A DNA stretch of 64,000 nt from Ischnura elegans (lineage: Eukaryota; Arthropoda; Insecta; Odonata; Coenagrionidae). The notes under the pieces were generated by a model. It made no database searches, was not told the origin of the DNA, and saw only the letters and a program-made list of their open reading frames with translations. The position numbers were made by a program, and so were the translations under genes. The stretch lies in contig NC_060247.1 of NCBI RefSeq assembly GCF_921293095.1, forward strand, positions 48,147,111 through 48,211,110, written 5' to 3'. This document shows, piece by piece, positions 1-64,000 of the stretch; position 1 is the stretch's first letter; every line of letters begins with the position of its first letter.

Positions 1-11
1 ATATGTGTGCC

Positions 12-440
12 GCTGCGATGCAGGCTGCTAGCAGGTGGCAGAGTACCCTGCTGGGAGGTAGCGCTTGGCTTAAATAAGGATTACTAATACCTTATCAAAC
101 GAAGGAAACTTTCCGAACATAGGCCGTTTTAATAGGTGATTAATAAGACATGTTTCCATGAGCTCTGTGCCTCATGCATGCATTGGTAATCTCAGACGAT
201 GTAAATCTCCTATCTACTCATATAGAAACTAGTGACGTAACGTGGAGTGAGATCGCATGGGCGCCAATCTGGCCTTTTTCAAATGCGGTTAAAATTGACC
301 ATTGTCATTCGTCTGAACTGGGATTTCTAAAACCAAATAATTTGTACATTATGAATACACTAATGGTGGGTAACGAATCGCAACCAATGCCTTTCGTTTT
401 CTTTGATGAAGAAAACTGCCCAATTGAGGCAGTGAAGTTA
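12..440 (+). repeat. Interspersed repeat R1, copy 1
   Basis: This block recurs inverted at 15180-15600 and partly at 40163-40453, with roughly 80-85% identity by eye. Shared landmarks include TTAAATAAGGATTACTAATA, GCGCCAATCTGGCC and ATGAATACACTAATGGTGGG. No protein motif is seen. It may be a SINE or the 3' part of a longer retroelement. The left edge may lie outside the window. Confidence 0.8.
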
Positions 441-979
441 ATGAGATTGCAACTAACCTTAAACAAACAACTTACGGTCAGTAATAACTTGAGCGTGAGG
501 TCCGGAGGACGCGCACACGCGCGTCGCGCAGTTGCCCGCCTGTCGTTTGCATGTTTTTGCTGAGCAATCGGAGGTTGAAAAATAAACGGCCCTCGTACCA
601 TTGTATTTCCCAAATTTTACTAGAGCAAAGGTCACCGAGTTATGTGCTGGGGCATTAGAGGTACAATGTTCCACGCCTAAGAACCATAGCCTGTCTGGAA
701 CCCTCTTCATTATCAAATTAACGTATACCTACTGGTTATACGCTGGTATTAAATTCAGGACACGTATATGAGAATGAAGTCGAAAAGGTGTTCTTTCAGG
801 GCCAGAGACTGCAGGCTTGGTGGATTGATTTCCAAGGTTATTCTTTTTTCTTGTCATCCCTTATCTTTTAGTCGCAAATGGTGAAATACTTTTATTTTCG
901 CCTCAACAATTAGTTTGGGTTCCGATAATTTGCTTCGCAACAATGATCCTTTCAAACTGAGAAAAGTTGGAGGACTACC
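441..979. other. Intergenic stretch, nothing recognised
   Basis: Downstream of ZC3H14 and beyond repeat R1. I see no conserved reading frame, RNA gene or repeat structure here. Confidence 0.5.
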
Positions 980-1228
980 CAATGGCGTAGCCAGGCATTT
1001 CGTTTGGGGGGGAGGGGTCCAAAACCAGGAGGGAAAAGTTTTGAAAAACAGGGTACTAAGTACAGGGTTTTAAATAATTTGAACACTTTTCATAATCGAA
1101 AAACTTAGACATATTTTGTAAATTCATGATTTTTCAATATTTTGCTTTCTTTTATGAAGGAAAATAATTGTGTTTTTATACTTCGGGGGGGGGGCGTCCT
1201 GGACCCCCCCCCCCAGGCTACGCCACTG
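980..1228. mobile_element. hAT-type MITE with 8-bp target duplication
   Basis: A 249-bp element with ends CAATGGCGTAGCC and the reverse complement of CAGTGGCGTAGCC. It is flanked on both sides by GGACTACC (972-979 and 1229-1236). An 8-bp duplication with CA(G)-type ends is characteristic of hAT transposons. Long G and C runs lie just inside both ends. No coding capacity. Confidence 0.85.
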
Positions 1229-1489
1229 GGACTACCAAATTTCCAAGGAAAGAAAAGCCAAGAGGTCAAAACTAGTCGCTAACGTCAAACCTTAACAAAG
1301 TGAGTTATTCCTGGAATACTTGATGACCAAGTTTCATGTAGTATGAATTTCACCAGGTTTACATGACTGTTTTTGGATCAGTGAAGTTTTAGGGTACTTT
1401 TAAATTGAGCACCTAAGGGGCCAATTACGAACGGCTCACCGGATATGGTGTCGCACCGTCTGGAAGCACGTTTACTGCCCCCCAGCCTC

Positions 1490-1676
1490 TAAAGGCTGTT
1501 TTACACGGGGCACGGAATTGCGCAGGTTAGAGCTGCATTACAGGGGCTATTTTGCCGTCTCACATGCATTCTCGCATGTATTCTAGCATTCACCGCTTTA
1601 CACGACGCAATTGTGAGTGAGCCTTCACACGTACGTCAGATGGTGCAATTCCGTGTACCGTGTAATACGGCCTTAA
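1490..1676. mobile_element. MITE with about 32-bp inverted ends
   Basis: The left end reads AAAGGCTGTTTTACACGGGG followed by CACGGAATTGCGC. The reverse complement of the right end reads TAAGGCCGTATTACACGGTA followed by CACGGAATTGCACC. About 187 bp with no coding potential. Superfamily not assigned because no clean target duplication was found. Confidence 0.75.
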
Positions 1677-2659
1677 GAGTGGCCGCCAGTCGGAGCCACA
1701 CCACGGCTAAAGGAGTAGAGAGAGTGGACGTTTAACTTTTTCGGGTCGAGCTGGTGTTTTTAAAGCAAAATATCTGACGATAGAGGCACGGAAGCCCTCA
1801 TATTTCGTGTTACTTATAACATTAATGTCTGAGTAAGCGCATAAAATGTAAAAGTGGAGCAGTGAAACCAAAAATTTTATAATACCTAAATAACATCGTT
1901 GTAGCAGCCTGAGCCACGGCCATTGGAGGTGGATATGTTAATTGTAAGTTGATGCTACTGACGGCACCTCATTCATTTATTTTAACAGAAAAATTTTCCT
2001 GTTTTCTAATGTCTAATATTCTTATTTACAATAACTTCATCCATTTCTTAATAGATACTGGAAAATTCATCGTTTAGGACTGCCTGTGCTTGTATTGTAA
2101 GGTGAATACGACTTTTACTCGCTGCATAGAGATTTCAACGAACATCTTTTGAGTCAAATTAGTGTTATTTTCAACATGACAATCCCCGTTAATCACAATG
2201 CCAGTGGCTTATGTCGGCCATTTTATTTGAGTGTGGCCCATAGCAAGAGACAACTGACTTCATTCCTTGAGCCACTCAATGCTCTCCACCCCTCCAATAA
2301 CTTTCCTTTGAAACTCGTACGTCACTCAATCCACTTCCTAGACCTGAGAACTTCCCTTAAAGAATATAGGCATAATTCTGCAATTTACCGAAAAGTACCT
2401 TTATAGAAGTACTTATCTCCCCAATGTCAAACAATCCCTACCCTCACAAGATTGCTGCAACTAACTCTATATGAAACAGATTACTTTCAATACCTGTGTC
2501 TGAAGCGAGCTTAGATCAATAAATAAATGTAATAAAACCAATACGTTTTAATAACAGCTATAGTGAACATATTGTCCAAAAACTATTAGCCAGGTTTATG
2601 CCGGTCAAATTGGCCATTCATTTAAAACTCTTGCCGATAAACATGAAGGAGTGCAAGAT
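1677..2659. other. Intergenic stretch, nothing recognised
   Basis: AT-rich unique-looking DNA between two MITEs. Short open frames here lack conserved motifs. No RNA gene seen. Confidence 0.5.
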
Positions 2660-2916
2660 CAGGGGTGGATACATTGGAGGGCATGGGCCCTCCCCCCCTT
2701 GAGGGACCGACACATTGATAAAACATTGCAGAACTGCAATTGTAACTTTTTACATCAAATTTGACATTGTCTTGTACATGTGTATAATCAGTTTAAATAA
2801 AACTTTCTTAAAATCTGCACGTGACTTGATTACATATCTTTTTATTACGATAAAAGTACACGTAGCTCAAGGCATGTTTGGCGTCGCCCCTCGAGTTTTT
2901 TCTATATCCGCCGCTG
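2660..2916. mobile_element. hAT-type MITE with 8-bp target duplication
   Basis: A 257-bp element with left end CAGGGGTGGAT and right end ATCCGCCGCTG, inverted to each other with two mismatches. TGCAAGAT flanks it on both sides (652-659 within the 2-kb line, i.e. 2652-2659, and 2917-2924). It has a G-rich/C-rich segment just inside the left end, as in the 980-1228 element. Confidence 0.85.
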
Positions 2917-3911
2917 TGCAAGATTGGAAGACTTCAAATCACATTTTTCTAAGCACCTCATTGAATCCAGCTATAAGTGTGATTTTAACATTTATTCAAC
3001 AGAAGTGTTTAACTGGATGTTCAAGAAATTTTTGAAATCATTACATGCTCTCTTGCACCTTATATCCACTAGTTCAGATTTCATTAATTACAGGTCTAGT
3101 TAGCAACTTTGCTCCTATGCCTCATATTGGGCTGGATCACCAAGCTGATTCACATAGCTTAGAATCAAGAATCCTAGGGTTCCACTACTGAGCACAAAAT
3201 GAATAATGCATTAAGCCTCGCAATGAATCATTCCTTGTACTGCTGAACTCAATTTCATCTGCTTTCAATCACGTCAACTTGAAAAAGCAATAGATGATCT
3301 ATGAATCAAAAATAATAGCCGAAATAAAGTAACATAATAACTCTTCAGTTTAATTACTTCCATTCTACAGTTGTTAATTTTACTGACCATTGTACATAAA
3401 TGACAAATTATAACAAGGAGAAACAATTAAACAAAGAAGGAAATTTTGACTCATCTACTTTTGTTTTCTTGTAATGATTGCATTTTCTCGCAAATGAACC
3501 ACCTCATGACTACATAAAATGGAAATAATATATGTATGTATTGTTAAAAAAAAATATTTTTTTAAAAATTCGTTTCCCTAACAAGCGTTGGAATTTGTGA
3601 TAAAATAAATGAATTTCCATTACCCTGTTATATGTGGAGACATTTCTTACTCGCCTTTTATTTATCTTGTGACAGTTATAGCAAGCAAAAGGAGCAACCA
3701 TGCTTCAGAACCATTTAAAATGTATTTCAGAATAAATACACGTGAACAACACACATTCCATCACGGAGACCAATATAGCCACTTCTATCACATCATAAAA
3801 TATTTCCAACTCCACATTGGCTTGGCCCAAACAGTTAATGACTAATTCTCATTGTAAAATTAGCATGATTCAAACCTTCTCCCACAAGAAAGTTCCATAA
3901 CCAATAGCTAA
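2917..3911. other. Intergenic stretch beyond the likely ZC3H14 3' end
   Basis: AT-rich DNA without recognisable features. Extra minus-strand AATAAA hexamers near 3.66 kb could serve as alternative ZC3H14 3' ends. Confidence 0.4.
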
Positions 3912-3917
3912 TTTATT
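3912..3917 (-). terminator. Candidate poly(A) signal of ZC3H14
   Basis: This is the first AATAAA hexamer on the minus strand after the ZC3H14 stop, about 735 nt downstream. A 0.7-kb 3' UTR is plausible. AT-rich DNA produces such hexamers by chance and further ones occur nearer 3.66 kb, so this is only a candidate. Confidence 0.3.
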
Positions 3918-4651
3918 TTAATACATAACTTAGGCACCAATCTAGTAGCACTATCAAAGAAGGCACTCATAAACCTTCACTAAAAGCCACAATGAGTTTC
4001 GAAAGACGAAGGTAGATAAATCTTTTCTATGCTTATCGTCATAAATGTGTGTGAGGAAATTTGTCGGATTGGATTACCATGGTGACAGTAAGATTTTAAA
4101 AATCTTATACTATGAAAAGTGATGGAGTTAAAATGAAAACCAGAATGTACACAGAGACAGTAAAAAGAAGTTGACTGACCATATCAACAGTCAACTTTTA
4201 ACCGCCATCAATCCCATTAACAGGACATACAATTAACAGATGGTTCTACCAACTTGAGAGGAGATTTTTTTAAACCGCAAGAGGACTTGTGTATCACACC
4301 CTCACGAGTCACATCAGTGAGGGTAGCAAAAACATAAGCTACTACAATAAATACAAAGTTCACCACTTTTGACTTGCTTCACAATAAGAGCCCTACATTT
4401 TACCAATAAATAATGCAATCCATACTTGAACTTCATAAGTAGATACAAAATTTTTAAGCATATCCAATGAAATAAGTCAAGATTACAGGAAAGGTAGGGA
4501 CAGAAAGACAAAAGACTTTTGTCACTGTCAAAAACTAATTGCAAAGGTGGCAACCCTGTACAATAGTGCATACAAAATTACGTCCTCGTAGAAGTGATTT
4601 TGAGTCTTCCTCAGACCACTTTTTGGTAGCAGCACAAGTGCAGATGATCCC

Positions 4652-4762
4652 TCAGGCTTTGGCTGGGCACACCCACTTCAGTTTCTCTTTGGAAGGGATG
4701 GGCTCACGCTCATGCATGAATGGGCAGTCATACTTGTTACAGGCATTTCCAAATCGGCATGG
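4652..4762 (-). CDS. ZC3H14: ZC3H14 exon 13 (zinc finger 5 and stop)
   Basis: Terminal exon after a CTGTAG acceptor. It reads PCRFGNACNKYDCPFMHERE and ends LKWVCPAKA with TGA at 4654-4652. Finger 5 ligands are C938, C944, C949 and H953. The tail LKW matches the conserved end of ZC3H14 proteins. Confidence 0.95.
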   Translation of the reverse strand, partial: PCRFGNACNKYDCPFMHEREPIPSKEKLKWVCPAKA

Positions 4763-7700
4763 CTACAGAGAAATGGAAATTTAAAATTAAGACATTGAAA
4801 TGAAACTGAAATATAATCAGGACTGGGCAAAATACAGGTCAAGGAGTATCTGAAATACAAAATACCACTCCAATTTTATATGAAATAAAGAATACCTTTG
4901 ACTAGGGTATTTGAAAAACAAACTACAAAATAGTATTATAAATACCTTTTAAATTCAAAACATTTGTATAGAAACTAATGGATGTTAAAAAAAAAATATA
5001 GCCTGCCTTGACACGTTATGGATAGTTGTAAAGATGAGGAAAAGAATTCAAACAAAAAGTAAGAAATCTCTGACGTAATACGCTACAGAAGTTTTATCAG
5101 AGCTGCTTCTAAAGAATTTTACCTAAGTATTTTTTAAATTTAAAATGGGAAAATACCAGAAGTCTGAATTTGAAATACAAAAATACAAGATACATTCAGG
5201 TCGTGCATTTGAAATACCAAAAACAAATGACAAATGCATTTAAAGTATGTATTTTAAAATACTTCCATTAGAAATACTGCCCAGCCCTGAATGTAATATT
5301 GGCCACCGGTTATTTTCAAGCTTGCTCACTTTTACTTAACACAAATTTTCTGAAATAGAAACCCTCTTATGAATATAAATTTAATACAGGCACCAACACA
5401 TATACATTTAATGCTTGAGTAGTCGCGGAGTGCACCACTGGATACATTTTTCCAAGTAGCTTTTCTATCCATGCTAAAATCAACTATCAAAAAACAAGTC
5501 ATCCAAAAAATATGTTTCTAAGGTATAAATCAAGTTTTATTCTCATTGGACTCACCATTAAGGATTAAACCATCGAGGATAACCTTTGGAAACAATAGTT
5601 CGGATGGCACAAAGTGTGTCTGGCTCCCCATGTGAGGAAATTAGAATCTTTTTCAGCTAGCTCTTTCCTAACATCAATGTTCATGTATTAGTTTTCTGCA
5701 AATGAGATTACTTTTTTTTCAAATGCAAATCTAGATCTGCACAATGGTTTTACATTAAAATGCTATGCAACCCGCAATTCACCATCGATTAACCCTATTT
5801 CACCACCAAAAGATGTGAAAAAGACGCTGTTTTCAGTAAAAACTGCAGAAGTTACACGAGAAAACACTTGAGACACAGACAGGGGCAGGTTAAGGGGTGG
5901 GGAAGAGAAGACCAATCTACCACCCCTACCCTGCAATGCTTACAGATAAAGATAAAATTGGTGCATAATCATAGACACGGTTTTCCAATCCAAATATTTA
6001 GCTCACCAATTAAATATACAATAATTATGTGTTTCAAGTATCTAATTTCGGAGGGGGTTCGAAACCCTTGATGCCCCAAGCGTCGAACCCTGGACACAGC
6101 CTTATATACGTCACACTAGTTCCTTTGTCCTCAACAATCAGATGTTCGTAGCGTAGACATCACTTGAAAATGATGTGTCAACATTGAAACCGGTAGACCA
6201 AATTAAAAAAGAGTGGAAATTACTACAGATGTTTGCATAATTGATATTGCTGAATTGCCACAAAGTGAACACGTCAACAATCAATCTGGTTTGTAGCGCG
6301 TTCTTCTCTAGAAGAAGAGAGTTGATGGCTTTGCTGACGCCACATTTTTTTTATTTTTCGAGACAAGGAGCATTAAAACAGACAATCGACACTATAAAAA
6401 AAAATGCACAAAAAATCGCCCACTCGAATTATTGGCCCGGATAACGCAAATCGGGAATCCTGCCAAAGGCGAAATGCACGTTCCCTCAAGAGGGACGGTG
6501 GCTTTTTTTTCCTACCAAGCGGCAACCACGTCGCGGCCGCATAATAAGGCACAACTCGACCGAAGAAGATCAGAAAGGGTGTGCGAAGTGGATGGAACGA
6601 GAGAATGCAGACGGCCATAATAATGTCCTCCACACCGCCGACGCTCGCCGGGGACAAGGGGGAGAGGCCCTTAAGAAAGGCCGACAACAGCCCATCGGGA
6701 CGATTCCGGAATCACTCCAGAACCCACGGAAGCATGGTGCCGAGATGCGGTGGGAACGAATTTCCGCCGATGGAATCGGCCGGCCGATTCTTCGAGTTTC
6801 CTCGAGGACACCCAAAATAACATTCCCGGAGGCGAATGTGTGACACGTAGTGATGGGTCACTTCGAAAAATACCACGATTATTTTCGAAAATTACCCTGA
6901 CCTTTGAAATTTTTCTTAAGTTTTGGTAGTCTTTAGAAGTAATATAATATATTCATCGCCACACTTCTCAATTCGCTTGAGTGGCTACGTATTTTTAAAT
7001 CAAGGTGTTTGGTACTCGCCATGCAGATATTTTAATTTAATTTAGTAGTTGAGATTTTTATGCGTAAGAATATTCGTGTAGCTCCAATTAGCACATGGCT
7101 TGCAGATAGACAAACTTGGAGCGGTAAATAGGCGGAATAAACGTTTCAGCAGCTATTTTCCATTTTATTAATTTTAAAATGCTCAACCCTAGATAAAATC
7201 AGTTAGGTATAATTTAGGAAAACTATTTTCCCTCCTATGATTTTATTGCCTTTCATTTACCAGTAATTCCAACAAAAAATTATTTACAAAAGAAAGTTAA
7301 CTCGAGTGAGAATTGCTGTATCTATAGTAGCCACCTCTTACAAAACGCCACGACGCGGGCGGGACCGTCGCGACGGTCCCGCCCGGAAACTTTCCAAAAA
7401 TCCTTCAAGAGAAAATGTCTTCCACGGATTTCCGATGACTTCCACGAGACTCATTTCCATGATAAGATGCAACGTGATGGGGCAATTTCTGCGAAACAAG
7501 GCCTACTCCAGCATCAAATCACACAAAAACGTCGATTTTCAAAGGATGCCATTATTGCTCTCAGTCAGTCCACAACTTCGACAGCATCCCCATCCTTCAA
7601 TCTCGACCCTCGCCTCTCTCTATCAAAAAAAAAGTGTCGTCCATCTAGGGTATGAATAGATTTCGACGATCTCAATTCTAATCGTATTTTTTCCTCGGGT

Positions 7701-10700
7701 AGTCCCATTTTGTTCCTACAGATTTATAGCCATGCAAATTACATTGAGTTAAAAGTTAGTGTTTCCGAAAAGATGAAGCAGCGACAAAAAACACTTTTAA
7801 ATTATTAATTTACGAGTTAAGAGGATTTCCCTAATTTCCATTATTTCATACACAATTTCGACATGTATTTACTCACAACTTGTTTTTGCTATGCGTATAT
7901 GAGATGCTGGATCGCCAATATTTAATTGGAACATCATTCACGATGCCGAAGTAAAACTGCGGTAAGATACGAAATGGAATCTTTATTGAACTACTCTAAC
8001 ATACTTCACGATCGGATGTGAAGGAGAAACCTATGACAGGGGGAAGGGAATTTTCTAACTTGAAGTGCTCAGAATGTCAAGGCCGAAACTTTGATGATCT
8101 TAAGTGCAGGGGAACCTCCAGCAAGTGCTTGACGTGGCGAAGCCACAAAATTCTCGTGAGCTTCGCCTTTCCACCGAGATCAACTCTTTAGTTACAATAA
8201 CTTTTTGAACGGCATCCTTAGCATAATTCATAAACTTGACGCACGTAGCCAGGGGGGGGAAGCCTTCAGATCTTGGGGGCTCCAGCCCCCTCCGAAATTT
8301 TATCCCATGTGACGACTACCCGCGATGCATCTGCTCACGAGACCAGGGGAATCTATTTTCAGACCCTCCACTTTCCTATATAGTTACACTGCACACTGCG
8401 TGCCACTAATCAACGATGAGTTTAACTTTCAGGTTTATGTAAACGAAATAAAAAGATGATTTAGCTAAATACATGGTTTTCCGATGGCTGCGAAATGACA
8501 ACAAAATATAAGAATAGGCAACCCGCATACCACCTCCCCTCCGAAATACAATTTCTGGTAATGCACTTTGCAGACGTCGAAATTGCGCCACTTAAATATC
8601 TCGAAGAGTTCGATGTATAAGCCTGCTCCGAAGGTGAAATACGGTCGCGCACCCCCCTCGTAGAAATGTCCGAGAGGCACAGGGAAACTCAGGACCCCTT
8701 CATGTCCCTCATGCTGGAAACGAGGGTCAAACGGGCGAACTGCTACCAGGACGAGCGCACGCTACTTTTCCCCCAAACTAAGCAGGCCCCTCTGCCTTCA
8801 CGAAGTCCACGATCCTCCGGCAGGAACCTGAACGACCTGGTGGGTTGCGGGCACGGACTCATATAAGAACTCAAGACTGCGATCCTTTTCAAACATCTTT
8901 GAGACTGGCCCAATGTGAAATATGCACAGTTTTGTTAAAGTACTAGAATAAGGTCATTATCTCAAATATATTCGCCGAATATTTCGCAAATGAATGATGC
9001 GTTTAGCTGAGTTATGAGTCTTTAAGAATTAATCTTCATCGGCTGCTTGAAAACACGACAAAAATTAGGATTATACTTTAGAGTAGTGATAACAACATAT
9101 ATATTTTCGGTGTGTCTATTGTTTCTTAAAATTTTTAATTTAATGTTGAAACTTTCAAACTTATGTAAAAGTTTAGTTTTCGGTCAAAAAAATTTGAAAA
9201 AAATCAGGATGGTAGAACGTAATAGTATTTACACTTTGAAATCAAGAATCACGATTTTTCACAAATAAAAACTGGAGACATGGTTAAAAAACTAAAAATC
9301 GTGTTTCAAATTTTTTTGGTGTTATTTTCCATTGTTAAGGCCTGAAACTTTGGGGAAAGATATAATATTGGATGCACTTTTAAGATTTTTTATTTTTCAC
9401 TTGGGTAATAAATTGGGTCGCTAAGGCGTTGTTGAAACAAATAAATGGGATTGTTTGGGGAGATGTGGAAAGATTAAATGAAAATAAGTTGATTGGAGAT
9501 TGTGATCAACGTTACACACCTACATCATTAGCTTAATGGAATAAGTTTATTGCAGTATGGATATTCAATAGAAAAACGTATGAAAACCATATAAATCGTG
9601 TATAGTGCCCAATCCGTGTATATGTACCGTGTATAATTACCTCTATTTTCTCACCAGAGAAGGTTTTTGCTTGTGTCCCAATGGACAAAAATAAGAGAAG
9701 AAAGTGGTCGATGACCTACGGAATGGAGTTACACACTTTATCTACATTTTTAACGGGATATTTTTCAACGTAAGTCACTCTTAAATCAGGGTTACCGGGT
9801 TTTATAAAATTGCAAGTTTTTCTCGGATGGCCACCAAATTTAGAATGTACCACTCATTTCACTTCGTGAACAACCCTAGATATATACCTATTAGTCTGCC
9901 CATCGTACGATTAAATATAAAGGAAGGTGGCTTTTCACAAGAATATTTACTGATTACAATTAAAACATGGGGAAAAATAAAGATTATGTGAGGTAAGGAT
10001 TTTGGAAAGGTAAACTCAACATTTGCTATTGTGATGCCCAAAACTTTTTCTGCATGTCAATGCAAAACCTAAAATTTCGACTCATTTTTGCAGTTGAAAT
10101 CAGGTACTCAAGTAAATATGGCATACATAGTACTTGAACATTATTTCTGTGTCTATCAAATACTTTTTAATTACCTTTTAACGATCATTTGGATCTCAAC
10201 TTTCCGGCCTATTTGGGAAAACTACTTAAGTCCCATTCGGTAGGTTACAAAGTAAATACATATGATAAATTTTCAACTAGCAATGATTCTTTTGAATCTT
10301 AATGGACAATAAATAAATATTTTAAAACGTTGGTAATATAATTTTTATAAATCGCATAATTAATTACTTGCTACCTTCTACTCCACGCATCGCAGTATGG
10401 ATGAAGCAATGATTGCTTATTCAGGAAATCAGCCGTCATAAGGGAGTCCACCAAAGGTAAACTGTAGTATGTATTTTGCCTTCTTAAATCCCTCTTAAAT
10501 CAATTCGTTTTTTCATTGATAATATTTTACTTCGATATCCTGCAATCAAGGCGCTATCGCTCTACTCTCTTAGGGAAATGCATTGTGTACCATACGGTAA
10601 TGTCAGAAGGCGTTTCAGGTCACGTGACTTCAAGTGATATTCAAGCACTTTTAATTAGCATTAAATGATGATTGCGTAGTACTAGGAGTTTTGGCTTACA

Positions 10701-13700
10701 TATTTGGACTCCCGAGAAAATTGTCTATTCAATGAGATTTACTAGCATGATGAGCAAATTTCATGCATGTTCCCCATTGTGCAAAATCAGAATTTGATCT
10801 GAGGTTTCCGCGGTGTTTCTTCATATGAGTCTTGGCTTCCGGGCATTCCTCCGCGTTTAGACTTATGGACATCTAAACGCGGAGGAACGCCCGGAAGCCA
10901 AGACTCAAACTCAGAATATTTCAAGCGGCATCGCAGCAGGAAGTGGGACCTGCAGCACTAGGTATGTGGAATGGGGAGAGAGAGACAGAGGCGGGCATTG
11001 CCATGTTTTCTCAAAAGACTTAGTCAGCTAATGGAAACGAAAGACTGTTTCAAAAACCCTCTTCCCACTTGGCAACACAGCTAACTTATTCTAGAAGTGT
11101 ACACCATGGAGGTCTGACAGCGACTGGATTTCTCAGAGGGATCTTCCTCCGACATTTCGGTTGGTTTTCAGGTAGTCACGTGCCCTCCTGACCCCCTGAA
11201 CCTGACCCCCAAAAACCTTGGGCCTATCCATCCACAGTCACTTTTTAAAGTAAACAATGAAAATCTAGGAAGACAGAGCACAGCCATGTCTCATTTCTTT
11301 CTTCATTCTTGCTTCTTGACAGCTGGATCCAGAAATGCATCAGCTTACCATAGAAAATTAATCTCCAAAACAGTGCAGATAGAAGTACTCACTCAAGAAT
11401 GCTAGAAAATAGGGCGTTTTCAAAAATACCAATAATCCAGTCAACTTGAATTCGAGTTCACTAGATGAGGAGAGACAACGACCTCTAATAACAATTTATG
11501 AACTACCAAAAATGGAAGAGACATTTTGCAGTATTTGCAGAGTTTGAATTTAAGAGCATTGAATTTTCAATAGTATCCACAGTACCGAAGTCATTAACAG
11601 GGACTTCTAATTGTCTCATTAGTTGTAGATAGTTCATGAATTGGCATTGGAGATTGTTGCCCTATGTCATCAAGTGATCTTGAATATTAGTGCTTTTGAA
11701 TAGAGCAAAAAGACACAAATCAAAGAGAATCAGGAGCAGTCCAGGAGTAATCAGGAGTCCATTATAGGCTAAAGTTTTCATAGTGTATAATTTTATTTTA
11801 TCATTACAAAGAAAATAGTACACTTACCTTTGGATGGTAGAATTTGCAGTTGACATTTGTGCACTTAGGGTAGAATTTACACTGCAATGGTGCAGGACGA
11901 GGAGGAAACCGGACAGGAGCTAAAGAAATTAAGAGTTCATGTAAGGCTACCGGAAACCAAATTAGAGGTTAAATAAAGCCAGATCTAAAAGCCACAGTAA
12001 CATTAGAAACAGACAATATTTAGTAAATAGCAGATTAACAACCATCTTGAATGAAAATCAAATAAAATACATAAATTGAAGTTATGCACCCACCTGGAGC
12101 AGGAACTGGAGCTAGAGATCGAGGCATAGCATGCGTGAAAGGACAATCCTTCCTTGAGCAAGCAGCATCAAATTTGCAATTGGGATGGATATATAAGCAC
12201 TTGTCACCAAATTTGCATGATGGGAATGCTCTGAAAAGACAAATAATACAAGAAACAGCATTATAACTTAATGCAAAATATAGGTAAATTGCAAAGATAT
12301 GTATTCAAGTAACAAAACTTCATACTATGCTCCTATAATTTAGGCTATTCTTCCATATCCTCTAAAGGTATGCTGAAACTCTCACTTGAAGTCATAGTTA
12401 CCTAATCATAAATACATTACAAATTACTTAAAACTCTTGAAAGAAAGTCATTGAGAGGGAGAAAAATGTCATATTTGATCTTTTGGAGGTACCAAATCAG
12501 CAAAACTTGAAGCTGGGGCAGATAAAAGATTGTGAAATGCCAAAATTTATTTCAACTATGTTCCAAAAATTTCATCACGAGTATTCTATATAAGGCATCA
12601 TAAAAATATTAAGGCACTCAATAAATAATTCATGGATAAAATATTCATAGCAGTTGATAAATAAAAACTGAGTGATAGGTGTTACCAGTACACTTATTAA
12701 GGCAATAGTCTAAGTGAAGTGTAATGATACTGTAAGACACAATGAAGTCTAAAACATAAGTGAAGTCTAAAGTAAAAGTCTCCATTCTCTCACAAGGGGA
12801 GTGTTACAAAAGTGGGTCTCAGGTTTCAATCAAACTTTGTAGTGTTATAGTCCTTAGGGAGCTGTCCATGAATCACCCCCCATTTGGGGTTATATAACCA
12901 ACAGTTTATACAAAATACGCAGTTAAACATTTACAGGTTCATTATATTCCCTCATTACAACTAGGAGTGGTACTCGGTGGTTACGGTATTTGACTCCTAC
13001 CTAGAAGTTATAGGTTCGATTCTTGGATGCGACAATTTTTTTTATAAGTTGTTTCTACTTTTCAATTTACATAAGTCTTCCATTCATCATTATTTCAATG
13101 ATTTTCGATGAAAATTTTATTTTTCTGCGTGGAAATCTTTTTCTACGATGCGGAAGCGTCAGCTGTTTTCCCATTTTTTTTCGCCTAGTTTCCTTTCCTT
13201 TTCGGTTTCAATTACATTATTTTCGTGTCGCAACACAAAACGTTTCCACAACACACATTTTTTTAATTTTAATTATTTGACTGTAACTGAAATATAATTA
13301 CTCAAAGAAGCATGAATATATTCCACTACTTGCGGTTTCACGACTCCTATTGGCGAAGAACTACCCACACTGGAAGATAAAAACATCAAAACTTGCGCGC
13401 GATTCAAAAGACATTAACTAACATTTTTGTGCCCTATCCCCTGCGATAAGGTATGGATACAAGTGTTAAAAAGGCTAATAAATACAGTCGGATCCGGATT
13501 TAACGTCTTCGCATTTAACGTTTTTCCGCATTTAGCGTTTATTTTTTTGGGTCCCGATTCATTCCCTATTAGGACAATGTAAAAATTATCCGTATTTAGT
13601 GTTTCCACATTTTGCGTTTTTCCGCATTTATGGTCGTAAAAATTTGTCCCGCTCAAGATTTTTTTGCCCGATTTAACGTTTTTTCATGACGGTTCATCCA

Positions 13701-16700
13701 AATCTTCGAATTTATGCTCATCAACAAGAACAGTTTCATGAAAGCTTACCAAGAGTCGATAGAATCTACCAGGGAACGCTTCTTCAACTGCTTTCTTCCG
13801 CGCTGCGACGGCTGCGACCTTCAACTCGCAAGCTGGGTGATTTGTCTTCTCGTAATGTTTCGCTCCCCTTCTGATCCAAACACCAGGCACTTTTTGTATC
13901 AGATCCGATCTAATGGAGCAAAGTCATCCCTTAATAACCTCGAACTACCTTATCCTTCACTTCTTGAACTTGACTTCGATGATACGTGACGACTGATGAC
14001 ACGAGTTATCCTCCGAGGGCCGCTACAATAATGGTTTTCTCGTTATGTTTTCAATTGATGGCTTGTGCCCTTTTCAACTCTACTACCTACGGGCAGTCGA
14101 TTATTAGCCCAATATTTTTTCAGTCGGCTACTTTCTCTTTTCAAAAGAGGAGGCCCAATATCAATTGCGCAGTTCACTAGAAGATTCTTTCTATAATCCA
14201 TTCCAAGGTCAGTTTCCACGGAGGAACAGCGAAAGAACCGAGGAAGTGTTTCCCCTGTCGTGATCGTGAGTGATAGCATTCTTTCCCTACGGAACAACAT
14301 TATTTTACATCGTAATTTAGATATCCCGGAGCCAATTTACCGACATGCGGCTGGTTGATATCGATGTCGATTCAAAAATATCTATCTGGTGCTAATTAAT
14401 GTCAAAAGATAATGACAATCGGAGTTTTGACGAACTATCACGGTCCATTACTCAAAATAAATCGCTCATGCTGGAAAAAAATCACCGCATACTCACGGTA
14501 GAATAGATGAGCGCGGAAAAATACGAAAATCCGGCAGGTATCCCTTGATGGTTGACTTCGACATCATAACCCTGACGAAATTGCCAAACTCCAGAGGCAC
14601 TGACAATTTTTCGGATGAAATCCAATTCTGTTGAATATTAAACCTTTTCACTTAACAGAGTTAAGCTAATCGTCATTCAAGGTCCAACCAAATTTTATTA
14701 AAAGCTGCCGAGAAACAAGGCGAGTCGGAGTCAAGGTGATCAGCGCGCCGCGTAAGCAACTTCTCGCGGCTCCATTCGACCTGCATAAGGCCGCGGATAT
14801 ATGACAACGAATCTGGTGTTATCATCGTGTTAAATCACCATCGACTTGTACGCATACTAGAAATAAGATTCTACTTTTTTGGATGACCTCGAAATCCAAA
14901 ATGTGTGCATAGGAGGCTTTTTAAAGGCTCATAAATCCCTTGTTTCGCCGAGGCAACAGAAAACGTTAAGTTGGCAAAATTCCAGAAAACCTCCGTTTTA
15001 CTAGATATTCGGTAGTTTATAATTCGAGATTAGCGATCATCTGCTGTCCCTTTATTTCACTCATCTTTAATGACGATTTTTTGAGTACCTACTTACACCT
15101 TTTCTTATTATATTAGAAATGCTATAGTCACCTACAGGTCACTTTTACAGAAAACATTCTAAATTTCATCGAGATCACTGAATAGGGTAGTTTCCTTCAT
15201 CAAAGAAAACAAAAGGCAATAATTGCGATTCGTTACCCACCATTAGTGTATTCATAATATACAAATTATTTCGTTTTATAAATGCCGGTGTAGACGAATG
15301 GCAATGGTCCATTTTTATCCTCATTTGAAAAGGGCCAGATTGGCGCCCATGCGATGCCACTCCACGTGACGTCACAGGGACCTAGTTTCTATAGGAGAAG
15401 ATAGGAGTTATACGTCGTCTGAGGTTACCAATGCATGCATGAGGCGCAGAGCTCAGGGAAACATGTCTTAATAATCAATTATTAAAACTGGCTAAGGTCG
15501 GAAAGTTTTCCTCGTTTGATAAGGTACTAATAATCCTTATTTAAGCCAAGCGCTACCAGGCGGCAGGGCACTAGGCTACCCGCTGGCAGCCTGCGACGTA
15601 TCAGCGCTAAGCCTCGCCTCAAGGTCACCTCACCGGGCGGAGGGGGAACCAGAAATACGACGTACGGAGAGATTTCCCATCATTCCTACTAACGCGTCGC
15701 GTTTTCGCGCGCTTGAAAATTTTCACTTTTCATTTAATCGCGAAAAATAGATATTATCATTTAAAAATCTAAGAGCGTGAAATACGTACTCCAGGAGTAA
15801 TAATCTTTCGATTAAGGCAATAAAAAAATAATAGGAAACCACCCTATTATGCATAAAAATGGAATCACTAATGCGCACAGTAATAATCCGTGTGGGAATG
15901 CTTTTAAGTTGATGTTTATTAGAATTTTCTTAAAATATTTCATTAAAACAATTGTCATCCTCTCATTACTTATTTTTACTACCCATTTTTTTAGCCGATT
16001 CCTGAAAAGTATTATCCAACCTTCATAGGGCAGAGAACATTTCATTAAAGAATTTTTTGCTGCATTCAGCACCTTTTAGGTACTTGAAATAATATTTTTT
16101 ATTCATAAAAAGCCATTCCAATCATTACAGACCCTAAAACCTGAAAAAAATGGCAGGTCCTCATTTAGTGTTTGTCTGCATTTAGTGTTTTTTATTTTGT
16201 CCCCCCTGAAAAACCTTAAATCAGGATTCTACTGTATTTTTGGAAAACGACTGTTGAAATCCGAAGAAGACCAGCCAGGGAGGGAAATGTGTCTTCTTCC
16301 GGAGTTCTGGGTAGCCACCCATTTTTTCTGCGAGTGGTCACTCAACTGTTAACAAACCATCAATTACTAGAGGCTCCCCAGAGGCATCTTGTTGGTATAT
16401 TATGCTTTTACCTCTCCCTGAAAGAGAATTAGCAATTCTTACACATAAAACATATTGCTTCGCAGTCATCATTTTCCTTTCTAAATGCGTGTAGTGCAGA
16501 AATTTCAAATAATAAAGAAATAAAATTATAAAAATTAGGCTGAAATTGTAAGAAAAGACACATGGCAACAAAAAAGGAAACCAAGTATATGTGCAACGTA
16601 AAAATGCTTTGTGTTGCAACACAAAAATAACGTAATTGAAACTAGGTCCCCTTGTGAAAAAAAAAATGGAAAACAGCTGACATTTCCGCATTGCAGAAAG

Positions 16701-19700
16701 ATTTCCACGCAGTAAAATAAAATGTTCATCAAAAATCATGGAAATAATGATGAACTGAAGACTTACGTAAATTGAAAAGTAGAAACAAACTTTGAAAATA
16801 AATTGGTGCGTCCAAGAAACGAACCTAGGACTTCCAGGTAGGAGTCAAATACCGTAACCACAGGGCTACCGCTTATAGTTATGTAGTAACATCTTATTTC
16901 TAAGGGAATATGATGAACCTGTAAATGTTTAACTGCGATTTTTGTTAAACTATTGGTTATACAACCCCATATGGGGGGCGATTCGTGGACAGCTACCAAA
17001 GGACTACAACACTACAAACTTTGATTGAAATCTGAGACTCACTTTTGTGACACTCCCCTTGTCAGTATCAGCTTTTTTCCACCCCCAGAAATTTCTGTCA
17101 CATAACTAAAACCTTTTCCCTACTAAAGACGAAAACATACGTGTGGACATTTCTAGACCCGGGAGACGAAAGCCGCATATTTTCGTCGGAGGTTTTCTTA
17201 CGCAAATGAACCAATGCCGAACATATACGTTTCCTAGCTCTCCTCCTTTTATAATGGTCGGGGGTGTAAGACATCTTTGTTTCGGGACCCAACACTGCGG
17301 GGTTTAGGCTTTACCCTCGAAATTCAGGAGCAAGTACCCGGACCCCTCGTCTCATATTACCCCTCTAAGCGGTAAGGGTCACACAATTGTTTATCCAGTC
17401 AGGTTTTGAAATAAACATTTCTTCTTTTCTCAAGAAATATAAACTATTAATTGAATTCTGAGACAGTAAAATGGAATTTTGAGACAGCAAAAATTTGTAT
17501 CAAATCACAGCTGCCTGCAAGCATAATGACACTGACCAAAGAAAATATGATTGAAAAACCAAATAAATCTGAAATAAGGCTTCCTGGATATTGTAGAATC
17601 AGTATTTTTAATTTTTAGGGAGAAAAAAATCTATACATAACATTTTTTCACGGGAGTAATCATATGAATCACGTGAAATATCCTGTGTACTGCCAAAGGC
17701 ATGAAATTTAACATTGCCACACAATGATCAATCATTGAAAAGTAGAACCAAAAAAATACATACTAAAACTAGTATGGTGACTTACTTGCAGGGAATAGTT
17801 GGGTGGTGATATTCACACCTCTCACCATGTCTGCAGGCAGGCCAAAATCTACACCTCTCTGAGATTTTTGGCTTTACTGCTGATTCCACCTCTTCTACAA
17901 TGAGATCAGAAGATAGCAATGAGTGCAATGAATTCCATAGGAAAATAAAATTAAAATCATAGCTAAGAAAAAAACATAAGAGGAAGTATAAAATTTACAT
18001 CCACCCCATGCACCATGAGATTACTGAAGCTTAAGGAATATGGATAAACACTGGGTAAATACCATATTTCATGGTATATAAGATGTACCTTATTTTTAAA
18101 TAATATCTAAAAAAGATCACCAGCGTTTTACAGGTGAAGACTTGACACCATGGGTTAATGTTCAATACTAACATCATTGTTTTTACAAATATATTTTTAT
18201 ATTCAATCAAAGAATGTTGAAGTTGTTATTGTAATTATTAAGCTCATTGCCATAATGTGATGTTATTTATCATTTATTTATTATAATAAAAAATTGCTCA
18301 ATACCATACAAATCAAATTTTATCCATGCTATTTTGCTTCAAATAGTATATGTTAACGTTTGCTTTTTCAAATAACAACTTAACAAAATATGTATTATGC
18401 TTCAATTTTGAAAAATAAATTCAGTATATTATAACAAAAAACCAACAGTATTGCAATCCGTGATCTGCCTGAAAAAAAGTATGTTACTAAGGTTCACATT
18501 TCAGCATATGCTCACAGTTTGATAGATTTTAAAAATCCAATAATGACCATGCCGAGTCATCTGAAGCAGGTAAATATTTAAACATAGTGTAACTATGTTT
18601 GTTTTGCTCAAATGTATGAATTATTTTTCCTTTCCTTTTCCTTTAAACCTCCAATTCTGGATGACTCTTTATTATGCATATTTTATAATGACTAACAAAT
18701 TATTAAAAAATTAACTTTGAAACTATATCATTCCATAAAACATACTAAAATTTTTGCATGTTAGGTGAAAATAATGTTTCATTTTATGAGACGACATTGA
18801 AGATATATGTCACCAAATTCTACCTGCTGTAGGATCGAAAAATAGGGCTCTATATTTTTAATGTAAATGCAAGAAGTTATCAAAAGATGGCAAAAAAATA
18901 TTATACTTCAATCATCAAACAAAATGTAAAACTACCTTTCCCCTGATGCTTGTTTGGGTTAATGTGCAAATTTTTCACTGAGAATTGTCAAACTGAAGGC
19001 GCTTTAATTTTGAACAAGACAGTGTCTCTCCAGGTGCATATTGTTTTCTTGTTAATCCAGTTAAAACATAAATGTATTTCATTTTAGTGAAGCAAGTTCT
19101 CGAGTAGCATGTGTAGTCCTCCTTGAGACAGTGAATGTATCTGCCATCTACTGTAGAGAAAATGGTGCTACGTAACCATTTAAGTAATCTGCATTGGAAA
19201 AAATTCAGAAAGAAGCTTCACAAGATACTCCAAATTAGACAAAGATAAACTACTGACACTCAGAATGAAGGAAACATATGAATAAAATTTACGCTGGCCA
19301 ACACCAAACCTGTGAAAACCATGGAATATGCACTTGGAAGAAGACTTTCCATGGATTTCCCAAAAAATTGGGTGGGTCTGAAATCCTTAACAAAGGAATA
19401 GCCTTAATTAAGTACAGTAACTCCTCGACATACGAACAATATGCATTCCGAGACCATGTTCGTAAGTTGAAAAACCTATGCAATGCCTCGAAAAGTGTGG
19501 TTACCCTGCAGAATGCAACACTGAATTACAAATTGCATCGTTAATTAATGCAAATCGGTGTGTCTAGCTCTGCGTGTGATGTGGATGGAGGCAAAAAATT
19601 TTCACTGTCCTCAGGAAGGAAGAACGTGGGAAATGATGAACAGTTACCGACTTCAGAACGGTTTAAATTTACCCAATACTTTGTTTAGATTGCATCCAAA

Positions 19701-22700
19701 GTGTGAGTTCCTCCACGCCACACCATATCGCATCGGACAACTCCATAGGCACCAAATTTGAAATATAGGGCACACTTGAATTTTTCGAATGTTCATACCT
19801 CCGAAAGTTGGTAAGTTGAATGTTTGCAAGAAGAGGACTTACTGTGCTGTGCATTTGGCATGCCTTAGCACATTGGAATGACATACAAACAGTATCCAAC
19901 AAAATACCCAGAGCTTACCAGATACATTGGTAGTGGTGTTCCTAAAGATAATTGGTCCTGTAGAGTGGGTTGGTCTCTTGTCAATGGCAGTGGTCGCAGG
20001 AGCAGAAACTTCCATCACTTCCTCCCGCTCTCCGCCCATACTCTCCATCGCATCCTTTGAGTCCTCATCCCCGATTCCCTCATCCAAGCACTCGTCACCC
20101 ACTTCCATATCGTCCTCACCATAAAGGAGCAAGCACCTCTTTTTAGCCCCAAGATCACTCCTAACAACCATTGAACCAGCACCACCATATGGACACGGAT
20201 CATAGCCACTGAGAGTCACGAAAAATTGAGGGCTGCTCGCTCGAATGTCAACAGGAGTTTCCTTAGCTGTCTGCCCCATTTGCCTCTCCACAATACTTCT
20301 GGGAACCTCTTCTGGAACAGAGCATATGATTGTAGGTCCCATCTGATTCCCTTCAGAGTATGAAGAGAGTTCAGAAGTCCTTAATGCACCATGACTAATC
20401 GGCAGGCTCTGATCCAAACCTTCCATTATTCTTGGGCCTTCAACATCTGTGGGGGCCGAATTCAAAATATTTCTTGGCTGAGATAAACTAATAATTCCAT
20501 TTTCATCATTCATTATCACATCTTCTGCAACATTACCATTGGCTGAAAAGAAACCATGAGGATAAATTAAAATAGCAATCACAAAAGTAATTCAAATGTA
20601 AGCAAATCAAAATTACAGTATTCAAAATCTTTGTATTTCAAAACAAAGACCCCATACACAAAATTATGAGTAGACACCACTAACTAGTATTTTTGTAAGA
20701 TAACAGTCCACTAATTTCTTGCCTGGATGTGAGTAAATGGAATTAACTGGCTACTTTATACAAACAGAAAACTTTTTTAAGTACCTGGCAAATTTTTAGA
20801 ATCCATAAACTGTTCTAACAGACTTTTATTTTAGCTAGTTTGAGCATTAACACACTGTATCAGCTAACAGTATATTAACAGTATGAAGTAGTGCATGTGG
20901 TAAAAATTTTTGTATAAATATAAAATCATCTATAGTTCACTTTAAATATTAATGCTGACCAATTATGGACAAGAAAAAATTATTTATGCTTTTTGAATGA
21001 AAATTAAACTATGTTTTTCCACATAAAATATTTATTAGATCACTACCATGGTTTCGACTCTCTGCGTCATCCTCAGGCAAGGAGTACATAGATTGATAAT
21101 CTCAAATACCTACATGTGTAAACCAGAAGGAATGGGGCGGGAAACTGCTGAGGTAGGGGGAGGTTGGGGGAGTTGATGGTGGGGTTGGGTGTTCCCGTGG
21201 TTATTCCATTATAAATTCCATAAAGTAACGCCTCAAACCAGCGACTTAATTATGTCTGCTTTCTAATAATCAAGATAGTGTTCTACTCATTATTAAAGCT
21301 GCCCAGCACAATTGATAACTGATTCTTTTAGTTCCGCAATGCCGTTCCCACACAACTCCAAGAGACTAAAACTCAAACTTCTGGTTTTGTCTAAGGTGAT
21401 AGCTTTCAGATGCTTGAGTGGATGTAAATATCTCAACCATTTCATCGCTTAGCACCCACCACACATTACTTTAACTACTTAAATTTAAGGTAGATTGAAT
21501 GAATTATTTGTTCTCTAGCACATTTACCATTTTCTGTTCCAATGTCTTTGCTTGCAGATGACGTGTATTCAGACCAATCAAAAAATTGCCGTAATAATAA
21601 TGCTTTTACAAGCATTATAATTGAGCCTGAGGCAAGGGCCAAAGCTCAAAATTTGAGTCCCAGCTTTTGGCAAACAACATAGAATTCGATTGAAAGTGCA
21701 AATAACTACGGAAAAATAAAATATTCAAAAATATGATTTTAAATTGCTATCCCACAAGAAATTTTTCACCAATCAAAAACATACAGAAATGGCAAAGGAA
21801 TGATTATTCATTAGCTTAAGCAACAAGATTTCTATACAGCAAGTAATTTTTCAGTTCACAGAGCACACGCATTATAGAACTAGTATCCAATCATGCCTCA
21901 TTAATAAGCATCGTAACCAATTAGAGACCATATATTAGCAGTATCTAACTAATGAAAGATGCCCAATGCAAGCAAGGGAGCACAAACGAGTTACTTACCA
22001 GAAGTAATACTAGACCGAGAGGACATGCCCTCATGCAAACTTGCTACCAAGTCTGGTTGAGGATGACTTTGCATCACGTCCGTGGGAGTCCTCATGACCT
22101 CCGCTGGGCTTTCATTGGGCAGGTTCTGAGCCTCAAGTAACTGAGCCTGAGTCTTAACCAACAGCCTTTGTGTGTGAATCAACTCATCTTGGCTCTGAAT
22201 GGTCTGAGCTTGATTATGAACCAAGCCAGAAACATGACCAGGAGGTGGCTGCTGCTGATTGTTCTGAGCAGGATTCTGATTTTGAAACAATTGGACCATT
22301 ATCTTTGGTTGACTATCAAATGCTTGCGAGTGAATGACTTCATCCTGTGACGACCACTCTTCTGTAAATGTGAAAATTTTAAGGAATTATAGCTTTTTAC
22401 TTAAATCCCTTCTTTACAAAATAAATTATTTTTTTAATTAAATTTAACTAAACAACAGAAATTTTAAATTTAATTTACTGTTTAAACACTTAGAAATTTT
22501 ATGAACTCTTACCTTGGTCATATTGAGATGATACTCTAGGATTGGGAAGAGTGACTGCAATCTTACTGGAATTTTCCCTATTTTTTCTTGTCAGTAATCC
22601 TGGACTCCTCTGAAAATTACACACGTAATTACAAAAACAATAAAAAAGTTATTTTATCAGGAAAACTACTGTACCCACCCATTCACTGATACAAATAGAC

Positions 22701-25700
22701 CTATCATACAAAAGATGACTGTGGAAAAATTGTCAAAGAAGTTTACTTTAAATTTACACCCAAATTTATATTTTAAAAAACTTGACTGAAGATAAGCCAT
22801 TCCCGCACAAATGAGTGATATTTCTGAATAAATGAAAGAGATTGATTCTAAAATGAAGTCCTGATGCGATTGATTTTTCAGATTCAAGTCTCACATTTTG
22901 AAACCCTATTCAAAACATTGTAATAGGGAAGTGCACTAATTTTTTTTAATTGCTGAATTTGAAAGTTTAGCCTAAAAAAGAAACATTAGTATAGTCACTT
23001 TTATTTTCTGCATCTGGGGTATGCACTTTAAAACGTTTTGAAAGTCGGAAAATTTCATGTTGCGCTGAAACACAGTGCCTCCATCTTGATTGAGATGTGA
23101 CGTCACAAGGCAGTAGTCACCAGTGGAGTATCGCTGAATTCCGTCGCCTTCTTTAGCGCGGCGAGAGTTTCCGGGAATCGGTGGAGTTTGCTTCCTAAAA
23201 ATGTCGTCTAGTACCGAAAACATGAATTCAAAATAGAATTATAAATGATTTTTTGTTCCAAATTTCATCTCGACGTCGAAACAAAAGCTTGGAGAAGATA
23301 TTCATTCCCGTGCGGGCACAAGCTATACGGAATTAATGGTTCAAGGCTGCTCCTGACTCTTACCTATCGATGATATTCTGTTTTGAAGATCATTTGAAGG
23401 TATTGTAAGATCAAATTGATATTTATATTATAATAATTTACTTAATAGGTACCTCAGTCATATCAGAAAGTGTGTTGAGTCAAAATATAGCATCTTCCGC
23501 GTAGACCTACGTAATTTATAAACTGAAAGTAGTTTGGTTAAAGAATTATGGCGCGACTGTTTTTTTACACGACCGGGCAAAATGCGTACTTTGCCCATGA
23601 TATGTGCATATATTATAACAAACGATTTTTGTTAAAGTTAATCTTTATTTGTTGAAATTAGTACATTTATAGGTGATACAGATATTAAGGTACACGGCAG
23701 GTCGCGCGGCGTAATTTGTACTCCACTGGTGACGGGTTCATCTTGCTGATCCAAAAAATTAGCTACAATACCTCGAACTTTGAAAACCCGCAATATAGGC
23801 AGTCAAAGTACATTGTAAGAATACACGAGACCATTATAGCCCAGAATGTACGTACAATGTCGAAATCCTTGGTTTTCAAAGATTGACGTATTTTATACGC
23901 CAGCGCGCCCGGTCCAGGGTTATCAACTTTTATTTCATCCTATTTGTTAGTTGAAATTATATTTCAGAATGGTTCTTTTAGCACTGCTACTGAGGTAAAC
24001 TGGTAGGTACTGAGTACAAGGTACTGAGGTATGTACTGAGTAAGTAAACTCCTTTTGGAGTAATGTGAATTACAAGTGTTCGAGATATATGGCATTTTAT
24101 ATTCGCTTTGAGTTCTTATTAATTATGCCTGTACGCATATTGTTGCTTGCCGCGAGCCTTTAATGGTATGTGCTCTTGCAAGAGTGGTTTTCATTTTTAA
24201 TGTGGAAGTTGGTCAGTATAAGCAAAGAAAAAATTAACATTTTAGCGCACACCAACCCTTGTAGTCATCGTATCTCTGCGTTTGTAATGACACTGCTAAA
24301 ATACCTAAACGCCATAATGATGATAAAAAAATTGTCTTATGTCAATGATTGCTGCAATTATAATTAATGATAAACTTGATGCCGTATGATCACAATGAAG
24401 ACAACAAAAAATAAGGCCATGATGCAGCCTTGAACCACGGTCCTTCGGGAGAAGTGTATCCGATGAATCGTGTACGCTACCACTACCCCAACCGACCCAT
24501 TAGGATAAGGTGGACATTTTGGATTTATATACATAACTTGTAAAAAGTAACGCATGAAAATTAATTAATTACAGCTTAACTAACGCCCTAATTGAAAAAG
24601 ATGGAGCAAGGTACGCGATCTCCCCTTGTTAGCCTTAACGTCTCGCATTTCTATGGAGCGTTGAACCTGTCCTCCTTATTCAGTAACCATAAATACATCA
24701 AAGTTTGGTATACCATTTATAAATCGTTGGAATTTTCCTTCTCTCAACAAAGATTATATTTTCTTGAACCCATCCTGGACAGCGAACCATTGCAACAACC
24801 AGCCAGCTCGGACATAAGGCTAACATCCCATGATTCTAGTTGCGAAGGGCGAACGTTCCGGCCGGCGTGAATACATACGCAACGAATAAGTCTTGCAGCA
24901 AACGTCTGAAATAGGTTTATTAGTTTCACTCGGTTCTTACAAAAAAAAGTTTTGGCATGATAAACGGCATTGTGTCAAAATATACCCAGCGAAAAATAAA
25001 TGCCATCATGCATTTATTAAAGATTCAATGTGCTATTCGCACTACTCTTTCCAAACTTGAAGTTGGCACGTAAATGAATATTAATATATTACGCAATGAT
25101 GAAGTCGTTTACTCAAAAGAGAAGCAGCCACATATATATTCTGAAGATATTTTATGACAGCAAAAAACGGATACCCTCAAATTCTGTAATTTTTCTATGC
25201 AATAATAGTGGTAGAACTAAACGGTGTAGAAGCTGCCTTCTGCTACTGCCTTGTGACGTCACGGCCAATATTCAACATGGACACCCGTTTTCGCGGCCTT
25301 TGAATTTTTCCATATTTCAGACGGTCATCTCGAATAAAGTATTCACTATTAGGATTTAAACTGTAGTTTTACGACATTATGTTATTCTGAACTCTAATTT
25401 AAGAAATAAGTTTGGTGCATTTGAAACATTAGTGCACTTCCCTATTGAAAGAGAAAAATTCTCCATGGCATAAATAAAGTTTGCGATATGAATTTTACAA
25501 TCTTATGGCACTGTCAGGAACAGGAAGAAGCTTACAAAGGAAACATTATCCTGTTCTACACGTACATACCACACACAGCCATCATTAAAAATATTGCACA
25601 AAAGAATGATGTAACTGATCTATTATGAATCTACACATAATATTGAGCAACTGCTTACCACTCGTGGTTCAACTCTGACTGGAGCTGTTGCAACAGACTT

Positions 25701-28700
25701 CTGAGCTTCAGCTACTGCTTTAAGGATGAGATTCTTGTTAGCCTGGGCTGCTAGGGGAATCTTTGGCCTGCCTTTAACTCTCACAACACTAGGCACCCCT
25801 ACCGCTCTAGTTGATCCAAGAGATGTGTGTGATTCTTCTCGGTCACCTGGTCTCTTTCCGAGCCTGGACTTAATAGAACCAATGCGGGAAACAGGTATCA
25901 CCTTGCTTGAGGGTTGGGTATGAGTGTCTGAATACTTGCTTGCAGTTACCTCCGTCTTGAAATGAATGAGAAATAATACGATAGAAACCATGTAACTTGA
26001 ATTGATAACACATGCCGTACTATATTTATGATATTACAACCATTTTCATTTCTAGTGATTGTACATGGAATTGGCGATTAAATGCAATTCCAATCTGCCT
26101 TTAATTATTATTCCCATATAATTGCAATGTAGATGAGAAAGATCTGACAACTACCTACATGAAAGGGAATACATTAATTCTTGAAGAGTTAGGTTTAGAG
26201 CCATGTGCAAAAATTTTAAACCAAATTCAACTAACCAAAGTCACCACATATTTACTTATTCATACTAAATTGAGAGAATTTTCAATTCAGTTCATTATTT
26301 ATAAGAAACACACACAGCATTCATAAAAATGGAACCTCTACATCTATGTTGCTTTCCAAGCTTACACTTGCTAGGATGCAGTTTCCCTACCTTTAAAGAC
26401 AAAGTAGACTTCACTGGCAGTTCTGCCAGTAATGACAAAGGCATATGTAAGTAGTTGAAAAACTAGTTTAAGCTAGTACATTCATGTTTAGTATACATGG
26501 CTGTGTTAGCCACTTTTATTTCATGTTAATTAATCAAGCTGTTGAATGACCCCACTAGCAAAGTTGTTTTCCACCAGCAAACATACCTGAACGTTTGAAG
26601 ACGGTACGTGCTTAGATCCTGTATCAGAGATTGGAATAGCTGGCGTCCTCTTGACTGAAGGGATCCTATTCCCAAACGACTCAGAGCTTTTGGAGATTGC
26701 CCTTGGCTGAGATACATGAGAAGATGATGAAGGCACCACAACTTGAGATTCTGATCTATGCCAACCATGGTTGGAGCTCAACTCCTTAGTAGCAGTCCCT
26801 CCTTCATCAGCACGTTGAAGTCTCACATCCTTATAATCAAGTGCAACAGGCTCCTTGACAACATTCTCGACAGGAATCACATTGGTACTTTGTTGGCTGC
26901 CAGAGTGCAACCTATCAGTAACCCTCGAGGACCCAGATGTTGAATTCTTTGAGGTAGAAGCGACTGTGGATTGCTTGTGAGGAGGTATTCTGATGTCTTC
27001 TTGCAATTCACTTACAAGAAGATCGGCTGAAAAGTACAAACATTTCTCATAAAATGTTATGGAGGAACATGACATTGATTCCAACAATATGCGACCCCTT
27101 GGGACTTGACGTAACAATATGTACTGATGGAAAAAAATGCTTTTCAATTTCAGTTTTCCAAAATGTATTTAACTATGACATCTTCAAAAAATACACACAA
27201 ATAATGAATCTTTAAAATTACATGAAGATGATGAGAGATTTATAGTTAAATCAAGGTTGTGTGCAGCATTATATTATCGACCTAGATTGGGCTCTCAAAA
27301 AATCATGCTTCTCCAGTAACTGTAAGGTAAAAGCCAAAAAAAACTGACAAGGTCAAAATTAATTGCCAGCCAACCCCTGAGAGAATAAAAAGGTAGCAAA
27401 AAAGACAGGAGGCAAATTATATTTAACTTATTTCAGAAAATACTGCACACTAATGCTATGGTACATCTCTTTTAAATATTGGTGAAAAAATAATAACTTC
27501 ATTAATGATTATTAAAGTTAACTGTACAAAAAATTATGATGAAGGGTTCCACTGGTGCATCACGCTTCTTAATATCTGCCAATATGAGAAGACATTTTTC
27601 ACTGCACTACTCAGCTGCCAGTCATGAGACTTATGATGCTTGTGGACAGAATCACTAAAATACACTAGCCATCAATTATCCCCAGTGGAAACTAACAACT
27701 GCCATAAGTTTATGGAATTTACATAATCAAGGTACAGATTTCATCAAATCCTTGATATCAACATGGTGTTTTTGCAATTACGACTATCATTAATTTCCAC
27801 AAGTTTTTACCAAAAATCCTATAACTATTATTTCAAATTAATATGTATAGGATGACAGTTCACCTTTGGCACTGAAGATAGCAGGTCATCTTCCTCTGAA
27901 CATTGACTACCTTATTTATCTATAATCTATTTATGAAAATTAAGCAACTAATACCACTATGATTATTCATGAAAATCGTAGCCAATCACTTTCACTTTCA
28001 AATAAGCAAATTATAGTGAGAAATGGAAGGTATTTCAACTTCGTAATGCATGCATAAAAATCTCATCGATTTCAAAGGGAACAGTACCTGCTTCAGCATC
28101 AGCCCTGATATTTATGAAATCTTCATCATCTTCATCACTGACCATCAACACAGGTTTTGGATTAGTACGTGTAGTACTAGGCAGATTCTGGAGTGTACTT
28201 TTGGTGACACTGGCAGATGTTTTCTCCTTTGGTTTTAAGGCCACTTCCCTCTTGTCTTTGGCATAGTTTTCATCGGGCCTTTTTGCAACGGGCTTCACTT
28301 CTTCCAACTTTGATGACTTTAGCTTTAGCCCTTTCTTCCCCTTTTTACCACCAGTGTCCTTCTTGCTCACCTCCACTTTTTTCTTGCGGTCTTTCTTGGC
28401 TAGTTCAGCCTCTGTATCAGCAACTGAGAGCTTCCTCTTCTTGGCTATTTTTTCTTTATCTAAGCCACTTGAAGAGGCTTTCCGAGCATCTATCAAGAAA
28501 GGTGAAGGTTTAAAAAATAAAAAAGAGGGTGAAAATGAGTAAAATGGGTAAAATATTCAATACCCAATCCTTTACATATTTTCCCAGTAAAAATACAACA
28601 TTATGAAAGTGCATCAGAAAATTTATGATAAGATAACTATGTTTTGGTTCAATGCTTTTTCCGTACACATGCAAGGCAATAATTGTAAACAATGGTTATT

Positions 28701-31700
28701 ACCTAAACTTGCAAGAGTAACTTCTTGTAGCTTTTGAAGAACTTGAAGCAACCATGATATAAACTTTTCTGTATGTGCTCCGAGAAAAAGTTGCAAATCA
28801 TCAATCATTTCAGTTTTGCTCCTATTATTCGCCACCATTACCATGATATAGTCTGGAAGTTCTTCGTCTGAAATTAAAAAACAAACACAATGCAAAATGT
28901 ATGTGTATTTTCAATTCTTCTTAACACTTGTTATTAATCATTACTCCCTCATAAGATAGTCCTTCAGGTTAAAATCTAAGTACATACAACATGTATACAA
29001 GAACTAGATTGTGTCAACTAAATGAGGAAAATTCATGAGGGATTCCCAATTTAAATGAACATTAGTACAGAGTCAATTATGCCATGATCGTTTCACAAAA
29101 CTAATGGGTTATTCACTGTCCTCGAAATCTATTCCAACTGTCTCCCACCTTTCCTACCATTCCCTTCCTTTGAACCCACCTACTGTATACATTTTCTTCT
29201 GCAGAAAGTTCCACCATTGTCTGCATCAGATGGGGAACTGAGAACTCCTAAGAAACTAGCTCAGATTGGCTGAATGTTAGCTACATCATAGGCATTTGAC
29301 TAGGTATGACAAAATCTATTCAAGAGTCAGCTGCAATGACATGAGACTCCAAAAACATTATACCAAATTTTCTCAATGGCACAACTCAGCTAACTCAAAA
29401 TGAGCATATTACTTTAAAACAGGTAGTGACAATAAGCACTCAATGCCAGGTAAACATCATGAGAGGGTACATGGAAAAAGAGAATGACTCTAAGTCTGAG
29501 ACAAAGGATCATCATGTGAAAGTTTAGAGTAGAGAGAAAAAAGTTTTTGCCATCATTTACGGAAATAGACGAATATTAAAATGAAATGAATTTGCACTTT
29601 TCCACAAGAATTTAATTCATACGGCGTGTTTCGGCTCATGGGGCCATCCTCTGGTGCAAGACAAGGATGGCTTCATGAGCCGTATCATGCATCCATGCTG
29701 ATTAAATTATAGTGGAAAAGTGCGTATTCATTTCATTTCAATATGTCGAACTTCCACTATATAAGTAGCACCTGAATCAGTTGAACTTAAGCAGTGATCC
29801 AAGAACGTAAGATTTCCAAATCTTAAATATGCATAAATATGTAGTTGTGTGACATCTTAGAATAGGCAGCTATGTCAAACTATGGCCTCGGGAATTGTAC
29901 CATTTCACTTTCGAGAATGCCTAACCTTCCTTTTCCCTTTCCTATTTGGTGAAAACATCCTGGTTCCACTTCCCCATATAATGACATAGTGGAGATGCTA
30001 TTAGCACTCAGTAACTCACTTACTGGACTCAGTTACTCAGTGACCAGTAGACTCGCCAGTGGTCAGTCACAGTATAGCCGTCAGTAAGAGTTGAAGTGCG
30101 GGCCGTAAGGCCTGTGCGACCTAAGTGCCTAAGTGCAAACAAAATGGCAAATTTGAGGGTGTATCCACAAAGGAAATATTCCAACGCTCACCCAGCGCAA
30201 TGGATAGAAGAGTGCCATGCTGCTCGCGTCCCCTCCCCACATCCCCTACCATGCCCCAGAATAACGCAAAATTCATCCTGCGTGTGCTGCTAGGAGGGCG
30301 CTTGTCTTAGATAATATAAATTGGCAGATGAAGAAAGGAAAAAAGAATGCATAGTGAGGCGACTTGTCCCTTTTTTGCCACCTTGTTGCATTAAACAAAT
30401 TGATGTTACCAACTTTTAGAAAGTGATGAAATATTTTGTATTATTCGTGATATTTTCAGATTTGAGAACCTAGTAAAGGAGCCTACAGTCTATGAAGTGG
30501 CCACTCGAGTGGCTATGCTATGTATACAAATCATATGATTTTATTCCAAAATTTTTATGGAAATTTAATGTTCAAGACTGAAGAATTTTTTTATTCTGCT
30601 GAGTGGTGAGTCTTTGACAAAATGTGATACTGATGACTACAACTTACCTATTAATACATGACAAAAAAAAGCAGAAATCTTAACAAAATGAAATTCAAGA
30701 CCACTGTTTATAGAAGCGGTAGAATTAATACACACGAATTCAATACATTATTCAAGGTGTCCACTCCAAACCGATATTTTTTTGCATAGCAGTGGGTTTC
30801 CAAAAATAACTAGGTATCACATAAATATGAATTTTTACGTTTTGCCTTCCTCTTCTGGCTGATACCTCATACAACACCTCACTTCCTGAGTTCAGACTTT
30901 TCATATTTTAAGTAGGTACCACAAGATAATGTAGATGAGAGTAGCAGTATCTGCACTCAGAAGTGAACTTAAATCCGAACTTCAAGTGTAAATACGATCA
31001 ATCCAGGGGCGCCGACTTATAAAAAATATTGGGGGGTCCCATATCGGAGGTCTTGCCCCGGGGAGAGGTTAAATTCAAAGTGTGTCGCAGCACCGAAACA
31101 CTATAATGATTCACACCATTTGTTTTCAGTTAACCTGCTTACTACCGAATGTATTTGTTTTAACACCTTGTTGAATTTATTTTAAAAGGTAACTATCGTC
31201 AAGCATGGGAAATAAAAAATACCAATATATTTTTGTGATTTCACAAAGCATAATATAACTAAATTATTTTCTTGGATTATTGAGGTGGCTCCGCCCCCCC
31301 AAACGAATCTTTGAGGGGGCCCGGGCCCCCTCAGGCCCCATGAAATCGGCGCCACTGGATCAATCATTCATATTTATGAGGTTGAGACTAGCATATTAAG
31401 GTAATATATAAGCAACTAATTTTGGGTAAACCTGTCCTGCTTGGTAATAAATAAAGCGTAAATAATCAAAGGAATTGAAAAGAAAATTACTTTTTAAAAA
31501 TGGAAGTGTTAATGGGAGTGGACACAAAGACCAAAGTTTCATGCCATTCAAATTCATGAGCAAGATAAAGCATTATGTGACATCAACGACTGAGACTGTA
31601 CCGAGCAAAGCCATGATTCCCATGCATAGTAGTACTTCCAACCAATGTAAATTCAACGACAACCATTTCCTTACAGGTCATCAATAGAAAGGCAATGACC

Positions 31701-31951
31701 AAAAATGTTTTGAAGTCAACTCACCCACATAAACGCCAAGCTCCACAAGTTTTGCTTTGATTGCAGACTGAAATCAATAATTTCAACGACATTAATTATC
31801 ACAGCATTTTATATAATAGGCATATTAAAGATATGAAATCATTCGCACTGATAATGAAGGCAAATCTGTTAATAGGTCACTTCGTGAAAAAGATAAACAA
31901 AATGTTAATCACCTTTATTTTTTGACTGACTTCTACACCGATTCCTTCCAT
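4652..31951 (-). CDS. ZC3H14: ZC3H14/Nab2 zinc-finger poly(A) RNA-binding protein, complete, 13 coding exons
   Basis: Nuclear polyadenosine-RNA-binding protein of the ZC3H14 (human)/Nab2 (fly) family, which restrains poly(A) tail length and aids mRNA quality control and export. Thirteen exons joined at GT-AG sites keep one frame for 972 codons, against 736 in human and about 1000 in Drosophila. Residues 1-82 form the PWI-like N-terminal fold. Residues 83-130 are very lysine-rich, a likely nuclear localisation signal. Residues about 495-615 are glutamine-rich, as in fly Nab2. Near residue 720 is the family motif SSPQFFVTLSGYD. Five tandem C-x5-C-x4-5-C-x3-H fingers close the protein: C838-H854, C859-H875, C878-H893, C919-H934, C938-H953. 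The start ATG has A at -3 and G at +4. The gene lies 3' of BTBD9 on the same strand. No frameshift or missing zinc ligand was seen. Exon ends were read by eye, so individual junctions could shift slightly. Confidence 0.95.
4818..5289. mobile_element. hAT-type MITE of the CAGGGCTGGGCA class
   Basis: The ends are CAGGACTGGGCAAAATAC and, inverted, CAGGGCTGGGCAGTATTT. The flanks AATATAAT (4810-4817) and AATGTAAT (5290-5297) are an 8-bp duplication with one difference. The interior is rich in AAATAC/GTATTT motifs typical of this widespread non-autonomous hAT class. It begins 56 bp from the last ZC3H14 exon. Confidence 0.8.
6430..6840. other. GC-rich island inside intron 12
   Basis: Base composition rises sharply above the AT-rich surroundings, with many CpG dinucleotides and NotI-like GCGGCCGC. 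It includes a perfect 18-bp palindrome GAATCGGCCGGCCGATTC at 6773-6790. Several overlapping open frames exist on both strands, as expected from high GC, but none shows a known motif. Confidence 0.5.
7356..7385. repeat. Perfect 30-bp palindrome
   Basis: Left arm CGGGCGGGACCGTCG is followed directly by its exact reverse complement, with no loop. It is 80% GC in an AT-rich intron. Confidence 0.95.
10827..10906. repeat. Hairpin, 35-bp arms with one mismatch
   Basis: Arms 10827-10861 and 10872-10906 are inverted copies with one difference (34/35) around a 10-nt loop CTTATGGACA. The arm contains GAGTCTTGGCTTCCGGGC and CCGCGTTTAGA. It is too perfect for a typical animal microRNA precursor. Confidence 0.95.
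11828..11919 (-). CDS. ZC3H14: ZC3H14 exon 12 (zinc finger 4)
   Basis: A 92-nt exon. A proline-rich spacer (FPPRPAPLQ) leads to finger 4, CKFYPKCTNVNCKFYHPK, with C919, C925, C930 and H934. It ends in phase 0 at a GTAAGT donor. A 7.1-kb intron separates it from the last exon. Confidence 0.95.
12094..12230 (-). CDS. ZC3H14: ZC3H14 exon 11 (zinc fingers 2 and 3)
   Basis: The exon encodes AFPSCKFGDKCLYIHPNCKF and then DAACSRKDCPFTHAMPR, nearly identical in pattern to human ZC3H14 fingers 2-3. All ligands are present (C865, C871, H875; C878, C884, C889, H893). Phase 2 in, 1 out. Confidence 0.97.
12795..13265 (+). repeat. Left arm of long inverted repeat, tRNA-like core
   Basis: About 470 bp that matches the reverse complement of 16590-17060 at roughly 80-85%. 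Landmarks shared by both arms are AGTTAAACATTTACAGGTTC, GGTTACGGTATTTGACTCCT and TTCTACTTTTCAATTTAC. The segment 12966-13030 looks tRNA-derived, with an A-box-like GGTACTCGGTGGTT and a B-box-like GGTTCGATTC. It may be one copy of a tRNA-derived SINE-like repeat. Confidence 0.8.
13485..16234. mobile_element. Pogo/Tigger-like element with TA flanks
   Basis: The ends CAGTCGGATCCGGATTT and, inverted, CAGTAGAATCCTGATTT are flanked by TA (13483-13484, 16235-16236), as for the Tc1/mariner-pogo group. Subterminal CGCATTTAACGTTTTTCC-like motifs are repeated near both ends. The 2.75-kb interior contains repeat R1 copy 2. No intact transposase is recognised, so it is probably non-autonomous. Confidence 0.7.
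15180..15600 (-). repeat. Interspersed repeat R1, copy 2 (inverted)
   Basis: Reverse-complement copy of 12-440, nested in the Tigger-like element. It retains GTGACGTCACGTGGAGTGGC, where copy 1 has lost the palindromic TGACGTCA. The match starts near AGGCTGCCAGCGGG and ends near GAAACTACCCTATTC. Confidence 0.85.
16590..17060 (-). repeat. Right arm of long inverted repeat, tRNA-like core
   Basis: Reverse-complement partner of 12795-13265. Its tRNA-like segment, read on the minus strand, has GGTAGCCCTGTGGTTACGG and CCTAGGTTCGTTTCTTGG. Similarity fades beyond about 16590. Confidence 0.8.
17786..17894 (-). CDS. ZC3H14: ZC3H14 exon 10 (zinc finger 1 and start of 2)
   Basis: A 109-nt exon reading EEVESAVKPKISERC and then FWPACRHGERCEYHHP, which is finger 1 (C838, C844, C850, H854). 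It ends with the first cysteine of finger 2. Donor GTAAGT. The next intron is 5.6 kb and filled by a large inverted-repeat structure. Confidence 0.95.
17895..19918 (-). other. ZC3H14 intron 9 (2.0 kb)
   Basis: AT-rich intron. The only structure I recognise is the Tigger-like MITE at 19415-19844, close to the exon 9 donor. Confidence 0.8.
19415..19844. mobile_element. Tigger-like MITE, TACAGTAACTCCTCG type
   Basis: Left end CAGTAACTCCTCGACATACGA and inverted right end CAGTAAGTCCTCTTCTTGCA share the CAGTAA-TCCTC core. The left flank is TA and the right flank is TG. Inside is the recurrent TTCGTAAGTTGAA motif near both ends. About 430 bp, non-coding. Confidence 0.65.
19919..20542 (-). CDS. ZC3H14: ZC3H14 exon 9 (conserved SPQFFVTL motif)
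   Basis: The largest exon (624 nt, phase 1 to 1). Near its middle is RASSPQFFVTLSGYDPC, the counterpart of the conserved SP(K/Q)F(I/F)VTLDG motif of ZC3H14. It is followed by CLLLYGEDDMEVGDE and a very acidic run. The donor GTAAGC lies only 74 bp from a Tigger-like MITE in the next intron. Confidence 0.92.
20543..21998 (-). other. ZC3H14 intron 8 (1.5 kb)
   Basis: Contains a hammerhead-like CTGAGGA...GAAAC signature on the minus strand at 21051-21076 and a run of G-tracts at 21134-21189. The rest is AT-rich with nothing recognised. Confidence 0.7.
21051..21076 (-). ncRNA. Hammerhead-like core motif, probable retroelement remnant
   Basis: On the minus strand the order is CTGAGGA, one T, GAC, a 7-nt loop, GTC, GAAAC. 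This resembles the catalytic core of hammerhead ribozymes found in Penelope-like elements. There is one extra base between CTGANGA and stem II, and no cleavage site could be assigned. Activity is not claimed. Confidence 0.4.
21999..22361 (-). CDS. ZC3H14: ZC3H14 exon 8 (glutamine-rich)
   Basis: A 363-nt exon, phase 1 to 1. It contains NQNPAQNNQQQPPPGH and repeated Q-x-Q segments (SQAFDSQ, QAQTIQSQDE, QAQLLEAQ). Fly Nab2 also carries a Q-rich stretch ahead of its zinc fingers, so this looks like the equivalent region. It probably mediates protein assembly in RNP granules, which is inference. Confidence 0.9.
22513..22609 (-). CDS. ZC3H14: ZC3H14 exon 7 (short linker)
   Basis: A 97-nt exon reading RSPGLLTRKN to RVSSQYDQ, phase 0 in and 1 out. 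The acceptor is TTTTCAG and the donor GTAAGA. It is only 150 bp from exon 8 but 3.0 kb from exon 6, because a 2.5-kb transposon-like element sits in intron 6. Confidence 0.85.
22922..25446. mobile_element. 2.5-kb element with 19-bp perfect inverted ends
   Basis: AATAGGGAAGTGCACTAAT at 22922-22940 recurs exactly inverted at 25428-25446. Further in, GTGACGTCACAAGGCAGTAG (23097-23116) recurs exactly inverted at 25243-25262, with looser similarity between. The ends are therefore about 200-bp diverged inverted repeats, as in foldback or Mutator-like elements. No transposase was found. A tRNA-like segment lies inside at 24416-24515. Confidence 0.7.
24416..24515 (-). repeat. tRNA-derived segment (SINE head or tRNA pseudogene)
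   Basis: On the minus strand GGGGTAGTGGTAGCGTACAC resembles an A box and CCGTGGTTCAAGGCTGC a B box. The spacing is longer than in a normal tRNA and no clean acceptor stem is seen, so it is a derivative and not a working tRNA gene. Confidence 0.45.
25659..25955 (-). CDS. ZC3H14: ZC3H14 exon 6 (linker, 99 codons)
   Basis: A symmetrical phase 0-0 exon of 297 nt, which would be frame-neutral if skipped. It contains basic stretches (SRLGKRPGDREE, VRVKGRPKIP) and no known domain. The donor is GTAAGC and the acceptor is TTTCAAG. Confidence 0.87.
25956..26586 (-). other. ZC3H14 intron 5 (0.6 kb)
   Basis: Short AT-rich intron. Nothing else recognised. Confidence 0.8.
26587..27026 (-). CDS. ZC3H14: ZC3H14 exon 5 (low-complexity linker)
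   Basis: A 440-nt exon with a TTTTCAG acceptor and a GTATGT donor, entering in phase 1 and leaving in phase 0. It is rich in Ser, Val and Pro with no recognisable domain. The serine/proline-rich composition suggests a disordered, phosphorylatable linker. Confidence 0.88.
27027..28087 (-). other. ZC3H14 intron 4 (1.1 kb)
   Basis: AT-rich intron. Nothing else recognised. Confidence 0.8.
28088..28489 (-). CDS. ZC3H14: ZC3H14 exon 4 (lysine-rich, nuclear localisation)
   Basis: A 402-nt exon, phase 1 to phase 1. The first third is strongly basic, with KKRKLSVAD, KKDRKKKVEV and KKGKKGLKLK. This fits a nuclear localisation signal in a nuclear RNA-binding protein. The end (SDEDDEDFINIRADAEA) is acidic and resembles a conserved short motif of ZC3H14 proteins. 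Confidence 0.9.
28703..28867 (-). CDS. ZC3H14: ZC3H14 exon 3 (PWI-like domain, residues 28-82)
   Basis: The exon reads DEELPDYIMVMVANN and then continues to FLGAHTEKFISWLLQVLQKL. This is the most conserved part of the ZC3H14 N-terminal domain, which contacts the nuclear pore/export machinery in homologues. Splice phases are 1 in and 1 out. The preceding intron is 2.9 kb and contains repeats. Confidence 0.95.
29575..29742. repeat. 168-nt two-tier inverted repeat with ribozyme-like motif
   Basis: Outer arms 29575-29616 and 29701-29742 pair at about 36 of 42 positions. An inner tier, CGGCTCATGGGGCCATCCT against AGGATGGCTTCATGAGCCG, pairs at 17 of 19. On the minus strand the inner arm reads AGAGGATGGCCCCATGAGCC and then GAAACACGCCG, a decayed hammerhead-like signature. 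Probably a small foldback derived from a Penelope-type repeat. Confidence 0.75.
31004..31357. mobile_element. hAT-type MITE with 8-bp target duplication
   Basis: A 354-bp element with ends CAGGGGCGCCGA and, inverted, CAGTGGCGCCGA. The duplication GATCAATC is exact on both sides (30996-31003, 31358-31365). Inside the right end lies a long G/C run (GGGGGCCCGGGCCCCCTC). Located in ZC3H14 intron 2. Confidence 0.88.
31725..31767 (-). CDS. ZC3H14: ZC3H14 exon 2 (residues 14-27)
   Basis: A 43-nt exon between a TTTCAG acceptor and a GTGAGT donor reads SAIKAKLVELGVYV plus one base. It continues the N-terminal PWI-like fold. It is separated from exon 1 by a 145-bp intron. Confidence 0.9.
31913..31951 (-). 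CDS. ZC3H14: ZC3H14 exon 1 (start codon, residues 1-13)
   Basis: Coding part reads MEGIGVEVSQKIK and ends at a GTGATT donor in phase 0. The ATG at 31951-31949 sits in a good Kozak context. The encoded peptide is the usual beginning of the PWI-like domain of insect Nab2 proteins. Any upstream 5' UTR exon cannot be placed. Confidence 0.88.
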
Positions 31952-34900
31952 GCTGATCACAAGTTATTCACTGGACAACTAGAATTTAAAAAGGCTGTTC
32001 AATAACAGCTTGACAGGTTACGTATTGTCACAAAATATGGCACAACGGTCAATGTTTGCACATCTGGCTTGTCAACTTTCATCAGGAAAGAACACACGCC
32101 TGGTGGATAAGCATTTGTTTTTAGAGCTGTGATCGCTGTGATGGCTGTGATGATTCCTTCAAGATGAACGAATTCGTTCATACACGAACAAAAATATATA
32201 AATTTAACGTCCCATCCCACGGATTTAGGACTGCTATGGTTATGCATAGTAAATTATAAGTGACATAATAAGACATTTTTCATCATGAAAACCAATTTTT
32301 GACGAGAAACCATGATAATTTGTATCATTCATCGTGAGAGATTTTCGTCGTAATATGCTAAAATTTTAAAATAAAAATCACCTAGCTAGGTCCAATTCGC
32401 ATGCCTAATGAATTCGGTTTCATCCAATAAATAATAGATTTTAAATTACCATACGATAATGCAAAGAATCGTGAATTTCTATGATCATGAATCAAATGAC
32501 GTGAATCGAATCCTCAATATGAACCGACTCTCCCACCTATCGATCGGTCTCGCGTCGCATCGCATTTTATTTTAGAGCGGGAAATTTAAACCGTAATAAT
32601 TTCTTACGTAATGCAAGATATCAGCCAATGCAAGGCATATGCCAAAAATTGCAATAATGCCTCCTTCAAGTGAAGCTATTTTACCAATGTGAATCCAAAT
32701 GTAATTCCTTAGGAAAATTAATAAGTTGCCTGAAAACATTTTTTATTTCTCCGCTTGCATCGTACCTACTGAATTTCTCCCATCAACCATGTTGTTTTCA
32801 ATGAGTGCTTTCCATTCATGCGACTCACGCGTCGATTAGGCCCCTATTAGCCGAGGCAACCAGATGCGCAACCGGTTGCGCGTCCGGTGGAACTGGTGAG
32901 TCGTGGGGCATAGAATCAAATGAGTCCTATTAGCCGAGGCAACCAGACGCGCCACCAGACTTTCCAGTCGCCTGAGCCCCGCAACCGCGCCTTCCACCTT
33001 GGGTTGCTTAGGCCCCTATTAGCCGAGGCAACCAGACGCGCCACTGGTTGCCCGTCTGGTTGCCTCGGCTAATAGGGGCCTTAGTGTCGACTCACAGAAA
33101 CTGGTCTTTCTTTTCTCTTTCATTTCTGCACGTAATTTTTTGTTGCCTTGTGTCACAACAATCAGTGACACACATAGAATGGGACATAAAAACCAGTACA
33201 CAAGTCGACTTGTGTCGTCATGTGTAGATGAATGGAAAACACCCGATATAGTCAGACTCCTAAAGAAGCTTAAAGAGTCCAGGAATTAAATTCCTTATAT
33301 CTTCATCAAAATATTACTTATTGTCTCTTCTTCATGCTGTTTGACAACACTATAGTATACCAAATTTTGATCCGTTAAAATATCTTTTCCAGTCATAAAA
33401 TGGCTTCAGAGAGGTAATTACGGTGATATTTGGATGAACCACATGAGAGTGGTGGATGATATCCCAACCTAATATAGGTACATGCTTAAGTTGCTATATG
33501 GTATTACCTGTGACAGGATGCACATTTTCATGCAACAAAAAAGCCTCAATTTGCCAATATATTCTCCATCCTTTGTTTGATAGAGGTACCTCTCCTATTT
33601 TTAAAGGCTTCACGTTACAGGGCACAGGCATACTGTAAACATTAGTATGAATCATGAAATCATCACCATTTACAATTTTGGGTCTGTCAAATGATCATTT
33701 CCGAACAATTCAAAATTTACTAATCTTGAACAATTTCCCTTTAACAATCGAATTAAAGCCATTTAAATTTCAGCTGAATTCCAAAATGAGACACTCATTT
33801 CATATTCACACTAATAAGGTTTCCAGCCAACTGCTATACCTCATACCTCCCAGAAACTCATTTTAAATATGCATATCTGCCAATCTTATGAAAAACAAAT
33901 CCCCTGTATGTACATATCAGGAGCTCAGAACTCACATTTTTTTAAATACTTCACTTTTTGGTGGTATACCATCCTACCATATATGATAATTTCATTGGCT
34001 ACTGTCAAGCCTTCTTCAGTACCTACTATAAGCATGAAAGCTTCCTTCTAGGAAAAAAAGGGAGAGGAGGTTCTAGGAACATGAGTTTCGAGGGAGGATC
34101 TTATATCTTAGGAGGGAGATACCTGTATAGTAGATCAAGATGGGGAGGGATTAATGAATTTGGCATTCAATTATCCATTAGAAATAATCAAGTTACATAC
34201 AACTTCCCATACTTATGCACTAATAGGCTTCGCATTTGTTCTCTGAAATAAACTACCCTGAAGGAGCTCAATTGTACAATTTTTACACATTTGCATTCTT
34301 CTTGCATTTTCCTCATTACATTTTCAAATTAGTATGGCCCCTCTAAAATACATATTTAGAGCACTCTAGTGCATGAGAAGGCTAAGAAACTTGGAGAATA
34401 CTATGACTTTTGCATGCCTCCTATTTGAAGCTAAAATGCTTAAAGTAGCCAGTAGGAAGGAAAGCAGAACGTTTTTAACTCACTTGTAGGCAAATGAGCT
34501 ACCAGTACATCCATTTTTACAACATCTAACTGCGTACAGAGATTTTTCATTTATGTAAAATATTTAACAAAAAAGGAGTTTAAAAAGTAGAAGAATATCC
34601 CAAAAAATATAAGGATATAATTACGTTCATACATGGGCTATTTGATTCTGGGCTACAAGGGCATACTCTAGGACTAAAATAGCATTATGTATACCTAAAC
34701 ATGCTGTAAGAAGACAAAGATCTACAGCAGGGTTAGCAGCCATATACCCATTTATCTATAGAAGGATCCTCTCTATATTGGACTTACTGGATTGATTAAA
34801 ACAAAATCTTACAAAAATAAACTGACCTGTCAAAAAAGATTACCAAGAACAGCCTATGGCATTTGCTTGGCAAAGGCTCACGTATGACTATGCTGCAGCC

Positions 34901-37900
34901 TCAATTTGCAATGCATTTAAGTTCGTAGAGCTGTTTGATGAGAAGTGCAGAAGTTGTTTGTTCAACACAATTGCCAAAATGTACCACGTTACATGAATCA
35001 TTAATAAAATAGTCCACTCATTCATACAAAAGCCAACCATAAAATGAACATGATCACAACAATTTAACACATACATAGTGTGTAGCACATAGTATGGTCA
35101 GAGCCAATCAATGGAAGTACTCCCTTTAAAAGCTTTTTCTCAGCCAAGCATTATTTCCTTCCTCCTTGTTCGCATGAGACTACTTCCCATTCAATGTGCT
35201 TGCCACATTTCATTTTGCTTTTGGTTCTAGAAACCATGTGGAGTGCACCGTTTCTGGATAGCTGCTCTTGAGCCTTGCTGGAGCCTTTATTTTTGTCTCC
35301 AGTTTCGAATAAAAAAATTTATTAGATTCTCAGGACTTCCCACTGAATCAGTTCCACATTGTAAGTGTAAAAATATTATGAAATTAGCACATTTGAATCA
35401 TTTGATGGTGAAAACGTATAAAAAAATAAGGAACATATGAAGATGCATGTTAACATTCTGCCCATTACCGAAGTCATGATCGCCATAGCTGCATGACTCA
35501 GCTACTCCTTTTAGCAGAAAATCAATGTTCCGAAGTTAATTAAACACACATCAATAAAATTTAATTATGCATGAAAATCATGAATACAGTGAAGCCTAAA
35601 AAAGTCTAGGGCAACCACACAATTGACAGCATCACTTGGGCCTGTTTTCCCTAGGTCACAATGTGGTAAACGTCCAAAACTGTTATGCTTAATATCACTT
35701 ATTTTAGTCAGTCTGTCTCTCCACCGACTAAATAAAATAGAAACATAACATTAAAAATAAAATTGTAAATAAATAATTTTTCCATCAACTTTATTAGAGT
35801 AGTTTCTCCATATAAAAAAATGCTACAACAAAAGCTTCAACGGTGTAAAGTTCACCCTCATGAAACATATAATCGCTTAATATCCATTAGATATTATTTT
35901 GAGACTACAGCAATAAAGTCACAAATATAAATAATTGTAACATTAAATGAAATTAGCACTTTAATAAAAACCTAAAAAATAGTTGTGACAATGCTCCTTG
36001 AATCAGGTACAGCGTATAAAATGTGATGTGCACATTACATTACCCTTAGCATTCAATTCTACAGCCAATGAAATAAGGCTTTCTGTTTACCCATTTAATT
36101 ATCTACATGTAACCAAAGTTATACAATATTTTATTATTGACACATTTTGATATAAATATGCCAGTGAAATTTTATCATTACGAAATATTTTCAACATGTG
36201 ATATACCATGCACATTATCTTCCAGACAACAATTCTGTGCACACAAATAACTTCATTAAACTTCAGAAATAAAACAATATGAAATGTTAAAAAATTAATA
36301 ATCCTGACAAAACTGAAAAAAACTGAAATATTAAAATATATTATGTCATAACTATCTATATTATAGGACAGGAATTCTACCACGACTTAGGACCAGAAAA
36401 TATTTAGCTCCTGAAACTGAAGCACTCTTGGGAATTATTTAATGCTTAGATGATAGGAAAAAGAAAGGCACATGTTAGAGATAAACAATCATGCACACAG
36501 TTGCAACCCTCCACATCTGCAGATAAAATAGAACGCGAAATAATTAATAACCTTAACACAGCCACGAACTGAATTATCCAAACAGAAAGTCATGACCTCA
36601 ATCGCCACAAACCATTTTCGAATTTATACCAAATGTGTATTGCTTCTGAAACTATACAGATCACAAAACCCAAATGTATAAGAGATAGAAAAACAAAGCC
36701 ATCTGCATTTGGTATGACAACAACATGAACAATAATCCCACTTCTCAATGGGAGGTCATACTTGACTGATGACAGAAAAGACTGTAAAAATAATATCAAA
36801 AAAATGAAATTGATTCTTGTGAGGTACATATTACTGGGGGTTAGATGAAACAAGTTCCAGCCTGAAGCAGATATTTCACACTATCAGTACATCAAAATGC
36901 TCAATCCCACCATTAGACAAAAGGGAAGAAATCAGCAACAGTGTTTACAATAGAGGTAAGAGTAAACAAAATATGTACAACTAAACATATGAAATCCAAG
37001 TCTGCTTAAAAAACTACACCTTCAAATTCAGTCATCTAATAGTAACAGAGTGTTCAAAAACCTCTCCACTCATTTTTTTCCAAGTAACACCCTAGAGCCT
37101 CTTTGTACATCGGAATCACATAAGTCATACACGACCCTATCATACATTATTCAGTACTCAAACTTTAACTTTGAATAAAAATAAATACTTATATATTTCA
37201 TTTTATTTTGTTAATGACTGCCTACAAGTTTTATTTTTTAGATAACAATTGGTTTAGTAAAGCAATTGTTAATTATATTCACTGAAAATGTACTTAAAGA
37301 AGACATGAAAATGTTCTGCAAATGACAAAATTTTCCAGGTAAATATTATAAACAGAAAAAAGAAGAGACAGGAAAATATGGAATGATTTGAATATAATTT
37401 TACACTGCGGAATGTGCAACTGAACCTAGGCACTATCCTCGAAGATTTCGTTACAACTATATATACGAAAGATGTTTGCACCATGTTTTAAAAAGCTAAA
37501 AAAAAAAAAAGGTAAGATAAAAGGCAATGTGTTCTACATATGAAGATAATAACTTGAACACTCTTCCTCAATTATATTTTGTAATTAATGTATGACAATA
37601 TAACTATCTTAATGAGTTCACATAATCCCCAATGAAAAGCAGAGTTGAGCACAGACAAAAATTAACATGCAATCAAAATTTGTCATCTACAAAAAATAAT
37701 CTATAAATACACTGGAGTCAACAATTTCACAAAACAGTAACAAAAATACAAGCATATTTCATGAGAATGCATGGATGGCGGAACAGAAGATTGCTAGCTA
37801 CCTGATTGACACCAAGTCTTTCATAAACTTAACCCCAAACTAAGACTTTTTTAACCATATCAAGGTCATATTTTGAAAAGCACATAACTTAAACATGCAA

Positions 37901-38437
37901 AAATCTTAGATTCAATTTACCTTTTAAAAAATTTATCACACCTACTCTCATGAAGGGCATCAACAATTGTAAATGATAGAAACTAGGCCCATTTGAATCA
38001 TCCCAATATTTGGCGTTAACATGATGAGTATTTTGATCATAGCAATCATTGATGCACAGCACGCAACAGCATAAATTTAGGAATAAATAAAATATGCTCA
38101 CGAGGAATTAGGAGCATTCTCACGAAAAAATAATTATCCACACACATCAACCTGCAAACATACATGAAGACTCTTGACTAGAGAAATTATTTTTTGCACC
38201 ACTAAGATAATTGGCATTATTAAACAGGGAGTTGTAGAATTGTTAGTTTCATTGATTACAACAGAATACTGCTTGAGAAAAAATTAAAACTAATTAACTT
38301 TCAAACAATAGGTTAAAATAACTAGATTTCCTTAGACACAATCACAGATAACAACTTCACTGCAGAAAATTTCTTCTCTCAAACATCAGCCTCATCAAAA
38401 CATGTCTCATGGTGAAATTTTACGCTTCACTACCACG
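31952..38437. other. Intergenic region between ZC3H14 start and BTBD9 stop
   Basis: About 6.5 kb that should contain the ZC3H14 promoter and 5' UTR at its left end and the BTBD9 3' UTR at its right end. Apart from the inverted-repeat MITE at 32805-33242 it is AT-rich, with no conserved frame. A locally GC-richer patch near 32520-32580 is a possible promoter, but no core element is certain. Confidence 0.6.
32805..33242. mobile_element. MITE with internal three-copy repeat and hairpin
   Basis: Outer ends GTGCTTTCCATTCATG and, inverted, GTGTTTTCCATTCATC. Inside, CCTATTAGCCGAGGCAACCA occurs three times in direct orientation (starting near 32843, 32927 and 33015) and once inverted (33053-33081). 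The last direct copy and the inverted copy form a hairpin with about 29-bp arms. No target duplication was identified. Confidence 0.7.
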
Positions 38438-38785
38438 CTACTTTCTATGGTCACGTCGAACATGATCTCCTTCACATGCATCTGGAACACCACTCATCTC
38501 GCTCGGCTGCGATGATAGGCGATCCCTTGAATGACCTGATGCCACTTCGGCAGCGGCCCCACCCGTGACATCTGGAGCTTTGGCAAGCCTCAACTGATTA
38601 GGCGTAAGCACGGCAACATTCTTCTCCCCCTTGTCACCAGCTTCATCAACCGTTCTCGCCGCACTAGATTTCAAAGTGGAAACACTTTCCTTTCCTGGAC
38701 TGGAGGTCACGGCTGGTTTCAACAATGATGAGCAGCAAGGCTCGTCCACCTGAGCTGGACACTCAAAATGCACGCAATGGAAGAC
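38438..38785 (-). CDS. BTBD9: BTBD9 last exon, C-terminal tail and stop
   Basis: Begins VFHCVHFECPAQ, the conserved end of discoidin 2. About 100 residues of Ser/Ala/Asp-rich tail follow with no known domain, then TAG at 38440-38438. The tail is not alignable to human by eye. Minus-strand AATAAA hexamers near 37205 and 37232 are possible 3' ends. Confidence 0.93.
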   Translation of the reverse strand, partial: VFHCVHFECPAQVDEPCCSSLLKPAVTSSPGKESVSTLKSSAARTVDEAGDKGEKNVAVLTPNQLRLAKAPDVTGGAAAEVASGHSRDRLSSQPSEMSGVPDACEGDHVRRDHRK

Positions 38786-41700
38786 CTAATATTGAGCAAA
38801 AATCATAACACAAGCAATTAGAGTGGAGTATATTTAATCAACAAAAGAGTAGAAAGTGTAATGCAGTTGGGCAACCTCAATCCAAAACTTCCTCATGCAG
38901 CAATTTCATAGTCTGCCAAGATGTATACTACAAAACAATTTGCAGAAAACAAATATTCCTCACCAAATCATTGCTTTGTAACAAGGTACAGTGGAACCGC
39001 ATTAAAGTGAGTATGGGCTATTGCGAGACCCCTGCCATTACGAAAGATGGCAGATGCACTGTCAATTGACTCTATGATTAGCACGTAAAAAAAAATTAGT
39101 TTCTACGATGCCCTTTTGGTGCAGGCACTTGCCATAGCGAGATGGCAGATGGCAGCAGGTTGCCCTGTATTACCTATTAAATTTCAATCAATTTTAGTGT
39201 AGGACACAATACTTGTGACCTTGCTCCTCTAGCTGTTCTAGCTGGTTAAAGTTATAAATTGCATAGCAATTAAGGATGAGTCGGTTCTTAAATTTTTTCT
39301 GTTCTCGGTACTCGGTTCTTTTCCAGTTCTCCCCCAACAGTTCTCAGTTGCCAATTCTCTGTTCCCCTTATAATATGAATTAATGGAAAATTTAAATGAA
39401 CAACCACAAGAAGGGAATAAAAATAATTTCACTTACGTTGTAAACAAGCAGGAAAGCCTGTAAAAAAAACTTAAGATCGTCTCCATAATTTTAATTGCAA
39501 AGTAAAGGAGTTAAAATAACATGTTGTCAAAGAATGCATGATCGAGCAATATGTCACATTGGGCAGCCACTGGTTATTTATTGAGGTTATGATTTCAAAA
39601 ATTGAACATTTTTACCCTATTTGGGTCTAATCTATTCTTTTTCCGACAGAAATATTGCCTTCAGCACTAAAAAGGCATTCACTGAAAACCACAGCAGACA
39701 ATTTTGATTATGAAGGGCCGTGCTCTTTCATGAATAATTCATGCATAATAGGGGAAGTGATGAATTTTCAAGTATGCAAAACGGGTAATCCTATCGAAAG
39801 TATCCAATCAGCTATGACATGTTCAACCCCAAATCACTGTTATACACCTTGTGATTGTATTTAAATATGCATGGAATGTTAGAGATCTCGCCGCTTATTC
39901 GAAACATTTGAAAACTGAAAATTTATTCATTTGTTCATAGAACGAGATACATAAAACAATAAATATTTGTTCAAATTGCTTGAAAAATTATCACATTGTA
40001 GTGCATTATATTATGCAAGTCTGTAAAAATTTTCAACGATACTGATTTTATATTATGAAAGTTATAAATTATTGAATGATAGAAGGCAAAAAAGGAGAAG
40101 TCATTTACATCTCATCTGGCCGCTGGGATGGGATTTAATTAAATGCCCGCCGCACTTGAGGGGTTAAGAAATGTTTTCCTGAGCTCAGTGTCTCATGCAG
40201 GCATTGGTAATCTCAGACAATGTAAAACTCCTGACTACTCATACAGAATCTAGGTCCCTATGACGTCACATGGAGTGGCATCGCATGGGGGCCAATCTGG
40301 CCTTTTTCAAATGAGGTTAAAATTGACCATTAACATTCGTCTAAACTGGGATTTCTAAAACCAAATAATTTGTATAATATGAATACACTAATTGTGGCAA
40401 CGAATCGCAATCAATGCCTTTCATTTTCTTTGATGAAAGAAACTACCCTATTCCAGGGACCAAAAAGTCAAGCACAATTCCAGATTTACCAGTCACTGGA
40501 CAAACAGCATTGAACATTAAACAATTCAGACAATATCTGAGGTTTACTCCAAGACAGCTATAGCCCTTTAACTCACATACCAAGAAAAATAATAGAAAAG
40601 AATATCAATAGTTTGTTTACACTTAACTACTTCATACCTCATTTGCAGTGTTGTGTGTACCCACAATGCGTATGAAGACAACTGCACGACGTTTAAACCT
40701 CAAAGTCTGCCAAGACCGGCAAACTTCACGAGTTTTATCAGCCACTAATTCCCAGTCACAAGAATTAACTGATACCTCTATATAGTAACTATAGCTGCGA
40801 TCATCACAATCCCACAGGAGTAATCTGTATCAAAGAGAGAGAAAAAAAATTTCAATGAAAGCATTATACTCGAGTAGCATATCCTGAACTGATTTAATGC
40901 TTCAAGAAGAACAAAATGAAAAGTGCCAATTTTAGGTATCCCCAACAGTTTTGGAAAAACAGTTGGACATTGATTAACAGGCAAAATAGACAGAATGCCC
41001 CCTGATGTACAATTTGGCTCATTAAAGAATATGATGAAAATGAGCTTTTCTTGGGTTCCAAACAGGATCAAAGACTACATTTCCACCAACATCATAACAT
41101 CTTACTAGGCCATCATCATCAGCACAATTGAGTGCCGACGTAGAAGTGTAAAACTTTTTGTGTGAGCAGTGCCATCTTTCTGGGTCAGAAACATTGACCA
41201 TTGAAAAACATCATAAAAGAAAACCTCAACTTCGACACACATGAACTTCATAGTTTACTTTTTTTAATGCACAATTTTATGTGTAGCCATGGTACTATGA
41301 AAAAAGGTAGGCCATTTTAAATCTCTCAGTGTATCGGTTGGAAGCTCCGACATCAACTTGCATCCCAGAGCTATTTACCTGGCCCCAGTTACCACTGTTT
41401 AGGCATAGGATTGAGTACTTAGTCAGGGGTGTACACCCATGCCTTGTATAGCGCAATTTCAATATTGCGCTAATTCGTTCCTCGGGGAAACATCGCAACG
41501 CCATGTAGCCTAATCAAAAAACTTTAACGCTCTCATGATAGAACGTGAACTTGCACTAAGTACACACAAAATTGTTATTTTATGCATATTAATAGTATTG
41601 CTTGCCTCAAATCTTCTTTTTTGTTTATATTTTAATCGAAATCCATTGCTGTGCAATGGCCAAAAGCATTAGGTTTTCACCAAAAGCACCTTAGGTTTTC

Positions 41701-44700
41701 ACCAATTGGCTGACTTTTTGATGGCCAAATGATCTAATACATTTATGCAACTAAGGTATAGCACTTACAACATTGATTATCCCGAGTAACATACATTTTT
41801 TAATCATCAGGAGTATTACTACAAATCTAGATACCCACCTCATTGAGTCGATGAGATAAGGCTGGCTGAGTTGGATGAGAATGGCACCAGAGCCCAGTTG
41901 GTGGCAAGTATAACCAGTCTCCCAGTCATAATTGCTGGTGTCACCATTGAGAAGAGCATTACGGCTCCGACTAACACCTTCTATTACTGATGCACTGCAC
42001 TCAACACGAGCCACATTATGCTTGGGAACTATAAAATAAAATTTGCTTCAGTTAATAACAATGTAAAAAGTTGAGAAAACAAGAAATGATTACCTCTGTA
42101 TATTCATTGTGAAGCAAAAAACCCAGTACTGTTCCACAAACTTTTATTTGCTGTCGACTAGTTTATATGGCTATAGCATCATTCTCAAGATAAACTGCTC
42201 GTCTTGAATGAATATCTTGTTATTATCTTGTCATGAATATCTCACTGTTCCACCAAGTCTCACCAAAATCAATTGATTACCTCTGTATAGCTACAACTTT
42301 TATGATAAAAAGCAAAAAGCTGTAAAAGAAGCCATTAGCACTACTTCACTGCTGAGGTTAATTCCAAACAGTGGGAAAGAATACAGGAAATAGTTTTATA
42401 ATATACCACATTAACAATTGAATGGGGGCAGGGGTCTCATCGAAAACCTTTAAAAAGGAGTGAGAAGTTCTCACTCACACTACATAGTTGCTGCTATTGC
42501 GTAAGTGACATCTTCATATATTGAATTCAGAGGATGTTTTCATACTGGACTGTCAAAATCATTCTCTATCTTGAAGAATGAAAAGCATAATAAGCAAGGG
42601 CAACCTCACTCACAAAAATATCTGAGGTTTTATGCGCTTGTATCCAAAAACCACACATCTGTGGCTGCAACATGTACTACAGTGCAGTCGCACCTTACTT
42701 TCATTCACAAGTACTCAATGCTCATTGGTTCTGAGTTTAGTGGATGGCACGATATCACCATATGCTCACAGAATCATGTCCAACTATGACTGCCTCTTGT
42801 GGAATGCAACTGTTTGGCACATTGTCAAGAATTTGGTTTCAACTGTTGCCCAGCGATTTGACATATTTTATCAATCAGGTGAGATCCCAGATCTGTGATC
42901 ATGGCATCACATCACGAGTCATGCAGGCGCAGATACAAGTTTTTTTGGAAACAAGGCCAATAATTATTTTGCAATATTTCATTACCAAATTTATGCACAA
43001 ATACACAAGTTACGGTAAATGCAGATCTTGTTCATTGTAGAACACACCTCTTTCAAGCATAATCATCATGAGAAACGTGCCATTATGTTAAGTCAAAGTC
43101 TCAACAAAGAAAAGAAAATAATTGGGAGAAATTATTTTCATAAATGTATTCCTTGGGTCTCCGGAGACCATAGGTTTGAAATTTGAGCATTAAATGACAA
43201 AATATTTTCTAACTACAAGTTGATCACATATCCATTGCAAGGAAGGTGGCAGGCCACATTCTCTAAACTAAACATTCTCCATAGTCTATGATGACGTCTA
43301 GACATAGTCTATGATGTAAGCAAAATTAAATATATACTTACCAATTAAACCTTTTTCGATGGCAACAGGTACAGGATTAAATGATGCTTCCATGGACACA
43401 ACATGAAAAACTTTATTTACAGTATTGTATGTACCAACAATACGAATATATTTAACCACTCTTGGAGCAAAATAAAGTGTCTGCCAGGAACGACAATGAT
43501 ATCCAGTGTGATCAATAACTCTAAACCATTCCTTATGATCCATTGACACCTCAATGTAATATGAATATGACCTACAAAGATGAAGAAAATAAAACAAAAT
43601 CTGTACATTCACTGATGAAACAATGATACAACAATTCTACTAATAAAAATAATATTTTAAATTTCGAAGGACAGCGAGCAAGGTAACTAGTCACAAGTTT
43701 ATCCATACCTTTCCTAATAAGTATAGTTATTCTGTGTTCAATACAGCTATACCTTGCTTAACAAAAATTTAGTGAAAATGATTTTTGCTATAACAGAACT
43801 AGTTCTCAAAAACTGATATCATTTAATTTACACAAACTCCCTGTTTTCCCTCAAATGCATATGCATTCAAAACTATAACATCACATCTTTCTAGAGAAAT
43901 TAAAAAGGGGAAAGCAAAAAAGAATGAACATTATTTACAGCAACTTTTCAAAATTTCATTGAACCTATAAACGGAAACTCTTTGGACTGATTGATCACTG
44001 CATACCATGAAAACCATATTGTTACAGAATTACATGAAGAATATGGAATAAAGCATTCAATACAAAAAAATACACTCTGCAATGCTGAGTTTACTGACTA
44101 TATTTAAATATGAGTCTAAACACACCTTTGATATCTCAGGTCATGAAGTACCAGTGCTATTAATTCTATCAAATTACCAATACATAAAATGACTGAAAGA
44201 GAAATCGCCCAAGCACACCTACCTCACATCTCGATCCCAAAGCAACATAGAAATATGATTTATGATACAAGGCATCCCAAGCTCAATGAGAATTCCCGGT
44301 TCACCACAAGTAGCATCAGCAGCAGCTCCAGTATCAGCAATTGTATGCCTTGTATACCCAATTTCCATGTCATAATTGACACAATTTCCATCCAATAAAG
44401 CAGAGCGCATCTCTCCCTGAAGAACTTTGGCACCCAATCTGACAGTTGCTACATTTTTCCCCGGAACTGTAAACAAAAAGGAAAATTTTGAAACTAGCTT
44501 GGACAGCAATATTTCACATTTCACTCCTGGCACAAATAAACTGACAATCTACCATAATTCATACAAAATGAGAACAGTGCTCAATATTATTTCCACCAGA
44601 TTTAATAAACCCCTTTAAGTTATTTGTCCTCATCCCTGCACCACTGCACCCCCACACTAGAGCCATTATAGACCACAAATAGAAATGAAAAGTAACTTTG

Positions 44701-47700
44701 ATAAAGGGCCAAGCTTGAAACTTTCATGATCTCTACATGACAGTAGTACTTATACTTTTGGAGATACGTGCTTCTTGAAATTTAAATGACAAGTTTCCCT
44801 TTTCTTCACCAAAGACTTGCTCAAGACTAGAGACAAGGGTGCTCCCTCAAAGAAAAAACAAAGAGATAGCCAGGGTAATAAGGCCCTGATTGAAATTTTG
44901 GCCCCACTGGCAATAACTTTCAGGTGAGCTGTTAATTTTTTTTTTTTGATCTGGACACTCCTCATTAAAAGTACAATTAAATTGGGTGCTTCATCTCCAC
45001 TTCAACCATTGTACTAGTAAACAATTGAAACTTAAAAGATTTTACTGAATATGCACTGATGTACTCACGTAAGTGACCACGGTACTTCAAGTCAGTATCC
45101 TTCCCAGTCTGCTCATCAATAGCATCAAGGATGGCATCAGGGGAGATGAGGCCTGACTGGCGAACCTCTTTGAGCAGCTCTGACAATGAAATGAGAGGAA
45201 GCCGCACAACTGAGAGAGCTTCTTTTTTGGCCAATAAGCGAGCCTCCTCTTCATCTGAATCATCCTCAACAGATCCCTCACAACCAACTTGGAGCAAATT
45301 TGTGGTTTCTTCCTCTGCACGGGCATCTATGTTGTGCTTCACCCAATTACAAACGGCACGAAAGATTTGCACTTCTGGAGCAAAGAAGGAGTCCCTACTG
45401 CATATTTCTTTCAGTGCACCCTAAATAAAATACAGATGAACATATCCAATTACTTTTTAAAATAATGCTAGAAAGCATGTTGAATGTATATGTATGTACA
45501 CAATGGCTATTTCACCCTGGAAGAAACTTACTCCAAAATATAATCACTTTCATTAATTTAAGAAAGTCAAATCTTAGGGCATAAAGAAGGTAATTTCTCT
45601 ATACCAAAAATCACTGTCGCCCTCAAATAAGAAAAAAATAGCTAATCAAAGTCTCATATCACACCATTTCAAGTCGGGCAAAAAGCATTACTGTATTTAT
45701 CTGAACATAGTCCCCTTTTTTTCCAAAAATGCCCGCAGTAAAAGTAAAGTGGTGACTATATTCAAACGCTTTTTTTTTTAATTTTTCCTGAAACTGAAGC
45801 CTCAAAATTAATGGGGGGACCATATTCGGAGAGAAACGGTACATATTTTCAAATTCAGTACACGCCCGATTATTCGGGCTAATGATGGGGAGAGAGAGAA
45901 CGAATAATCCGAAAAGACGGATAATCCAAACTTGCACTTAAATGTCTTGTAATGTTCATAATTTACGTAAAACAACATTATATTATTATTTATGCAGTTA
46001 TTCTGTTATTTAAGAGTGCTTCCGGGACTCATTGAGAGCTTTCTTTGCCAGTTTGCAATCTTTTAGGCGATGGCGATAACATGGTTGTACTCGTATTATT
46101 AATGCTCCATGTAAGGCCTAGTTTCGAAAACCACACAACCGCAGCTGAGTGATCATGAATACAGAAAAGTGGTCCGCACTAATGCTTCAACACCCCTGCT
46201 TGACGACGGAAACTACACTGACAGGCACCACACCACACAGTCGCGTCTCGCGCAACTGCTGCGCGCCATGTATGTATCCGTGATCAAGGGGCACGGTCGC
46301 ACACTGTAAGGCTTGGAAAGCATGAACACGGAGCTCCCGTGAATGTAGCTAGCACGTAATCGCTTCTGTTTAAAGAAGGGGATTCTAATTGAAAAAATAA
46401 GCCCGGTGTATCCTAGCATTAATGCATTAATTCCGATGATTTTTCGTCCGAATTTTTTTTTAATAAAGATCGCAGAAAAATTGAGCGAGAGTGAAAATCG
46501 TGCACGGATAATCAGCAACCCAAAAGACCACGGCCGGATAATAGGAGTCTGCTGTACAATGACTTCCAAAGGACAATCAACTAATTCTACATAACATTGC
46601 TTACAATGACTATATGAGAATTATTAATAATTTCCATAGACGTGTACTACAATTCTGGCACTCTGAGAGGACGAAGAAACTTGGCTAAGCCTGCAGGTCC
46701 TTTCCTCAATAGTTTAATAGGACCTAACAAAATAAATTACAAGTCATTTCCAAAGCTAATAAAAAAATGTAAGTTTTCAACTAATCTCTTTTAAATTTAA
46801 TATCCTTCATTGCAAACCAATCAAATTTGTGCATTTAACATTGCAAAATGCAACAATGTATTCACCAGGATTGTATAGTGCATCCTAAAATGAACCTCTA
46901 CGCTACCGAAAACTGACTGCAATATATGTGATCATTACCTCTAGATTAGAAGTGATAAAATTCATAGACCTTAACATAAGGCTATGAGATCTCAGTTACT
47001 TCAAGTAACAGAAGAAAATGAAATGTTTTCCTTATAGAAATGGTGGCGCAGATGATTTACCAGACTAGCAAAATCATTACACCCATGCCTCACTTCGCGC
47101 AATTTCAATAGTGCAAATTCATTCCTCCGGGAAACATCCCAAAGCCGATTAGCCAAATCAAACAACCTAAACACTCTCTTGAAAAAACGTGAACTTGTGA
47201 GCACACATGAAATTGATCTCATTTTACACATATTGATGGTATTGATTGACTTAAATCTTATTCTTTGTTTATATATTCATCAAAATCCATTTCTGCACCA
47301 TAATACCATAATAATGACCATAAACATTACACGTCATGTGGTCTGAATAGCTGTCCCACTGAAGTAATTTGTTTCATCTCCTTAACTGAATGGCATTCGT
47401 TAATTGCTGGGAAAAAACCGGAAAGACTTCCAATTACCTGGATTTGTGATAAACGGTCAAATGATGTTCCTCTATATCAGGCAGTTATTTGTACAAAAGC
47501 TGTGGCTTTATTTGAATCTGTAAAAGAAGACGAGGGTGGTGATCGCTCCGAGACACTGAGTGAAAGCTCCGGTTGGTTCCAGAATTTTAACAACGAGCAA
47601 GTATTTTCAGTGCGGTGGTATCAGCTGAATCTGCAAGTGCTGACTGCACAGTCGCCGCAACATTTTCTGTTGAACTCCAAGCTGCGATTAAAAGTGGCTC

Positions 47701-50700
47701 CTTTCCCTCTCAACTAGTTTTCAATGTTAACAAGACAAGATTGTTTTGGAAAATAATGCAATCTCATTCACTCATTGTCAGGGAAGAAAAATCTGGTTAC
47801 ATGGTTAATAGGCAATTCGATACCCAATCTGTACCTATGCTACTGGAAATACATCCCTATCTTCCCAATGTTCAAATGGTCTCAAATAACACAAATTCGA
47901 TAAGTGCAAAGACCCCAAGGAACACATCCCTTGCGCTAAGCGAGACATGGGTGTACAAAACAGTAATGTAAATGACAAATCTCCAAAATTAAGGTTATAA
48001 ACCTCAATATAACCACGGAATACAATCACTTAAAACCGAATTCTTCAAATAAATGAAATTACATAATTTATTATGTGAATTGAATAAATTATCCATAGCA
48101 GAACTCCAAACCTACTATTTTTCTTCGGGTAGATTTCATTCATTAATAAATGTTGAAAAGAATACACTTTTTTGCTATAGCAAAGAGGGCAAGAAATTGC
48201 AAATCTTCCAACTGCATGTTTTTCTCAATTGGATTTGCAGCCTTTTTAATATAAGAGAAGGGGTTATTTTGACACCTTCCATTTATGCATTTTTGAATGG
48301 ATTTTTGCAAATTACAGTTTACCCAATGCATTTTGAAGTGTCAATTTGTATGCACATTAGACTGAGCAACTACGTACCTTGTGTATAAGATACTTTATAG
48401 GAATCAGCTTTTTCTGCCCATTCAGTTCATATAACGAGGAAGTCAGAAACAAATCCACAAGGGTATTGGTGAACATGCTCTAAAGTTAACACAACAACTC
48501 ACGGGTAGTTGAACTGAATGCACCCTTTATCAATACTTCATTTCAATGGATACTCACAGGTGACAGCTGGAGAAATGACGGATGTTCAATGATGGCCTCT
48601 GCATGCTTATCAAAAAATGTACAACACATTTGTGTGAGACCATCCAATTGGTAAAGACGAGCAGCATCATAAATGGCACCAACATTTCGTATCTGTAGAG
48701 CTTCCCTTAAATGGTCAGAAATAGAAGCTTCCAAGTCCACAAATCCATACTGGTGAGCCAAACCTAGCATATCCAGTATCACATCTTCCTGCAAGCAAGA
48801 TTCAAAGCCAAACATAAAAAATGAATCGATTGGGAGATACAAAAACTTAAAAAGTTCCTTAACAACTTTAATACTACAAAATAAAAAACAAATTTTAAAA
48901 CCGAACCAGCCCGTTTTCTGATTAACTTCATCCAAGAAAAGAATCGCCTACTGATTGGCTACTAGCTCTCTACCACCCAGATGTCAACAGTTGGGAAAAA
49001 GGGTATAAAAACTTCACAAAACTTCATATAATTTCGTGTGGCTATTAAATATTCTATTACCAGTAATATTTTCCAGTGGATTACACTGGAGTCACTCAAA
49101 ATACAGTGGAACCTCGATCTACCGTTTTTCAGGGGGGATGGATGAAAAAAAACGATGAATGCGGGAAAATGATGAATGCGAGAGTGTTTGACCAGGTTGC
49201 CTACGTCCCAGGAAACGCTGGATTTTTGCGAATTATGGTATTTATTAATGGATTCAAACAAGATTTTAGCTGATTACAGGAATATTATTACTTTATCAAA
49301 ACACTTGGGTCATATTGTTGATTCGACTAATATCTCTTTCAAATATCCTAAAGGAATACGCCACCTTGCTAAAAAAAATGTTTGCACTCCACTCGGCATT
49401 TTCACTGCTATCATGGATTTCTGTCGGATTTAAAAATTCTTATCCATCAAATGCCATTTCAAGTACACATATTTACGAGAGCAATGTGCATGTTATGCCA
49501 AAAACAGCCGCTTTTGCCGATGCAGTGAATGGTTGTGAGATGGATCAAAAAGGCCAAAAATAGCTTATTATGTATTTGAAATGTTCCTTTATAACAATTA
49601 AATTTTTAATGTGATTGAGGCTATGTGTAAAGCATTAACAATATTGCATTAATCGTCAGCGGCACGGCACTATTTCCTTGCTTAAAATGCTTAAAGAACG
49701 TTAGAAATATGTCGTGTTCGGTATAATTATTTTTTGAATTACGTGCACATTACTAATATTTCCATCTAATAAAAGTATAATACCAATTGCCGAAATTCAT
49801 TGTTAGACACCTTTTGGGCTAATAGGTGATTCATAGGCTGAAAAAATTCAGTGGTCGAGAATCGGAGAGGCGTGAAACATCAATCTGTTGTTCTCGTGTA
49901 ACTTCATATTTTCAAAGCTAAGGTCTTTGTAATACAATCCCCGCACAAGCTGGGACCTTTTTTTTTTCGGAGAAGAGGAAAGCTTCAGAGGGGGGGGAGG
50001 AGGCGAGTGCTGAATGGAGGGGGATAGCGGATCTTGGGAAATGCACTAATGTAGCTATCCCTCGCCACTCAGCTTCTCCCTACAGTATTTCAATCTCCTG
50101 GGGATTCAAACTATGTGTCTGTCATTATTAGCCACAAATAACACGTTGTAAACACTTCGTCTCATTTTCGTCAAACGATGGATGCGGGAAAATTATAGGA
50201 CGGGACCCCGATCTTCAAACGATCAATGCGGGAAAACGATACTTTGGGGAATGATAGATGCGAAAAAAAATTACATTGTCTTTATGGAACTTAATTTGGG
50301 ACCAGGAGCGGCAAACGATGAATGCGGGAAAACGATCAATGCAGGAACAATAGATCAGGATTCCACTGTACTGCAATTGTAAGGTAAGGCAAAGCCAACA
50401 TGATTTGGTTCAAAGAAATGTTGATGCCCAAGCTGAGTTTCAATAATTTCTCTCCCATGGTGCCCCAAACAATTCATAAATTTGGTCGACAACCTATTGT
50501 TTTTGTAATATTTATGCTCAAATGAAATGTGTTCATACAAAAGTTTATCTATTTCCTAGGTGAGACATGGGTGAAAACATTATTCTGAAAACTGTTGGAA
50601 GAATTGGTAGTTGGATATTTAACGCATTGTCATACTGTGATGCATATCACTGAATTTCCCCAGAGCAAGAGTATTTATATACATAGTTTGAAAATTCCAG

Positions 50701-53700
50701 GTTATATGACAACATTGCATGTAGACAATTTTGGAAGACATAGGTCTTCAAATAGCCCCAGAGCTGGCCACATTCATATGCCAATAAGCTTTGCAATAAT
50801 TTTGTCCCCCACTGTACATTATGAAGTATAATTGGGTTTCAAATACCTTTGCAGGTGGAGAATTATGGCTAAAGCAAGAGAAGGAGGGTAATTTAAGCAA
50901 GCTTGAACACTGCCTTCAGGCTCCACTGATTGTAGAGGGTATTACTGAGAGAAAGAAACATAACCAAATCAGCAATGACTTGGGGCATCAAAATGTGCAT
51001 ACACACATCTACTTGTTTAAGGAGAGATATGAACCACGGATATCATTAATCAGGTGTCAAGTCATTGTGTAAAGGTCCTCAATTAAAGATATGAGTGGAT
51101 AATCCCCTCTCAGCAGCCCAGAAAATGGTCAGTCACTCAGCTGAAACCAGTCCCAAAGGGAGTGAAAGGTATACCAGTACAAAACTTAAAAGAAGGAATG
51201 AGTTATAACATGGATTCAGATGGAAAAACAGCAAAGGTAAGAGCATCCATGGAATATGTTCCACATTTGATAACACAATTATTAGACTCACGAAGAACAC
51301 AACACAGAGGTCTGAGAGCAATTGAATTTTAGAGGCACCAACCTACGACTGTTGTCATCTAATTGGCCGTGAGAAAGTCATGAACTGAGAAGCTTTCCCT
51401 CCACCAACCCACACTTGTTTCAGCCTAGGCTCCTAAAACACTACAGCTACGTTGATAATCAAATAACACATGGATTAAGAATTTTTAAAAATTTATTTGT
51501 CAAATGGCAACATTTGACAATTAATCAGTTTCTAACGCTTTATCTTATCCTATCTTCAGTTTTGCATACATATGCCTGAGCCTCTTCATGAGTCCCAAAA
51601 ATCGTCATCAGTTTGACTCAAGAATAAATTTCTAATACAATGGAACCTCAGTTGTGTGATGCTCCAAAGAAAATGTTGTACAGCAGACTCCCGATTATCC
51701 GGCTGCGGTTTATCCGTGTCGCGGATTATCTGTGCATGATGTAGGTTCGAAGATTTTCGCGGCGTTGGTTAGATGATCTTTCCATTCTATTCGGGTTTTT
51801 TCACTGCGTTTGTTGTATTTTAACAGTTTCGCTGGCATTACAGTCAGTGTCTTCAGGTCGAAGGTGAAATTTTTGGAAAAATTTTCCGCCTTTTATAGGC
51901 ACAAAATTTTCAGCCTTATATAGGCGGCACCAACAAAAACAAGCAGCACCAACTCTCAGCCATATCTGAGCATGCTTGGAGTGAACCTGGGCATAACATC
52001 CTCTTTGAAGACGCTAGGATAATAGCTAAAGAGAATAAATACTTCCCTCGCTTGATCAGAGAAGCTATTGAGATAGCGAAAACGCCCGCAAATTTCAACA
52101 GAGATCAAGGCTACAGCTTGCATACTGCATGGAAGAGGATTCTCCGACCACCAACAATGAGAGATGAACAACCGGCCAATGAGAGAGCAGCAGCGGATCA
52201 GCAGCCGCAGCCGCCTATATAAGGCTGAAAATTTTATGCCTATAAAAGGCGGAAAAATTTTCCAAAAATTTTACCTTCGACCTGAAGATGCTGACTGTAA
52301 CGCCAGCGAAACTGTTGTCTTTAAAATACAACAAACGCGGTGAAAAAAACCGAATAGAATGGAAAGATTATCTGTGCATGAGTTCACACTCATTCCATTT
52401 TTTCCGCTATCTTTACAAAAAATAAAATCAGATGCAAGAGCACCAGGATAAATGCATTTAAATGAAAGGCTACATCAAGCTCATCATTTCCATTTGAATT
52501 CCCTTCATTAAATGGAATTATTTTCTTTACTTGACATCAAGGAAGGTTTCAAGTCTACTTAGATGTCTGCTTCATTATTGCAGACCACGATCAATCGTGG
52601 GAAATAAAAACTCTCGATTAATTTTAGTAGATACTTCGATGGTTTACCAAGATAAATGTACTCCACGATTATTTTTTATTGTAAATTTCATATCGCAAAA
52701 GCACAATTACTGCCGTAGCATCGCTCGCGGTTAAATACAGCCCAAGGGAGCCGGAGATTTTGTCGCACTTGGGCATGTTCATGCCACCACTAGCCTCAAA
52801 CTGGAGGGAAAGGGAAAAGTAGAAGTGAAGGTAGTGGGTGGGGGGGAAGCATAAGTAGAGATAGCATGAGTCATAGCTGTTGCCCTCAAGGCAGTTCTGC
52901 ATTCCTGTTTTCCAAGCATTGCGGTGCGCGATCGCGCTCAGTGATCAAGGAGCCGCATCCCACAGCATTTGCATCCCAGGCACCTTGTGTGAGACAGGAT
53001 TACGCGGTGTGGTGCCTGACTGTGTAATTTCCGTTGTCGCGCAGCAGTTTTGAAGCATTCATACAATCCAGTTTTCTAACTCCGTGACCTCACAGCTGCA
53101 GTTGCATGGTTTTCGGAAACCAGGTATTACATGAAGCAATAGGAATATCAGTACAATCACGTTATTGTCGGTAAAAGATTGCGGTTAGGAAAATAAAACT
53201 CTTAAATATTCCGGAAAGTAATATAAAATAACAGAAAATGTGCATGATTAATTATAGACTGTTTGATTTAGGAAAATTATGAAAATTACAAGAAATTAAT
53301 GAAAGTGAAATTTTGGATTACATATTCGTGTTTTCCATTTATTCGCGCCTCTTCTCTCCATCATTAGCCCGTGTAATCAGGAGTTTGGTGAATAAGTGTG
53401 AGCATCATACAACTGAGAACTCTTGCTTCAGGAATCCTATTTACTATAATTTCAAGATAATTTACATATGACACTATTCCATTTTCAGATCTCTGCGGTA
53501 TAGAAATAAATGTCCAAGATAAATTTAAAAATTTATTAAAAAACATTCACTTTATTCTATAGAAGTACTTATTTTGTAGTCTTGCAAAGTACTGATACAA
53601 ATTTTCTCTAAAAAAACTAATTAAACAAAAGAAACAAAGTTTCCACACTTCTTTAGCATACATGCAGAAAAAATATGCGCTTACTTTACCTGGTACTTTT

Positions 53701-54221
53701 TGAGAAAATAAATATATTATATCCTATATCGGTAAATGTAAATCATAATTAAGTAAAATTATTGGGTTTAATTAAACATACGGGAGGGGCTAGGCTGCTT
53801 AAAATAATACTTGATTAAAGACTAATTTTTTAACTAAAATTCAAGAGACATGGGAAGGCTGGATTTTGTGAGATCCTTGGATTCATGAAAATTTAGGATT
53901 AGCCCAGCTCCAAAAGCAACATTTTTATTTAGAGGAGACATCTATTCAAACCATGCAAGAACTTAACATACTACATTTGAAACTTTGACAAAAAGATTAC
54001 TTTGAAGGTACATATTCAAATGCTCGTCCAGAAATGGACATTAATTCCAAGATGAAAACAACAAATATGATCATTGTTATAGAATAACTACCTTTTGATT
54101 GACTAAGCTCATGTGCCCAGTGTAAATATATTTCAGGAGTGATTTAACAGCGACTACAGATGTTCCTTTCAGTTCAATCTCAGTCTGCTGAGATTCTCTT
54201 AAGCCACCAAACAGCAGAGCC
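38438..54221 (-). CDS. BTBD9: BTBD9, BTB-BACK-discoidin protein, 5' end missing (8 exons)
   Basis: BTB/POZ domain protein 9, thought to act as a Cullin-3 substrate adaptor; loss affects sleep and dopamine in flies, and the human gene is linked to restless legs syndrome. Eight exons join in one frame for about 636 residues. In order they encode the second half of the BTB domain (ALLFGGLRES to YIYTGHMSLVNQK), the BACK domain, a first discoidin-like F5/8C domain, a second F5/8C domain, and a C-terminal tail after HFECPAQ. Order and spacing match human BTBD9 (612 residues). The first visible exon enters in phase 2, so the start codon and first half of the BTB domain lie on an exon beyond 64000. 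I looked for it between 54.2 and 64 kb and did not find it. Differences from human are an acidic insertion of about 30 residues inside BACK and an unrelated C-terminal tail. Confidence 0.95.
38786..40637 (-). other. BTBD9 last intron (1.9 kb)
   Basis: Holds repeat R1 copy 3 and a Tigger-like left end GTACAGTGGAACCGCATTAA near 38990 whose partner end was not found. It also has CGGTTCT/TCTCGGT-type short repeats near 39290. Nothing else recognised. Confidence 0.7.
40163..40453 (+). repeat. Interspersed repeat R1, copy 3 (5'-truncated)
   Basis: Matches 145-440 in the same orientation. It retains ATGACGTCACATGGAGTGGC and AAATAATTTGTATAATATGA. It lacks the first 140 bp of the family and stops at GAAACTACCCTATTC, the same 3' boundary as copy 2. 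Confidence 0.8.
40638..40824 (-). CDS. BTBD9: BTBD9 exon, second half of discoidin domain 2
   Basis: A 187-nt exon encoding LLLWDCDDRSYSYYIEVSVN and FIRIVGTHNTANE, near-identical to human. Its splice phases mirror the discoidin-1 exon, consistent with an old domain duplication. Donor GTATGA. Confidence 0.95.
40825..41838 (-). other. BTBD9 intron between discoidin-2 exons (1.0 kb)
   Basis: Contains the repeat at 41423-41660. The remainder is AT-rich and unrecognised. Confidence 0.75.
41423..41660 (+). repeat. Repeat R2, copy 1 (Tigger 5' non-coding part)
   Basis: Direct copy of 47085-47300, sharing ACACCCATGCCT, CGCAATTTCAATA and TTTGTTTATAT at similar spacing. At the other locus this sequence precedes a TIGD1-like transposase, so I interpret it as the 5' untranslated end of that element family. 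Confidence 0.65.
41839..42028 (-). CDS. BTBD9: BTBD9 exon, first half of discoidin domain 2
   Basis: Reads VPKHNVARVECSASVIEGVS, then RSRNALLNGDTSNYDWETGY and QLSQPYLIDSMR. The SVIEGVSRSRNALLNGD stretch is diagnostic for BTBD9. Phase 1 in, 2 out. Confidence 0.95.
42029..43341 (-). other. BTBD9 intron between discoidin domains (1.3 kb)
   Basis: Contains a decayed hammerhead-like motif on the minus strand at 42151-42190 (CTTGAGAATGATGC, then AAACTAGTCGAC). Nothing else recognised. Confidence 0.6.
43342..43571 (-). CDS. BTBD9: BTBD9 exon, second half of discoidin domain 1
   Basis: Reads SYSYYIEVSMDHKEWFRVID, then CRSWQTLYF, YIRIVGTYNTVNKVFHVV and IEKGLIG. It is nearly the same as the human exon at this position. 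Acceptor TTTGTAG, donor GTAAGT. Confidence 0.95.
43572..44222 (-). other. BTBD9 intron within discoidin domain 1 (0.65 kb)
   Basis: AT-rich. It includes a sequence near 43747 (ACAGCTATACCTTGCTTAAC) that resembles one end of a Tigger-type MITE. No partner end seen. Confidence 0.6.
44223..44466 (-). CDS. BTBD9: BTBD9 exon, first half of discoidin domain 1
   Basis: Reads PGKNVATVRLGAKVLQGEM to CIINHISMLLWDRDVR. The core SALLDGNCVNYD and IGYTRH match the family pattern. Phase 1 in, 2 out. Donor GTAGGT. Confidence 0.95.
44467..45068 (-). other. BTBD9 intron between BACK and discoidin 1 (0.6 kb)
   Basis: Nothing recognised beyond splice sites. Confidence 0.75.
45069..45420 (-). CDS. BTBD9: BTBD9 exon, BACK domain with acidic insertion
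   Basis: A 352-nt exon beginning GALKEICSRDSFFAPEVQIF and ending near LKYRGHL. It contains the BACK signature VRLPLISLSELLKEVRQSGL and SPDAILDAI. Between NWVKHN and VRLPL it has an extra acidic stretch (CEGSVEDDSDEEEARLLAKK) that human BTBD9 lacks. Confidence 0.95.
45689..45841. mobile_element. 153-bp MITE, TACTGTATTTA type
   Basis: Left end TACTGTATTTATCTGAACAT followed by AGTCCCC. The inverted right end is TACCGTTTCTCTCCGAATAT followed by GGTCCCC. The two agree at most positions, and this pattern is common in arthropod genomes. Non-coding. Confidence 0.7.
45856..46554 (-). mobile_element. Tigger-like MITE T1, copy 1
   Basis: The end read on the minus strand starts CAGCAGACTCCTATTATCCG. 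The opposite end is CAGTACACGCCCGATTATTC. The interior matches 51681-53390 in opposite orientation, sharing TGTGGTGTGGTGCCTG- and GATTATCCGTGCA-like landmarks. It provides an empty-site comparison for the Penelope-like insertion in copy 2. Confidence 0.7.
47085..47300 (+). repeat. Repeat R2, copy 2
   Basis: Same-orientation match to 41423-41660, including the CGCAATTTCAATA and GAAACATC segments. It lies 120 bp before the transposase pseudogene on the same strand, which suggests both belong to one Tigger element. Confidence 0.65.
47418..47850 (+). pseudogene. TIGD1-like (Tigger/pogo) transposase remnant
   Basis: Two overlapping frames together follow a Tigger transposase. Frame one reads PERLPITWICDKRSNDVPLY through KAVALFESVKED and ESSGWFQNF, the Tc5/CENP-B-type DNA-binding region. 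After a frameshift near 47620, frame two reads SAESASADCTVAATFSVELQ, SQLVFNVNKTRLFWK and REEKSGYMVN, the start of the DDE catalytic domain. The first catalytic Asp of the usual NVDET-FWK motif is Asn here. The rest of the catalytic domain is absent. It is a dead copy on the strand opposite to BTBD9. Confidence 0.85.
48558..48788 (-). CDS. BTBD9: BTBD9 exon, end of BTB and start of BACK
   Basis: A 231-nt phase 0-0 exon encoding EDVILDMLGLAHQYGFVDLE through CCTFFDKHAEAIIEHP. It aligns with human LLDFLSLAHKYGFPELE and CMCCMFMDRNAQEVL. Acceptor TTGCAG, donor GTGAGT. Confidence 0.95.
49104..50368. mobile_element. Pogo/Tigger-like MITE T2, copy 1, with subterminal repeats
   Basis: Ends CAGTGGAACCTCGATCTACC and, inverted, CAGTGGAATCCTGATCTATT, flanked by TA on both sides (49102-49103, 50369-50370). 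The motif AACGATNNATGCGGGAAAA recurs at 49150, 50174, 50219 and 50314. The first 580 bp match 61596-62138. No transposase. Confidence 0.8.
51932..52222 (+). pseudogene. C-terminal end of Penelope-like polyprotein (GIY-YIG tail)
   Basis: The frame reads SAISEHAWSEPGHNILFEDA, then RIIAKENKYFPRLIREAIEI and NFNRDQGYSLHTAWKRIL, with TAA at 52220-52222. The SAI-EH...GH...R.I.KEN.Y..RL.RE..EI pattern is the conserved end of the GIY-YIG endonuclease domain of Penelope-like retroelements. The reverse transcriptase and most of the polyprotein are missing, so the copy is a severely 5'-truncated remnant. The C-terminal 25 residues (TMRDEQPANERAAADQQPQ) are low complexity. Confidence 0.85.
52282..52333 (+). 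ncRNA. Hammerhead-like motif in Penelope-like terminal repeat
   Basis: The order is CTGAAGA (52282-52288), T, GCTG, a 10-nt loop, CAGC, GAAAC (52308-52312), then TGTTGT and ACAACA (52313-52318, 52328-52333), which can pair as a further stem. A diverged inverted copy lies in the left arm at about 51822-51857. The extra T and the lack of an obvious GTC-type cleavage site mean it is only hammerhead-like. Confidence 0.5.
54092..54221 (-). CDS. BTBD9: BTBD9 exon with second half of BTB domain
   Basis: A 130-nt exon reading ALLFGGLRESQQTEIELKG and then SVVAVKSLLKYIYTGHMSLV. This corresponds to the human ALLYGGMRESQ...LLKYIYTGR segment. The first base completes an Arg codon split with a missing upstream exon. 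Donor GTAGTT. Confidence 0.93.
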
Positions 54222-57200
54222 CTGAAAAATAAAATTTACCATTATTTTCATAGCAGAGGTACATAAAAAATGCCATCACAAGGTGCTGTAAGAAATTAAG
54301 TGTACTCTACCTAAGACTGAATACTTCAAAATCATACATAGCAGCCAGAGCAACAGAATATATTTGGAAGGAACTTTTCCATTAAGCTTATAAGAAGCAA
54401 AGATGGAGGTCAAGCCAGTATTTCCACTATTCCATTTTATTTAGAGCAGAGGAAACATATCTCTCGTTTAAAAAGAGTTCTATTTGAAGAGGCAGAAACA
54501 AACAACAAAAATAGATCCAATGAAATTTGATGATATCAATCAGATTATAAATTTGTCTCAATTCTCAAAATCCTTTACAATTATCCTCAACATCAGGTAA
54601 AGCCACTTTCAAATGTAGGTCCCAACGGCCAGCACATATATTACGTTATCCATTGAGCTCCAACTTCCAGCATTGCTTATGCCGTCTGTGCCTCTAAAGG
54701 GTAATTTAAATGAACTCTCACTATCCACTTAAGTTTTAATGAATCATTCTTCGCTATCTCTGAATTCCTCACTATTCTCCCACAAAGGAACAGAAATTGA
54801 ATTTCCATCTGAAAGGCTACCTGTATAATAATATTACGTCTTATATAAATTGATTACCAAATCCCAACACTTAATAAATAAATAAAACAATAATCAAACA
54901 TACTCCACTCACTGGGAGTAAAATATATTTCTCCACAACCATCATATAAAGTGAATTTACAATCATAAGACCTCGTAGACCTGGCTACTGCAATTTTCAT
55001 TATAAAAATCAAAACCACAAATGCAAGAGCATCCTGTTCTTCTATGATGAGATTTGTATTTCACAGTTAGCTCATTTCATAATCCATTGCGGTGGCGAGC
55101 ATTTTAGGTTTTTCTAGGGATTTCTGCACCTCGAATTGGCTAGTCTATGACATCTTCCAGATTTACTACTCTGCAACTTACTGCACTTACTAGTGCAACG
55201 TGGCTAATTTACTATAGGTAAACTAGCCATGTTGCACGAGTAGCACAAGCCCATCAAGTTAAATATGTATATGTACTCACAGTAGACACAGAAGTCAAAT
55301 GCAATACGATAAGTTCAACTATGGAAAATTATGGAGATAGCCGAGCGAATCTTGCTGACCAACGTTTGAAAGTGATGTTACATGAAAACATGCTTAGGCA
55401 TGATTAGATTCAGTGGACATGCAAAGACTGAATGATTACAAAACAAATTAGGAATAATTCACTTCTACAGCTTCCTTCATCCTCACATTTAACATGAAAG
55501 GTTGAGGTGAGCTAGTAATGTACCACAAACATGAGATGCCTCTGGGTTATTACTTTTACGTACAGCCAATTTGAAGAAATAAGATATCATTCAACTACAA
55601 TTTACTCCAATAACGTAAAAATAATAACGATGCATTGGTCACATTATAATTATAAGTTCATCTTTTCTATAAGTATTCAACTAAAGTATTTAATTTCCTC
55701 ATGCCAGAAAAAGCAAGCATGACAGAAAAAGTAATGACGATTAATCTCCAGAAAAGATTAACCTATTCTCATAATTTTCAAATGTTAATTCATTGTTGCA
55801 AGTCACTCTGTACCAAGTTTAACGTAGGAGTAGAGAGTTGTCCAACCTCAATAAGAGCCCGATTCTAATAACAATTCATCAAAACGTAATGATCAGGTGA
55901 TTTAAATTTAATTTCCTCATATAGATAAAAATTAAACCACAGAGAAAATCAGACGAATACAATGAAATATAAAGGATAGCATCAAGTTTTAATGAAGATA
56001 ATGTTTCATCCTTAATGAACCAAAATGCCACTCAAAAATACATACTGAATCTTTACAATTTTTTGGCTTTTACACCACGCATAACTCTTTTTAATGTTCA
56101 CACATTTAGAGAAGTATTCCTAAACTATTGAAAACCAGTCCAATTTTAATGATTATGAACTATGCCACAGAATTTTTATGAATTTCAAGAACTTCAATTC
56201 ACTAATTTGACCCTTTAGTTGCAGGAATAGTGTAGAGTAGAAAGCAGGAGAGAACCAAGAAATATTTTGTCCTCTAGCCTGGCGGAGTGTCTTGCAAGGA
56301 GTGAACCCTTATAATCTGGGGCAAACCCTTCTTTCGTGCTAACGGATGGGCCCACATTTGGGCCCTTGCCGTAGTCATATTAACAGAGCGAAGCAGGAAG
56401 GAAACAATACAGACTGTACAAAATGTGCAGTACGATAACAAATGCCGGGAGGCATCCCCTGCCGTGAAAGATGGCAGGGAAGAGTTAAGCTGCATTAGCG
56501 ATCCCTGCAGTGAGGGAAAGTGCACTTGGGCTCTACCCGGGTAGCAATAAAAATTTTGGGAAACTGCCGTAGGTAGTCAATCAAACGAGTCAAACGTTTA
56601 AAAACATTTTTCCCGCAGTCAGAGTACAAAACGTTTCCGCAATCTAAGGGGTTAGAGGTATTTTTGATTTCCAATGTTTCAAGTTTGACCAGAATAGGAA
56701 TAATCAATCTTCATTACCCACAACACTAATATTTAATGCTCACTTTATTTTGCTAAAGACAATGGAAAATATTCAGTTAAAGAATTCTACAATGGTTAAC
56801 CCTAAAACTGAGAATCATTGTGCCTAATTAGAAAGCCACTGAGTGTCATCTATTATAAAAAATGTCCTTTCACAAGTTAAAGTGGAATTTACATTCAATT
56901 CTGTCTCATTCATGATATTAAGTTCAACGAAATTACCTAAAAATTACCTATTCAATTGTAACTGAAATGCTATGACAAGAAAAGGATATACTATGCATGA
57001 GAGTATGATCCATAGGCTAAATTATCATAAGAGGGTTATCCATAAGCAGCTTATCCGTTGCTATTTTAACTACATTCATTGTCAAGCTAGGAAAAGTATA
57101 AGGGGAAATAAATATCAGTCAGTTAGCTTAAAATACAGCATTCAGCCAAAGTTAAATTAGAAGCAAAATACCTGTAATGCACTGGCATAGGAGAGGGGCT

Positions 57201-59221
57201 GTAAACCAGCTGTGAATTAAAATATGCACGCAAGTAAATAAGTTTCTCCTGAGCTACCTCTTGCTTCGCTATCAGTCAATGAATACACATTAACAACAAT
57301 ATATTGATCACGATGTAAATGATTTGTAAAAGATACAATGGTCCAGGAGGAGACTAAAATTTCATGCTGTAATTCTTTACCATTTTCAGAATAACATCTT
57401 AATACTCCAAAATGTTTCATGATGTTGGTATGCATAATTCACAGAATTAAAATTATGGCATCAAAAAATTTCTAACTACTATTGAACATCATAGAAAAGG
57501 TACATATAGTGGTAATACTTCAATGAATTTCACAATGATTTTACAACAATTTATTTTACAATAATTTCACAACAATTAATATTAACCTCTTGGTTAATGT
57601 ATTCATGTGAGCCGAGTTCAGTATGCTTGCTGAAAATTGAAATGAACTCTCATTTGTTTCGATAAATTGAATTTTAATAGAGGGAAAAACCATTTCCATT
57701 AGAGGAAACAATTTGCATTTTAGTCCACATGATAGACATTGCATTAAACTTGAGTGCAGAGTGCAATAGAGCGAAAACTTAATTATTATTTGATTTAATC
57801 CTTTGTTTCCAGGCAAGTACATAGTACTTGACTACTCATAAAATATTTCAATCTTATTTCATTTTTGTAGGAATGTGCCAATCTTGTGTGAACAAGAAAT
57901 TAAACTCAAAGTGCATGCTTATTTATACCTTCAATTTGAGCAAATGACCAACTCATCACATATATCATATGGTTTGCTTTAATTTAAAGTAGATAATTTT
58001 ATCTTAAAGCTATTTCATTTGGTGAGAACCTATTTCAGTTCACTACCATGAGCTTGAAAAAAATCCAAGAATTGAACTGAGAGAGAGCCCACATAGAAGC
58101 TCATTTTGTTGAACAATAAATATGTATTGCAGTAAACCTATAAATAGTAATTATGAATGCGTAGCAGAAACTTGCCGCAATTCGTAGCAATTCGGGCCTC
58201 CGCGCACTGGCAACTTTAATCACCGGCAACAAAACAATTTAATCACCGAAGAGTTGCTCGCTACCGCGCACTGGCGATTAAATAGTTGCCCCTCAGCTAA
58301 GTTTACAATGGATCTCGTGAAAGCAAGTTGTGCTGTTGCACTCATTTTGAGACAGCGAAAAAATAAGCAAAGGAACAAAATGTTTTGGGTACAGTATTTC
58401 TCTTGTGGGCTATCCTCTATTTAGAGGAATTTACATAAACTGTAAAATAGATATCTTAATCAAATTAAATAAATCTGGTTTATATAGGTACCAGGAATGA
58501 TCTTCAATAGCTATTATCGCAAATTGGGCACTAGAGAAGCTTGAAAATGGTGGAGTGGCTATTTAATATGGGACCAGATATCAGGGAAGGGATACATCCA
58601 TCTAGCTGTACATGGAAAGGAGACTAAGCTATTGAAAAGGGACTATGTTGGATCGAGAAACACATGAGGAGGAAACTCAAGAAAATAAAATATGACGCAA
58701 GCTAGGAAGGATTAGGCTGCAGACAGTAGCGTAAATATGGGGGGTGAGGGGATAGATCCCCCCCAAACCATCAGAGAAAAAGTTCTCAATAGTTTAATAG
58801 TTTCTCAGCTCATAAAAAGCTCATTAGTTTAAAAAAATGTGAAATTTATAAGAACCTGAAAAGAGACTGAACCAGAAAATAAAGAAGAACGTTAGGATTA
58901 TATTTCAGCATTAAATTTTAAACGAAAAATAAGTGGTTCTATGGAGTAACCCACACCTGTGCAGATTAGCTCCAAATTCGCTGCAGGAACGATTGGCGCC
59001 GCCTCAGTCGAATTTAACACTCGATTTTTAACATGGATTGCCGAATCTTTCCGTAAGGGTATATGACTGTTGGTTGTGACTTTATGGCTTCCAAATATAA
59101 TCCAGGGCTTGTTCAATAAATTAAAGTACTGCAAATAATCCCAAAAGGTAATGATGCCGGAGCAACATTTGCAGTAAAATTGAGAAATAGGAAGAAAGAA
59201 CGGAAGGAAAAAATAAAAGAA

Positions 59222-59956
59222 GGGTCATTCCATGTCAAATCAACCAATATTTTGACCAAATGACACCCACCGACTCGGATTTTCATGAAACTTGCCATGA
59301 TCAAACATCATGGTATGATTAGAGATTGTGTGCAATTTTAGCCTCCAATTGTCAATTGTTAATGAAATATGAGCAATTGAAATTTGGGTGTGACCCCTAA
59401 AGTGCCGCAACGTGCAACACATGCTGATTTCTATTTTCATCCATAACTCCATTCCTGTGAGATGAAAAGGCATGATTTTTTTTTCTAATGCTAAGTGGTC
59501 CATAATGATCCCACCATTATCATTAGATATTCACTGCATGAAGTAATTCAGCTGCAAAAAAATAAAGTTTACAAAAAAATCTCCCTTGCACTATTTTTCA
59601 TTATCAACATCCACAGGGAAAGGCCATGCGAGTACAGACTCCTGGTTTAGTTTAAAGTAATCACTAATGTATGAGCAAAGATCCTGATGAAAAAAAATCG
59701 TGAGTCCGGCGCTGCTTTTAGTAAAAAAAAAAATACTCGTTCATGTTCACGGGAAAAAATGGCTCTTTTTCAAGGCACCTAGAAATTACACAATTTGGAG
59801 GAAATATAAGCTCAATGATTAAACAACTATCATGATTATACAATATTGGATCATGCATTATCTCAATATATTGTATGCTACTGGTTCTTAGTGTAGGAAA
59901 CACAAAGGCAATCATGTGAATGTACTCCCCCACTTACTGCTAATTTCGTGCTATCA
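59222..59956 (+). repeat. Long repeat R3, copy A
   Basis: About 735 bp starting GGGTCATTCCATGTCAAATC and ending GCTAATTTCGTGCTATCA. It is repeated in direct orientation at 60449-61170 with roughly 90% identity. Both copies keep an open minus-strand frame of about 87 codons near the start, which reads NPSRWVSFGQNIG before its stop. The terminal sequence reappears inverted at the window end. Confidence 0.9.
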
Positions 59957-60448
59957 CAAAGCAAAAATTTAACACAGCCGTGGAAGAGCGGAAATACTAG
60001 CTCACGCGCCCGGCACACGTCAATGCCGAGCAGTAATTCCGGTGACTCATCGCAACGCATTAGACAGCTTTATTGGATAACTTGCCAAAGGAAAACCTTG
60101 AGTGTGGTTCGAATGTAACAATTCTGTTGACTGAAACACGGCCGCTGGCTGGGAAGGGGGCGCCGTTCACGGCACGGCCCACAGCTTCGCAGAGAGTCGT
60201 CTCGTCTGAAAGCGGCCCGAAATTCACAGCGTCGTGACGTGAACAGTGGCCAGCGAAAAGTCATTTCATCAGAAAGCGGCCTCAATGTAGCACTGCCTGT
60301 ATTTCACGCCGTAGACAGCGCACCGCCGGGCCGGATTTAAATGGGCACCAAGGTGACCACGGCACTCGTCAACGGCACGATTTGATTCGTTTAAAGACAT
60401 CCATGGACTCGTATGGTTATTTGAAAGCACGAAGCGAAGTTGGGGAAA
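59957..60448. other. GC-rich spacer between R3 copies
   Basis: Between 60120 and 60330 the DNA is GC-rich, with GGCCGCTTTC-type words repeated on the minus strand (two copies of a GCCGCTTTCWGAYGARA motif about 70 bp apart). It resembles the end region of another MITE, but the boundaries are unclear. Confidence 0.4.
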
Positions 60449-61178
60449 GGGTCATTCCATATCAAATCAACCAATATTTTGACCAAATGACACCCACCGA
60501 CTCGGATTTCCATGAAACTTACCATGGTCATACATTTTGGTATGATTAGAAATTGTGTGCAAATTTAGCCTCCAATTGTCATTTGTTAATGAAATATGAG
60601 CAATTGAAATTTGAGCATGACCCCTAAATTGCCGCAACGTGCAACACATGGTGATTTTTATTTTCATCCATAACTCCATTCCTGTGAGATGAAAAGACAT
60701 GATTTTTTTTTCTAAAGCTAAGGAGTCCATAATGATCCCACGATTGTCATTAAATATTCACTGCATGAAGTAAGTCAGCTGCAAAAAAATAAAGTTGACA
60801 AAAAAATCTCGCTTGTACCATTTTTGATTGTGAGCATCCACAGGGAAAGGCCATGCGAATACAGACTCATGGTTCAGTTTAAAATAATCATTAATGTATG
60901 AGCAAAGATCCTGATGAAAAAAAATCGTGAGTCCGGCGTTCCTTTTAGTAAAAAAAAATTCTCATTCATGGTCACGGGAAAAAATGGCATTTTTTTCAAA
61001 GCACATGGAAATTACACAATTTAGAGGAGATATAAGCTTATATTCATGATTAAAAAATATTGGAGCATGCATTATCTCACTATAGTGTACGCTACTGGCT
61101 CTTACAGTAGGAAACACATAAGCAGCCATGTCAATGTACTCCCCCACATACTGCTAATTTCGTGTTATCAGGACTATT
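60449..61178 (+). repeat. Long repeat R3, copy B, likely terminal inverted repeat
   Basis: Direct copy of 59222-59956. It extends a few bases further than copy A (ATCAGGACTATT), and this extension is also present in the inverted terminus at 63976-64000 (ATCAGGGCTATT). That makes copy B, not A, the better partner for the right-hand inverted repeat. Confidence 0.85.
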
Positions 61179-61595
61179 CCTACTATCTCTTCCATGGGTA
61201 ATGGGTAACTGAATAGTATGGTATAAAATATAAAGGCAGAAGAGAGCCATCAGAAAGTTTTCTCCAATTTCAGTCCCAGTGAAGTTAATTAATTTCTTCA
61301 TTAATTTCTCATTTATATGGTGCTGCCTTAGTGATATCCTGGTTGAATTTCAGACTAAGTAACTAATGTTAGTGCGTCTGATAGCCAGGCTTACGTTGTA
61401 ATATCTCTTGTTCGTATCAATGAGGTCTGTCTTCAAAGTACATATTTCATAATAGCAAAACAAATGAACTTCTCAGTTCTCTCTGAAAATATTCAGAACA
61501 CCATTATCTATGTTTTAAGCAGTCAATCACAAGTAAGTACACCTATCTGAATATCAAACATTGTAACATTCAAGATGTACCTTATGAAGGAGTTA
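61179..61595. other. Non-coding stretch between R3 copy B and MITE T2 copy 2
   Basis: AT-rich, no recognisable frame or repeat. If 60449-64000 is one transposon, this would be its left subterminal region. Confidence 0.4.
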
Positions 61596-62138
61596 CAGTG
61601 GAACCTCTATCTATTGTTTTTCATGGGAATGGACAAAGAAAAACGGTGAATGCTGGAATGTTTGGCTGGGTTGCCTATGTTACAGGAAACGCAGGAATTT
61701 TTTTTGCGAGTGATTATGATATTCATTACAGGATTCAAACAAGATTTTAGCCGAATACAGAAATATTAGTACTGCATCGAAACACTTTGGTCATATTGTT
61801 GATTTGCCTAATATCTCTTTCAAATGTCGTAAAGGAACACGCCACCTCGCTAAAAAATGTTTGTACTCCACTCGGCATTTGCACTGCTATTATGGATTTC
61901 TGTCTGATATAAAAATTCTTATACATCAAACGCCATTTAAATACACGTATTTACGAGAGCAATATGTATAGTGTGCCTAAAACAACCACTTTTGCCGGCG
62001 AAGTGATTGGTTGTGAGATCGATCACAAAGGCCAAAAATAGTTTATTATTTGAAAATTTCCTTTCTAATAAATATATTTTTAATATAATTGAGGCAATGC
62101 GTCAAGCGTGAACAATGTTACGTCGTCAGTGGCACGGT
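61596..62138 (+). mobile_element. Pogo/Tigger-like MITE T2, copy 2, 3'-truncated
   Basis: Begins CAGTGGAACCTCTATCTATT after TA and follows 49104-49680 at about 80% identity (shared GGATTCAAACAAGATTTTAG, TAATATCTCTTTCAAAT). Similarity stops after GTCAGTGGCACGG, so the right half and right terminus are missing. Confidence 0.75.
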
Positions 62139-62689
62139 CACCTGATCCTCGGCTTCATCCCACTTCTTTTCACATGATAGCTCGCTCCACCCCTACCCCG
62201 AACGTCATGTGCTAGCGGACAGCCCGAGGCGTTCTGCAATATCCACGCACTTCTAGCTCGGATTCTTTTCTTCATCTTCAATGATTTTGAGCCCATATTT
62301 TAAAGTTCCTACTTGTTCCTTCGGAAGGGCCATGATCAGAAGATAAATAAAAATAAAACTAATAAAAATGAAACCGGACTTGATTAAACCCACACGGAAA
62401 ACACTCGCTGGCTTGAAGTCAACACATCCTGGAAAGTACGGAACTACTTGTACGAGGTGAAGTTTGGAACTGATGCTATCGCGTACGGCGTACGCAGAGC
62501 ATACTGCAGTGGGTGAAGCATGACCATATGACTGCGCCATTAATTATTTTTGTCCTTCAGAGAAGGGAACTTACCCACTCATTGCTAAGTAGGGTAGCGC
62601 CAGATGAGCTGATGAATTCGGATTACTAGTGGGGAGAAATAAAGTATCCGGAGAAGATTTACCTTCGTCAGTTACTCTGACAAGTGAGA
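62139..62689. other. Stretch upstream of the transposase-like remnant
   Basis: A minus-strand frame of 95 codons at 62253-62540 shows no known motif. No N-terminal exon of the transposase-like gene could be recognised. Confidence 0.4.
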
Positions 62690-63611
62690 CTTAAAGTATA
62701 ACTCGAAAGTATACTCTCACTACCTCATCTCATTGTTTCATATCTGATGACCTTAACCATGATGTGGCCTTTGTTATGGAAGTGCAACGCCACCTGATAG
62801 AATTTTTAAAGAGAACTTCGCCGATGATCCAAGAAGTTCAGTACTTCACAGATGGATGTGCTGGGCAATATAAAAACTGCAAGTCTTTTTTAAATTTGTG
62901 CCATCATTATAATGACTATGGCATTAATGCAACCTGGTCTTTTTTTCCACAAGCCATGGGAAGTCTTCTTGTGATGGTATAGGTGGTACAATTAAACGAA
63001 TGGCGAGGAAAGCCAGCCTGCATCGCCCAATGGCACAGCAAATAACAAACAGCAGCGGGATGTATGAATTTTGTAGAGATAATGTGAAAAACATCAACAT
63101 CCATTACATTAAGTCTAGTGATGTGGCTTGGTCACGTAGTAAACTTCTTGAAAGATCCACCAAGGCAAAAACAATTCCAGGTACAAGAAACTTCCATCAT
63201 TTTGTGCCTTTATCGGATAGAAAAGTTGCTGCAAAGTTCACTGGCCTGGATGATGAGTACAGCATTATATTTGATTTTTGTTCCGTAACAGTGGATTTCC
63301 CAGATAATTTGGTTGTTGGTTCATATGCAGCTTGTATTTACAGCATGCAGTGGTACATTGGAGTAGTGGAAGCTCTCAACCATGAAGAAAGTGATATTTC
63401 AGTTAAATTCATGACGCCTAAAGGACCCTCACCTTCATTCTCTTGGCCTGAGAGAGATGATGTTTGCTGTGTGCCACTAGGACACATATTGTGTGTGCTT
63501 AATTCTCCTGCAACTACAAGCTCTGGGAGGTCATACTACTTCTTGAGGGAGGAAGTGGACCACATTAAAAAAATATATATAGACTTTGTGAAAAACACTA
63601 AGACATCTTAG
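62690..63611 (+). pseudogene. Frameshifted transposase-like gene of an uncharacterised invertebrate family
   Basis: Frame one reads HCFISDDLNHDVAFVMEV, VQYFTDGCAGQYKNCKSFLN and LCHHYNDYGINATWSFF. After a run of seven T at 62940-62946 the frame breaks. Another frame continues STSHGKSSCDGIGGTIKRMA, then the open stretch to the TAG at 63609-63611 with KFMTPKGPSPSFSWPERDDV near its end. One extra T would join the parts, so a 1-nt homopolymer deletion is the simplest break. I recognise the D-G-C-x-x-Q-[FY]-K-N ... SHGK-x-x-C-D-G-x-G-G-T-[IV]-K-R pattern from unannotated proteins repeated in insect and cnidarian genomes. It looks like an RNase-H-fold DDE-type core, but I cannot name the superfamily. 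No start codon or N-terminal DNA-binding domain is visible. Confidence 0.65.
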
Positions 63612-63709
63612 AATGTGATCAGCCAGTTAAAAAGAGGAGGCTCACTTTCAAATTAATTGGTAAGGTTGTTTATTTAATTGTACTGTTTCTACCTAAATTT
63701 CCAATGATA

Positions 63710-63775
63710 TAGAATCACTAAATGAAACATTGAAAATAAGCATAGAATCACTAAATGAAACATTGAAAATAAGCA
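63710..63775 (+). repeat. Two tandem copies of a 33-bp unit
   Basis: TAGAATCACTAAATGAAACA followed by TTGAAAATAAGCA is repeated exactly at 63710-63742 and 63743-63775. Located 100 bp after the transposase-like stop. Confidence 0.95.
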
Positions 63776-63975
63776 TTAGTGTGAAGTACCTGAAAGATTT
63801 CTCAATTCAAATGATTTGATGACAGTTCCCTTTGACATTCAATAATGTACATTCCTGTGATGTCAATACATCTAAATATGAAATGTATCTGGTCTTTGGA
63901 CTAAGATTAAAAGGAATGTAGAATGTGTCTACCATGGCTCATGCAGTTTTTTTAAATTAAAACTCCCTCTACTCA

Positions 63976-64000
63976 AATAGCCCTGATAGCACGAAATTAG
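63976..64000 (-). repeat. Start of an inverted R3 terminus at the window edge
   Basis: The reverse complement reads CTAATTTCGTGCTATCAGGG then CTATT, matching 61154-61178 at 23 of 25 positions. The remainder would lie beyond the window. Confidence 0.75.

What the first reader, a model, noticed from the sequence alone, without database searches (positions are those of the whole stretch)
60449..64000. Candidate unclassified DNA transposon with roughly 0.73-kb terminal inverted repeats
Repeat R3 copy B (60449-61178) ends in a 25-bp sequence that reappears inverted in the last 25 bases of the window. Between them, on the plus strand, lies a transposase-like remnant of a family known to me only as uncharacterised proteins in invertebrates. 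Very long inverted ends around one DDE-like gene would define an autonomous-type transposon. The 0.73-kb ends would explain why GGGTCATTCCATRTCAAATC repeats are scattered as solo copies, such as copy A.
Basis: partly seen in the sequence, partly recalled or inferred. Interest (0 to 1): 0.78.

Follow-up and report, generated by a model that had tools for sequence, protein, structure and literature searches.

The report
Long-ended transposon with truncated transposase
The end of this window holds one copy of a recently active cut-and-paste jumping gene with unusually long mirror-image ends; this copy keeps only part of its transposase, while full-length relatives with an open frame sit elsewhere in the same genome.

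Summary
Sequence past the window continues as the reverse complement of R3 and ends exactly at GGGTCATTCC, giving a 4248-bp element with ~0.73-kb inverted ends. All ten gene copies at 96-100% identity carry R3. Target duplications are exactly 4 bp in 14 of 20 end pairs (chance 1.0), and one insertion has 40 paralogous empty sites among the 40 matches scored.

The window copy is not autonomous. It keeps only the last ~300 residues of the transposase, frameshifted here, with ~1.5 kb of unrelated sequence in place of the rest. Cousins elsewhere are complete: 5050 bp, 909-bp ends, an open 874-codon frame and nearly the same first ~50 bp. Low-confidence models place conserved aspartates 523, 608 and 649 where an RNase-H-type transposase needs them.

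A 4-bp non-TTAA duplication, DDD-like core, long ends and 5-kb length match printed descriptions of the Sola superfamily, but no Sola sequence was available to test membership. Pfam, NCBIfam, PHROGs and PDB sequences give no convincing match. Most likely: a new family of a known kind.

The parts
60449..61178 (+). Left terminal inverted repeat (R3 copy B), 730 bp; left flank GAAA
   Evidence: Pairs with L009:5087-5807 at 96.4%; same terminus in eight complete copies
61179..62700 (.). About 1.5 kb between left end and gene that did not match the sister copies compared. Part of it (about 61590-62140) is another repeat, also at 49102-49670; its start looks like a pogo-type end (name recalled)
   Evidence: L029 element 732-2258 has no match in L013, L017, L025, L041; 1142-1689 matches window 49102-49670 at 83-86%; parts of 1141-2020 match L026
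62695..63611 (+). C-terminal ~300 residues of the transposase, in two overlapping frames (62695-62982 and 62928-63611) because of a frameshift; six of eight complete copies have one 305-codon frame
   Evidence: Frames; matches L038 protein from residue 563; status per copy
63709..63776 (.). 35-bp direct repeat, the two copies overlapping by 2 bp; also seen in L033, L035 and L036, and in part in L037
   Evidence: Self-comparison; BLAST pieces
63976..64000 (-). First 25 bases of the right terminal inverted repeat, which continues 696 bp past the window to C2:48211806; right flank AGAA
59222..59956 (+). R3 copy A: left end of an older subfamily, left flank AGAA; possibly the outer left end of a nested pair
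   Evidence: 97.8% to the left end of L025; flank equals the right flank of the window element
59957..60448 (.). Fragment of an unrelated high-copy repeat between copies A and B, cut at both sides
   Evidence: 39 other copies among the 40 scored of 1461 candidates; L052 and L053 extend past it on both sides

Best explanation
A non-autonomous copy of a cut-and-paste DNA transposon family. Relatives that carry a complete open frame (5050 bp, e.g. L038) encode one protein of about 870 residues: an N-terminal part with several Cys/His, a helix-turn-helix-like stretch near residues 250-290, an RNase-H-like catalytic core with aspartates 523, 608 and 649, and a C-terminal barrel-like domain. The protein is inferred to bind the ~50-bp terminal sequence shared by the subfamilies, to excise the element and to insert it at a staggered cut that leaves a 4-bp duplication. 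The R3 subfamily arose when an element of this kind lost the first ~560 codons and gained other sequence; it then spread as near-identical ~4.2-kb copies, moved in trans by a transposase of the same kind. The leftover C-terminal frame is a passenger. Most likely superfamily: Sola. Shown: ends, duplications, an empty site, copy similarity, the deletion, relatives with an open frame. Inferred: catalysis, binding site, movement in trans, superfamily.
For: Ends and length; eight complete copies of 4211-4256 bp, 97.7-99.5% alike; 4-bp duplications in 14 of 20 end pairs, other lengths 0-2 of 20, shuffled 1.0; empty site for L036 in 40 of 40 scored matches; near-identical 5050-bp relatives L038/L039/L042 with 874-codon frames and duplications CAAC, CACT, TAAT; shared terminal ~50 bp; R3 copies match the protein only from residue 563; conserved D608 and D649 in 10 of 10, D523 in 6 of 6 homologous rows that reach it; RNase-H-like order of strands in two models; changes among young copies look neutral.
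Against: Models are of low confidence (mean pLDDT 55.5 and 66.2) and D649 lies in a poorly modelled stretch of the second; no PDB structure match reaches E 0.001. Six of 20 end pairs lack a perfect duplication, the window copy among them. The older copy L025 has E in place of D523, as a decayed copy may. No Sola sequence was on hand. No activity or expression data.
Confidence: 0.75

Rival explanations
1. The family belongs to a DDD/E transposon superfamily that is not Sola and is not yet described. It works the same way (4-bp staggered insertion, long ends) but its transposase has a separate origin.
For: No convincing match in Pfam, NCBIfam, PHROGs or PDB sequences; protein motifs and terminus not found with transposons in the paper library.
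Against: Pfam is not known to me to hold a Sola model, so its silence is expected; duplication length, DDD-like core, end length and size all fit Sola.
Confidence: 0.2
2. The 305-codon frame of the R3 subfamily is not a leftover but a working short protein, for instance a repressor of transposition that binds the full transposase.
For: The frame is open in 6 of 8 complete copies.
Against: Five comparisons of L029 with other young copies sum to 6 synonymous and 37 non-synonymous changes, as expected without constraint; copies are so young that an open frame is expected anyway.
Confidence: 0.07
3. R3 and the gene are unrelated: R3 is a separate repeat that happens to flank a broken gene.
For: R3 occurs without the gene, as copy A and as short elements made mostly of ends (L002, L011).
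Against: 10 of 10 near-identical gene copies have R3; duplications lie just outside the R3 ends; the L036 empty site joins exactly there; L038 has the same architecture with other end sequence.
Confidence: 0.01

Closest known systems
Sola superfamily (Sola1, Sola2)
   Same: DDD transposase, 4-bp duplications, ends reported from 11 to 1124 bp, 2-9 kb (PMC10741241, passages); a Sola2 protein of 888 aa with AT-rich 4-bp duplications (PMC3627910, passages); Sola1 elements of 5445 bp on average in bivalves (PMC10294476, passages)
   Different: Sequence similarity to a Sola transposase not tested, none on hand; the Sola2 elements in PMC3627910 have short 12-21 bp ends
Kolobok
   Same: 4-bp duplication; termini of the form RR...YY (PMC9587614, passages); here GG...CC
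   Different: Kolobok duplicates TTAA only; 0 of 14 perfect duplications here are TTAA. Its C/DxxH motif is present in 1 of 10 aligned relatives
piggyBac
   Same: 4-bp duplication
   Different: TTAA only and 5'-CC...GG-3' termini (PMC10045372, passages); here GG...CC and no TTAA
Ginger1 and Ginger2
   Same: 4 bp, or 4-5 bp, duplications (PMC10045372, passages)
   Different: Integrase related to Gypsy retrotransposons; no integrase domain found here by Pfam

Membership tests
Sola | 4-bp target duplication | tested here: met
   14 of 20 end pairs perfect at 4 bp, chance 1.0
Sola | DDD transposase | tested here: inconclusive
   D523/D608/D649 conserved and placed as in an RNase-H core, but models are of low confidence
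Sola | Ends of 11-1124 bp and element of 2-9 kb | tested here: met
   730-bp ends in 4248 bp; 909-bp ends in 5050 bp; range from PMC10741241
Sola | Sequence similarity to Sola1, Sola2 or Sola3 transposases | not testable with these tools
   No Repbase or Dfam protein on hand; the founding paper is not held
Kolobok | TTAA-specific duplication | tested here: not met
   0 of 14 perfect duplications are TTAA
Kolobok | C/DxxH between second and third catalytic residues | tested here: not met
   At the conserved C624, 1 of 10 rows has CxxH
piggyBac | TTAA-specific duplication and CC...GG termini | tested here: not met
Ginger1/Ginger2 | Gypsy-type integrase core | tested here: not met
   No integrase domain among Pfam matches
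Autonomous element (the window copy) | Complete transposase frame | tested here: not met
   Only residues ~563-856 of the relative are encoded, and the frame is broken

The most novel reading that the evidence does not exclude
An undescribed superfamily of DDD transposons with ~0.7-0.9 kb inverted ends, a conserved ~50-bp terminal recognition sequence and a ~870-aa transposase that no family model searched here recognises; it would be active now or very recently in this genome, with three near-identical open-frame copies that drive a swarm of end-only and part-gene derivatives.
Probability: 0.18. Interest if true: 0.75.

Novelty: new member of a known kind. Interest (0 to 1): 0.42.

Why it matters
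A genome with three near-identical open-frame copies (two of them differing at 2 of 5050 positions), clean 4-bp duplications and a clear shared terminus gives a system to test how a transposase with very long ends recognises and cuts its element, and how part-gene derivatives come to outnumber complete copies. As far as I recall, transposons of this type have hardly been studied at the bench. If the family falls outside Sola, it would add a superfamily to the eukaryotic list.

Tried and rejected
Relatives were sought in viral contigs, in one genome per prokaryote species and in phages: none confirmed. The terminus was sought in viral contigs: none. Papers: the 11-base terminus or its complement is in 53 papers, of which I saw a listing of 20, none on transposons by title; the 12-base terminus together with 'transposon' is in 0 papers; six protein motifs in 0 papers; a search for Sola with arthropod groups listed 15 of 165 papers, nothing of use by title.

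Considered and dropped: that the retained frame is kept by selection. Considered and left open: that copy A and the right end are the two ends of one older insertion. AGAA pairs them, but the right end of the window element is young-like throughout, with no difference from the young majority in its first 81 bases, so a crossover would have to lie near the tip. An empty-site search for L032 found only the locus itself, so it says nothing either way. A first count of duplications (13 of 18) had left out L016 and L022; the recount is 14 of 20.

Full report
Copies A and B of R3 are at the stated places and the last 25 bases of the window invert the inner end of copy B. The window lies at C2:48147111-48211110 of a 1.72-Gb genome. 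The stretch past base 64000 continues as the reverse complement of R3 for 730 alignment columns at 96.4% and stops at the same terminal base. The element is 4248 bp, L009:1560-5807.

It is a repeat family with clean ends. The gene search scored 150 of 1341 candidates and listed ten copies at 96-100% identity, the next at 84%. I fetched all ten. Eight are complete and contiguous, 4211-4256 bp, 97.7-99.5% alike; their two ends are 97.4-99.5% alike in ungapped columns, with 20-32 gap columns. L034 has both termini with extra sequence inside one end, and L030 has the left end but no right terminus was found in the stretch fetched.

Duplications. I took each plus terminus followed by a minus terminus in the 53 loci held, and three pairs split over two loci, leaving aside for the moment the pair formed by copy A and the right end of the window element. 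Flanks repeat perfectly at 4 bp in 14 of 20 pairs, at 2 bp in 2, at 6 bp in 1, and at 3, 5, 7, 8 or 9 bp in none; shuffled partners give 1.0 at 4 bp. The six misses at 4 bp are the window copy (GAAA/AGAA), L035 (ACAT/ATAT), L013/L014 (GTAC/GTAT), L012, L017 and L022; whether the two ends in L012 and L022 belong to one insertion is not known. None of the 14 is TTAA. For the L036 insertion, the joined flanks with one AATA match 40 of the 40 scored places (of 4233 candidates) at 94-97% across the join, each reaching 25-36 bases past it: paralogous empty sites. The same test for L032 found only its own two flanks, and for L033 the tool did not complete.

The window copy is a derivative. Relatives elsewhere in the genome include three nearly identical 874-codon frames (L038, L039, L042). 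L038 and L039 differ at 2 of 5050 positions and each has 909-bp ends identical to each other; L042 differs from L038 at 15 of the 5016 positions held. Their duplications are CAAC, CACT and TAAT. Against the 869-aa protein of L038 the young R3 element matches only residues 563-856. Decayed sister copies with R3 ends, L025 and L041, still match residues ~254-856 and, weakly, parts of the N-terminal region. So the R3 subfamily lost the first ~560 codons. Between its left end and the gene lies about 1.5 kb (732-2258 of the L029 element) that did not match the sister copies L013, L017, L025 and L041; 1142-1689 of it is another repeat, present at 49102-49670 of the window. In the window copy the remaining frame is broken (95 and 227 codons); L037 is broken too (91 and 239), and the other six complete copies keep 305 codons.

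The remaining frame looks like a passenger. L029 against five other young copies gives in sum 6 synonymous and 37 non-synonymous changes (the broken L009 and L037 were left out, and the comparisons share L029, so they are not independent). Between R3-ended subfamilies dN/dS over the C-terminal piece is 0.41-0.50, and to L044 or L038 0.17 and 0.21 with synonymous sites near saturation.

The protein. No library gives a convincing match. Pfam gives sub-threshold hits, among them helix-turn-helix models at residues ~250-295 (E 0.0016 at best) and MRP-L20 (E 0.0005) for L038, SBE2_M for the window piece (E 0.0081), and DUF7033 in 1 of 10 relatives (E 0.0008). NCBIfam has nothing below E 0.08. PHROGs gives a family of unknown function and DnaD-like loaders at E 0.0007-0.015 over the same helix-turn-helix stretch. 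PDB sequences give no hit for the full L038 protein and none below E 0.08 otherwise. In relatives from this genome D608 and D649 are present in 10 of 10 rows and D523 in all 6 homologous rows that reach it; L029 has lost that part. The decayed L025 has E at that place. Two models (mean pLDDT 55.5 and 66.2) give the order strand 517-522, strand, strand, helix 579-596, strand 602-608, short helices, strand 633-639, then a helix that starts at 647 or 651. D523 follows the first strand, D608 ends the fourth, D649 lies at the start of the last helix or just before it. That is the RNase-H-like arrangement of DDE/D transposases (established knowledge, recalled). Structure matches are weak, none in PDB at E below 0.001: the first hit of the full model is a chain of a CAST transpososome (E 0.0031, probability 0.35, a poor superposition), followed by Endonuclease V, herpesvirus terminase nuclease and Argonaute; the catalytic fragment gives Endonuclease V and Argonaute first. 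Unrelated proteins are in these lists too. The viral library gives a bidensovirus DNA polymerase, a herpesvirus packaging protein and a foamy virus RNase H as its first three. The C-terminal part matches Tudor and Agenet domains weakly.

Termini. Between subfamilies whose proteins are ~43% identical, the first ~50 bases stay nearly the same: GGGTCATTCCAT, then CCAGG(C)CATGACACCCACCGACTCGGATTTT. R3 left ends have a longer variant between these blocks. I infer that this is the transposase binding site. A 25-base pattern of the terminus has 823 matches in the genome and none for the reversed control.

Copy A. It belongs to the older L025 subfamily (97.8% to its left end) and is followed by 492 bp of a high-copy repeat that is cut at both sides. 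Its left flank AGAA equals the right flank of the window element, while copy B's own left flank is GAAA. A nested insertion followed by recombination between two right ends would explain both facts; the right end is young-like throughout, so the crossover would have to lie near the tip. I treat this as suggestive.

Classification. Kolobok and piggyBac duplicate TTAA (PMC9587614, passages), which none of the 14 perfect duplications is; Ginger carries a Gypsy-type integrase (PMC10741241, passages), not found here. Sola is described with a DDD transposase, 4-bp duplications, ends of 11-1124 bp and 2-9 kb (PMC10741241, passages). The fit is good, but similarity to a Sola transposase could not be tested; I hold Sola at about 0.75 and a separate superfamily at about 0.2. 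That the remaining Repbase superfamilies make duplications of other lengths is recalled, not looked up for each.

Noticed in passing
L040:2150-6401 (C19:1274800-1281200): Two copies of an 878-codon relative lie head to head as a palindrome; the stretch held matches its own reverse complement at 99.5% over 4.25 kb. An inverted duplication or an assembly artefact.
   Followed up: no
G000:C14 (18.8 Mb): About 59 of about 150 listed gene matches (counted by eye, some being two pieces of one copy) lie on this one contig of about 1% of the genome; possibly a sex or repeat-rich chromosome.
   Followed up: no
L034 with L047 (C8:114822800-114829300): The body of this copy is inverted relative to the two terminus types, as if it had flipped by recombination between its inverted ends.
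   Followed up: no
window:43301-48947, minus strand: Exon-like frames with an F5/8 type C match (below Pfam's cut-off) and two BACK matches: probably a BTBD9-like gene (name recalled).
   Followed up: partly
window:59957-60448: Fragment of a high-copy repeat of at least 1.1 kb, with 39 other copies among the 40 scored, one of them 93% identical and 25 kb away.
   Followed up: partly
window:9-428 with 15178-15605; 12789-13245 with 16602-17065; 51771-51928 with 52210-52373: Other inverted repeat pairs, 84-94% alike, possibly further transposon ends.
   Followed up: no
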